DNA of 41,513 bases. Source: Accumulibacter sp. GTDB taxonomy: Bacteria; Pseudomonadota; Gammaproteobacteria; Burkholderiales; Rhodocyclaceae. The first letter of the stretch is position 1. Every line of letters begins with the position of its first letter. Positions 1 to 41,513 of the stretch are shown piece after piece. The position numbers and the translations under genes were made by a program. The notes under the pieces are model-generated. The model saw only the letters and a list, made by a program, of their open reading frames with translations, had not been told where the DNA came from and did not search any database. The stretch is from assembly GCF_023806565.1 (NCBI RefSeq), contig NZ_JAMTDV010000020.1:1-41513 (forward strand), given 5' to 3'.

Positions 1-205
1 CATCCCAACAACCTGTATGCCCCAAAGTAAGGAAATAAAATCAGCGTTTCCCTAGGAAACTTACGACCCCCGATTACTCGGACGCCGCTTCCCGGTGCTA
101 GAAAGGCGTACGGACAACTCCTTTCACGGGACTTGAACCCGCTGGATATACCGCCGATCACGGCGAACAACCGGTACCCTTTTGATGGACGCCAAGAGGC
201 GAGGA
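1..205. other. Unassigned left-edge DNA
   Basis: No convincing coding region on either strand. Read on the minus strand, bases 142-159 form a 5-bp stem around a TTCAAGT loop, like a tRNA T arm, but I could not find matching acceptor, D or anticodon arms, so I do not call a tRNA. A small hairpin (CGCC/GGCG) lies at 152-166. The stretch ends at the palindrome that begins at 206. It may be the tail of a mobile element continuing beyond the window, but this is a guess. Confidence 0.3.
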
Positions 206-273
206 GCGTTATCCACGGCCGGCCGGTTCGGTCGCTTGCGACGAACCGGAATCCGGCCGGCGGTGGATAACGC
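206..273. repeat. 68-bp imperfect palindrome with DnaA-box-like arms
   Basis: The outer arms GCGTTATCCAC and GTGGATAACGC are exact inverted copies. The inner arms (GGCCGG, CCGGTTCG / CGAACCGG, CCGGCC) continue the pairing around a loop near 231-240. Each outer arm contains TTATCCAC, eight of the nine bases of a DnaA box. There is no T-run on either side, so it is not a normal intrinsic terminator. It abuts the integrase fragment that begins at about 282. It may be a REP/BIME-like unit or a mobile-element end. Confidence 0.75.
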
Positions 274-281
274 GGCGCTGC

Positions 282-407
282 GAACTGATGTTGCCCGAGA
301 GCTTGGCGCCTGACCTGCGCGAACAACTGGCGCGTGCCCGGGCATGGTGGCTGAAGGACCAAGCCGAAGGACGCAGCGGCGTTGCGCTTCCCGACGCTGT
401 GGAGCGG
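282..407 (+). pseudogene. intI: Fragment of integron integrase (IntI1-like)
   Basis: The reading frame through the ATG at 288 encodes about 42 residues, including [17 protein letters not shown] and [17 protein letters not shown]. This is the central part of integron integrases, just before their integrase-specific insertion, and from memory it is nearly identical to class 1 IntI1. Homology stops after ALPDAVER, where IntI1 would continue with a KYPRAG-type segment; here the frame diverges. The N-terminal half, the catalytic C-terminal R-H-R-Y region and any attI site are missing. It is a decayed internal fragment, not a gene. Its left edge is the palindrome and its right edge runs into the mrcA upstream region. 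Classification as IntI is strong; class 1 versus a chromosomal relative needs an alignment. Confidence 0.8.
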
Positions 408-501
408 ACCGTCGCCGGGCCATCAAGGGCCCACATTGTTCGCGAAGGCCGGGTACCGGCACGCGGCCGCGCGCATTCGACGCGTACGCGGGCAAGCCCG
501 A

Positions 502-507
502 TATAAT
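502..507 (+). promoter_or_regulatory. Candidate -10 box for mrcA
   Basis: A perfect TATAAT lies 33 bases upstream of the chosen mrcA start. The only -35-like hexamer nearby is TTCGAC at 476-481, with a 20-base spacer, which is poor. If real, the promoter sits between the integrase debris and the gene. Confidence 0.4.
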
Positions 508-540
508 GGCGGGCATTTGCCCTTTCCGTCGGACGCCCTG

Positions 541-2832
541 TTGCCTACTGCCCTCCGCTGGCTGATCTACCCGTTTGTCGTCCTCCTCGGACTGGCCGCC
601 ATGGTCGTCGCGATGGTGGTCATCGTTCTCAGCCTGACCTATCCGAACCTGCCGTCGCTCGAAATACTGACCGACTATCGGCCGAAGATCCCGCTGCGCG
701 TTTTCACCGCCGACGGCCATCTGCTCGGCGAATTCGGCGAGGAGCGGCGCGCGGTGGTGAGCATCCAGGACGTGCCGGCGATCATGAAGCAGGCCATTCT
801 CGCCGCCGAGGACGAGCGCTTCTATCAGCACGGCGGAATCGACACGCTGGGAGTACTGCGTGCCGTCTACACCAACCTGCTGAGTGGCGGCAAGCGCCAG
901 GGAGCCTCGACGATCACCCAGCAGGTAGCCAAGAACTTCTTCCTCTCGTCCGAGAAAACCTACACGCGCAAACTCTACGAGGCGCTGCTGGCCTTCAAGA
1001 TCGAAAACAACCTCAGCAAGGACCAGATCTTCGAGCTGTACATCAACCAGATCTTTCTCGGGCAGCGCGCCTACGGTTTCGCGGCTGCCGCGCACATTTA
1101 TTTCGGCAAGCCGCTGGCCGATCTGACGATCGCCGAAGCCGCCATGCTCGCCGGTCTGCCGAAAGCGCCCTCCGCCTACAACCCGGTGGTCAACCCGAAG
1201 CGCGCCCGCATCCGCCAGCAGTATGTCCTGCGGCGCATGAACGAGCTCGGATACATCAACGACCAGCAGTACAAGGCGGCACTGGAACAGGCGCTGGTGA
1301 TCCGGCGCGACGTCAATGAAACGCCCATGCACGCCGAGTTCGTCACCGAAATGGCGCGTCAGATGACCGTCGAGCGTTTCCCGGAGGACGCCTATACGCG
1401 CGGACTGCGAGTGTACACGACGATCCTCCGGGACGATCAGGAAGCGGCCTACCAAAGCGTGCGGCGTGGCGTTTTCGACTACGATCGCCGGCACGGTTAC
1501 CGCGGTGCCGAGGCTTACGTTGACCTGGGCGAAATCAACTCGGAACAGGACGAGACGCTCGACGAGCTGTTGGCCGATTTCCCGGATAGCGAAGACCTGC
1601 ATCCGGCGATCGTGCTGCAGGCGGACAGCAAGAAGGTTCGCGCCTACCGTCGCGGCGGCGACATCGTCACCGTCAGCGGCGACGGCCTCAAGTTCGCGGC
1701 CCGCATGATCGACGACAAGGCGCCGCCGAACAAGCGCCTGCGTCGCGGCGCGGTCATTCGCGTGCAGAGCGAAGACAAGAGCAACTGGCGGATCGTGCAG
1801 ATGCCCGAAGTCGAGGCGGCATTCCTCGCCGCAGACCCGCACGACGGCGCGATCCGTGCGCTGGTCGGCGGTTTCGATTTCAACCGCAGCAAGTTCAACC
1901 ACGTGACGCAGGCGTGGCGGCAGCCGGGATCGAGCTTCAAGCCCTTCATCTATTCGGCGGCGCTGGAGAGGGGATTCACCCCGGCATCGGTGATCAACGA
2001 CGAACCGATCAGCTTCCCGGCAACGGTGACCGGCAGCCAGGCGTGGGAGCCGAAGAACTACGACGGCAAGTACGAAGGCCCGATGCGCATGCGAACGGCC
2101 CTCGCCAAGTCCAAGAACATGGTCTCGATCCGCCTGCTGCAGGCGAGCGGAGTGCACTTCGTGCAGGACTACATCACCCGTTTCGGCTTCCAGGCCAGCC
2201 GGCATCCGCCCTACCTGACAATGGCCCTCGGCGCCGGTTCGGTCACGCTGTGGGAGATGGTCACGGCCTACGCCGTCTTTGCCAACGGCGGCTATCGCGT
2301 ACGCCCGTACATCGTGCGCGAAATCCAGGACGAGAAGAAGCAGGTGCTGGCACGTGCCGAGCCGCTCACCGCCGGTGACGAGAGCCTGCGTGCGATCGAT
2401 CCGCGCAACGCTTTCCTGATGGACAGCATGCTGCGCGATGTGACGATCTACGGCACGGCGGCACGCGCTTCGGCGACGCTGAAGCGCAAGGATCTTGCCG
2501 GCAAGACCGGAACCACCAACGAGCACGTCGACGCCTGGTTCTGTGGCTACCAGCAGACGGTCGTCGGCTGCTCGTGGATAGGCTTCGATCAGCCACGCAA
2601 TCTTGGCAACGGCGAGACCGGCGGCACCGCGGCGCTGCCTACGTGGATCGGCTACATGGCGAGAGTGCTGAAGGATGCTCCCGAAGCTTTCCTGCCGACG
2701 CCGGAGGGAATCGTCGCCATCGATTCGCAGACAAGCGGCAAGGGTCCTGCGCAGGAGCTGTTCTACAAGGAGAACGCCCCGAGCGAACTGGAACCGGAAC
2801 CACCGGTGGATAACAGCAAACCCGAGGACTGA
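541..2832 (+). CDS. mrcA: Penicillin-binding protein 1A, bifunctional transglycosylase/transpeptidase
   Basis: Class A PBP that polymerises lipid II glycan strands and cross-links the stem peptides in the periplasm. The protein is about 763 residues. A single N-terminal membrane anchor lies at about 8-35. The GT51 glycosyltransferase domain has the catalytic motif EDERFYQHGG near residue 89. The transpeptidase domain has SSFK (active serine near 464), SKN (near 524) and KTGTT (near 655), so all catalytic motifs are present. I chose the TTG at 541 because it gives the usual short cytoplasmic tail (LPTALRWLIYP) before the anchor. Longer readings run back into the integrase debris, and the first internal ATG would cut the anchor. 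The Shine-Dalgarno is weak. The acidic, proline-rich C-terminus is variable in the family. No gene overlaps it on the same strand, so it appears monocistronic. Confidence 0.93.
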   Translation: MPTALRWLIYPFVVLLGLAAMVVAMVVIVLSLTYPNLPSLEILTDYRPKIPLRVFTADGHLLGEFGEERRAVVSIQDVPAIMKQAILAAEDERFYQHGGIDTLGVLRAVYTNLLSGGKRQGASTITQQVAKNFFLSSEKTYTRKLYEALLAFKIENNLSKDQIFELYINQIFLGQRAYGFAAAAHIYFGKPLADLTIAEAAMLAGLPKAPSAYNPVVNPKRARIRQQYVLRRMNELGYINDQQYKAALEQALVIRRDVNETPMHAEFVTEMARQMTVERFPEDAYTRGLRVYTTILRDDQEAAYQSVRRGVFDYDRRHGYRGAEAYVDLGEINSEQDETLDELLADFPDSEDLHPAIVLQADSKKVRAYRRGGDIVTVSGDGLKFAARMIDDKAPPNKRLRRGAVIRVQSEDKSNWRIVQMPEVEAAFLAADPHDGAIRALVGGFDFNRSKFNHVTQAWRQPGSSFKPFIYSAALERGFTPASVINDEPISFPATVTGSQAWEPKNYDGKYEGPMRMRTALAKSKNMVSIRLLQASGVHFVQDYITRFGFQASRHPPYLTMALGAGSVTLWEMVTAYAVFANGGYRVRPYIVREIQDEKKQVLARAEPLTAGDESLRAIDPRNAFLMDSMLRDVTIYGTAARASATLKRKDLAGKTGTTNEHVDAWFCGYQQTVVGCSWIGFDQPRNLGNGETGGTAALPTWIGYMARVLKDAPEAFLPTPEGIVAIDSQTSGKGPAQELFYKENAPSELEPEPPVDNSKPED

Positions 2833-3051
2833 GCTGCAGGCGGCGTATGACCCGGCGCGGCAGACCGGAATGACCGCGGGTGTGCACTAGTTCCTTTTCC
2901 CGGCAGCACGGAATCGACGACACTGCCTCCATAGGTCAGTCGCCCTTTGACCTTCCGCCTTGACGTGAGCAGCGGGCGCCAAGACGGCTTCGAGCCGCTG
3001 GGAATCTGGCCCGTCTGTCGGTTGCCGGAGGCGGGCAACATGGAGGTCGAA

Positions 3052-3252
3052 ATGAAAGTGATGATGGCTGTGGAAGGCGACGATTGCGCACTGTTGATCG
3101 AGCCGGAGGATGCCGAGGGCCGCGCTCTGCTGGCGGCCTTGGGTGTCCGTGGAGATTTCCGCAAGACCCTGGCAAGCTCGAAGGGAACGGCGGAAGTGAC
3201 TGCGACCCCGGTCGCTGCCGTCTGCGCGGAGCTTGCCCCCGAAGTCGGCTGA
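3052..3252 (+). CDS. Small conserved-looking hypothetical protein, 66 aa
   Basis: The ATG at 3052 follows a good ribosome site (GGAGGT at 3042-3047). The product starts MKVMMAVEGDDCALLIEPEDAEG and continues with a short mixed helical region and no signal peptide or membrane segment. GC-skewed third positions match the neighbouring genes. It lies alone between mrcA and msbA, transcribed in the same direction. I do not recognise the family. An in-frame extension back to 2947 adds residues without a ribosome site and is not preferred. It could be a chance frame, but the strong Shine-Dalgarno argues for translation. Confidence 0.55.
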   Translation: MKVMMAVEGDDCALLIEPEDAEGRALLAALGVRGDFRKTLASSKGTAEVTATPVAAVCAELAPEVG

Positions 3253-3391
3253 AAGACGCTCGGGAGCTTGCGCCCGGCTGGCGGATCGCTCGCTCCGGCG
3301 CGGCCTGCCCGCGGGCGATGTTGTCGTCGGTGTGCCACTGCCGGGGCCGCTCGCAGCGCTCGCTGCGGCAGAAAGGGTGGAGGGGGGCGCG

Positions 3392-3400
3392 TGTTACACT
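3392..3400 (+). promoter_or_regulatory. Candidate extended -10 promoter for msbA
   Basis: TGTTACACT (TGn followed by TACACT) lies 33 bases upstream of the msbA start. No clear -35 box is visible, as is usual for extended -10 promoters. Confidence 0.35.
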
Positions 3401-3433
3401 CCGCGCCTTGAGAATTTCCGGTAGCGCCGACGA

Positions 3434-5248
3434 ATGCCTCCTGCGACCACTCGTCCCGTCTCCTCGCTGCGCATCTATTTCCGGCTGCTCGGCTATCTGC
3501 GCCCTTTCGTCGGCCTCTTCCTGATCAGCCTGCTTGGTTATCTGATTTTCGCCTCGTCGCCGCCAATGCTGGCGGCCATCCTGAAATACTTCGTCGATGG
3601 ACTGAACGCGCCGCGCGGCGCGATGCCACTGCCGCTTCCGCTGCTCGGGCAGGTCGACATGATCTATGGCGTGCCGCTGTTGCTGGTGCTGGTCGTCACC
3701 TGGCAAGGGATAGGATCGTATCTCGGCTTCTACTATCTGACACGGGTTTCGCTCGGACTGATCGACGACTTGCGGCGCGCGCTCTTCGACAGTCTGCTGT
3801 GCATGCCGAATGCCTACTTCGATCAGCGCAATTCGGGGCACCTGATCTCGCGCATCACCTACGACGTGACGATGGTGACGGGCGCTGCGACCGAGGCGAT
3901 CAAGGTCGTGCTCCGGGAAGGGATGACCGTGATCTTCCTCTTCGGTTATCTGCTCTGGATGAACTGGAAGCTGACGATGGTGATGGTCGCGGTTCTCCCG
4001 ATCATCGGCGTGATGGTAAGCCACGCCAGCCGGAAGTTCCGCCGACAGAGCCGCAAGATTCAGGCCGCGATGGGCGACCTCACGCACGTCGCATCGGAGA
4101 CCATCCAGGGCTACCGGGTCGTACGCAGCTTCGGCGGCGAGGACTACGAATCGGCGCGCTATCGCGCGGCGAGTGCCGACAACACGGCCAAACAGTTGCG
4201 CATGGTGAAGACCGTCGCCAGCTACACGCCGGCCCTCCAGCTCGTCACCTTCGCCACGATGGCAGCGCTGCTGACGCTGGTGCTGCTGCTGCGCGGAGAT
4301 TCCTCGGCCGGCGATCTGGTCGCCTACATTACCGCGGCTGGCATGCTGCCGAAACCGATTCGCCAGATCTCCGAGGTCAGCGCGACGATCCAGAAAGGAC
4401 TGGCGGGGGCCGAGAGCATCTTCGCCCAGCTCGACGAAGAGCCCGAACCCGACCGCGGCACTGTCGAGAAGGAGCGTGTCAGCGGCCTCCTGGAAGTGAT
4501 TGACCTCTCCTTCGTCTATCCCGGCAGCACCCAGCGCGTGCTCGACCACGTCAGCTTCTCGATCGAACCCGGACAGATGGTGGCGCTGGTCGGACGCTCG
4601 GGAAGCGGCAAGTCGACGCTGGCAAGCCTGATCCCGCGCTTCTACAACCACGACTCGGGCCAGATTCTGATCGACGGAGTGGACGTCGAAGACTACAGGC
4701 TGCGCAACCTGCGCCGGCATATCGCGCTGGTCACACAACAGGTCGTCCTCTTCAACGACACGGTCACGCGCAACATCGCCTACGGCGATCTCGCCAGCGC
4801 GCCGCGGGCGGCGATCGAGAAAGCGGCCGAAGCGGCTTTTGCCCGCGAATTCATCGATCGGCTGCCGAATGGCTTCGACACGCTGATCGGCGAGAACGGC
4901 GTGATGTTGTCTGGCGGGCAACGCCAGCGGCTGGCGATCGCCCGCGCCTTGCTCAAGGATGCACCGATCCTGATTCTCGATGAGGCGACTTCGGCGCTCG
5001 ATACCGAATCGGAGCGCCACATCCAGAATGCGCTCGACCAGGTGATGGCCGGCAGGACGACGCTGGTCATCGCGCACCGCCTGTCGACCATCGAAAGAGC
5101 CGACTTGATCCTGGTGATGGAACACGGGCGGATCGTCGAGCGGGGCAGTCACGCCGATCTGCTCGCCGCCAACGGGCACTACACGCGCCTGCACGCCATG
5201 CAGTTCAACGAGGAAGCGGCGAAGGAAGCGGCGAACGAAGTCGCCTGA
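3434..5248 (+). CDS. msbA: Lipid A export ABC transporter MsbA (permease plus ATPase)
   Basis: Flips lipid A-core across the inner membrane for LPS assembly. The 604-residue protein has the half-transporter layout: six transmembrane segments in residues about 15-310, then one ATPase domain. The ATPase has Walker A GRSGSGKST near 386, signature LSGGQRQRL near 492, Walker B ILILDEATSALD near 512 and the H-loop histidine in IAHRLST. Length and order match MsbA. The ATG at 3434 opens the frame directly downstream of the candidate promoter. The stop lies only 18 bases from the end of the convergent LPS kinase gene, and the opposing operon makes LPS core. That context supports MsbA over a generic multidrug exporter of the same fold. 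Confidence 0.92.
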   Translation: MPPATTRPVSSLRIYFRLLGYLRPFVGLFLISLLGYLIFASSPPMLAAILKYFVDGLNAPRGAMPLPLPLLGQVDMIYGVPLLLVLVVTWQGIGSYLGFYYLTRVSLGLIDDLRRALFDSLLCMPNAYFDQRNSGHLISRITYDVTMVTGAATEAIKVVLREGMTVIFLFGYLLWMNWKLTMVMVAVLPIIGVMVSHASRKFRRQSRKIQAAMGDLTHVASETIQGYRVVRSFGGEDYESARYRAASADNTAKQLRMVKTVASYTPALQLVTFATMAALLTLVLLLRGDSSAGDLVAYITAAGMLPKPIRQISEVSATIQKGLAGAESIFAQLDEEPEPDRGTVEKERVSGLLEVIDLSFVYPGSTQRVLDHVSFSIEPGQMVALVGRSGSGKSTLASLIPRFYNHDSGQILIDGVDVEDYRLRNLRRHIALVTQQVVLFNDTVTRNIAYGDLASAPRAAIEKAAEAAFAREFIDRLPNGFDTLIGENGVMLSGGQRQRLAIARALLKDAPILILDEATSALDTESERHIQNALDQVMAGRTTLVIAHRLSTIERADLILVMEHGRIVERGSHADLLAANGHYTRLHAMQFNEEAAKEAANEVA

Positions 5249-5266
5249 ACGAGAGCCTCGCGGACT

Positions 5267-6748
5267 TCAGGCCGCCGGCAGGCGATCGTCCAACCAGCGA
5301 TGGAGCGCCGACCCCGGCGACCAGTTGCGCAACAGGCGCGCACGGTCGCGCCGCCAGGCGCGCGCATGCGCGGCAGCCGTGCGATGCTGGACGACCGCGT
5401 CAAGATCGATGAGCAGCACACGGTTATCGTGCCACAGCAGATTCGTCGCCTTGAGGTCGCCATGACTGATGCGCTGTTGGCACAGGGACTCGAACAGGTC
5501 GAGAATCGCCCGCGCCTCTGCGGAAGGCGGCGCGCAGTCCGGAGACAGGTGCGTCAGCAGGTTCGGCCCCCGGCAGTACTCGCAGATCAGCCAGGCGCGG
5601 CGGCGCAATGGTCCGGCGCGTTCCTCGATCAGGGCGAGCGGCGCCGGCGTCGAAATGCCGAGAAACTGCAGGCGCTGCCCTTCCCGCCACGAGTGCCAGG
5701 CCCTGCTCGGACGCCACAGACGGCCCAGCGCATGGCGCAGGCTCTTGAGGTTGTAGCGCTTGATCACCAGTTCGCGGCGGTCGACCAGCACGCGGGCAAC
5801 AGTACAGGTCGCACCGTCCTTGAGCAGCTCGCCGCCGTCGATCACAGCATCCGGCGAAGCGAGCACGACCGCCAGCGCCGCGGCCTCCTGACGCAGTACG
5901 GCGCGAAAACAGGTGGTGCTCTGCTCGACCGCGAACAGGGTGCAGTCGCGAACGGTCTTGGCGAGATAGTCGCGCAGGCGCCAGGCCCGGAAGCGAGCGA
6001 TTTCCTCGCGTAGCCCGGCGAGTTCGCTCTCATCGGCGCCCGCCGCTGCGGCATACGCCGGCAGCAGCTCGCTCAGCCGGTCATCCCAGGCCGGCGGCAA
6101 CTGCGCCAGCAGCATGGCCAGATTGGCACGAGCGCGCGCTGCCGGCAACGAACGCCGAGCGCTGACCTGCTGCACGGCATCGCCGTCGACGACCCACAAG
6201 TGACCGGCGTGGCACAGGAAATTGCCCAGATGCGGGTCTTCGTGCACCAGACCGGCGGCGTGCAGGCGCCCGTAAGCGGCCAGCAGCGGCACCAGGAGGG
6301 ACAGTGCTTCACGCTCGTCCGCTGACCGCCCGGCGACCCGCGCCCACGCCTCGGCCAGACTCTCGACCGGTTCGAGAAAGGTGGTGAGCAGCGCGTAACC
6401 ACCGCCAGCGATCGTCTTCGCGGCGATCAAGGCCGGGGTCGGAATGCCGGCCCGGGCGAGTGCATCGAGACCCGCTCGTTCCTGTTGCCAGCGCTTCCCG
6501 CCATGGCGATCGATGAACAGCTTGGCGAGCACGCGGCTGTCGTCGAGTTCCGCCTCGCCGACCAGCCGCTTGCCCGGCAGCACGCGCAACAGGCGGCGCA
6601 TCGTCAGTTCGCGGCCGTCGTCCAGCGCGATGCGGAAAGGCAATTGCGGAGCGCGTCCGGCTGCCCGCAGGGCGCCGACCCCGGTCAGTGCGGGCTGGCT
6701 CACCGGCATTCGATCGGGCAAGCGTACCCCCACCCCATCAGCGCGCAT
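5267..6748 (-). CDS. Two-domain LPS-kinase-like protein (InaA/Kdo-kinase superfamily)
   Basis: About 493 residues containing two kinase-like domains in one chain. The first has the catalytic-loop variant VHEDPHLGNF and metal-binding VVDGD. The second has canonical HGDLKATNLLW and LIDLDA. Each half has an upstream lysine candidate (VLAKLFI; LVIKRYN). The superfamily phosphorylates sugars of the LPS inner core (Kdo or heptose) or belongs to the related lipopolysaccharide-kinase fold. It is the last gene of the minus-strand LPS operon and overlaps the end of waaP by 11 bases if the ATG at 6748 is used. An alternative ATG at 6709 gives 480 residues, and neither has a clear Shine-Dalgarno. The substrate is not readable from sequence. 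Both domains keep their acidic and asparagine residues, so neither is obviously dead. Confidence 0.8.
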   Translation of the reverse strand: MRADGVGVRLPDRMPVSQPALTGVGALRAAGRAPQLPFRIALDDGRELTMRRLLRVLPGKRLVGEAELDDSRVLAKLFIDRHGGKRWQQERAGLDALARAGIPTPALIAAKTIAGGGYALLTTFLEPVESLAEAWARVAGRSADEREALSLLVPLLAAYGRLHAAGLVHEDPHLGNFLCHAGHLWVVDGDAVQQVSARRSLPAARARANLAMLLAQLPPAWDDRLSELLPAYAAAAGADESELAGLREEIARFRAWRLRDYLAKTVRDCTLFAVEQSTTCFRAVLRQEAAALAVVLASPDAVIDGGELLKDGATCTVARVLVDRRELVIKRYNLKSLRHALGRLWRPSRAWHSWREGQRLQFLGISTPAPLALIEERAGPLRRRAWLICEYCRGPNLLTHLSPDCAPPSAEARAILDLFESLCQQRISHGDLKATNLLWHDNRVLLIDLDAVVQHRTAAAHARAWRRDRARLLRNWSPGSALHRWLDDRLPAA

Positions 6749-7562
6749 CCCGGTTGGCGAACTTGCGGACATATCGCTCCTGCAGGCGCGGCACCGCCCG
6801 CGCCAAACGGGCGAGCAGCGGCGCCTCGTCCCGCAGGATCGAGCGCAGCGGGCGGGTGAAATACACTGCCAGAAAGCGCAGCAGGTCACGCTGCGTCAGA
6901 CCGATGCCGAGCGCGGAAAAATGGAGCGCGGCGAGATCCTTGTCGCGCCAGCGGGCAGGCGTGCGGGCACGGACCTGGGCGCGATGCAGATCGATCAGCG
7001 ACAGCCGGAGCCGGGCTGCCGTCGGCGTCGGATCGAGATGGAGAAGAAAGTGGCAGAGGTAGAAGTCACGGTGGTTGACACCGCCCGAGTGCAATTTGCG
7101 CGCCATCTCGGCGACGCGACGGATGAGCGCGCGCTTCAGGCGAACGGGCGGCGGCGTCTTCGCCCAGTCGCGGCAAAAATCTTCGAGGCTGATGGTCGGC
7201 GCCAGTTCTTCGGTAATCAGGAACGAACGCTGCCGCGCCGGGTTTTCGCCGCGCTGGCCAAAGGCGACAGCGCGCATGGTGTCGACACCGAGTTCGCCGA
7301 GGCGACGGATTGCTCGCCACTCGTTCTCGGCGCCGAGAACCGGCAGGCGCAGCGTGAGCAGATTCTTGGCGATTTCCGCCCAGCCAACGCCGCGATGAAT
7401 CTTCACGAAATAGCCCTTTCCCGCCACTTCGGTGCGCAGGGTACGCCGCCCCTCGAGTTCACGGAAGATCTTGCCCTGGAGAGACTCGACCGCGACGAAG
7501 GGATCGCTTCCGGCCCACAGCGAGCGAAACGGTTCTTCGAGAAAGCCTTCGGGAGCGCTCAC
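6738..7562 (-). CDS. waaP: LPS core heptose(I) kinase, RfaP/WaaP type
   Basis: Phosphorylates the first heptose of the LPS inner core, which stabilises the outer membrane by cation bridging. The product is 274 residues. It opens with the typical EEPFRSLWAGSDPF stretch, then ELEGRRTLR, the phosphate-binding region and lysine GKGYFVKIHRG, the catalytic loop GVNHRDFYLCHFLLH and metal-binding SLIDLHRAQ. All match the RfaP family. The start is GTG at 7562, because it overlaps the stop of waaG as GTGA, a 4-base coupling overlap. The next gene overlaps its 3' end. The order glycosyltransferase, kinase, kinase supports an inner-core role. Confidence 0.92.
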   Translation of the reverse strand: MSAPEGFLEEPFRSLWAGSDPFVAVESLQGKIFRELEGRRTLRTEVAGKGYFVKIHRGVGWAEIAKNLLTLRLPVLGAENEWRAIRRLGELGVDTMRAVAFGQRGENPARQRSFLITEELAPTISLEDFCRDWAKTPPPVRLKRALIRRVAEMARKLHSGGVNHRDFYLCHFLLHLDPTPTAARLRLSLIDLHRAQVRARTPARWRDKDLAALHFSALGIGLTQRDLLRFLAVYFTRPLRSILRDEAPLLARLARAVPRLQERYVRKFANRDAR

Positions 7563-8683
7563 CGGCAACCCTTCACGATCACGTCGGCGGCACGTTCGGC
7601 GTTGCCGTAGATGTCGGCGTGCCGGGCGTAGGCCAGGCCATTGGCTTGCCAGCGCAAGCGCGCCTCGTCGTCGGCAAGCATTCGCGCCAGTGCCTGGTCG
7701 AGGTCCGCCTGTGAAAAAGGCTCGGGAACGACCAGACCCGCGTCGGCTTCGCCGATGTAATGCGCGTAGCCACAAACGGCGGTGGTCAGCACCGGCAGGC
7801 CGGCGACGACAGCTTCGAGGAGGACCGTACCAGTGTTCTCGCTGTACGCGGGATGCACCAGCAGGTCGGCGCCGAGCAGAAAGCGCGGGATGTCGCCACG
7901 TCCCGGCAGGATGCGCACGCGATCGGCGAGCGCCAGGGCTCGCGCCTGCACCTGGAAAGGCTTCGGATCGTCGTCACCGATGGCAAACAGCCGGCAGCGC
8001 TCGCGCAAGGCCGGGGGCAGCGCGGCCAGCGCCCGCAGGCTGCGATCGAGCCCCTTGGTCTTGAAACCGGATCCGAGCTGCAGCAGCAGCAGGTCGTTCG
8101 CCGCGAGCCCGAACTCGCGGCGAAACGCGGCCCGGATGGCCGGCGCGTCGACCGGCGCCCGCCGATCGGGCGAGATACCCGGTGGCAGCAGGTGGAAGCG
8201 ATCATCCGGCGTGCCGTAATAGCGTTGAAACAGCGGCTTCTGCACAGGCGAGAGCAGCAGGATCTCGGTCCGGCTGTTCACCCCGAATACCGCCAGCTCA
8301 TACTCGGAAAAATGGCGGTAGCGTGCCGACAGGCGGTACCAGCGGCTGCGCAGCGTGCGAGCCTTGTCTTCGTAGCAGGGGTCCGCGGCAAAATAGACGT
8401 CGAGGCCGGGCATCTTGTTGAATCCGACGACACGCTCGACCGGATGTCCGGCGAGATGATCCGCGACCCATCGGGAGAACTTCGCGTAGCGGACGTGATT
8501 GCTCAGCGCGCGAACCGGCACCCGCAGCAGTTCGAAGCCCTCGGGAACCTCGCCGCGCCATTCCAGCGTGTATACCCGCACGGCGTGGCCACGCGCCTGA
8601 CAAGCCAGCGCAATGCGCAGGAAATCCCGCTGCAGGCCGCCGAAGGGAAAATACTTGTACAGACAGAAGGCGATGTGCATCAT
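7559..8683 (-). CDS. waaG: LPS core glycosyltransferase, RfaG/WaaG-like (GT4)
   Basis: Predicted to transfer the first hexose (glucose in enterics) from a UDP-sugar onto heptose II of the LPS inner core at the cytoplasmic membrane face. The product is 374 residues. The N-terminal Rossmann half contains YKYFPFGGLQRDFLR, the usual WaaG opening. The C-terminal GT4 half has the conserved HPAYSENTGTVLLEAVVAGLP region with the nucleotide-sugar-binding E-x7-E. Starts at ATG 8683 or 8680 both fit, and GGCGGG sits just upstream. It follows the ArnT-like gene by 33 bases and is translationally coupled to waaP. The exact sugar donor is inference from the family. Confidence 0.9.
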   Translation of the reverse strand: MMHIAFCLYKYFPFGGLQRDFLRIALACQARGHAVRVYTLEWRGEVPEGFELLRVPVRALSNHVRYAKFSRWVADHLAGHPVERVVGFNKMPGLDVYFAADPCYEDKARTLRSRWYRLSARYRHFSEYELAVFGVNSRTEILLLSPVQKPLFQRYYGTPDDRFHLLPPGISPDRRAPVDAPAIRAAFRREFGLAANDLLLLQLGSGFKTKGLDRSLRALAALPPALRERCRLFAIGDDDPKPFQVQARALALADRVRILPGRGDIPRFLLGADLLVHPAYSENTGTVLLEAVVAGLPVLTTAVCGYAHYIGEADAGLVVPEPFSQADLDQALARMLADDEARLRWQANGLAYARHADIYGNAERAADVIVKGCR

Positions 8684-8716
8684 TGCCCGCCGCCACCGGC
8701 AACGGCGGGCCGCCGT

Positions 8717-10339
8717 TCAGTTGCCGCTGACATAGTGATAGCGCGTCTTGCCATAGTCGATCTGTGCTTCATCGCGGACCCTGGCGCGATCCACCAGCGC
8801 GGCTTCATCGAGCAGGACCACGGTATCGGGCGCTGCCGCCAGCGCCTGCTGCAGAGCCTTTTCGCCGACGAGGACCGGCACTTCGCGCTGCAAATAGAAC
8901 GAGACCGCGCCCTCGATCCGTTCGGTCGGCTGATACAGCGCGATCGGCCGACCCGATGCTGCAAAATCGGCCAGTCGCTCGATCACCCGTCTCACCGACT
9001 TGCCCTGGTCGTCGTGCGGAACGACGAAGCTGAAATAGGCGACATAGGCCGTGCCGAGGATGCCGACGCAGGCTGCGGCAAAGGGAAAGATCCGCAACCG
9101 CACCGCCGATCGCCAGAGCACGAACAGCAGCGGCAGCGCCACCACGGCGCACAGCCCGGCGACCAAGGGAGCGTCGACTTTCACCAGACGAAAGACGACG
9201 TACAAGGGGATCGCCGAAACGATCATCGCCTGGATCCCCGCCAGCCAACGGGCTTTTCGCAGGCCGCTTGCGGAGACGCCGGCGGCAAATGTCTGCACGA
9301 CGAAATGCGCGAGCAAGGCCGCCGCCGCCGGATAGAGCATCAGCAAATAGGAAGGACGCTTGCCCGCGGAAATGGAGAGCAGGACATACGGGGCGACCAT
9401 CCAGCAGAACAGGAACAGCATCCGCCGATTCTTGCGGAGGAGCCTGATCGACTGCCAGATGGCCACATACAAGAGCACAGACCAGGGCTGGAAGGTTTCC
9501 GGCAATCTTTTCAGATAAAAGTAGAACGGCTCGGCATGCGCACCCTGCGAATACTCGCCTTCGAATCTTCCGACGCTGTTGGTCCACACGACTTCCCTGA
9601 CCGCGTCGAAACCCTGCGCGGCGAACAGCGTCCAGAGCCAGGCGAGGATCGGCAACAAACCCAGCAGGGCGAAAGCCGCCGGATACAGCCAGTTGGCAAC
9701 GACCAAGCGCCGGTCGAAACAGATCGATTCCGCCAGCAGATACACCAGGATGACCACGCCCGGGATCGCCAGCCCAACCACTCCTTTCGTCAGGGTGGCG
9801 ATGGCGATGCCCGCCGAATAGAGCAGCCACAAGCCCGGCGAGCGGTCTTCACGGGTGAAATAAAACGACAGCAAAGCCAGTGAAACGCCAAAAGCGAGCA
9901 TCGCATCCTGGCCGGCCGTTCGCGCGTACTCCACGAACGACGCCATGGTGATCAGCAGGCAGCCACTGAGCAGGGTCAGCCAGTCCTTCTCCGGTGACTT
10001 CCGGAAAAAGAAGACGAACAGCAGGACGGTGGCGATTCCCGCCAGCGCCGAAGGCAGGCGCGGCGCAAACGCCTCGTAGCCGAACAGCCAGATCGCCGCG
10101 CCCTGCAGCCAGTAACTGAGCGGCGGCTTCTCGAGAAATGGACGACCATTGAGCGTTGGCACCAGGAACTGGCCCTGCTGCAGCATGTCGGCGGCAATCC
10201 CCGCCTCACGCGGCTCGGTCGATTCCCGCAGATCCAGACGGTTCAAACCGCTGAAGGTCAGCAAGCACGCCAGCAGAAGCAAGACCAGTCCCGGCCTCAG
10301 CCAACCGGGTAAGCGAAAATCCATTGAAGATGATTCCAC
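8717..10339 (-). CDS. ArnT/PMT-family membrane glycosyltransferase (GT83-like)
   Basis: A polytopic GT-C glycosyltransferase of 540 residues. The first helix is followed by the periplasmic loop RLDLRESTEPREAGIAADM, which carries the acidic catalytic-type motif of ArnT/PMT enzymes, and then GRPFLEKPPLSYWLQG. About 11 further hydrophobic segments follow, with a soluble C-terminal domain. The family transfers sugars from undecaprenyl-phosphate donors; ArnT adds aminoarabinose to lipid A. Whether this copy uses aminoarabinose is unknown, since no arn biosynthesis genes are in the window. The GTG at 10339 is chosen because AGGAG lies 4 bases upstream; the ATG at 10324 is too far from it. It is the first gene of the minus-strand LPS operon. 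Confidence 0.87.
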   Translation of the reverse strand: MESSSMDFRLPGWLRPGLVLLLLACLLTFSGLNRLDLRESTEPREAGIAADMLQQGQFLVPTLNGRPFLEKPPLSYWLQGAAIWLFGYEAFAPRLPSALAGIATVLLFVFFFRKSPEKDWLTLLSGCLLITMASFVEYARTAGQDAMLAFGVSLALLSFYFTREDRSPGLWLLYSAGIAIATLTKGVVGLAIPGVVILVYLLAESICFDRRLVVANWLYPAAFALLGLLPILAWLWTLFAAQGFDAVREVVWTNSVGRFEGEYSQGAHAEPFYFYLKRLPETFQPWSVLLYVAIWQSIRLLRKNRRMLFLFCWMVAPYVLLSISAGKRPSYLLMLYPAAAALLAHFVVQTFAAGVSASGLRKARWLAGIQAMIVSAIPLYVVFRLVKVDAPLVAGLCAVVALPLLFVLWRSAVRLRIFPFAAACVGILGTAYVAYFSFVVPHDDQGKSVRRVIERLADFAASGRPIALYQPTERIEGAVSFYLQREVPVLVGEKALQQALAAAPDTVVLLDEAALVDRARVRDEAQIDYGKTRYHYVSGN

Positions 10340-10384
10340 AGAACTCCTTGGGCCTTTACTAGTGTCGTTTACTCTTCAAAGGTT

Positions 10385-10440
10385 GGGGTGAAATCCTTCC
10401 TTTTGCCTCTTCTCTTGCGGAGAAAAGAAAGACCCGACCC
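10385..10440. repeat. REP-like intergenic repeat, copy 1
   Basis: It shares with two other loci (12065-12154 and 12697-12751) the pattern TTCCTTTTGCCT, a variable loop, then AAGAAAGACCCGACC. The ends pair imperfectly to form a hairpin. It lies 45 bases upstream of the ArnT-like gene. REP-like units of this kind are typically spread by RAYT-type Y1 transposases; none is in the window. Confidence 0.7.
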
Positions 10441-10660
10441 GCTGCGCGCGCGCCAGCTCTTCTGGCCCGGCTTGCTATGGGTTATCACGTCTATAGCAAG
10501 GCAGTTTTCGCTATTCTCTGACAGGTCCTTCTGCTCCATCGGTCACTCAGGGGAACACCGTAGACAGTGCGAATCGGGAGCGTTCCTAGGGCTAGGCAAA
10601 TCCGTAAGAGTTGCACACCTCCGCTGTAGCTAACGCGTAACACTGCCACCGAGCAATAAA
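10441..10660. other. Intergenic stretch without a supported gene
   Basis: The base composition drops relative to the LPS operon and short frames are present, but none has a ribosome site or a recognisable product. I see no attC-like pair or RNA gene here. Confidence 0.4.
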
Positions 10661-10695
10661 CCGAAAAATATGTTTGCCAAGCTGGCGTGGCAAAC
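10661..10695 (-). terminator. Rho-independent terminator of the HEPN-type gene
   Basis: Read on the minus strand, GTTTGCCA and TGGCAAAC form an 8-bp perfect stem around an 8-base loop, followed at once by ATATTTTT. It lies about 40 bases past the stop of the gene at 10735-11466. Confidence 0.75.
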
Positions 10696-10734
10696 TATTT
10701 CTTCAACAAGGACCTACCCTTGATTTTGGAAAGC

Positions 10735-11466
10735 CTATGACGGCTTACTGATCCTTGAACTGTTACGATTGTAGACAATGCATTTCTCCAAGACGGATTC
10801 ACCAAAAGTCTGGATGGCTCTTTCGCTACTGAGCAAATAGTAAGCAGCGCTTCGAGCGTTACCAACCCACTGGCCGTCTTCTACTTCCAGCGAAACGCCG
10901 GGATTTCGGCATTGATTGATCGCCGTAACCAAGTTTTCTGGTAGGTCAGACAGCAAACCACTCCCATGAGCAAATGAGTTTCTGAAGCTCTTAAGATCAA
11001 CAAGCGTATTGCGGGTTTGTTGGCTATTAAATAAAGGCAGCCCTATCTGATCGCGGGTATATATTTCAGCGGATTTGATAAAATCTTTTCGCGGTAGGAT
11101 TCTAAATTCGGCCGAGTGCCCAACGGTGGCTTGCCAATGCTTGAGAGTCCTCTTCACCCCATACTCGAATGCCGCGAATACCGATACTAATATGCCACCC
11201 CAAATAAGTCGAGGTAGAACCGTTGAGCCATCGCGAGTAACCGCCTCCAACTCTGCCTCCATTTCTGCAACTGACACAGGGTCTGACGCACGCTTGATAC
11301 GAGCGGTGATCCTTACACCTTGTTGAGCGGTGACATGAGGAATGAAATCATTGGCGGCGCGAATATATCTTCGCAATTGTGCGAATGTATCGATAGCGAA
11401 GGGAAATTCGCAGATGAGATCAAACTCGGCGAATGGATCGACAATCGGAATGTTTGAACCGGGCAT
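10735..11466 (-). CDS. HEPN-type protein of unknown target, 243 aa
   Basis: I do not recognise the full family. The C-terminal half contains DLKSFRNSFAHGSGLL, which fits the R-x4-H motif of HEPN RNases and HEPN-like domains, followed by helices. The middle has LPRLIWGGILVSVFAAFEY, a helix also common in such proteins. There is no signal peptide. The frame can open at a TTG (11502), but the ATG at 11466 is the better start. Base composition is clearly more A+T rich than the flanking LPS genes, suggesting acquisition. No nucleotidyltransferase partner is adjacent, so a classic MNT-HEPN pair is not supported. A stand-alone abortive-infection or stress RNase is possible but unproven. A clear terminator follows. 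Confidence 0.7.
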   Translation of the reverse strand: MPGSNIPIVDPFAEFDLICEFPFAIDTFAQLRRYIRAANDFIPHVTAQQGVRITARIKRASDPVSVAEMEAELEAVTRDGSTVLPRLIWGGILVSVFAAFEYGVKRTLKHWQATVGHSAEFRILPRKDFIKSAEIYTRDQIGLPLFNSQQTRNTLVDLKSFRNSFAHGSGLLSDLPENLVTAINQCRNPGVSLEVEDGQWVGNARSAAYYLLSSERAIQTFGESVLEKCIVYNRNSSRISKPS

Positions 11467-11520
11467 CGTGAGCGAACTGGATGAGAGGTCTAACAATTGC
11501 AAATGTCTTCGAGATTGAAA

Positions 11521-11958
11521 TTAGTAGCGTATTGCAGCGCCGATTATTCTGCGTTCGGTGGCATTCGGGCCGACTCGGACTTGTGCTTGCTTCAGGATAA
11601 TCACCCCATTGGCACCCATACTTGCAGCTTCCCTTTTTAGTGCACGAACCGCAAGTGCCATGTCCTCTTTTTCGCCGGGGCCATAACTTTCATTGGCAAG
11701 GGCCGCACCGAGTTGTGAAAGTATATCCAACTGGTCAAGAAGACCGGATTTTGCCATTCCGTGGGCTTCGATGGCCCCGATTACCTTGAACGGGACATTC
11801 GGCTTAAAAGCAAAAATCTTAACCTGGCTCTCGTCAATCGGACTATACGCTTCGTCTCCTTGTAGCACATGGGTGGCTTCGGATACGTCGGCAAAACACG
11901 GAAGGGCGGCCAAAGAAAGAATGACAGCAGAGAGAATTAACGACTTTGTCGTTCGCAT
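11521..11958 (-). CDS. Secreted small protein of unknown function, 145 aa
   Basis: The N-terminus MRTTKSLILSAVILSLAALPCFA is a good Sec signal peptide, with likely cleavage after CFA, so the mature protein is periplasmic. The cysteine is not in a convincing lipobox. The mature part has FKVIGAIEAHG, a lysine/glutamate-rich helix, and GANGVIILKQAQV. That pattern (V-G-x-I then GAN-x-VI) is reminiscent of YbjQ-like folds, but the match is weak. The start at 11958 is fixed by GGGAG 6 bases upstream. Readings that extend upstream pass through the REP-like repeat and are not genuine. It stands alone, 54 bases upstream of the HEPN-type gene on the same strand. Confidence 0.75.
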   Translation of the reverse strand: MRTTKSLILSAVILSLAALPCFADVSEATHVLQGDEAYSPIDESQVKIFAFKPNVPFKVIGAIEAHGMAKSGLLDQLDILSQLGAALANESYGPGEKEDMALAVRALKREAASMGANGVIILKQAQVRVGPNATERRIIGAAIRY

Positions 11959-12064
11959 GATTGCTCCCTTTACAGTTGATGCGGGTTTATGAGTAAAACT
12001 ATAGCATTTTGTCATTAGAGCCTCTTGCAAAATTCGCCCTGCGGGGCTGATTTTTCGGGGTTCG

Positions 12065-12154
12065 GGGTCAGGTCTTCCCTTTTGCCTTGAGGGAACGGTG
12101 GGAGTCAAGTCTTTCCTATTGCCTTTTGTCTTGGGAAAAAAGAAAGACCCGACC
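12065..12154. repeat. REP-like repeat, copy 2 (tandem one and a half units)
   Basis: A partial unit (GTCAGGTCTTCCCTTTTGCC) at 12065-12088 is followed by a complete unit at 12101-12154 ending AAGAAAGACCCGACC. It lies downstream of the truncated hicB and DUF1640 tail and upstream of the secreted-protein gene. Confidence 0.75.
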
Positions 12155-12183
12155 AACAGCGCGGACCCCCGGCGACCCCAGAG

Positions 12184-12220
12184 TGAGTCAGAAGAACTGC
12201 TTTGCGAAATTGGCAATTGG
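12184..12220 (-). pseudogene. 3'-end scrap of a DUF1640-type gene
   Basis: On the minus strand this reads IANFAKQFF followed by TGA, the same nine C-terminal codons and stop as the DUF1640-type pseudogene at 12772-13038, with about one base different. The match continues toward the adjacent REP-like unit in both places. Only the tail is present, fused to the truncated hicB, which marks a recombination joint near 12220-12235. Confidence 0.75.
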
Positions 12221-12223
12221 AAG

Positions 12224-12409
12224 CTAGGCGTCAGTTCTCGCATTGGCACACACGTGCATGGGAAACTCGGCCAAATAGAGGGTTGTCGCTTCCTGAAGGT
12301 TGGCGATTGCCTCTTCAACCGTTTCACCTTGAGTAGTCGTTCCGGTCTCGGGATTCATGGCGACGTAGCCACCTTCTTCGACAGGGGTGAGTGCTGCGGT
12401 CATTTCCAT
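12224..12409 (-). pseudogene. hicB: Truncated HicB-family antitoxin
   Basis: The product MEMTAALTPVEEGGYVAMNPETG and onward has the HicB fold: a two-strand start, GETVEEAIANLQEAT, then YLAEFP. Intact relatives continue past EFP for another 10-20 residues or a DNA-binding tail. Here HVCANARTDA and a stop replace them, exactly where the DUF1640 scrap begins. The ATG at 12409 is preceded by GGAG at 6 bases. No hicA toxin is adjacent. On the same strand an attC-like site lies just upstream, so it looks like an integron cassette whose 3' end was lost. The 61-residue product might still fold, but pairing and function are doubtful. Confidence 0.75.
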
Positions 12410-12472
12410 TGTCTTCTCCACGATCGAGAGCTCAATTGTCGCTCATTCCGTCGATTGTGGTGACCAAAGTGG

Positions 12473-12531
12473 AACTAACCGGCGCGAGCCGGCTCTCTCG
12501 CGAAGCGTCCGTGTTGGGCGAAACGTTGGAC
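12473..12531 (-). other. attC-like site upstream of hicB
   Basis: Read on the minus strand, GTCCAAC and GCCCAAC (both fit RYYYAAC) are followed by a hairpin-forming stretch (CCGGC/GCCGG) and GTTAGTT, one mismatch from GTTRRRY. It lies about 60 bases upstream of hicB, as expected for the attC of a preceding cassette. The spacing is short (about 50-60 bases), so this is a degenerate candidate. Confidence 0.45.
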
Positions 12532-12551
12532 GAAGCCGCTACGCGGAGGAA
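12525..12551. repeat. 27-bp direct repeat, copy A
   Basis: Identical over 27 bases to 41460-41486. Both copies begin with the core-site sequence GTTGGAC and contain CCGCTACGCGG. In both cases the repeat sits immediately next to an attC-like hairpin with the same orientation. Confidence 0.85.
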
Positions 12552-12696
12552 ACGGCTGCGCTGTAGCCGTGTTTGAGTCACGATGTCGCCTCGCCACTCA
12601 TCCGGGGGATCTTCATCACGAACGCGAGGTTAGCGCAAGATGGAGGACATGTCCGCCGCCGCAGCGACAGTTGGGGGTCATTCCTCGCGTGGCTTC
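12552..12696. other. Intergenic stretch without a supported gene
   Basis: A small hairpin (ACGGCT/AGCCGT) is at about 12551-12571. Several short frames cross the stretch, but none has a ribosome site or recognisable sequence. Confidence 0.35.
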
Positions 12697-12751
12697 GGGA
12701 TCAGGTCTTCCCTTTTGCCTTTTCGCTTTCGGAAGCAAGAAAGACCCGACC
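12697..12751. repeat. REP-like repeat, copy 3
   Basis: ATCAGGTCTTCCCTTTTGCC at the left and AAGAAAGACCCGACC at the right, pairing as GGTCTT/AAGACC. It lies 20 bases downstream of the DUF1640-type pseudogene stop and could act as its 3' hairpin. Confidence 0.75.
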
Positions 12752-12771
12752 TCCAGCAACCCCAGACTGGG

Positions 12772-13038
12772 TCAGAAGAACTGCTTTGCGAAGTTGGCAA
12801 TTGCCAGACCCAGCACCGCCCCAAGCATCCACTTGACCAAGGTGAGCTCGCCGGAGACTTTCGCGTCGAGATGGTCGAACCGGTTCGCCAAGTGCTCGAT
12901 GTTGTGTGGAGTCGCCACCTCCGAAGTCTGCGTAGCCACCGATAACGCAACCGCCTCAGCCCTGGTGTGCGCCTCGGGTACTCACGCAGCGATGAGCTGT
13001 TCCACAGACTTCAACGTATCGAGAGTCACCGTCGCCAT
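12772..13038 (-). pseudogene. DUF1640-type coiled-coil gene with a premature stop
   Basis: From the ATG at 13038 the frame reads MATVTLDTLKSVEQLIAA, then TGA (12982-12984), then VPEAHTRAEAVALSVATQ onward to LVKWMLGAVLGLAIANFAKQFF and the final stop. The full 88-codon frame matches the DUF1640 pattern: N-terminal 'TLKFVexL..AGVP', a central coiled coil (HLANRFDHLDAKV) and a C-terminal membrane helix. The internal TGA stands where relatives carry glycine (GGA), so one G-to-T change explains it. The rest is undamaged, which suggests a recent loss or a sequencing error. The family is of unknown function and common in betaproteobacteria. Confidence 0.8.
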
Positions 13039-13108
13039 AATAGTGGACATAGCGCGAAGCGAGCGCGCCAAGAATGGCCGTTTGTAGAATGCACGGGCGC
13101 GCCTCTTC

Positions 13109-13978
13109 TCAACGCTGCGCGACCTCGCCGGCGACGGGAGGCGCCTCGCTCCCCCGAGGCCGCTTGTAGCGATTGTAGCCCCAGAGGTACTGCTCGGGGC
13201 ACTGGCGGATCAGATGCTCGATTTCGTGGTTGATCTGTTGCGCACGCTCTTCGATCGTCCCGCAGATCGGCTGCGTTGGCTGCTGCAGATGGAAGTGATA
13301 GCCGGCACCGCCCGGCAGGCGCTCGGCCCAGACCATGATCACGCTGGCGCCGCTTTCGGCCAGTCGCGCCGCCAGGGTCATGGTGTAGGCCGGCTTGCCG
13401 AAGAAGTCGAGCCAGCGTCCTTCGCCCGCCTTGGGGGCCTGATCGGGCAGCATGCCGACTGCTTCGCCGCGCTTGAGCGCCTTGAGCAGGCTGCGCACCC
13501 CGGACAGGTCGGCAGCAGCGATATGCAGTTGCTCGCGCGCCCGACCGGCTTCGATCATCGCTTGCAGCCAGGCCTGCCGCGGCGGCCGGTAAAGGACCGT
13601 GATCGGGGCATGGGTGGACAGGTACTGCGCAGTGACCTCGAAGCAGCCGAGGTGCGGGGTCAGGTAGAGTATTCCCTTGCCGCGACGGGTAGCGGCCTCG
13701 ACCAGATCCCAGCCCGACACCTTGACGACCCTTGCCGCGGTCTCGGCGAGCGGCCGCAGCCAGATTTTCGCCAGTTCCAGTGCGCCCTTGCCCACTTCGG
13801 CGACGGCGCGGGCGTGAACACGCCTGGCCTCGTCGTCGCCGAGCGCGAGCTGCAGGTTCTCGCGCAGGTGGCGACGGTAGGTCGGCGAAAACAGCCAGGT
13901 CAGCCAGCCGAGAAATGCGCCGAGAGCATGCAGCCAGGAAAGCGGCAGGTGGCTGAGAAGACGGAAGACGGTGAGCAC
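13109..13978 (-). CDS. lpxL: Lipid A biosynthesis acyltransferase (LpxL/HtrB family)
   Basis: Transfers a secondary acyl chain onto Kdo2-lipid IVA at the inner membrane. The product is about 289 residues from the GTG at 13978, starting VLTVFRLLSHLPLSWLHALG with the usual N-terminal membrane helix. The catalytic motif is TPHLGCFE, an H-x4-E variant of the family's H-x4-D. Downstream conserved blocks are MLPDQAPKAGEG, WLDFFGKPAYT and the C-terminal PEQYLWGYNRYKRPR. An ATG at 14062 would extend the protein by 28 unfamiliar residues, and it overlaps the metK promoter on the other strand, so I prefer the GTG. It is divergent from metK. Function as LpxL rather than LpxM is inferred. Confidence 0.88.
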   Translation of the reverse strand: MLTVFRLLSHLPLSWLHALGAFLGWLTWLFSPTYRRHLRENLQLALGDDEARRVHARAVAEVGKGALELAKIWLRPLAETAARVVKVSGWDLVEAATRRGKGILYLTPHLGCFEVTAQYLSTHAPITVLYRPPRQAWLQAMIEAGRAREQLHIAAADLSGVRSLLKALKRGEAVGMLPDQAPKAGEGRWLDFFGKPAYTMTLAARLAESGASVIMVWAERLPGGAGYHFHLQQPTQPICGTIEERAQQINHEIEHLIRQCPEQYLWGYNRYKRPRGSEAPPVAGEVAQR

Positions 13979-14025
13979 GTGCTGATCCGGTCGTGACAAA
14001 GTTGGCAACAGCTGGTGCAAAGGCT

Positions 14026-14055
14026 TTGACCAGCCGGCAAAGGAAAAAATATAAT
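14026..14055 (+). promoter_or_regulatory. Sigma70 promoter of metK
   Basis: TTGACC (14026-14031), an 18-base spacer and a perfect TATAAT (14050-14055) put transcription start near 14062. That creates a leader of about 140 bases before the metK GTG. Confidence 0.75.
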
Positions 14056-14061
14056 TATCCA

Positions 14062-14201
14062 TCCGCCGAGTTAATCAGGACAACTTGCAGGGCGGAGGAG
14101 CCGCAGGAGCGGTCACCAAATACTGCTAAAGCGTCGTCTGCTCAAACCCCGGAGCCGGCTACGCGGCCGTTTCGGGGTTTTTCATTGGGAGCAGACCTAG
14201 C
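14062..14201 (+). promoter_or_regulatory. metK leader RNA: candidate attenuator or riboswitch
   Basis: The predicted 140-nt leader can form CCGCC/GGCGG (14063-14067 with 14091-14095), CCGC-AGGA-GCGG (14101-14112) and a possible GCAG/CTGC closure (14087-14090 with 14123-14126). It then forms an intrinsic terminator (14144-14182). GTCTGCTC (14136-14143) is complementary to GAGCAGAC (14189-14196) across the terminator and covers part of the metK Shine-Dalgarno GGGAG (14187-14191). Both termination and ribosome-site masking are therefore possible. The bases TGCTAAAGCG (14124-14133) recall the 3' part of SAM-II class RNAs, but I cannot fit the whole consensus, so I do not assign a class. Confidence 0.55.
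14144..14182 (+). terminator. Intrinsic terminator inside the metK leader
   Basis: AAACCCCG (14144-14151) pairs with CGGGGTTT (14173-14180), with an inner GCCG/CGGC stem, and is followed by a T-run ending at 14182. It lies between the metK promoter and the metK start on the same strand. On the other strand it lacks a T-run. Confidence 0.8.
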
Positions 14202-15368
14202 GTGAGCAAAGAGTACCTTTTCACTTCGGAATCGGTTTCCGAAGGGCATCCGGACAAGGTTGCCGATCAGATTTCCGATTCCGTCCTTGACGCCATTCTG
14301 GCCGAAGATCCCCCCGCGCGGGTCGCCTGCGAGACTCTGGTGTCGACCGGCCTGGTCGTCATCTCGGGCGAGATCACCACCAAGGCGCACATCAACTACC
14401 GTGAAATCGCACAGGATACGGTTCGTCGCATCGGCTACGACAACTCCGAGATCGGTTTCGACTACAAGAGCTGCGCCATTCTCACGGCAATCAACCGGCA
14501 GTCGCCGGATATCGCGCAAGGGGTCAATGAGGGACAGGGAATCGATCTCGACCAGGGCGCCGGCGACCAGGGACTGATGTTCGGCTATGCGTGCAACGAA
14601 ACGGCAACGCTGATGCCGCTGCCCATCCATTACGCGCACCGCATCATGCAGCGGCAAGCCGAGGTACGCCGGGACGGTCGTCTGCCCTGGTTGCGCCCCG
14701 ACGCCAAGAGCCAGCTGACCGTGCGCTACGTCGACGGCAAACCGACGTCGATCGACACCATCGTCGTGTCGACGCAGCACGATCCCGACGTCTCGCATGC
14801 GCAAATCTCCGAGGCAGTGATCGAGGAAGTCATCAAGCCGGTCCTGCCAAAGGAACTGCTGACCGCCAACACCCGCTATCTGGTCAACCCGACCGGGCGT
14901 TTCGTCGTCGGCGGCCCGCACGGTGACTGTGGCCTGACCGGGCGCAAGATCATCGTCGATACCTACGGCGGTGCCGCTCGCCACGGCGGCGGTGCGTTTT
15001 CCGGCAAGGACCCGTCCAAGGTCGATCGCTCGGCAGCCTACGCCGCACGCTACGTGGCGAAGAATGTCGTCGCCGCGGGTCTCGCCGAACGTTGCGAAGT
15101 TCAGGTCGCCTACGCAATCGGCGTCGCGCGCCCCGTCTCGCTGATGGTCAATACCTTCGGCACCGGCCGGATCAGCGACGAACGGATCGTCGAACTGATC
15201 AGCAGAAACTTCGACCTGCGCCCGAAAGGCATCATCCAGTCGCTCAACCTGTTGCGCCCGATCTACCGAAAGACCGCGGCGTATGGTCACTTCGGTCGCG
15301 AGGAACCCGAGTTCACCTGGGAAGCGACCGACAAGGCGGCGACTTTGCGCGCGGAAGCTGGCCTCTAA
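14202..15368 (+). CDS. metK: S-adenosylmethionine synthetase
   Basis: Makes S-adenosylmethionine from methionine and ATP in the cytoplasm. The product is 388 residues and starts with [29 protein letters not shown]. It shows the ATP-binding GHPDK, the methionine-loop region [20 protein letters not shown] with the hallmark GAGDQG, and the P-loop-like [16 protein letters not shown]. Length and order match MetK without gaps. GGGAG stands 10 bases upstream of the GTG. Expression is probably controlled by the leader hairpins described separately. A terminator follows the stop. Confidence 0.97.
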
Positions 15369-15387
15369 GGCAGCAAGGCGCACACCA

Positions 15388-15411
15388 GAGGGGCCGACGG
15401 CCCCTCGTTTT
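15388..15411 (+). terminator. Rho-independent terminator after metK
   Basis: GAGGGGCC and GGCCCCTC form a perfect 8-bp stem with a 3-base loop, followed by GTTTT, 20 bases after the metK stop. Confidence 0.85.
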
Positions 15412-15477
15412 GCGGCCGAACGCGGAGCGGTGTAGACTGGCCGTCCGCAAATCTGCTGCGCCAGTCACCACATCGCC

Positions 15478-16716
15478 ATGCTCAAACGAATCCGCGTCGA
15501 ACAACTCAGGGTCGGCATGTATCTCAAGGAGTTCTGCGGATCCTGGATGGAACATCCGTTCTGGCGCTCATCCTTCGTCATCACCGACGCGAAGGATATC
15601 GATGCGATCCGCGCGAGCAGCATCAAGGAAGTGTGGATAGACAGCACCAAGGGCATGGATCTGCCGACGGCCGAGAGGGCGGTTTCCATCGCCGAAGCGC
15701 AGGCACAAGTCGATGCAGAACTCGCCAGCGCAGCCAGCCAAGTGCGCGAAATCGAGCGCGTGCCGAGCTCTGTCGAGTTCGCACGCGCAGCGAAGATCGT
15801 CGCCCGCTCGCGGCAGGCGGTCAAGTCAATGTTCGAGGAAGCGCGCATGGGCAGGGCGATAGACGCTCCTGGCGTGCAGAGAATCGTCGAATCGATTTCC
15901 GACTCGGTAAGCCGCAACCCCGGTGCCCTGATCAGCCTGGCGCGCCTGAAGAATGCCGACGACTACACCTACATGCACTCGGTAGCCGTCTGCGCGCTGA
16001 TGACCGCACTCGCCAGACAGCTCGGGCTCGACGACGTGCAGACCCGTTCGGCGGGCATTTCCGGCCTGCTGCACGACCTGGGCAAGGCGGCAATGCCAAT
16101 CGAAGTTCTCAACAAGCCGGGGAAGCTGACCGACGAGGAATTCGCGATCATCAAGTCGCATCCCCGGGAAGGTCATCGCATGCTGCTCGAAAGCGGCAAC
16201 GCCGAATCGGTGGCGCTGGACGTCGTTCTCCACCACCACGAGAAGATCGATGGCTCGGGTTACCCGGAAGGACTGCGGGGCGAGGAGATCAGCCTCTTTG
16301 CCAAAATGGGCGCGGTCTGCGACGTTTACGACGCGATCACCTCGAACCGCCCGTACAAGAGCGGCTGGGACCCCGCCGAGTCACTGCGCAAAATGGCTGA
16401 ATGGAGCAATGGCCACTTCGACCCGGCCATCTTTCAGGCCTTCGTCAAGAGCATCGGTATCTACCCGATCGGGTCACTGGTCCTGTTGAGCTGTGGGCGG
16501 CTCGGCGTCGTCATCGAACAGGGCGGCAAGTCGCTGCTCACCCCGCACGTCAAGGTATTTTTCTCGACCCGTGCCCAGGTGCGCATCGTGCCGCAGGTCG
16601 TTGACCTGGCGCAACCTGCGTGCAAACTCAAGATCGTCAGTCGGGAAGACCCGACCAAATGGAACTTCCCCGATCTCGACGAAATCTGGTCGGGGCTGGC
16701 AGGCGTGCGCAACTGA
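15478..16716 (+). CDS. HD-GYP domain cyclic-di-GMP phosphodiesterase with DUF3391
   Basis: Predicted to hydrolyse cyclic di-GMP. The product is 412 residues. Residues 1 to about 130 match the DUF3391 region (MLKRIRVEQLRVGMYL... is its usual opening), with a helical linker. The HD-GYP domain follows, with a metal-binding HDLGK near 199, KSHPREGH, HHEKIDGSGYP near 252, and the F-A/V-x-V-x-D-x-Y-D-A-I block GAVCDVYDAITSNRPYK. All the metal ligands I can check are present, so it is likely active. There is no signal peptide or membrane helix, so it is cytosolic. It sits alone after the metK terminator. Confidence 0.92.
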   Translation: MLKRIRVEQLRVGMYLKEFCGSWMEHPFWRSSFVITDAKDIDAIRASSIKEVWIDSTKGMDLPTAERAVSIAEAQAQVDAELASAASQVREIERVPSSVEFARAAKIVARSRQAVKSMFEEARMGRAIDAPGVQRIVESISDSVSRNPGALISLARLKNADDYTYMHSVAVCALMTALARQLGLDDVQTRSAGISGLLHDLGKAAMPIEVLNKPGKLTDEEFAIIKSHPREGHRMLLESGNAESVALDVVLHHHEKIDGSGYPEGLRGEEISLFAKMGAVCDVYDAITSNRPYKSGWDPAESLRKMAEWSNGHFDPAIFQAFVKSIGIYPIGSLVLLSCGRLGVVIEQGGKSLLTPHVKVFFSTRAQVRIVPQVVDLAQPACKLKIVSREDPTKWNFPDLDEIWSGLAGVRN

Positions 16717-16784
16717 ATTCACACGCAGCACCGGCCGATGCATTGCGCAGGCCGGCTCCAGGCAAGTCCGGGTTCCCGCAAAAG

Positions 16785-16803
16785 TGTCGGACATTCTTAC
16801 ACC
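16785..16803. promoter_or_regulatory. Motif resembling the PEP-CTERM-gene upstream dyad
   Basis: TGTCGGACATTCTTACACC resembles the TGTCGGA-N-TTTTTACA element found upstream of PEP-CTERM genes in exopolysaccharide-forming betaproteobacteria and linked to PrsK/PrsR control. It lies about 175 bases before the gene at 16979, a plausible distance for an enhancer-type site, but I could not find a clean sigma54 -24/-12 promoter between them. Confidence 0.35.
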
Positions 16804-16978
16804 GTCGCCAACGCAGCGTCGGTTTCTCCTGATAAGCCGTTGTTTTGCATTGAAGATCCGGATCAGCACGGAAATTGCTTGAACAGTTTCGCGGGTGGCC
16901 GCAGCAGACGACGAGCTTGCTGCCACAGCCAGAAACTCTCAGATCAACGCTTGCCCATGCGCGATTCGGAGAAAACCT

Positions 16979-17380
16979 ATGGATCTCGCAAATGACCCAA
17001 CACTCGCCCTTCTCGGCCGCTTCGTAGATCATTTCTCGAATCCGGATTTTTCCGAGGCGGAGTTCCTGCGGCAACAGCTCGCCGCGATCGAGAAATACGT
17101 CGAACGCTTTCCTGCGGCGGAGCGAGACTCTCGCGCACAGGCATGGATCGACGCCAACGCTCGGCAATATCGCCAGCGCTGGCAGATTCGGGCGGCCATC
17201 GACGCCCTGGCCAATGAACGTTGTGCTGCCTGCCCGCTGAGTTGTGGCGACGAGCGGACAAGCCCGTGCACGATGCACGCACAGTGGCTGGCGCTCCTGC
17301 GACACTACGCAGCCATCGACCTGTGCAGCGACGACTCCCCGGATAACAGCCCGGCGCCATTCGCGAACCGCCTGCACTGA
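16979..17380 (+). CDS. Hypothetical cysteine-containing protein, 133 aa
   Basis: I do not recognise this family. From the ATG at 16979 (GGAGA 8 bases upstream) the protein is mostly helical (LLGRFVDHFSNPDF, then an E/R-rich helix). It has a cysteine cluster near residues 80-95, CAACPLSCG with a further C in SPCTMH, then a last C near 121. The cysteine and histidine spacing would suit a zinc or iron-sulfur site, which is inference. There is no signal peptide or membrane segment. It is flanked by long non-coding stretches on both sides and has no operon partner. Confidence 0.65.
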   Translation: MDLANDPTLALLGRFVDHFSNPDFSEAEFLRQQLAAIEKYVERFPAAERDSRAQAWIDANARQYRQRWQIRAAIDALANERCAACPLSCGDERTSPCTMHAQWLALLRHYAAIDLCSDDSPDNSPAPFANRLH

Positions 17381-17486
17381 CGCCGGCCACCCGCGCGCAC
17401 CGCTGGCGCAAGCCCCCGACTTCGGCACCGCAGTAGCGCCGCACCCTTCCATTGCCCGAAGCGGCAAACAGGCACGATGACTGAGG

Positions 17487-17511
17487 AGATCTCATGCATC
17501 ACATGAGATCT
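17487..17511. repeat. Perfect 10-bp inverted repeat
   Basis: AGATCTCATG and CATGAGATCT are separated by 5 bases. No T-run follows on either strand. It lies between the 133-aa gene and the small membrane protein gene and may be an operator or a weak 3' hairpin. Confidence 0.6.
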
Positions 17512-17642
17512 GATCGTTTGCCAGCACTCCCTCTGCCCAATATAGTTGCCACGAATTCGCGGATATCGGGAAACACGGACGGTACTCCGAAACGAAATCG
17601 GCGTGCAAACGCAGGCAAATCTCAAGCATGAGGAGCAGAAAA

Positions 17643-17804
17643 ATGGAAACAGGCATCCCTACGACAAGCGCAGGTCTTGTGATCCTGGCGCTGGTGGTCT
17701 TCTTGTCTTCACCGGGTATCGACTGGATCGCCGATTGGCTGACGCAACATCGCAAGCAGCACCCGCCGACCGGCGCCGGAACCGGTGGGCTCGACATGCC
17801 CTGA
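17643..17804 (+). CDS. Small single-span membrane protein, 53 aa
   Basis: An ATG at 17643 follows GAGGAG at a suitable distance. The product starts METGIPTTSAGLVILALVVFL, one transmembrane helix, then IDWIADWLTQHRKQHPP and a Gly-rich tail ending GGLDMP. The helix and the basic cytoplasmic-type segment after it look designed rather than accidental. The family is unknown. It lies between the 133-aa gene and the convergent secreted-protein gene. Confidence 0.6.
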   Translation: METGIPTTSAGLVILALVVFLSSPGIDWIADWLTQHRKQHPPTGAGTGGLDMP

Positions 17805-17996
17805 AAGCAGTTCCCGGAATCCGATCGACCGACCCCATTCCCTCCCCACGCGTTATGGCGAAACCGCAACCGCCGGAGAAAAGGTACGTTGCCGCCGGCG
17901 CGATGGGAACATGGGGGCGCCGGCAGCAGAAACTGCGCGCAATCGATCCGCCAGACCTTCCCGGTCGCGACCTGCCAGCGGCAGTGGCCTGCAGAA

Positions 17997-19262
17997 TCAG
18001 CGACCGAACAGGCCCTTCAGCACATTGACCGGATTCGGCATTTCGTTCGCCTGAGGTCTCCCGCTGGCGGCGGCGTCGGCCCGAGCCGGCGCTTCACCGA
18101 GCATGGTCATGAAGGTCGATTTCACTCTCACCTTCGCCTGCCACTGCGGCTCCCATGCCGCCTTCGGGTTGCTCGGACGCGGCGGATGAACGAAGTAGGC
18201 TTCGCTGCCATAGGCGATCGCCCGCAACATCGCGCCCTGCCCGAAGATGCCCCGGGGAACGCTGCATTGCGTGGCGCTCGCGGGTAGCACCGATTTCTCC
18301 TTGATCCAGCGATCGATTGCCGTGTTCGTCTGGTAATCGATCAGGGCGAAGCCCAGTTCAGGAAGCTCGCTCGAAGTCCAGATCACCATGTCGGCGTCGC
18401 CCTTCTCGCCGGCACCGACCGCGGAGAGAAAATAGCCGCGCGCATTGCTCACGCTCGCCCATTGCAACTGGGTGGCGCCATCCGCGTTTTTCTGGGAGAT
18501 GCGAAAGGCGGGCATGAAGTCCTGGCCGCTGCCGAGGGTGAATCTGAAATTCTCGACGATGCCGCTGCCGGTGAATTGATGTTCGCCGATCAGCGACGCT
18601 CCCTCGGGCACGCGTCGGTCATCGACGCGGTTCGGCCAAGCCGGATTGCCCGGTGCGGAACGCGCGCCGCGCGTGGTGCTGTTGCGGATCCGGCCGAAAA
18701 ACTTCTGCAGGGCATCGAGGTCGGCATTGGCCGCATCGAATACGCGCGGCTGCCCGGCGCGAACGGCTTCGCCGCAACCCCAGTACAGCAGCACCCTGCC
18801 TTTGGGCTTTTCGTATCGGGGCTCGAGCGGTTCGTCATCCCTGCCCGGCGGGTCGTATTTTTCCGGCGGCGGTGCAAGCAGCCTGAGCGCGGCGTCCAGG
18901 CCGAGCGCCGGGGGAATGGCCTGTGTCGCCTCGGCCAGGTCGGGCTGGTTGCGCGTCATCACCGAGACATCCAGCCATTTGCCCGGGGACATCGTCATGC
19001 GCGTGTTGCCGAAGGTATTGCCACCCTTGCCACCTCCGAACAGACCGGCCATGCCGCCGGACATCCCACCCCCCATCATCGCCATGCCGGGAATGTCGCT
19101 ATGGTGGGTCGCCACGTCGATCCAGGCCTGCGAAACGGGCGGTTTCGACGATGTCGGCAGTTCCTGTTGCGCGTACAGGGCCAACGGTGTCAGCGCGCCG
19201 GCGAACGCTGCCGCAGCGAAACGGCGGTAATGGAGATCGATACGCGAGAGCTTTCTTGGCAT
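17997..19262 (-). CDS. Secreted hypothetical protein with Gly/Met-rich segment, 421 aa
   Basis: I do not recognise a characterised family. The N-terminus MPRKLSRIDLHYRRFAAAAF, with a hydrophobic stretch ending LALYAQ, looks like a signal peptide, so the product is probably periplasmic or outer-membrane associated. Residues about 58-80 are low complexity (GMAMMGGGMSGGMAGLF). Further on come the proline-rich LLAPPPEKYDPPG, LLYWGCGE with a single conserved-looking cysteine, and a C-terminal beta-rich half with VIWTSSELPELG and CSVPRGIFG. The start is the ATG at 19262. Divergent from the SulP gene with a 219-base spacer. A metal- or polymer-associated surface role would be speculation. Confidence 0.75.
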   Translation of the reverse strand: MPRKLSRIDLHYRRFAAAAFAGALTPLALYAQQELPTSSKPPVSQAWIDVATHHSDIPGMAMMGGGMSGGMAGLFGGGKGGNTFGNTRMTMSPGKWLDVSVMTRNQPDLAEATQAIPPALGLDAALRLLAPPPEKYDPPGRDDEPLEPRYEKPKGRVLLYWGCGEAVRAGQPRVFDAANADLDALQKFFGRIRNSTTRGARSAPGNPAWPNRVDDRRVPEGASLIGEHQFTGSGIVENFRFTLGSGQDFMPAFRISQKNADGATQLQWASVSNARGYFLSAVGAGEKGDADMVIWTSSELPELGFALIDYQTNTAIDRWIKEKSVLPASATQCSVPRGIFGQGAMLRAIAYGSEAYFVHPPRPSNPKAAWEPQWQAKVRVKSTFMTMLGEAPARADAAASGRPQANEMPNPVNVLKGLFGR

Positions 19263-19481
19263 GAGATTCCCCCCTGAATGATCGTGGGTTGGACGACGCT
19301 ACCGGAACGAGTATCTCCGGCGGCAGCGCTCGCCGTCAAGCGGCGATGTCGCGCCGGTATTCCCGCCAGCGAAGAACGCCGAAAAACCGTACGTGAACAC
19401 CGGATTTCCCCGGCCAACCCGGGCTGCACTATCATCGCAGGTCGGAGGCACGATCCACCGACTGACTGACAGGCAAGAAGC

Positions 19482-21674
19482 ATGCGCACATTGGGAACCG
19501 ACAACCCGTCGGGCGACTTCTGGGGAGGACTCGCCGCGATGCTCGTCGCGCTACCCTCGGCGATCGCTTTTGGCGTCACCATCTACGCACCGCTCGGCGC
19601 CGCCGCCGCGGCGCAGGGTGCGCTCGCGGGAATTCTGGGGGCCACCGCGCTCGGCCTCGTCGCGCCGGCCATCGGCGGTGCCAGACGCCTGATCACCGCC
19701 CCCTGTGCGCCGGCGGCGGCGGTCCTTTCGGGCTTTGCGATCAGCCTGCAGCAACAGCTACCGGCCGCCACGATACCACTGCTGCTGGTCCTGCTCACGC
19801 TCTTCGCCGGCGCCCTGCAAGTGTCGTTCGGCGCGGTCGGGTTGGGCCGCCTGATCAAATACATGCCGTACCCGGTGGTCAGTGGCTACCTTTCCGGCGT
19901 CGGACTGTACATCATTGCCAGCCAGATCCCGAAGCTGCTTGGCACGCCCAAGGGAACCCCGTTCTGGGAGTCGCTGGTCGCGCTCAACAACTGGAACTGG
20001 CAGGGCATTGCCGTTGGCGTCGTGACGATGGTCGTCATGGCCGGCGCGGCGCGCATCACCAGGCTGGTGCCGGCGGCGATCCTGGCGCTGGCTGCCGGCA
20101 TCCTGAGCTACCTCGTGCTCGGCGTGTTCGACCGCTCGCTGCTGCAGGTGAGCGGCAATCCGCTGATCGTCGGGCCGCTTGGCGGCGGCGACAGCCACTT
20201 TGCCGAGACGCTCGCCGGACGCTGGCAGGCGCTCGGCGGTATCGGCCTGCACGAGCTGCAACTGCTCATCGTTCCTGCGTTGACGCTCGCCGTCCTGCTC
20301 TCGATCGACACCCTGAAAACCTGCGTCGTGCTCGACGCGCTGACGCGCAGCCGCCACGATTCGAACCGCGAACTCATCGCGCAAGGTTTCGGCAACATCG
20401 CCGCGGCGGCTGTTGGGGGAATCCCGGGCGCGGGAACGATGGGAGCAACGCTGGTCAATATGTCGAGCGGCGCGACGAGCAGCCTTTCCGGGATCATCGA
20501 GGGAGCGCTCGCCCTGGTCGCCTTCCTGGCATTCGGCGCCCTGATCACCTGGATTCCGATCGCCGCGTTGGCCGGCATCCTGATCGTCATCGGCCTGCGC
20601 ATGATCGACGTTGGCAGTCTGCATTTCCTGACCGCACGCTCGACGATGCTCGACTTCGCCGTGATCGTCTCGGTCGTGGCGGTAGCCCTGAGCGTCAGCC
20701 TGATTGCCGCGTCCGGCGTTGGCATCGTCCTCGCGATCCTGCTTTTCGTGCGCGAGCATATTGACGGCAACGTCGTTCGCCGCAAGACCTACGGCAACCA
20801 GATCTGTTCCAAGCAGGTGCGATTGCTGGAGGAAAGGCGCATCCTCGAGCAGCACGGGTCGGAAACGGTGATTCTGGAGTTGCAGGGCAGCCTGTTCTTC
20901 GGCACCACCGATCAGCTTTACAGCACCCTCGAACCCGAGTTGAAGGTACGCAACTACGTCATTCTCGACATGCGCCGCGTCCAGTCGGTGGATATCACCG
21001 CCGTGCACATGCTCGATCAGATCAAGGACATGCTGACCGAGCGCAACAGTTTTCTCCTGATCAGCCATCTGCCGAAAAATCTGCCGAGCGGCAAGGACAT
21101 GCAGCACTACTTCGACCAGGTCGGCCTGGTCCGGGCCGAAAGTCCGGTGCGCGTGTTCAACGAACTTCACGATGCGCTCGAATGGGTCGAGGACCGGATC
21201 CTTGCCAGTGTCAGTCTCGCCAAGTCGGAGAATACGGCGCTGTCGCTCGCCGAGTTCGAGATCTTCTCCAACCGCAGGGAAGAGACGCTGGCCGCACTCG
21301 AATCAGGAATGGTGAAGCGCAGCTACGCCGCAGGCGAGAAGATTTTCTCGCTCGGCGACGCCGGCGACGAACTCTGCCTGATCCGTCGCGGCGAGGTGCG
21401 CATCGTCCTGCCGATCGACGCCAACCAGAGTCACCATCTGAGCACTTTCGGCCGCGGCGACTTTTTCGGTGAGATGTCGTTTCTCGACGGTGCCAGACGC
21501 TCTGCCGACGCCCTGGCCGGCAGCGACACCGAACTCTTCCTGCTCAGTCGCAAGGCCTTCGACACGCTCGCCGACGAACACAAGAAGGTGGCGATGAAGC
21601 TGCTCGAAGGGGTCGCCAGCGCCCTTTCGTCACGCCTGCGCTACGCCAACGCGGAAATCCGGGCACTCGAGTAG
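19482..21674 (+). CDS. SulP-family anion transporter with STAS and cNMP-binding domains
   Basis: A predicted inner-membrane carrier for sulfate, bicarbonate or a related anion. The product is 730 residues. The SulP membrane domain (about 1-430) starts GDFWGGLAAMLVALPSAIAFG and has the family's PYPVVSGYLSGVGL. A STAS domain follows at about 455-570 (LELQGSLFFGTTDQLYSTLE, LDMRRVQSVDITAVHML). A C-terminal cyclic-nucleotide-binding domain is at about 605-725 (FSLGDAGDELCLIRRGEVRIV and GDFFGEMSFLDGARRSADA). The last block resembles the phosphate-binding cassette with its conserved Glu and Arg, although the RTA core is altered to RSA. The fusion suggests gating by a nucleotide or by a related effector. 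The anion is not determinable here. Confidence 0.9.
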   Translation: MRTLGTDNPSGDFWGGLAAMLVALPSAIAFGVTIYAPLGAAAAAQGALAGILGATALGLVAPAIGGARRLITAPCAPAAAVLSGFAISLQQQLPAATIPLLLVLLTLFAGALQVSFGAVGLGRLIKYMPYPVVSGYLSGVGLYIIASQIPKLLGTPKGTPFWESLVALNNWNWQGIAVGVVTMVVMAGAARITRLVPAAILALAAGILSYLVLGVFDRSLLQVSGNPLIVGPLGGGDSHFAETLAGRWQALGGIGLHELQLLIVPALTLAVLLSIDTLKTCVVLDALTRSRHDSNRELIAQGFGNIAAAAVGGIPGAGTMGATLVNMSSGATSSLSGIIEGALALVAFLAFGALITWIPIAALAGILIVIGLRMIDVGSLHFLTARSTMLDFAVIVSVVAVALSVSLIAASGVGIVLAILLFVREHIDGNVVRRKTYGNQICSKQVRLLEERRILEQHGSETVILELQGSLFFGTTDQLYSTLEPELKVRNYVILDMRRVQSVDITAVHMLDQIKDMLTERNSFLLISHLPKNLPSGKDMQHYFDQVGLVRAESPVRVFNELHDALEWVEDRILASVSLAKSENTALSLAEFEIFSNRREETLAALESGMVKRSYAAGEKIFSLGDAGDELCLIRRGEVRIVLPIDANQSHHLSTFGRGDFFGEMSFLDGARRSADALAGSDTELFLLSRKAFDTLADEHKKVAMKLLEGVASALSSRLRYANAEIRALE

Positions 21675-21816
21675 TGTGGAAAGCGTGTCCGGGTTGCGTG
21701 CACCCGATCGGGAAGCGGGGAATCTGGCGAAACGTTGACGCGGCTGAGCAGCCGACATTGACTGCGGCCCGACGCTGCGCGGATACTTCCCGAGTCATTT
21801 CGAGTTTCCGCACCCG

Positions 21817-23028
21817 ATGCCCAGACCGCCGACCCCGACAGATGCACGCCAACGCCTTCGGCAACAGTTCATGGCCGTGCGCGCGCACAGCGTGGCGCTG
21901 GCCGCACCGCTCTCGCCCGAGGACATGGGGCTGCAATCGATGCCCGACGCCAGCCCGAGCAAATGGCACCTTGCGCATAGCACCTGGTTCTTCGAGGCAG
22001 TCGTACTGCACCCACACGCGCCCGGCTATCGCGTGTTCGACGAGCGCTGGCTGTACCTCTTCAATTCCTACTACGAAAGCCTTGGGCCCCGCCATCCGCG
22101 ACCGCAGCGTGGACTGCTCAGCCGGCCGTCGATCGACGAAGTGTGGCGCTACCGCGCGACTGTGGACAAGGCGCTGCTCGACTTCATCGACGATGCCGAC
22201 GCGACGATCTGGGACGCGACGGCAGCACTGATCGAACTCGGCCTGCACCATGAACAGCAGCACCAGGAATTGCTGCTCACCGACCTGCTGCACGCCTTTT
22301 CGCTCAACCCGCTGCAGCCGGCGTATTGCGCCGCGGCGCCGCCGCCGACCCGCGAAAAACCCGCCGCAAGCTGGCTGGAATTCCCTGGAGGAGACGCCAC
22401 GATCGGCCACTTCGGATCTGGCTTCGCTTTCGACAACGAAACGCCGCGCCACTGCGTTCGCCTGCAGCCTTACGCGCTGCGCACCACGCTGGTCAGCAAT
22501 CGCGAATATTCCGACTTCATCGCCGACGGTGGCTATCGCCGCCCCGAGCTATGGCTCAGCGATGGCTGGGCGGCGGTCCAGACGCATGGCTGGCAGGCAC
22601 CGCTGTACTGGTCGCTGGACGGCGACCAGCCGCTCTCGTGTTTCTCGCTGTACGGTGCGCAAGCCTGGCAACCGGACGCTCCCGTGTGCCACCTGAACTT
22701 TTACGAAGCTGCTGCCTACGCCGAATGGGCCGGCGCGCGCCTGCCAACCGAATTCGAATGGGAAGCTGCCGCGACGCATCCCGACCTGCACGGGATGTTC
22801 GGCGCCGTCTGGCAATGGACGCGTTCGTCGTACGATCCATACCCGCGTTTTCGTCCGCTGGCCGGCGCCATCGGCGAATACAACGGCAAGTTCATGGTCG
22901 GGCAGATCGTTCTCCGTGGCAGCAGCGTGGCAACCCCCGCTGGCCACGCGCGCGCGAGCTATCGCAACTTCTTCCCACCGGCGGCCCGCTGGCAGTTCAG
23001 CGGCCTGCGCCTGGCACGCGACTGCTGA
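21817..23028 (+). CDS. egtB: Ergothioneine biosynthesis sulfoxide synthase EgtB
   Basis: A non-haem iron enzyme that couples hercynine with a thiol (gamma-glutamylcysteine or cysteine) using oxygen. The product is 403 residues. The N-terminal DinB-like domain carries the iron-histidine signatures KWHLAHSTWFFE near 48 and HHEQQHQELLLTD near 144. The C-terminal formylglycine-generating-enzyme-like domain ends VLRGSSVATPAGHARASYRNFFPP, the usual EgtB close. It is coupled to egtD by a 1-base TGATG overlap, which fixes the pathway. Thiol specificity (EgtB type) and the alternative selenium route (SenA) cannot be separated by eye, but the egtD partner favours ergothioneine. Confidence 0.92.
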   Translation: MPRPPTPTDARQRLRQQFMAVRAHSVALAAPLSPEDMGLQSMPDASPSKWHLAHSTWFFEAVVLHPHAPGYRVFDERWLYLFNSYYESLGPRHPRPQRGLLSRPSIDEVWRYRATVDKALLDFIDDADATIWDATAALIELGLHHEQQHQELLLTDLLHAFSLNPLQPAYCAAAPPPTREKPAASWLEFPGGDATIGHFGSGFAFDNETPRHCVRLQPYALRTTLVSNREYSDFIADGGYRRPELWLSDGWAAVQTHGWQAPLYWSLDGDQPLSCFSLYGAQAWQPDAPVCHLNFYEAAAYAEWAGARLPTEFEWEAAATHPDLHGMFGAVWQWTRSSYDPYPRFRPLAGAIGEYNGKFMVGQIVLRGSSVATPAGHARASYRNFFPPAARWQFSGLRLARDC

Positions 23029-23984
23029 TGGTGCGCAGCGAACGCCGCCGGAAGGGAGCATCGGCCGACGATTTCGCGCACGAATTGATCGCCGGCCTGC
23101 GCGCGCGGCCACGCAGGGTCAGTCCGAAGTGGTTCTACGACGAACAAGGCTCTCGCCTGTTCGAAGAGATCTGCGAGCTGCCCGAGTACTACCCGACGCG
23201 CACCGAACTCGCCCTGCTCGAACGCCACGCCCCCGAAATGGCCGGACTGATCGGCGCCAACGCCGAAATCATCGAGTTCGGCGCCGGCGCCAGCCGCAAG
23301 ATACGGATGCTGCTCGCCGCCCTGCCGTCGCCGGCGCGCTATCTGCCGGTCGACATCTCGGGTGCGCATCTGGTCCAGGCAGCGCAGGCGCTTCAGGACG
23401 ATCATCCCGGACTGCGGGTGGAGCCGGTAGTGGCCGACTTCACCGTCGCGCTCAGCCTGCCGGCGCCGGTCGGTACGCGCGTCGGCTTCTTCCCCGGCGG
23501 CTCGATCGGCAACTTCGATCCCGCTGCAGCGTCGCGGCTGCTGCGGCGCATGGCGGGCTGGCTGAGTGGCGGCAGTCTGCTGATCGGCGTCGACCTGATC
23601 AAGGATCCGGAACTGTTGCACGCCGCCTACAACGACGCACGCGGAGTCACCGCAGCCTTCAACCTGAACCTGCTGGCTCGCGCCAACCGCGAACTCGGTG
23701 CCGACTTCGACCTGGCGCAGTTTGCACACAGCGCGTTCTACAACCCGCCGCTGGCACGAATCGAGATGCACCTGATGAGCCGGTGCGTACAGACCGTCTC
23801 CTTTTGCGGCGAGTGCTTCGATTTTGCCGAAGGTGACAGTGTGCACACCGAATCCTCATACAAGTATACGGTGCCCGGCTTCCGGCAACTCGCGCGCGCC
23901 GCGGGCTGGTCGCCGCGCGCGCTGTGGGTCGATGCTGCACGGCAATTCTCGCTGCATTGGCTGCAACCCGCACGCATGGAGTGA
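23028..23984 (+). CDS. egtD: L-histidine N-alpha-methyltransferase EgtD
   Basis: Trimethylates histidine with S-adenosylmethionine to give hercynine, the substrate of EgtB. The product is 318 residues. The ATG at 23028 overlaps the egtB stop (TGATG). Family blocks are SPKWFYDEQGSRLFEEICELPEYYP in the N-terminal region, the methyltransferase motif EFGAGASRKI, GFFPGGSIGNF and the C-terminal ESSYKYT. Length is normal. No egtA, egtC or egtE is nearby, so a two-gene pathway or C-S lyase activity encoded elsewhere is implied. Confidence 0.94.
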   Translation: MVRSERRRKGASADDFAHELIAGLRARPRRVSPKWFYDEQGSRLFEEICELPEYYPTRTELALLERHAPEMAGLIGANAEIIEFGAGASRKIRMLLAALPSPARYLPVDISGAHLVQAAQALQDDHPGLRVEPVVADFTVALSLPAPVGTRVGFFPGGSIGNFDPAAASRLLRRMAGWLSGGSLLIGVDLIKDPELLHAAYNDARGVTAAFNLNLLARANRELGADFDLAQFAHSAFYNPPLARIEMHLMSRCVQTVSFCGECFDFAEGDSVHTESSYKYTVPGFRQLARAAGWSPRALWVDAARQFSLHWLQPARME

Positions 23985-24091
23985 GCAAGCCGAGGTCGTT
24001 GCCCGCACGCTTGCCACAAGTCTGCTGCCGGCACGGGCGAACGTTGCGGCGTTGGTGGATAATGTCGCCACGCAACAGTCCCTGAATCCCC

Positions 24092-25726
24092 ATGCCTTCC
24101 CACACCTTGCCCGTTCCCGCGACGCTTGCGCGGCGCTGCCATCGTCGCAACGGTTCTGTCATTCCGATCCTTTGCCTGGCAATCGCGTTGGCTACCTCCT
24201 GCAGCCTCGCAGCGGCGACCGATACGCCGTTGTGGTTCGACGCGGAAAGCCCGCGGCCGATCGCCCGAGAGGCCGTCGAACTGCTCGCCACGGCACCCGC
24301 CGACGGGCTCGACGCACACGACTATCATGCCGATTCGCTGAGCCGGGCCATGGCAAGAGCGGTCAACGGACCACCACTGGCCGACGACCAGGTGGCCCAG
24401 CTCGATCGCGCGCTGACGCTGGCACTGCGGAGCTATCTTGCCGACCTGCATCGCGGACGCATCGAGCCGCAGCAGCTCGGCGCCAACTACAGTTCCGCCG
24501 CAGACACGGGTTTCGACCCCGAATCGTTGCTGGCTTCGGCCATCGCCGATGACGGGCTTGGCCAGGCCGCGCGCGCCGCGGCACCCTCGTCGTCGCAGTA
24601 CGCGAACTTGCGCGATGCCCTGGCAGGCTATCGTGAACTCATCGGCAATCCGGCCTGGCAGAATCCCCTGCCGCCGTTGCCCGGCGACAAGCTCGCCCCC
24701 GGCGGGAAATATCCCGGCATCGCGTCGCTGGTGGAGCGACTGCGACTGCTCGGCGATCTGCCCGCCCCGGTCGCGCGACCGCAACGCTACGAGGGGCCGG
24801 TCGTCGAGGCCGTCCGTTCGTTTCAGGAACGGCACGCTTTGCCGGCGGACGGGGTGATCGGCAAGGACACCCTGGAGCATCTGAATGTGTCGCCGGCCAG
24901 ACGAGCCCGGCAGCTCGCACTGGCGCTCGAACGACTGCGCTGGACGCCACGGCCGCAGGTTCCGCGCGCCATCGTGGTCAATGTTCCGGAGTTCGTGCTG
25001 CGCGCCCATGACACGCGCGACGGCGGCATCGCCAGGACGACGACGATGAAGGTGATCGTCGGCACGGCCGGCAAGACACCGACGCCACTCTTCGATGCCG
25101 AAATGCGCTTCATCGAGTTCAGCCCGTACTGGAACATCCCGCCGTCGATCGCGAAGGGCGAAACCGTGCCTCGACTGCGCCGCGACCCCGGCTATTTCGA
25201 CCGTCAGGGCTTCGAATTCGTCGGCAGCGACGGTCGCGTCGTCGCTGGCTTCTCCACGGCCAACCTCGACGCCGTCGAGCGTGGCCAGTTGCGCCTCCGT
25301 CAGCGCCCGGGAGCGAACAATGCGCTCGGCGACATCAAGTTCGTCTTTCCCAACAATGACAACATCTATCTTCATCACACGCCAACGCCACAACTCTTCC
25401 AACGCGAACGACGCGACTTCAGTCACGGCTGCATTCGCGTCGAGGCGCCTGTCGAGCTGGCGAAATTCGTCCTTGCCGACGAACCCCAATGGAGCGAAGA
25501 GCGCATCGTGCAGGCGATGAACCGGGGAAAATCCGCGACCATCCGCCTGCACGAACCCCTGCCGGTGGTGATCACCTACCAGACGGCGATCATCCGTAAC
25601 GGGCGGGTGCATTTCTTCCCCGACATCTACGGTCAGGACAGGATCCTCGAACAGGCCCTGCATCGCCACTCGCTTGCCGTCCGAGCTTCCCGCGCCGGCG
25701 AAATTCCAGCAGAATTCACAGAGTAG
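24092..25726 (+). CDS. L,D-transpeptidase, YcbB/LdtD type
   Basis: Forms 3-3 (mDAP-mDAP) peptidoglycan cross-links in the periplasm, or related bonds. The product is 544 residues. An N-terminal signal segment is followed by the YcbB-type scaffold, a peptidoglycan-binding region (AVRSFQERHALPADGVIGKDTLEHLN) and the YkuD catalytic domain. That domain holds SHGCIRV near 444-450 with the nucleophilic cysteine at 447. A conserved PYWNIPPSIAKGE also matches LdtD. The next gene is a MepK-like endopeptidase, the pairing seen for ycbB-ycbK in E. coli. The start at 24092 (ATG) gives a signal region of about 45 residues; a slightly later start is possible. Confidence 0.92.
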   Translation: MPSHTLPVPATLARRCHRRNGSVIPILCLAIALATSCSLAAATDTPLWFDAESPRPIAREAVELLATAPADGLDAHDYHADSLSRAMARAVNGPPLADDQVAQLDRALTLALRSYLADLHRGRIEPQQLGANYSSAADTGFDPESLLASAIADDGLGQAARAAAPSSSQYANLRDALAGYRELIGNPAWQNPLPPLPGDKLAPGGKYPGIASLVERLRLLGDLPAPVARPQRYEGPVVEAVRSFQERHALPADGVIGKDTLEHLNVSPARRARQLALALERLRWTPRPQVPRAIVVNVPEFVLRAHDTRDGGIARTTTMKVIVGTAGKTPTPLFDAEMRFIEFSPYWNIPPSIAKGETVPRLRRDPGYFDRQGFEFVGSDGRVVAGFSTANLDAVERGQLRLRQRPGANNALGDIKFVFPNNDNIYLHHTPTPQLFQRERRDFSHGCIRVEAPVELAKFVLADEPQWSEERIVQAMNRGKSATIRLHEPLPVVITYQTAIIRNGRVHFFPDIYGQDRILEQALHRHSLAVRASRAGEIPAEFTE

Positions 25727-25744
25727 TGTTGCCTTGGAGCAAAC

Positions 25745-26302
25745 ATGGGAAAAATGCAAGAGCACTCGCGCCGCCGCTTTCTGGGTCATGCCGCGCGCCT
25801 CATCGTCGCCGGCGCCAGCCTGCCGCTGGCCAGGCCGGCGCTGGCAGCGCTGGCGAACACGCGCAGCCTCGACTTCGATCATACCCATACCGGCGAACGC
25901 GTCTCGATCGTCTTTGCCATCGGCGAGCACTATCTCCCCGATGCGCTGCAGCGGCTGAATCTCTTCCTGCGCGACCATTACTCGGGTGAAGTGGGCAGTA
26001 TCGACCCGCTGTTGTTCGACCTCCTTTTTCAGCTCCGGCAGGAGCTTGGTTGCACGCAGCCTTTTCAGGTGATCTCCGCCTACCGCTGCGCCGAGACCAA
26101 CCGCAGCCTGCGCAACCGCGGCGCTGGTGGCGTCGCCAGGCAGAGCCTGCACATGCAGGGAATGGCGATCGATGTCCGCGTTGCCGACGTGCCGCTGGTC
26201 GATCTGCGCGATGCCGCCATTTCTCTGGGTGCAGGCGGCGTCGGTTTCTATCCGCGCGACAGGTTCGTTCATCTCGATACGGGCAGGGTGCGCTACTGGT
26301 AG
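25745..26302 (+). CDS. MepK-like (DUF882, M15-fold) peptidoglycan endopeptidase
   Basis: Related to E. coli MepK, which cuts 3-3 cross-links. The product is 185 residues. It has a twin-arginine signal (SRRRFLGHAARLIVAGASLPL) and is therefore predicted to be exported folded by Tat. The catalytic region has SAYRCAETNRSLR, HMQGMAIDVR (His/Asp zinc ligands) and FVHLDTG (third ligand His). These are the DUF882 hallmarks. It begins 19 bases after the L,D-transpeptidase stop, so the two are probably co-transcribed and adjust the same bond type. The ATG at 25745 is the only good start before the RR motif. Confidence 0.9.
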   Translation: MGKMQEHSRRRFLGHAARLIVAGASLPLARPALAALANTRSLDFDHTHTGERVSIVFAIGEHYLPDALQRLNLFLRDHYSGEVGSIDPLLFDLLFQLRQELGCTQPFQVISAYRCAETNRSLRNRGAGGVARQSLHMQGMAIDVRVADVPLVDLRDAAISLGAGGVGFYPRDRFVHLDTGRVRYW

Positions 26303-26319
26303 CTGCATGCGCCGCTGCT

Positions 26320-27627
26320 TCAGCCCGCCGCACGACGCTCGAAAAGGGCAATCGACTCGACATGCGAGGTCTGCGGAAACATGTTGACCACGCCGGCGCC
26401 GCACAGTCGGTAATCCTTCTGGGTGACCAGTATCGCCGCATCGCGCGCCAGCGTTGCCGGACTGCACGAGATATAGACAATCCTTCGCGGACCATCGACG
26501 GCGAGTGACTTGATCAGTTCGACCGCGCCTTCCCGTGGCGGATCGATCAGCATCTTGTCGAAGTGGCCGAGTTCCGCCAGGGACTCCGGAGTGGATTGTA
26601 AGAGGTTTGCGACGCGATATTCGACCAGCGCCCCCAGTCCGTTGGCAACGGCGTTCGCGGCAGCCCGGCGCAGCAGTTCGGGGCTGCCCTCGACCCCCAG
26701 AACGTGGGCCCCTGAACGCGCGATCGGCAGGGTGAAATTGCCCAGGCCACAGAACATGTCGGCAATGCGGTCGCCTGGCTGCGGTTCGAGCAGTGCCACG
26801 GCCCGCCGCACGAGGACACGGTTGATCGCGTGATTGACCTGAGTAAACTCGGTCGGCGAAAAAAAGTGTTCGACGGCAAAGTCGGGCAGCAGGTAGGAAA
26901 GCTGCGGCCCCTCCGCCGGATGGAAGCGATACGCCGTCGCCGGCCCTTGCGGCTGCAGGTAGAAGACCACCGCGTGGCGTTCGGCGAAATCTCGCAGCAG
27001 GATTTCATCGGCCGCACTGGGCGCTTCGAGAATGCGCAGGACCAGCGCGCTGACTCGCTCGCCGATTGCCACTTCGATCTGCGGCAGCCGATCGCGAATC
27101 GACATCGCACCCACCAGCTCGCGCAAGGGCAGGAGCAGCGACGACAGATGTGGCGGGAGAATTTCACACTGTCGCAGGTCGGCGACGTAACTGCTCTTCT
27201 TCTCGTGGAAACCGACGAGGACGCCGCCCTTCTTGACCACGAAACGCACCGAAAGCCGCGCGCGATGGCGGTAAGCCCAGGGCTGACCGTAGATCGGCGC
27301 GTAGAGCTGGTCGGGCCTGACGCGGCCGATATGCCAGAGATTGTCCTCGAGCAGGCGCTGTTTGGCGGCAACCTGCGCATCGGGATCGAGGTGCTGCATG
27401 CTGCAACCACCACAGACGCCGAAATGCGGGCAGCGCGGCGTCACCCGCGCCGGCGAAGGGGTCAGCACCCGAAGCGTGCGGGCCAGCTCGTAGCTGGGCT
27501 TGCGGCGGTAGCTAGCGTACTCGACGCATTCCCCCGGCAATGCGCCCTCGACGAAAACCGTCTTGCCATCGAGACGGGTCACGCCGCGTGCCTCGTGGTC
27601 CAGCGATTCGATGATTCCGGTAGACAT
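26320..27627 (-). CDS. rlmD: 23S rRNA (uracil-5-)-methyltransferase RlmD
   Basis: Methylates U1939 of 23S rRNA using S-adenosylmethionine. The product is 435 residues. An N-terminal TRAM domain ([19 protein letters not shown]) is followed by the 4Fe-4S cysteines C66, C72 and C75 in [10 protein letters not shown] and a fourth in LRQCEIL near 153. The methyltransferase domain has [18 protein letters not shown] before it, DPPREGA and the nucleophilic cysteine in [12 protein letters not shown]. All key residues are present. It is convergent with the DUF882 gene, whose stop is 17 bases away. RlmD rather than RlmC is inferred from the TRAM domain and the length. Confidence 0.93.
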
Positions 27628-28107
27628 TCGACGCTTCCCCTTCGAAAACGCGCGATTCTATCCCGAATGCGCGCAAGGCTGATCCGCCGCCAACGCCGGA
27701 CATTGGGGTCGGCGGACGGTTGCGGCCTGCCCGACGAACGGCCTTGCCGACCGTCCTGGCAACCGCAGGGGCATGACACGGGGCGATCGATCGCATGCCA
27801 CGATGGCCCCCCGGACATGCCGGCAAAGGCCTCCGCAGGCCTGCCGCAATCGCCTCGCAAGATCTGCGCCCAGGAAACAAGTGTATGATTCGACGACGTT
27901 TTTCGATTTCGAACGTGGCCTGTCCGCGGCCCGAGAAATCGCCCTTGCATGACGTAAAGATGTGCCATAATCAGCGCCTGGGTGCCCGTCAGTCGCTGCG
28001 CGGACGTCCGTTCCGGCAAGCAGCTCGATCAAGCGGCCAGGTACGACAAGGCAGGACGATCGGGCTGTCGACCGGCGCCCGCTCGGTGGTCTCTGGAGAA
28101 ACATCCG
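27628..28107. other. Intergenic region between rlmD and the TRAP genes, with a candidate promoter
   Basis: No gene is supported here. A weak plus-strand promoter, TTGCAT (27945-27950) with a 15-base spacer and CATAAT (27966-27971), could serve the TRAP genes about 140 bases downstream. A TATGAT at 27882-27887 lacks a -35 box. Several GC-rich short inverted repeats occur (27690-27790) but none looks like a terminator. Confidence 0.35.
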
Positions 28108-28662
28108 GTGAATGGATTACTCAAGCTGGCGAGGCGGATCGATGGACTCACCGAGTTTGTCGGCAAGGCCATCATCTGGCTCGTTCTGGCGGTAACGCTG
28201 ATCGCCGCCGGCAACGCGATCATGCGCTTCAGCGCGAACTACAGTTCGAACGCTTTCCTCGAGATTCAGTGGTACCTGTTTTCCGCAATCTTCCTCCTGG
28301 GCGCGGGTTACACCCTGATGCGCAACGAACATGTGCGCATCGATCTCGTCGCCGGCCGGCTTTCCCGGCGCTGCCAAGCGTGGATCGACATCTTCGGGAT
28401 CGTCTTCTTTCTGCTGCCGATGGCGACCGCCATCCTGTCCCTGTCCTGGCCGATCTTCCTGCTCGCGCTACACAGCAATGAGCAGTCGAGCAATGCCGGC
28501 GGTCTGACGATCTGGCCAGTACGCCTGCTGGTACCGGCCGGTTTTTTCCTGCTCGTGATCCAGGCATTCTCGGAACTGATCAAGCGGATCGGTTTCCTGC
28601 GGGGTCTGTGCCCGGATCCGACCGAAAGGACCGAGCCCTCACCGACGGGAGAAGAAGCGTGA
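28108..28662 (+). CDS. TRAP transporter small permease (DctQ)
   Basis: The small membrane subunit of a tripartite ATP-independent periplasmic carrier. The product is 184 residues with four hydrophobic segments (about 15-35, 55-75, 92-115 and 140-160). The DctQ pattern is visible around NAFLEIQWYLFSAIFLLGAGYTL and NEHVRIDLV. The start is GTG at 28108, with GGAGA 9 bases upstream. Its stop overlaps the DctM start (TGATG). The soluble binding protein (DctP) is absent from the window. Confidence 0.88.
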   Translation: MNGLLKLARRIDGLTEFVGKAIIWLVLAVTLIAAGNAIMRFSANYSSNAFLEIQWYLFSAIFLLGAGYTLMRNEHVRIDLVAGRLSRRCQAWIDIFGIVFFLLPMATAILSLSWPIFLLALHSNEQSSNAGGLTIWPVRLLVPAGFFLLVIQAFSELIKRIGFLRGLCPDPTERTEPSPTGEEA

Positions 28663-30161
28663 TGCGCGAGTTCCTGATCGCCAACATGGCGCCGGTCATG
28701 TTCGCTTCGATGGTTCTATTCCTGCTCGTTGGCTTCCCGGTGTCGTTCGCCCTCGCCGCCAACGGCATCGTTTTCGGCCTGATCGGCATAGAGCTCGGTC
28801 TGCTCGGTCCGCAACTGTTCCAGGCGCTGCCGGATCGCATCTTCGGCATCATGAGCAACGACACGCTGCTCGCCATCCCTTTCTTCACCTTCATGGGGCT
28901 GATCCTCGAAAGATCGGGGATGGCCGAAGATCTGCTCGATACGATCGGTCAGCTTTTCGGTCCGCTGCGCGGCGGCCTCGCCTTTGCCGTCATTTGCGTC
29001 GGCGCGCTGCTCGCCGCGACGACAGGCGTGGTGGCCGCTTCGGTGATTTCGATGGGGCTGATCTCGCTGCCGATCATGCTGCGCTACGGCTACGACCGGA
29101 AACTCGCCGCCGGCGTCATCGCAGCTTCCGGCACGCTGGCCCAGATCATTCCGCCGTCTTTGGTGCTGATCATCATGGCCGACCAGTTGGGCAAGTCGGT
29201 CGGTGACATGTATTCCGGAGCCTTCGTTCCGGGCCTGCTCCTGACCGGTCTGTACATCGTTTTCGTCGCCCTGGTGGCGATCTTCCTACCCGGCTGGGTA
29301 CCGGCACTGCCGCGTGCAGCGCGCAGCCTGAGCGGCGGCAGACTGCTGTTGCGCGTGCTGACGACGCTGCTCCCGCCACTGTTTCTGATCTTCCTGGTAC
29401 TCGGCACGATCTTTCTCGGAATCGCGACACCGACCGAAGGCGGCGCGATGGGAGCGACCGGCGCCCTGATCATGGCCGTGGCGCGCCGCCGGCTGTCGTG
29501 GGAATTGCTCCGGCAGGCGATGGAAACGACCGCCAAGCTGACCACCTTCGTGGTGTTCATTCTGATCGGGGCACGAGTTTTCTCGCTCACGTTCTACGGC
29601 GTCGACGGTCACAAATGGGTCGAGGAACTGCTCACCGGACTGCCGGGGGGCAAGATCGGTTTCCTGGTCGTGGTCAACGTCATCGTCTTCCTGCTCGCGT
29701 TTTTCCTTGATTTCTTCGAACTCTCGTTCATCGTCGTGCCGCTGCTCGGTCCCGCGGCGCAAGCGCTGGACATTGACCTGATCTGGTTCGGCGTTCTGTT
29801 GGCGGTAAACATGCAGACCTCTTTCATGCATCCGCCCTTCGGCTTCGCGTTGTTCTACCTGCGCTCGGTGGCGCCTGCGTCGGTCAGGACGACGGACATC
29901 TATTGGGGGGCGATTCCGTTCGTCTGCCTGCAGATCGTCATGGTCGCGCTGTTGATCGCCTTCCCGGAGCTGGTGACGCTTGGTCTCGACCAGGAAGTCA
30001 AGGTCGATCTCGATTCGGTGCAGATCGAGGTGCCGACCTCCGACTATGGACCGCCTCCCTCCGCAGGCGCTGCGGACGACCACAAGGGATCGCCGCTCGA
30101 CACGGAAGACGCCGCCGGCAGAGCGATCCGCGACGCGACCAAGCAGCATCCGCTCCGCTAA
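28662..30161 (+). CDS. TRAP transporter large permease (DctM)
   Basis: The large membrane subunit that moves an organic acid with sodium or proton. The product is 499 residues with about 12 transmembrane segments. DctM hallmarks include PFFTFMGLILERSGMAEDLL, TGVVAASVISMGLISLPIML, the signature IIPPSLVLIIMADQLGKSVGDMY and NMQTSFMHPPFGFALFYLRS. The C-terminal ~55 residues after the last helix (DQEVKVDLDS... ATKQHPLR) form a charged hydrophilic tail that most DctM proteins lack. No DctP is adjacent, so the substrate is unknown. Confidence 0.9.
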   Translation: MREFLIANMAPVMFASMVLFLLVGFPVSFALAANGIVFGLIGIELGLLGPQLFQALPDRIFGIMSNDTLLAIPFFTFMGLILERSGMAEDLLDTIGQLFGPLRGGLAFAVICVGALLAATTGVVAASVISMGLISLPIMLRYGYDRKLAAGVIAASGTLAQIIPPSLVLIIMADQLGKSVGDMYSGAFVPGLLLTGLYIVFVALVAIFLPGWVPALPRAARSLSGGRLLLRVLTTLLPPLFLIFLVLGTIFLGIATPTEGGAMGATGALIMAVARRRLSWELLRQAMETTAKLTTFVVFILIGARVFSLTFYGVDGHKWVEELLTGLPGGKIGFLVVVNVIVFLLAFFLDFFELSFIVVPLLGPAAQALDIDLIWFGVLLAVNMQTSFMHPPFGFALFYLRSVAPASVRTTDIYWGAIPFVCLQIVMVALLIAFPELVTLGLDQEVKVDLDSVQIEVPTSDYGPPPSAGAADDHKGSPLDTEDAAGRAIRDATKQHPLR

Positions 30162-30184
30162 CGCGGCGCAGCACGCCTGCCTGC

Positions 30185-30880
30185 CTAAGGCGCCGGCAGT
30201 TCCTCGATCAGTTCCGGCGAATCGTTGCGCACGCTGTTCACCCTGGTACTTACGCGGTGGGCAACGAAGTCCGCGCGCGAGCCGGCGATCATTGCCTCGA
30301 CATCCCTGACGCTGCTCCGCGGCGAGAGCCATTCTTCGAAGTGCGACGGATCAAGGACGACGGGCATCCGCTGATGAATGGCAGCGATGCCGGCAGCGCT
30401 CGCCTCCTTGGTGAGAAGCGCGCAGGACAGAACCTCGGAGCCGTCTGGCGCCCGCCATCGCGACCACAGGCCGGCGATGGCAAGCACCTCCGCGTCGGGG
30501 CAGTGAAAGTAATACGGCTGATGGCCCCTGGCGCCAGACCCGGTCAGCACGGACTCGTTCTCGTTCCACTCGTACCAGCCCTTGGCGGGCATGAGACAGC
30601 GCGCCGACCGAATGCCGTGACGCCACATTGGCTTCGCTGCCGCCTCTTCGCTCCGGGCATTGAAGGTCACGGTGGGCGGGGCTTCCTTCTTCCACCAGGA
30701 CGGGATCAGCCCCCAGCGAGCGATGTCGCCCAGCACCTCCGCCTGCGGCATGTAGACCAGGGGAACGGGCGTCGTTGGCCCGACGTTGTAACGCGCAATC
30801 CAGCCCTGCCAATGGTGGCGGCGGAGCTGGAAGCAACTCTCCAGCTCTCGTTCGTCGGGGGTGACGTATCTGCCGCACAT
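30185..30880 (-). CDS. SRAP-family DNA-protein cross-link shield (YedK/HMCES-like)
   Basis: Traps abasic sites in single-stranded DNA through its N-terminal cysteine. The product is 231 residues. Cys2 is exposed after Met removal in MCGRYV. The family asparagine (YNVGPTT), glutamate (PAKGWYEW) and histidine (AAIHQRMPVVL) are all present. Internal NARSEEAAAKPMWRH and the C-terminal region fit the SRAP family. It is convergent with dctM, 23 bases apart. Expression may be DNA-damage-related as in other SRAP genes, but I see no LexA box. Confidence 0.9.
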   Translation of the reverse strand: MCGRYVTPDERELESCFQLRRHHWQGWIARYNVGPTTPVPLVYMPQAEVLGDIARWGLIPSWWKKEAPPTVTFNARSEEAAAKPMWRHGIRSARCLMPAKGWYEWNENESVLTGSGARGHQPYYFHCPDAEVLAIAGLWSRWRAPDGSEVLSCALLTKEASAAGIAAIHQRMPVVLDPSHFEEWLSPRSSVRDVEAMIAGSRADFVAHRVSTRVNSVRNDSPELIEELPAP

Positions 30881-30946
30881 GGTTGTTCGCTGTGACCCCT
30901 ACGCCCGCACCGCGGCCGTCACGACCGTCGCGCCTGCAGCGCAGTG

Positions 30947-31468
30947 TCAGCCACTTCCCTGCCTGACATGAATCACCTTCTCCGTGTCGAAACCCTTTTC
31001 CTTCGCCAGCTCAAGAAATTTCCGCATCACTTCCGGCCGCACGGTCGGCGTTCGCGACAACAGCCAGAGATAGTCCGCATTCGGCCCGGAAATGAATGCA
31101 TATTGGTATGCTTCGTGGTCCAGAGCAAAGATCACATACGAACCATAAAACGGTCCGAAGAAAGACACCTTCAAGTATCCCTCGGACGGGGAACCGACAA
31201 ATTTCGCCTTGCCCCTCGCTTCCTTCCATATGCCTTCCGTGCGCAGGAAGCCTCGGTTGATGACGGCAACGGTACCATCGCTGTTCAGGTCATATTGAGC
31301 GGTCACCTGGTCCATGTTTCTCTCGAACGAATGGTCCAGCCTCGCTATCTCATACCACTTCCCCAGGTATCTATCCAACTGGAAATTGCCGACGGGTTGA
31401 ACCGTTGCCGGCATGCCAAGACAGCCAGCCAGGAGAAGCAATCCGAAAATTGCAAGAACCGCTCTCAT
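30947..31468 (-). CDS. blc: Outer-membrane lipocalin lipoprotein, Blc type
   Basis: A lipid-binding beta-barrel anchored in the outer membrane. The product is 173 residues. The signal ends in the lipobox LLLAGC, with the lipidated cysteine at about 16. The lipocalin motif GKWYEIARLDHSFERN and the later YVIFALDHEAYQYAFISGP match bacterial lipocalins. The C-terminus has the usual LSRTPTVRPEVM helix. It stands alone between the SRAP gene and the M15 peptidase gene. Confidence 0.92.
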   Translation of the reverse strand: MRAVLAIFGLLLLAGCLGMPATVQPVGNFQLDRYLGKWYEIARLDHSFERNMDQVTAQYDLNSDGTVAVINRGFLRTEGIWKEARGKAKFVGSPSEGYLKVSFFGPFYGSYVIFALDHEAYQYAFISGPNADYLWLLSRTPTVRPEVMRKFLELAKEKGFDTEKVIHVRQGSG

Positions 31469-31516
31469 GAAGTTCTCCTGAAATATCAGACGACGTGGCC
31501 CGGAGGCGGCCGACTG

Positions 31517-32125
31517 TCAGGCAAACACCGGTTGGCCGCTGTCATGCCGCGAACGGAGTTCCGCGAGCATCTGCTTTTCCGTGATGCCGGCAGCCCACGT
31601 CGGTCGCAATTGAAAGTGGGGTTGATCGACGATGGTCTTCCAGCTTCCTCCCCATTCCAGTCCGAGATCCACTCCCAGGGCGCCCACCGCCTTGTACTTC
31701 GGGGAATCCGGCAGGTAGCGGTTGCCCTCGAATACTCCTACATCGAACGCGATGCCGAAGTTGTGATTGGAGTATCCGCCGCGGGCATTGGTGACGATAT
31801 TTCCGGGGGCGCTTCGCCCCTGGGCATACAGGGCATTCTGTTCTTCGTAGGTTCGCAAACCGCTGATGATCTTTATCGCGATGCCTGCGGCCGAAGCTTT
31901 TTGCACCAGCATTCGAGCAATCGGCCGCACTTCCGGCAGCAGCGTCGCGATCACCTTCTCGCTGCGCGAATCCACCAATGCCAGCGCATCACACGGCTTT
32001 TGGCCGTCTATTTCCTTCTTGACAAGGCGCTCGTATATGGCTCCCCAAGTCTGTGGGCCCGCCTTTCCATCGACCTCGACGCCAAGCTCCTGTTGCACTG
32101 CCGCGATCATCTCATCTATGCGCAT
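31517..32125 (-). CDS. M15-family peptidoglycan peptidase with peptidoglycan-binding-like N-terminus
   Basis: The product is 202 residues. The start of the protein (IDEMIAAVQQELGVEVDGKAG) resembles a peptidoglycan-binding repeat. The catalytic half has SGLRTYEEQNALYAQGR, the His/Asp pair NHNFGIAFDVGV and the last zinc ligand in QPHFQLR, as in phage endolysins and VanY-like L-Ala-D-Glu or D-Ala-D-Ala peptidases (M15_4). There is no export signal. That points to a phage-like lysin or an enzyme exported by a partner. The start at 32125 is fixed by GGGAG 6 bases upstream. No holin or other phage genes are adjacent. Confidence 0.85.
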   Translation of the reverse strand: MRIDEMIAAVQQELGVEVDGKAGPQTWGAIYERLVKKEIDGQKPCDALALVDSRSEKVIATLLPEVRPIARMLVQKASAAGIAIKIISGLRTYEEQNALYAQGRSAPGNIVTNARGGYSNHNFGIAFDVGVFEGNRYLPDSPKYKAVGALGVDLGLEWGGSWKTIVDQPHFQLRPTWAAGITEKQMLAELRSRHDSGQPVFA

Positions 32126-32613
32126 GACTGTCTCCCGGGTGGTTGTGATGGCCGACTCCAGACCTGGGCGCCGACTGCGGAAAGATGCCTCGCCCATGTG
32201 CCGGATGATGGACCAGCAGCGCCACGTGCGCAAGGCGGATTGCCCTGGCCTGTCGGTGCCGGCACTACGGCTTAGGCGACAACGGCGCCAGAGAAGACGC
32301 GTCCGACCCAGACCTGGAGCGCCCTGACAGGGCCAGATTGCCTGGCACAACGCGGTGAAGCCGTTCGCCACGTCCTTGGACCGGGCGACGTACGTGGGAA
32401 TCGGTGTTGCGGTCTCGAAGTCGTACAGGCGTGAATTGAGGCTCAGACGATTCAACTGCACCGACCTCCCACGGCACGTGGTGGCACGCAGGACGCTACC
32501 TTGGTACGATGGCACCGATCTTTCGGGACACCGCCCCGACGCCCTCACCGCAAGGCGCGCCGCCCTGTTGCACGCGATCGCTCATTGCTGTGACGACACC
32601 TCGCATTGACCGC
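32126..32613. other. Intergenic region without a supported gene
   Basis: Long open frames cross this stretch, including a minus-strand extension of the M15 gene to 32548 and an overlapping plus-strand frame, but none has a recognisable product or ribosome site. I see only short GC-rich dyads (such as GCGCCCTGACAGGGC near 32320). Confidence 0.35.
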
Positions 32614-33288
32614 ATGTTCACTACAGCCAGCATCAAGTTCCTCGACGACCTCGCAGCCAACAACAACAGGATCTGGTTTGAGGAGAACAGATCACGCTAC
32701 GAAGCACTGGTGCGTGAGCCAGCATTGGCATTCATCTCGGAAATGTCACCGGTCCTGCATTCGTTTGCGCCGCACTTCCGCGCAGACGCGCGCAAGACTG
32801 GGGGCTCCCTGATGCGGATTTTCCGCGACACGCGTTTCTCCCGCGACAAGACCCCGTACAAGACCAACATCGGAATCCAGTTTCGCCACGCCAGCGGCAA
32901 TGACGTGCATGCGCCGGGATTCTATGTGCATATCGCCGGCAACGACTGCTTCCTGGCCGTCGGCTGCTGGCATCCGGATACGAACTCGCTCGCGCGCATT
33001 CGTGACTGGATTGCGTGTGCGCCGGAAAAATGGTTTTCGGCTCGCGACCACGGCAGCTTCTGCGAAAAATGGACACACTCGGGGGAGAGTCTGACGCGAC
33101 CTCCGCGCGGATACCAGGCCGATCATGCAGCGATTGAAGACTTGAAGCGGAAAGACTATGTCGCCATAGCGGCATTGTCTCTGGACGAGGTAATCGATCG
33201 CGATTTTGTGCAGTTGGCCGGGGCTCGGTTTGCCGTCGCCACCCCCTTCATGAGGTTTCTATGTGAGGCATTGCAGGTGCTGTACTGA
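32614..33288 (+). CDS. DUF2461 family protein
   Basis: A conserved protein of unknown biochemical function. The product is 224 residues. It starts MFTTASIKFLDDLAANNNRIWFEENR, the typical DUF2461 opening, and then has FRDTRFSRDKTPYKTNIGIQF, the most conserved block, and FYVHIAGNDCFLAVGCWHPD. The ATG at 32614 is preferred because it aligns with the family start; a GTG at 32590 would add 8 residues. There is no signal peptide. It lies alone after the long intergenic region, and the next genes run the other way. Confidence 0.88.
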   Translation: MFTTASIKFLDDLAANNNRIWFEENRSRYEALVREPALAFISEMSPVLHSFAPHFRADARKTGGSLMRIFRDTRFSRDKTPYKTNIGIQFRHASGNDVHAPGFYVHIAGNDCFLAVGCWHPDTNSLARIRDWIACAPEKWFSARDHGSFCEKWTHSGESLTRPPRGYQADHAAIEDLKRKDYVAIAALSLDEVIDRDFVQLAGARFAVATPFMRFLCEALQVLY

Positions 33289-33307
33289 CAAGCCGTGCCC
33301 TCCGTCT

Positions 33308-33440
33308 CTACGACGTCACCGGAAATGGCGCCATCAGTTCCCTCAAGGTCGGATGCGTGGGCTGCTCTCCCGTGAGGACTGCTCTTGCGATATCCGGCGT
33401 CAGCGGCGCCAGCCGGATGACCGGACTGTCAAACAGCGTA
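33308..33440 (-). pseudogene. Possible C-terminal scrap of a site-specific recombinase
   Basis: The minus-strand frame ending at 33308 closes with LAPLTPDIARAVLTGEQPTHPTLRELMAPFP. That resembles the C-terminal 'L-S-P-D-I-x-x-A-I-L-x-G-x-Q-P' tail of large serine recombinases. No catalytic domain is present upstream in that frame. It lies between DUF2461 and the hydrolase gene and is probably a decayed fragment; a chance match is possible. Confidence 0.4.
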
Positions 33441-33516
33441 TCGATCTTCCCCACGTCGCCGACGGCCTTCACGATCATGCTGTCGATCCTCGGTGGCTGG
33501 ACGCAGCGACACGAAT

Positions 33517-34707
33517 TCACTCTGGCCTGGTCGACCGGGCGGAGATCCATCGCGCAAGTTCCGTGAGAACGGCGGCGTCACTGTACGCTTTGGAATGCCC
33601 GAGAAAACCATGCTCCGACTCGATATCCAGGAATTCGACATGGTTGCTGGTTACCGGCGTCACCGTGACGCTCAAGCGGACGAACAGGCTGTCGACCAGC
33701 TTGTCGAAACCGATGCCCATTGGCAATACGCGAAACATCAGGTTCACCAGCACGGCCGCGGAGAACAAGCCGACAAGCAGAGCCAGCATGTAGATACCCG
33801 TCGAGATCGGGTAGTCCAACACGAACCGGACCAGAAGGCGAACGAAGGGGGTCAGCGTCGGGTCGACGAGCGGCACCGTAAAGAGCGACGGAAATACCCC
33901 AAAGGCCTGCAGTCCATAGCTCACCACGAATGACAAGAGCAAACCCACGAAGCTCAGCGCGAGATAGGGCAGATTGGCCAGCGCATCGAGCAGACCGAAA
34001 GAGGAAATTACCTCGTCACCTGCTGTCCAGGCGCATAGCACTGGCACATCGGGGTTTGGCGGCAGGATCATGTCCTGCGAGATTGCTGAGCGGCGGGCCG
34101 CAGCCCAGGACGCCACGCGCTCTTCGAGCGTACGGCCATACATCAGCCCAGGAACGATCACGAGAAAGATCAGCAGGATCAACGCGGCGGCAAAGCCGAG
34201 ACCAATACCGATCTGGGCGAGCAGACCCAAGTGCTGCAGGTCTGGGTCCGTACTCAGAGGGGCGAGCACGTGGAAGACTGCGTAGGCCATGAAGAGCAAC
34301 ACGAAGTAGGCTGCCATCCACGCAAAAATCTCGAGCATGAATTGCTTGGTGTTGCGCTTGAGGGCGCACAGGAACGGCGAGTTGAGGCAGGCGATTCCGT
34401 CCACATGTTGCCGCAGGGTGGCATCGGCCATTGCGTACAGCGCGACATTGCCGCCATGGCTGTGCGCCACGAGGAAATGGCGAGCGAGTGGATGATCGGC
34501 TATCGAATCCTTCAGTTGCGCACGCAGTTTCTGTGCCGCCTCTCGCCGTGCGCGGTGCGTGTTGGCTCCCGACCACTCCAGAGTTTCAAACGTGATCCGG
34601 TCGCCCAGTCGATCGGCAAGCGCCTTGCGCAATGGCGAGCCTGGTAGCGTCCACGGTGCGTGCCGCGCCCAAGTACCGTGGATCAGTGTCAGGACGATAT
34701 CTGTCAC
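33517..34707 (-). CDS. Membrane-embedded alpha/beta-hydrolase-like protein, 396 aa
   Basis: Function unknown. The N-terminal 120 residues look like an alpha/beta hydrolase: LTLIHGTWARHAPWT with the His-Gly oxyanion loop, and the nucleophile elbow LVAHSHGGNVAL (G-x-S-x-G with Ala first). Several hydrophobic segments follow, at about 130-155, 165-195, 225-260, 285-305 and 310-335, with a Trp-Ala-Gly-Asp loop (CAWTAGDEVISS, an acid candidate) between them. A C-terminal HGFLGHSKAYSD could supply the catalytic histidine. A lipase-like enzyme whose cap was replaced by membrane helices is one reading. The start is GTG at 34707. It is not part of an obvious operon. Confidence 0.75.
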   Translation of the reverse strand: MTDIVLTLIHGTWARHAPWTLPGSPLRKALADRLGDRITFETLEWSGANTHRARREAAQKLRAQLKDSIADHPLARHFLVAHSHGGNVALYAMADATLRQHVDGIACLNSPFLCALKRNTKQFMLEIFAWMAAYFVLLFMAYAVFHVLAPLSTDPDLQHLGLLAQIGIGLGFAAALILLIFLVIVPGLMYGRTLEERVASWAAARRSAISQDMILPPNPDVPVLCAWTAGDEVISSFGLLDALANLPYLALSFVGLLLSFVVSYGLQAFGVFPSLFTVPLVDPTLTPFVRLLVRFVLDYPISTGIYMLALLVGLFSAAVLVNLMFRVLPMGIGFDKLVDSLFVRLSVTVTPVTSNHVEFLDIESEHGFLGHSKAYSDAAVLTELARWISARSTRPE

Positions 34708-34829
34708 TTTACTTGCCGGCGGTAACGCCGCACATCACGGACGCCGAAGCGCAATGGAGCGAACCAGGATGGCCGGCGTCCTGCCATCCTGTTGACGCAC
34801 GCATCGGGCAGCTCGTTGGCATCCGCCAT

Positions 34830-35213
34830 TCAATCCCCCGCAACGAAGTAGACCATGCGCCAGCCTTGCGGAAACTGCCGGAAGCCTGCCCGGTAGTTCA
34901 TGGTGTCTGCCGGTGGGCACTGAATCAGGCCACGCTGCACCACAGCACACGGGCCGGCAGTAAGCCGGGCGAGAGTGGCAAGCCTGGCAGGGTGCGATTT
35001 CCAGTCCTGCAACGCCTGCTCCGCGCTGGCATCGCCACCGAAGCTCCATGTGAATTCGTGGGCCATCAGTGCTGACAGCGCCCCGAGGTCCTTCCTGGCG
35101 CTGGCGTCGTGCACTTGCTTCACGGTTGCGAGAGCCTCTTTCGGCAGAGATTCGGCACTGGCCACTGCCGCGAAGAGGAGCAGGGGACACAGCGGGAGTC
35201 GGCTGTAGCGCAC
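34830..35213 (-). CDS. Secreted hypothetical protein, 127 aa
   Basis: The GTG at 35213 follows GGCGG and opens VRYSRLPLCPLLLFAAVASAE, a good signal peptide with cleavage after ASA. The mature protein starts SLPKEALATVKQVHDASARKDL, like the first helix of SnoaL/NTF2-like folds, and has FTWSFGGDASAEQALQDW. It ends QFPQGWRMVYFVAGD, also typical of the last strand of such proteins. The match is by pattern only. A longer frame runs back to 35339 but overlaps the cupin gene and lacks a signal peptide. Spacing to the upstream cupin gene (55 bases) is compatible with co-transcription. Confidence 0.72.
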   Translation of the reverse strand: MRYSRLPLCPLLLFAAVASAESLPKEALATVKQVHDASARKDLGALSALMAHEFTWSFGGDASAEQALQDWKSHPARLATLARLTAGPCAVVQRGLIQCPPADTMNYRAGFRQFPQGWRMVYFVAGD

Positions 35214-35268
35214 TTTCCGCCTGACTTCCCCTCCCGGCGGCGCGCCGATCGCGCCGGGTCCACTGCTG

Positions 35269-35655
35269 TCAATCTCGCGCGACAAGGTCATTGCCCGTGC
35301 GCATGGGAAACGACACTTCCAGAACCACGCATCCGACATCGGTCAGGAACGGACCATGCAGTTCGCCAGCGGGACGGCTGGCGTAATGTCCGGCTTCGAG
35401 CCACAGAGCAAATGCCTTGTCGTAGAGGCGACCGCTGACAACGAAAACCTCTTCCGGGTACGCGTGCGTTTTCCCACCAAAGGCGCTGGTATCCGCCCCA
35501 GGAAGAAAGCGCGTCAGCCTGGTGTATTCCCCCGTGACCGGATCGAGGCTCAGTGTGAGTTCTTCGGCCATTTGCTCAAGTCCTTCGATCGGTGTCCAGC
35601 GACTCCGATTCGACGGCTCGAATACGTTCCAGTAGGTCGATGTGGTCTTGGTCAT
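35269..35655 (-). CDS. Cupin-domain protein, ChrR-like
   Basis: A 128-residue single cupin. Cupin motif 1 region: FLPGADTSAFGGKTHAYPEEVFVVSGRLYD. Motif 2 region: GHYASRPAGELHGPF. Histidines and glutamate in these blocks could bind a metal. The start is the ATG at 35655, fixed by AGGAG or GGAG upstream of CAAGTC. The family includes anti-ECFsigma ChrR-type and small dioxygenase-like cupins; the function is not readable. The enoyl-CoA hydratase gene lies 153 bases upstream on the same strand, so it may be at the end of the catabolic operon. Confidence 0.82.
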   Translation of the reverse strand: MTKTTSTYWNVFEPSNRSRWTPIEGLEQMAEELTLSLDPVTGEYTRLTRFLPGADTSAFGGKTHAYPEEVFVVSGRLYDKAFALWLEAGHYASRPAGELHGPFLTDVGCVVLEVSFPMRTGNDLVARD

Positions 35656-35808
35656 GACTTGCTCCGCAGCGAAACGCTCCTGTCGCCGAGCGTTTGCATT
35701 CCCCCGCCTGGCGCGGCCTTGAGCGGAAGGTCCGGAGGAATGAACTGCCATTCGGCACTTGCGTCAATCATATCCGAGTTGAATTGCTCGCCAACAGGAT
35801 CGAATCGT

Positions 35809-36573
35809 CTATCGATGCAGGAAGTGGGCGTTCCGCTTCTCCATGAATGCGCTCACTCCTTCGCGGAAATCGTGTTCCTTGAAGCAACGGTGAAAACGAT
35901 CACGCTCGGCGATCAATCCTGCCTCCAGGTTCACTTGCGTATCGTTGACCGAGGCCTTGATGCGACGAGCAACCGGGCCGGAAAAGGACGCCACTTGCCT
36001 TGCGACAGCCAACGCAACTTCCTCGAGTTGTTCGTCTGGCGCGATTCGGGAAACCAGGCCGGCGGCGAGAGCCTCGTCTGCACTCAGCGCCCGGCCAGTC
36101 AGGAGCAAGTCCATTGCAATGTGCTTGCCGACAGCCCGGGAGAGTCGCTGCGTTCCACCAGCGCCGGGCATTGCCCCCAAGGAGATTTCCGGATGGCAGA
36201 ATTTCGCCGTGGCAGCCGCGATGACGATATCGCACATCTCGACAAATTCGCACCCACCGCCGGCAGCCAGGCCATTGACTGCAACGATTACCGGCTTCGC
36301 AATGTCAGGCAAGACCGAGACGCAGCCGGTGAACTGGCTTGCAGTTGCCTCTTCAGCGGTCATCTCAGCCATTTCCCGGATGTCCGCGCCGGCGCAGAAG
36401 TGCCTCAGTGCCGACGAAACGAGGATCGCGCGAATCTCCTCTGTATTGTCCAGGTCGCGCAGCGCGGCATCGATCTCTTGGCAGAACTCGCGGCTCAGCG
36501 CATTGAGCGCGCCGACCCGATGCAAAGTGATATGGCCAACGCCGTCATGCTGACTGACACTTAACGAGTTCAT
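35809..36573 (-). CDS. Enoyl-CoA hydratase/isomerase family protein
   Basis: A crotonase-fold enzyme of 254 residues that probably hydrates or isomerises an acyl-CoA intermediate. The oxyanion-hole block ALRHFCAGADIREMAEM and the second block NGLAAGGGCEFVEMCDIVIAA are complete. Both glutamates of true hydratases appear conserved (GGCE and PEISLGAMPGAGG). The start is the ATG at 36573, overlapping the upstream 132-aa frame by 4 bases (ATGA). It lies in the minus-strand cluster with an amidohydrolase and a disrupted isochorismatase-like gene, which suggests breakdown of an amide- or nitrile-containing compound. The specific substrate is unknown. Confidence 0.92.
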   Translation of the reverse strand: MNSLSVSQHDGVGHITLHRVGALNALSREFCQEIDAALRDLDNTEEIRAILVSSALRHFCAGADIREMAEMTAEEATASQFTGCVSVLPDIAKPVIVAVNGLAAGGGCEFVEMCDIVIAAATAKFCHPEISLGAMPGAGGTQRLSRAVGKHIAMDLLLTGRALSADEALAAGLVSRIAPDEQLEEVALAVARQVASFSGPVARRIKASVNDTQVNLEAGLIAERDRFHRCFKEHDFREGVSAFMEKRNAHFLHR

Positions 36574-36968
36574 AGGTCATTCTCCATCAACAGGTCGCAG
36601 GCAATCGGTGCTGCCGCCCAGCGCCCCGCATCAGCGACGAAGTGCGGCGCCGTCCGCCGCATGGCGTTGTCTGACGCCACTTCTGCGGTTCTCCGCGGCT
36701 TCTTCCCATGGGATCCTACCGGGCAGTCTGCTGCCCGAGCCGTTGGGCCAGCCCGATGAAAATTCTTTCGGGACCCCGGATGTGGCAGCAACGATACAGG
36801 TTTCCATAGCGCGCCACCCTGCCGACGAGTATCGCGCCGCAGTGGAAGAGCAGGTTCAGTGAACGACTCGATTGCGATATCGATGTCTTCTGCCATGATG
36901 CCAACGCAACGTTGTCCGTGCACTTTGACTGCCTTGATGTCTGCGCGACGGCCAACGTGAGAACTCAT
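36570..36968 (-). CDS. Hypothetical 132-aa protein nested in the operon
   Basis: Both ends use ATGA overlaps: its ATG (36968) overlaps the stop of the nitrilase-family gene, and its stop overlaps the start of the enoyl-CoA hydratase. That is exactly how coupled genes look. The product is Arg/Ala/Pro-rich with few hydrophobic stretches (MSSHVGRRADIKAVKVHG at the start, CDLLMENDL at the end), and I recognise no family. Two other frames across the same stretch are also open. It may be a decayed gene or a real but unusual coupling peptide. Confidence 0.42.
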   Translation of the reverse strand: MSSHVGRRADIKAVKVHGQRCVGIMAEDIDIAIESFTEPALPLRRDTRRQGGALWKPVSLLPHPGSRKNFHRAGPTARAADCPVGSHGKKPRRTAEVASDNAMRRTAPHFVADAGRWAAAPIACDLLMENDL

Positions 36969-37972
36969 GCGCGCGATGCGGCCTTGTCGCGAAGCGTCCC
37001 GTGGAGTGACGGCTCAGCCGTACTTCGGCTCAGCGCCAAGGCACGTTCTGCACGCACTTTGCTCCTCAAGTAGATGCGAGACCCAAAGAATGCGGCCAAT
37101 GGAAAGAAGAAACTGAACCACGGAACCGGCAATGCCCAGCGACCAAACGGTCGGAGAGCGCTCCTCACCTTTTGCGTTGGGTCGAGTTCCACCTCTGCGA
37201 TGGCGACGGCTTCTTCGTTGCTCAATTGGCAGGCGACCCGGCCATCCGCTGCGACAACTGTCGATAGCCCAGGGAAGCACGTGTCTTGAAATGGCAAGCC
37301 CGCCGGCATGGCCGTTACCAGCGGACCGCACTTGTTGGCCATGACCGTTGGTACACCCAGTGCACTGGCATGATTCGCCGCCAAGCCAAGCAGCATCCTG
37401 TCGTAAGCGATGCAATCCTTCTTGCGGATCGGGAAAGTCCGCGTGGGTGTTCCTGCCGACATGGGTATCAACAGGAGGTCGATACGGTTTCGTTGATGCT
37501 CGGCCAGACACTCATACAGGAGCGCCTCATAACAGATGCTGACACCAATGCGCCCGACGTCCGTGTCGATGAAATGCTCATCGTTTCCCGCATTGGAAAA
37601 ATACGCCTCGGCGGATGCCGGAGGATTCTTCCGCACACGACCGGCAATCTCACCACCTGGGGTAGCCAGGACGAAGCTATTGAAGAAGTCTGCTTCCTCG
37701 GCCTCGAGGAAACTCATCCCGAGATAGATTTTCAGGCGCCTTGCAGTGGCCTTGAGCCAGGCCACGCTGGGTCCCTGCATGGTTTCTGCGGTATTCCAGA
37801 TTTCTTCGGTAAGGACATAGCCACCGGGCGCAAGCTCCGGTAACAGGACGATGCGCGCACCTTGCGCCGCGGCCTTCGAAACCAACGATTCGGCGCGCGA
37901 CAAATTATTCGGAATATCACCGAGATCAGCCCGGAACTGAATGGCGGCAACCTTGATGGTTCGAGAAGACAT
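36965..37972 (-). CDS. Carbon-nitrogen hydrolase (nitrilase superfamily)
   Basis: Cleaves an amide or nitrile C-N bond. The product is 335 residues. The catalytic triad is visible: Glu in LLPELAPGGYVL, Lys in GRVRKNPPAS and Cys in GVSICYEALLYE. The N-terminus MSSRTIKVAAIQFRADLGDIPN is typical. Residues about 285-305 form a hydrophobic segment (RWALPVPWFSFFFPLAAFFG), so a membrane-anchored tail is likely. The ATG at 37972 follows TGGAGGACC. It is preceded by the disrupted isochorismatase-like gene (107 bases) and overlaps the next frame by 4 bases. Confidence 0.9.
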   Translation of the reverse strand: MSSRTIKVAAIQFRADLGDIPNNLSRAESLVSKAAAQGARIVLLPELAPGGYVLTEEIWNTAETMQGPSVAWLKATARRLKIYLGMSFLEAEEADFFNSFVLATPGGEIAGRVRKNPPASAEAYFSNAGNDEHFIDTDVGRIGVSICYEALLYECLAEHQRNRIDLLLIPMSAGTPTRTFPIRKKDCIAYDRMLLGLAANHASALGVPTVMANKCGPLVTAMPAGLPFQDTCFPGLSTVVAADGRVACQLSNEEAVAIAEVELDPTQKVRSALRPFGRWALPVPWFSFFFPLAAFFGSRIYLRSKVRAERALALSRSTAEPSLHGTLRDKAASRA

Positions 37973-38079
37973 GGTCCTCCAGAATGCCTAACGACGAATC
38001 TGACCATCGCGCGGCGTGTGTCATCCCGATTGAAAACCGATGTGGCTCGGCCGCGTTCGTTCCAGTGATCTGGTTCGGC

Positions 38080-38557
38080 TCAGATCGCATCTTTCGAATT
38101 GACCAAAGCCACCCGTGTGGACACGGCATGAAGTGCAATCAGGTGGATTGGCTCACTGACGGTGGTGCAACAGTCAGTCAGAATGGACACCCGATACTTC
38201 TCGGCAGACTTCGAGATTGCCGTGTGCGTCACGCAGTTCTGCGTCATCATTCCACAAACAAGGAGTTCACCCACGCCATGCGCGGAGAGAACATCCTCGA
38301 GATCCGTCTTGATGAAGCTGTCCGCGAAGTGCTTGATCACTACCGGGGCGTCTGGAGCCGCCGCCACAATCTCGGAATGGATCATTGCGCCTTCCGTCCC
38401 GGCGTTGAAGAACGGGGCGATACCAGCTTCCGGGTCGGCAATATGCTGGATGAGAACCACCACGATGCCTGCTGCACGAGCGCGGGCGACTGCATCCCTT
38501 GTCGCCGCGAGTGTCTTCTGAGTGTTCCACAAGGGAAACAATCCGCCTGGAAAGTAG
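38080..38557 (-). pseudogene. Isochorismatase-like cysteine hydrolase, C-terminal part (split by IS)
   Basis: The frame reads FPGGLFPLWNTQKTL onward to a normal stop at 38080. It carries the family lysine (VVIKHFADSF) and the nucleophilic cysteine (MMTQNCVTHTA). The N-terminus with the first catalytic residue (LVIDLQND) is at 40064-40105, on the far side of the IS. Joining the two after removing the IS and one copy of the 4-base target duplication restores an uninterrupted frame MKKALLVIDLQNDYF-PGGLFPLW of about 173 residues. The gene is therefore intact apart from the insertion. The family hydrolyses amides or isochorismate-like ethers; the natural substrate is unknown. Confidence 0.9.
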
Positions 38558-40063
38558 TTCTACTTTGTCAGATTCCCGATCAATCATCTGCTGACGTCAT
38601 GTGCTATAATATAATCCATTGTTTTTCAACAATCTTATGAGGTCTTCCTTGTCCATGGTGGCCTCAATATGTCAACTGCATTACCTCCCTGGTCGCTACG
38701 GTCACCGACAGGCTTGAGGTGCACTTCTCCCCATTCCGCGAGTTGTTCCGCTCTTCGACGCGAAGTGTCGAGGACGGGGCGATGCGCTATCTGCGTGGCC
38801 TCTATCAGGCGCGACGACGCAACCTGGAACGTATGGCCGACGTCGTCGCGGGCAGCGACTACCAGCGGATGCACCACATGCTGAGCGCTTCGGATTGGGA
38901 GCACGCCGGCGTGGTCCGGCAAGTCGCCGTCGAAGCGCAAGCCCACTTCCCGAGGGGCGGCCGGGCGCTGATCATTGACGAGAGCGGCTTCGCCAAGAAG
39001 GGCGAGTGTTCTGCCGGGGTTGCCCGGCAATGGAATGGCCGGATGGGCAAAGTCGATAACTGTCAGATCGGGGTTTTCGCCGCTCTGGCGCACGGCGAGA
39101 CGGCTTGCCTGATCGATGCCGAACTGTTTCTCCCCAAAGCCTGGGTGGCCCATAGCGAGCGCTGCATTGAAGCGGGCATTCCGGAAGAAGCCCGCATCTA
39201 TCGGAGTAAGGCGGAAATCGCTCTCGGCCTGATTCGCCGCGCCCGGCGCAACGGTCTCTCCTTCGATTGGGTCGCCGCCGATGGCGGCTACGGGCACCTG
39301 CCGTGGTTCCTGACCGAACTCGACGACGATGGGGAGCGCTTTCTGATCGAGGTGCATTCCGATCAGCGCGTCTATCTTCAGGATCCGGCGCCGACGGTGC
39401 TGCAGCGTCACGGGAAAGGCCGGGCGCCTACCCGTCCGGTGACCGAGGTACCCTCCGAAATCGTGACCGCCTGGGCGACTGCACAGCCGCCGGGTGCCTG
39501 GCGTCGGATGAAGCTGCGCGACGGGGAGAAGGGCGAGGTCGTCGCCGATTTCCTGACGCGGCGCCTCTTCGTCTGGGACGGCAAGGCCATGCGAGCGAGC
39601 CACTGGCACCTGCTGGTCCGGCGCGAAATGGGCGGCGACAAGCTCAAATTCTGCCTGTCGAACGCCAAACCGTCGGCCTCCTTGCGCCAGTTGGTCACGA
39701 TGCAAGCCTCGCGTCATTTCGTCGAACGCGCCTTCGAAGACGCCAAGAGCGCTTGCGGCATGGCCGATTATCAGGTGCGTGGCTGGCTCGCCTGGCACCA
39801 CCACATGGCGCTGGTGCTGGTCGCTCATCTCTTCCTGGCCAAGGAACGCCTGGCGCTGCGTGACTCCCATCGCTTCTTGTCCTGCCTTGATATCGTCGCC
39901 ATGCTGCGCCACAAACTCCCCCCAAAGATCGGCTCCGACGATGACCTGGTCCATTCCATCGCACAGCGTCACCGACGACGGTTCCAGGCCACCAAGCAAC
40001 GCTATGAACAACAAGGCATTACCCCACCAGCATCGTTCGGGGCACTAATCTGACAAAGTAGAA
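38558..40063 (+). mobile_element. IS701-family insertion sequence, about 1506 bp
   Basis: Perfect 17-bp terminal inverted repeats: TTCTACTTTGTCAGATT (38558-38574) and its complement AATCTGACAAAGTAGAA (40047-40063). The flanks carry a 4-base direct repeat, GTAG (38554-38557 and 40064-40067), in line with the 4-base duplications of IS701 elements. One transposase fills the element. It is inserted in the isochorismatase-like gene and is the opposite strand to that gene. The left end contains a stretch rich in A+T (38600-38640) that may hold the transposase promoter. Confidence 0.92.
38719..40053 (+). CDS. IS701-family DDE transposase
   Basis: About 444 residues from the GTG at 38719 (HFSPFRELFRSSTRSVEDG). 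The first catalytic Asp lies in ALIIDESGFAKKG and the second in WVAADGGYGHLP; a third acidic residue follows in RHFVERAFEDAKSACGM, typical of IS701/IS4-like DDE enzymes. The same frame is open back to 38641, and VATVTDRLEV just upstream of the GTG matches the usual N-terminus of the family. No ATG, GTG or TTG precedes it in that frame, and the nearest ATG (38669) is in another frame. The start is therefore uncertain, and a small frameshift or a rare start codon is possible. The stop lies inside the element, 10 bases from its right end. Confidence 0.92.
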   Translation: MHFSPFRELFRSSTRSVEDGAMRYLRGLYQARRRNLERMADVVAGSDYQRMHHMLSASDWEHAGVVRQVAVEAQAHFPRGGRALIIDESGFAKKGECSAGVARQWNGRMGKVDNCQIGVFAALAHGETACLIDAELFLPKAWVAHSERCIEAGIPEEARIYRSKAEIALGLIRRARRNGLSFDWVAADGGYGHLPWFLTELDDDGERFLIEVHSDQRVYLQDPAPTVLQRHGKGRAPTRPVTEVPSEIVTAWATAQPPGAWRRMKLRDGEKGEVVADFLTRRLFVWDGKAMRASHWHLLVRREMGGDKLKFCLSNAKPSASLRQLVTMQASRHFVERAFEDAKSACGMADYQVRGWLAWHHHMALVLVAHLFLAKERLALRDSHRFLSCLDIVAMLRHKLPPKIGSDDDLVHSIAQRHRRRFQATKQRYEQQGITPPASFGALI

Positions 40064-40105
40064 GTAGTCGTTCTGCAAGTCGATAACGAGCAGTGCTTTC
40101 TTCAT
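40064..40105 (-). pseudogene. Isochorismatase-like gene, N-terminal part
   Basis: The ATG at 40105 begins MKKALLVIDLQNDY, the standard opening of the cysteine hydrolases with its catalytic Asp. The IS junction follows at codon 14-15. See the C-terminal part at 38080-38557. Confidence 0.88.
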
Positions 40106-40245
40106 GAGTGTGCGCATTCTTCTATTGGACGAATAAACGACGAGCGTTTGTCTGCCGCATCGAAAGCACCCGGTCCGAGCTCTGGCGCATCTGCGGCAGA
40201 TAAACCTCGTTCGACGAAAGCGCCTCGACGGCAGCACTCATGGGG

Positions 40246-40273
40246 ATTGTATGCGTCGCGCGGCTTGGGTCAA
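40246..40273 (-). promoter_or_regulatory. Sigma70 promoter of the isochorismatase-amidohydrolase operon
   Basis: Read on the minus strand: TTGACC (40273-40268), a 16-base spacer and TACAAT (40251-40246). Transcription would start near 40239, about 130 bases before the isochorismatase-like ATG. The insertion sequence lies between this promoter and the rest of the operon. Confidence 0.7.
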
Positions 40274-40281
40274 GCCGCGCG
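40257..40281. promoter_or_regulatory. Perfect 11-bp palindrome over the -35 box
   Basis: CGCGCGGCTTG and CAAGCCGCGCG flank a 3-base spacer (GGT) and overlap the -35 element and most of the spacer of the promoter. The symmetry and placement fit an operator for a dimeric repressor. No regulator gene of known type is adjacent. Confidence 0.65.
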
Positions 40282-40520
40282 CAGGTTCCGACGCGCTGTT
40301 GGGGGGCACGAGAGACTTTCGCGTCGTCGCGGCAACATCACCGGAGTCAAGCGGGGCGCCGGATTGCGGCAAACCCGGGACGCTGATTTCGGCGCCTCGC
40401 CGACGCGCCAAGCCCTGGCGGCCTCGACCCCCAAGCGGCAGCCCGCGGACGGCGAGGCCGGCCGTGGGCTGTCCGCTCGAGCGGCGGATCAAACCGCACA
40501 CTGTACGCCGGCAGAAGCGA
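40282..40520. other. Intergenic stretch without a supported gene
   Basis: High-GC DNA crossed by long shadow frames. It holds no recognisable product, inverted-repeat pair or ribosome site that I can support. It separates the operon promoter from the decayed higA. Confidence 0.35.
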
Positions 40521-40802
40521 GCACCTATGGATGCGCGCCAGATCCTCTTCAAGGGACTCTCTCGCGACGGCTGTATCGTAGGCAACCTGGCCACGAAGCC
40601 ACCACCCATCGCTCAAGCCAAAGTATCGGCAAAGGCGTAGGCGGTGTCAGCGGTGAGGGAACGTTTACCGGTAACGATCTCTCCGATCCGTTGAGCTCGC
40701 ACACCGATGTCCTTTGCCAGACGGTACTTTGTCAGCTCGAGAGGCTTCAGGAATTCTTCCTCAAGCATTTCGCCCGGGGGACACAGGGCGAACGGCACGC
40801 AT
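40521..40802 (-). pseudogene. higA: Frameshifted HigA-family antitoxin
   Basis: Three reading frames together encode a normal HigA. MRAVRPVSPG (ATG at 40802) is followed, after an extra C in the CCCCC run at 40776-40780, by GEMLEEEFLKPLELTKYRLAKDIGV, IGEIVTGKRSLTADTAYAFADTLA. Then a stop at 40613-40615 and a second shift give LSDGWWLRGQVAYDTAVARESLEEDLARIH. The helix-turn-helix and the C-terminal helix are the standard HigA layout. The gene would be about 93 residues. No higB is adjacent. It follows an attC-like site on the same strand. Both shifts could be single-base sequencing errors or genuine decay. Confidence 0.8.
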
Positions 40803-40869
40803 GTCAATCCCCTTCAGAACAGTGCCATTCGGGTCAGATCCGAACACGCTGCCGGCGCGGAGCGCTTTC

Positions 40870-40932
40870 GTTCAACGTGAAGCTCAGGGACGCGCCGCTT
40901 GCGGCGTGTCCGTCTGGAGCGCAGTGTTAGCC
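40870..40932 (-). other. attC-like site, 63 bp
   Basis: Read on the minus strand it starts GGCTAAC (RYYYAAC with one mismatch), contains a hairpin (GCTC, GGAC and CGCC pairing around GCTTGC) and ends GTTGAAC, a match to GTTRRRY. It overlaps the 3' end of the DUF2442 gene, whose last residues (ANTALQTDTPQAARP) are encoded by the attC arm, as is common in integron cassettes. The next gene on the strand is the decayed higA. Confidence 0.65.
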
Positions 40933-41183
40933 GACGCCTTTGAAACGAGAGGAAAGCGCTCCGCATTGCGAATGGACTCGACTGACAGATCCACATCCAG
41001 TTGGCGCCAATAAAGATGATCCCGGGTGGGCCACTCGACATCGCAAAGCTGGTCCACCGTGGCTTGACGAAACCACGGGAAGTGGGAGAACGGCAGCAAG
41101 AGTTCCTCATCTTCAAGCAACAACCAGACGCCATGCTTTGAGATGTGCGTGACGTCAACCGCCAAAGTGCGTGTTCCAGGCAT
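40884..41183 (-). CDS. DUF2442-family protein (toxin-antitoxin-like cassette gene)
   Basis: About 99 residues from the ATG at 41183: TLAVDVTHISKHGVWLLLEDEELLLPF and FRQATVDQLCDVEWP, then LYWRQLDVDLSVESIRN. This is the usual DUF2442 pattern, a small protein often paired with DUF4160 and thought to act as the antitoxin partner. The ATG overlaps the DUF4160 end by 29 bases, the normal arrangement. The last 15 residues are read from the attC-like site. No key block is missing. The toxin-antitoxin role is inference from neighbourhood statistics, not shown here. Confidence 0.8.
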   Translation of the reverse strand: MPGTRTLAVDVTHISKHGVWLLLEDEELLLPFSHFPWFRQATVDQLCDVEWPTRDHLYWRQLDVDLSVESIRNAERFPLVSKASANTALQTDTPQAARP

Positions 41184-41393
41184 CGATGATCTCGTGAAAA
41201 TGACGGAGAACAATGTCTTCGGCTCCTGACAGCTCCTTCTGTGACAGACCGGTGTGTCCAGCCAATGCACCCCTGGTTCCAGCCAGAACTTCGCCTCTCC
41301 GTCCGGGTGAGCGACATGCACATGCATTCTCGGCTCTTCGCGTAAAAAGAAGAAGAGCCGGAAGGATCCATCGCGGACGATTGTTGGGACCAT
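41155..41393 (-). pseudogene. DUF4160-family gene with a frameshift
   Basis: From the ATG at 41393: MVPTIVRDGSFRLFFFLREE, then MHVHVAHPDGEAKFWLEPGVHW. The frame then continues, one base off, as LAGHTGLSQKELSGAEDIV and FHEIIDAWNTHFGG to a stop at 41155. These two halves make one normal DUF4160 of about 80 residues. A missing T in the CATTGG region near 41262 would explain the shift. In the uncorrected frame the first half reads on directly into DUF2442, a chimera that is not expected to be the native product. Confidence 0.82.
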
Positions 41394-41418
41394 GGTCTTC
41401 TCTGAGGCTACCATCAAA

Positions 41419-41466
41419 TTCAGCGGAGCGCCGCAAGCGGCGCTCCGCTGAAATGCCTTGTTGGAC
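41419..41466 (-). other. attC-like hairpin upstream of the DUF4160 gene
   Basis: A perfect 16-bp inverted repeat (41419-41452, two-base spacer) with CGGAGCGCCGC/GCGGCGCTCCG at its core, followed on + by GTTGGAC (41460-41466), which is RYYYAAC on the minus strand. The opposite core site near 41408-41414 is degenerate. It lies just upstream of the DUF4160/DUF2442 pair on the same strand, as the attC of a preceding cassette would. Confidence 0.55.
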
Positions 41467-41486
41467 GAAGCCGCTACGCGGAGGAA
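41460..41486. repeat. 27-bp direct repeat, copy B
   Basis: Identical over 27 bases to 12525-12551, again next to an attC-like hairpin and beginning with GTTGGAC. The remaining bases to the window end are GC-rich and hold no gene I can support. Confidence 0.85.
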
Positions 41487-41513
41487 GGAAAGGCGGCGCG
41501 CTCGAATCACAAT

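Follow-up and report, generated by a model that had tools for sequence, protein, structure and literature searches.

The window, by which we mean the whole 41,513-nucleotide stretch analysed here, carries on its plus strand a metK gene for S-adenosylmethionine (SAM) synthetase (14202-15368, GTG start) with the Pfam S-AdoMet_synt N, M and C domains; in this 3.7-Mb genome metK is most similar to Accumulibacter records. The gene is divergent from one for a lipid A acyltransferase, and its 3' neighbour has DUF3391 and HD domains. The longest open reading frame of the acyltransferase (13109-14062, minus strand) starts inside helix P1, described below, and overlaps the metK promoter; its true start probably lies further inside this frame. 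The promoter, TTGACC-18-TATAAT at 14026-14055 on the plus strand, matches the consensus at 11 of 12 positions in a promoter scan, and promoter-like sites in 13000-16500 number two compared with a shuffle mean of 0.5 (sd 0.8). Transcription would be expected to start at about 14062, the first base of P1, and TATAAT or TACAAT was seen by eye immediately 5' of P1 also in L002, L010, L029 and L039.

The leader holds an intrinsic terminator (14144-14182, plus strand) with an outer stem, AAACCCCG at 14144-14151 with CGGGGUUU at 14173-14180, an inner hairpin and a U run to 14182; the hairpin is computed at -23.9 kcal/mol with its U tail, and it is absent from the output of a simple promoter/terminator scan of 13000-16500. 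An exact 8-bp complement, GTCTGCTC at 14136-14143 with GAGCAGAC at 14189-14196, encloses the terminator and covers part of the Shine-Dalgarno (SD) sequence UGGGAGC (14186-14192), so that SD and mask together span 14186-14196 of the plus strand. The leader as a whole (14062-14215) folds at -66.6 kcal/mol as compared to -51.3 (sd 4.3) for 200 dinucleotide shuffles, none of which was equally stable (z -3.6). A preliminary description of this DNA had named the consensus promoter, the terminator within the leader and the enclosing complement over the ribosome site, all of which are recovered here, and had mentioned small upstream stems that we can now equate with P1 and P3 of an aptamer-like pseudoknot. 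The pseudoknot itself and an antiterminator strand are additions to that picture.

Positions 14062-14135 can form an H-type pseudoknot on the SAM-II plan, all of it on the plus strand. P1 (14062-14096) pairs UCCGCC (14062-14067) with GGCGGA (14091-14096), and between its arms lie a third strand, GAGUUAA (14068-14074), the P2b 5' strand GAC (14079-14081) and the P2 5' strand UUGCAG (14085-14090). Loop L3 (14097-14122) follows, with a hairpin P3 (14100-14104 with 14109-14113) and an A-rich end, and the pseudoknot 3' strand CUGCUAAAGCGUC (14123-14135) would then supply P2 with 14123-14129, U14127 being left unpaired, and P2b with 14133-14135. The P2 pairings are GCAG/CUGC and GAC/GUC, and the core is GCUAAAG.

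We selected 80 metK loci solely by similarity of the protein: 58 have the motif, its core ending 41-104 bases 5' of the metK protein match, and two more, cut by contig ends, carry part of it. No convincing motif match was obtained in the remaining 20, which include Neisseriaceae, Nitrosomonas, Gallionella and Ferrovum records. The block that recurs before metK, CGCCGAGTTAA..GACAACTTGC(A/G)GGGCG..AAAT.CTGCTAAAGCGTC, is found in records of Accumulibacter, Rhodocyclaceae, Burkholderia/Paraburkholderia/Caballeronia, Cupriavidus, Acidovorax/Polaromonas, Bordetella/Achromobacter and Janthinobacterium/Undibacterium, among others. At the DNA level the leader matched in 76 of 121 genomes, its own among them, and a search of plasmids with it gave no match. 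The covariance model R1, introduced below, matched 183 of 250 genomes, a figure that is not a count of metK-type elements since R1 also detects the usual SAM-II form.

Pair and base counts were made on 129 rows, 101 of them distinct, gathered with a near-match pattern and excluding L081 (the locus's own duplicate), L184, L189, L194, L195 (itself a metK locus), L198 and L199; because the pattern allows few mismatches, conservation counts on these rows are inflated at the positions it covers. Each of 15 examined pairs is standard in 85 to 101 of the distinct rows while the letters vary. For instance, one P2a pair is AU in 59 rows, GC in 37, GU in 3 and unpaired in 2, the next is GC in 89, AU in 10 and another standard pair in 2, and one P2b pair is GC in 82, AU in 15, GU in 3 and unpaired in 1; six of the 15 pairs are nearly invariant and hence carry little information. 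In a separate alignment of 28 short-loop leaders, 97.4% of the cells across the 15 pairs are paired, versus 35-44% in slid controls, and seven of the 15 pairs have changed on both sides. The covariation score of this alignment was reached by none of 500 shuffles and its number of further pair types was unremarkable (333 of 500), figures that are not to be read as probabilities given that the shuffles ignore relatedness. P1 and both pseudoknot helices show covariation. The long L3 loops of relatives fold with at least 4 bp, as hairpin P3, in 99 of 100 cases, and in 86 of the 100 no more than 10% of mononucleotide shuffles are equally stable.

Nothing in the window exceeds the cut-offs of Rfam 15, and a scan of 13950-14300 with E relaxed to 10 brings up no SAM family; specifically, RF00521 (SAM-II), RF01727, RF01826 (which we take to be the SAM-V riboswitch), RF01726 and RF01057 had no match in the window leader. 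Weak matches to mir-133, Bp2_287 and the L2 leader, in 13950-14300 at E up to 10, were far below their cut-offs and were rejected. The SAH riboswitch was likewise rejected as the leader element: four of the 12 relatives scanned (L006, L024, L069 and L070) have RF01057 roughly 0.1-2 kb downstream of the gene, at 47.6-59.2 bits, and the window leader does not contain it. The metK leader of L070 was not reported by Rfam at E 10, and RF00521 gave nothing over its cut-off in the 12 relatives scanned. RF00521 does align in register with the metK leader of L040, scoring 19.9 bits with E 0.01 (gathering cut-off 36).

We built R1 from 28 of 29 short-L3 metK leaders (L130 was dropped), and the window, which lies outside this training set, was detected at 14062-14137 with 52 bits and E 1.1e-11. 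Of 30 over-cut-off SAM-II copies that Rfam recognises in other classes of the phylum, presumably Alphaproteobacteria, R1 detected 26 in the exact place and missed four; E was at most 0.02 for 17 of the 26 matches, 3 of the 39 R1 hits listed were stray, and many of the 30 loci are closely related to each other, so that they do not represent 30 independent tests. From the same order or class R1 detected 10 of 10 SAM-II copies, again in the exact place and only two of them over the Rfam cut-off, including the genome's own copies before metX-metW and metH. On their own contigs these copies give two RF00521 matches, 35.0 and 34.4 bits, just below the cut-off of 36, before metH and metX-metW, and by eye each is then followed by a terminator-like hairpin. 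The reverse model, R2, built from SAM-II of other classes, recognised the leader in 25 of 35 metK sources; these matches were weak (E 0.017 to 8.7) and accompanied by 9 stray hits, and the window leader was not detected. Finally, in another order of the class, L187 has an Rfam-recognised SAM-II before metK (39.2 bits, cut-off 36). In the same setting, L188 has a usual-form SAM-II before metK at 34.1 bits, and both loci have further hairpin-like stretches before the gene.

Given this cross-detection by R1 and R2, the RF00521 match in L040 and the case of L187, we assign the metK element to the SAM-II superfamily, as a branch that escapes the curated model in those leaders that were tested. The preliminary description had seen the layout of a riboswitch and guessed at SAM, and conservation, covariation and homology support both well, but it was too cautious in assigning no known class and in stating that TGCTAAAGCG only recalls SAM-II: TGCTAAAGCG is the SAM-II core, correctly placed in a complete SAM-II-type pseudoknot, and models of metK leaders and of SAM-II detect each other. 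It had held that a direct Rfam match to a described class would remove the novelty, and the leader has no such match. As for the comparison with related metK leaders that it proposed, the pseudoknot and both alternative pairings recur and the helices named above covary, while the U-tract terminator recurs only in part.

We think it probable that the leader is a SAM-II-superfamily riboswitch on the metK mRNA, an OFF switch by which SAM would repress its own synthetase. The computed support for this consists of the pseudoknot, its conservation and covariation, the homology to SAM-II and the alternative pairings that follow; SAM as the ligand, the direction of the switch, its kinetic control and the strength of each step are what we infer. 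The alternatives turn on one switching strand, GCGUCGUCUGCUC (14131-14143, plus strand), which overlaps the P2b 3' strand, contains the SD-masking 14136-14143 and is the 5' strand of the antiterminator. The antiterminator 3' strand, GAGCCGGCUACGC (14152-14164, plus strand), lies within the 5' arm and loop of the terminator, and 11 of its 13 positions pair with 14131-14143. We compared 107 leaders, namely those with a metK start found by script, minus L081, L092, L195 and L197; the family sets are our own grouping, and the Rhodocyclaceae-type set includes a few members of neighbouring families. In all 107 the best antiterminator duplex takes in the GCGU end together with the bases that follow it, examples being GCGUcGYCuGCUC/GAGCcGGYnACGC in the Rhodocyclaceae-type set, GCGUcGCGCC/GGUGCaACGC in Alcaligenaceae and GUCGCAG/CUGCGAC in Oxalobacteraceae. 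Pairing is stronger between cognate strands than between strands swapped across families in the Rhodocyclaceae-type set (-16.9 versus -13.6 kcal/mol) and in Alcaligenaceae (-20.7 versus -12.7), somewhat stronger in Oxalobacteraceae (-14.8 versus -13.3) and Cupriavidus (-17.0 versus -16.1), and no stronger in the Burkholderia and Comamonadaceae sets. Measured against shuffled partners, the antiterminator energy falls in the best 5% for 12 of 63 leaders of the GC-rich Rhodocyclaceae-type set, which is unexceptional. A downstream partner (p over 0.5) is predicted for the switching strand in 104 of the 107 leaders versus 66% of shuffled controls, and in 63 of 63 of the Rhodocyclaceae-type set versus 80%.

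Folding of the growing transcript shows where such a choice could be made. With the RNA free, the antiterminator has a mean pair probability of 0.98-0.99 for ends 14164-14172; with 14123-14135 held, it stands at 0.63 at end 14164, where 0.64 is the maximum attainable since the hold forbids 4 of the 11 antiterminator pairs, and at 0.17-0.31 at ends 14168-14172. From end 14178 the terminator dominates, whether 14123-14135 is held or free, and the choice of strand in the simulated growth thus falls just before terminator closure. In the full-length leader the terminator and mask prevail whether P2 is held or not, and control would therefore need to be kinetic. Under SAM scarcity, the nascent RNA would pair 14131-14143 with 14152-14164, an antiterminator that occupies both the 5' arm of the terminator and the SD-masking strand, so that metK would be transcribed and translated. 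When SAM is plentiful, it would bind the pseudoknot and hold 14133-14135 in P2b; the antiterminator would then lack its outer base pairs and the terminator would form, and in transcripts that read through, 14136-14143 would pair with the SD region. By the P2b hold, termination and the SD mask combined, SAM would repress SAM synthetase.

In the Accumulibacter lineage this is probably a dual platform, acting on transcription and translation. Alternatively, a SAM-II aptamer might control translation only, with the terminator hairpin serving as a mere spacer through which the anti-SD strand reaches the SD, a reading we hold to be rather unlikely but credible. In its favour, the terminator is the least conserved part of the leader, and an automatic test for a hairpin with a U tract was positive in 35 of 63 Rhodocyclaceae-type leaders (19 of 30 in a mainly same-genus subset) and 5 of 44 elsewhere; the SD-mask pairing falls in the best 5% of shuffles in 54 of the 63, an energy that includes the terminator stem pairs, and is unremarkable in Cupriavidus (0 of 3 in the best 5%) and Alcaligenaceae (0 of 6). 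Against a mere spacer stand the strength of the window hairpin with its U tail and the modelled antiterminator, which comes just before hairpin closure. Retaining the dual platform for the Accumulibacter lineage, we infer that in leaders without a U-tract terminator the same strand choice acts on translation.

The binding pocket bears on the ligand. In SAM-V, as described in PMC6061858, the SAM adenine pairs with U47, which touches the third-strand U8, while U9 and U20 face the sulfonium, and the same source reports that the SAM-V core superimposes on that of SAM-II. By our mapping, the counterparts of U9, U10, U19, U20 and U47 are U in 129 of 129 rows, subject to the near-match selection of rows; the ligand-contact bases by which we judged membership of the SAM-II superfamily, two sulfonium-facing U and the adenine-pairing U, are thus kept in the metK element. 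At the counterpart of U8, which lies beside the adenine-binding U, 127 of 129 rows have G, one has U and one has A, a count somewhat inflated as the row pattern allowed two mismatches there; SAM-II has U. This G, the shorter P2b, the added P3 and the usual-form SAM-II-type copies in the same genome could all be accommodated if a SAM-II-derived aptamer had changed its ligand, for example to SAH, methionine or a SAM derivative, and still controlled metK, and spermidine-sensing SAM-I variants are indeed on record (PMC10853860, as far as cited here). The unvarying counterparts of U9, U20 and U47, with the same selection caveat, argue the other way, as do elements of the same type that have U at the variable position (L205, L206, L214, L216 and L217), and we regard a changed ligand as improbable. 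We therefore read the third-strand G as tuning, with SAM still the likeliest ligand as far as such comparisons can suggest. A constitutive leader with a fixed-level terminator and mask, or an attenuator worked by protein or translation, in either case without metabolite binding, would fit the single structure that dominates at full length whatever P2 does, and the aptamer is putative, but against it stands a covarying, conserved pseudoknot homologous to a proven SAM aptamer on a SAM-synthesis gene, and we give it scant credence.

If the riboswitch reading holds, we would tentatively go one step further and speculate, as a possibility that we favour less than its contrary, that the metK-type is a distinct SAM-II/SAM-V subclass, the betaproteobacterial counterpart of SAM-V. 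The third-strand G, P3 and short P2b would then be a tuning peculiar to it, a three-way switching strand would link the control of transcription to that of translation, and genomes would carry it next to the usual SAM-II, in some cases as a tandem, allowing different genes to react to different levels of SAM.

Several further arrangements were observed. Tandem pairs of a usual-form SAM-II and then, 32-249 bases later, a metK-type element occur in L204, L205, L206, L214, L215 and L194, and the tandem arrangement is also present in L198/L216, L207, L208, L212 and L213. A small open reading frame beginning MYDC or MFDC comes next in L194, L202, L204, L205, L206, L214, L215, L217 and L218; it encodes 95-111 aa in the six measured and has no Pfam match in the two tested, and several of these loci have a MATE-type transporter, confirmed by Pfam in L215 and otherwise assigned by eye. 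Elements of the metK type, at 62-77 bits, also stand before genes other than metK (L184, L200, L201, L207, L208 and L216), which by eye are an unknown 143-aa open reading frame in the same-genus sibling L184, ATPase-like genes in L200 and L201, an HD-domain-like gene in L207 and unknown open reading frames in L208 and L216. On the strand opposite SAM-II elements, sub-threshold matches to Bp2_287 (RF02424; 27.6-36.5 bits, cut-off 70) were found in L198, L204, L206 and L215, and in the window the same family matches 14107-14182 of the minus strand at 12.8 bits (cut-off 70). These matches raise the idea that RF02424 may describe the complementary strand of a SAM-II leader and its terminator.

A comparison of some 200 proteobacterial genomes (Leyn et al. 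2014, PMC4239095) left betaproteobacterial metK without a known methionine regulator, and its search for new ones, in the portion of that work cited here, failed; the element described here offers an answer to this stated gap. SAM binding has been shown for SAM-II, with Bordetella among its sequences (Corbino et al. 2005, PMC1273637, in the parts cited), and SAM-II with terminators is reported from alpha- and betaproteobacteria (Barrick and Breaker 2007, PMC2258182, likewise). No report of a betaproteobacterial metK element was recognised by title or abstract in the largely open-access literature searched, and the accessible parts of a 26-genome and a 50-genome motif paper yielded nothing on it. 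With it, SAM-II-type control would reach metK in Burkholderia, Cupriavidus, Bordetella/Achromobacter, Comamonadaceae and Rhodocyclaceae records, a branch that, in the leaders tested, goes unseen by the curated SAM-II model. Since a single genome holds both usual and variant aptamers, their tuning can be tested directly, and the platform would be a compact case in which one strand chooses among pseudoknot, antiterminator and ribosome-site mask.

Among known systems, the SAM/SAH riboswitch (RF01727) shares the position before metK, in Rhodobacterales (PMC2864571, as excerpted), but is another, smaller RNA with no match in the window. The SAM-II long loops family (RF01726) is a SAM-II with enlarged loops; it derives, in the same excerpts, from Bacteroidetes and marine sequences and has no window match either. 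The metXZ RNA element of betaproteobacteria is likewise a pseudoknot with a terminator on methionine genes, described in the cited part of PMC4239095 for metX and metZ only; we take it to be the SAM-II-type element that we see here before metX-metW. SAM-V has the same pseudoknot core and also a P3 hairpin, which SAM-II lacks (PMC6061858, in the parts cited), and it is known in tandem with SAM-II (PMC11508383, likewise); it belongs to another lineage, is not reported by Rfam in the window and acts on translation (PMC6061858), whereas the metK leader has a terminator as well. Shared with SAM-II itself (RF00521, SAM_alpha) are a pseudoknot of P1 and P2, a third strand G-A-N-U-U, an A-rich L3, UUGC pairing with GCUAA around an unpaired U, and a promoter just 5' of P1 with terminators often downstream (PMC1273637, as far as cited). 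The metK element nevertheless differs in GAGUUAA versus GAUUUG, in ACAACUUGC versus forms such as GGCUUGC or CAGCUUGC, and in its score, L040 reaching 19.9 bits and the window not being reported as compared to the RF00521 cut-off of 36; it has a 3-bp P2b, in many members a long L3 with hairpin P3, and as its gene metK, the SAM synthetase itself.
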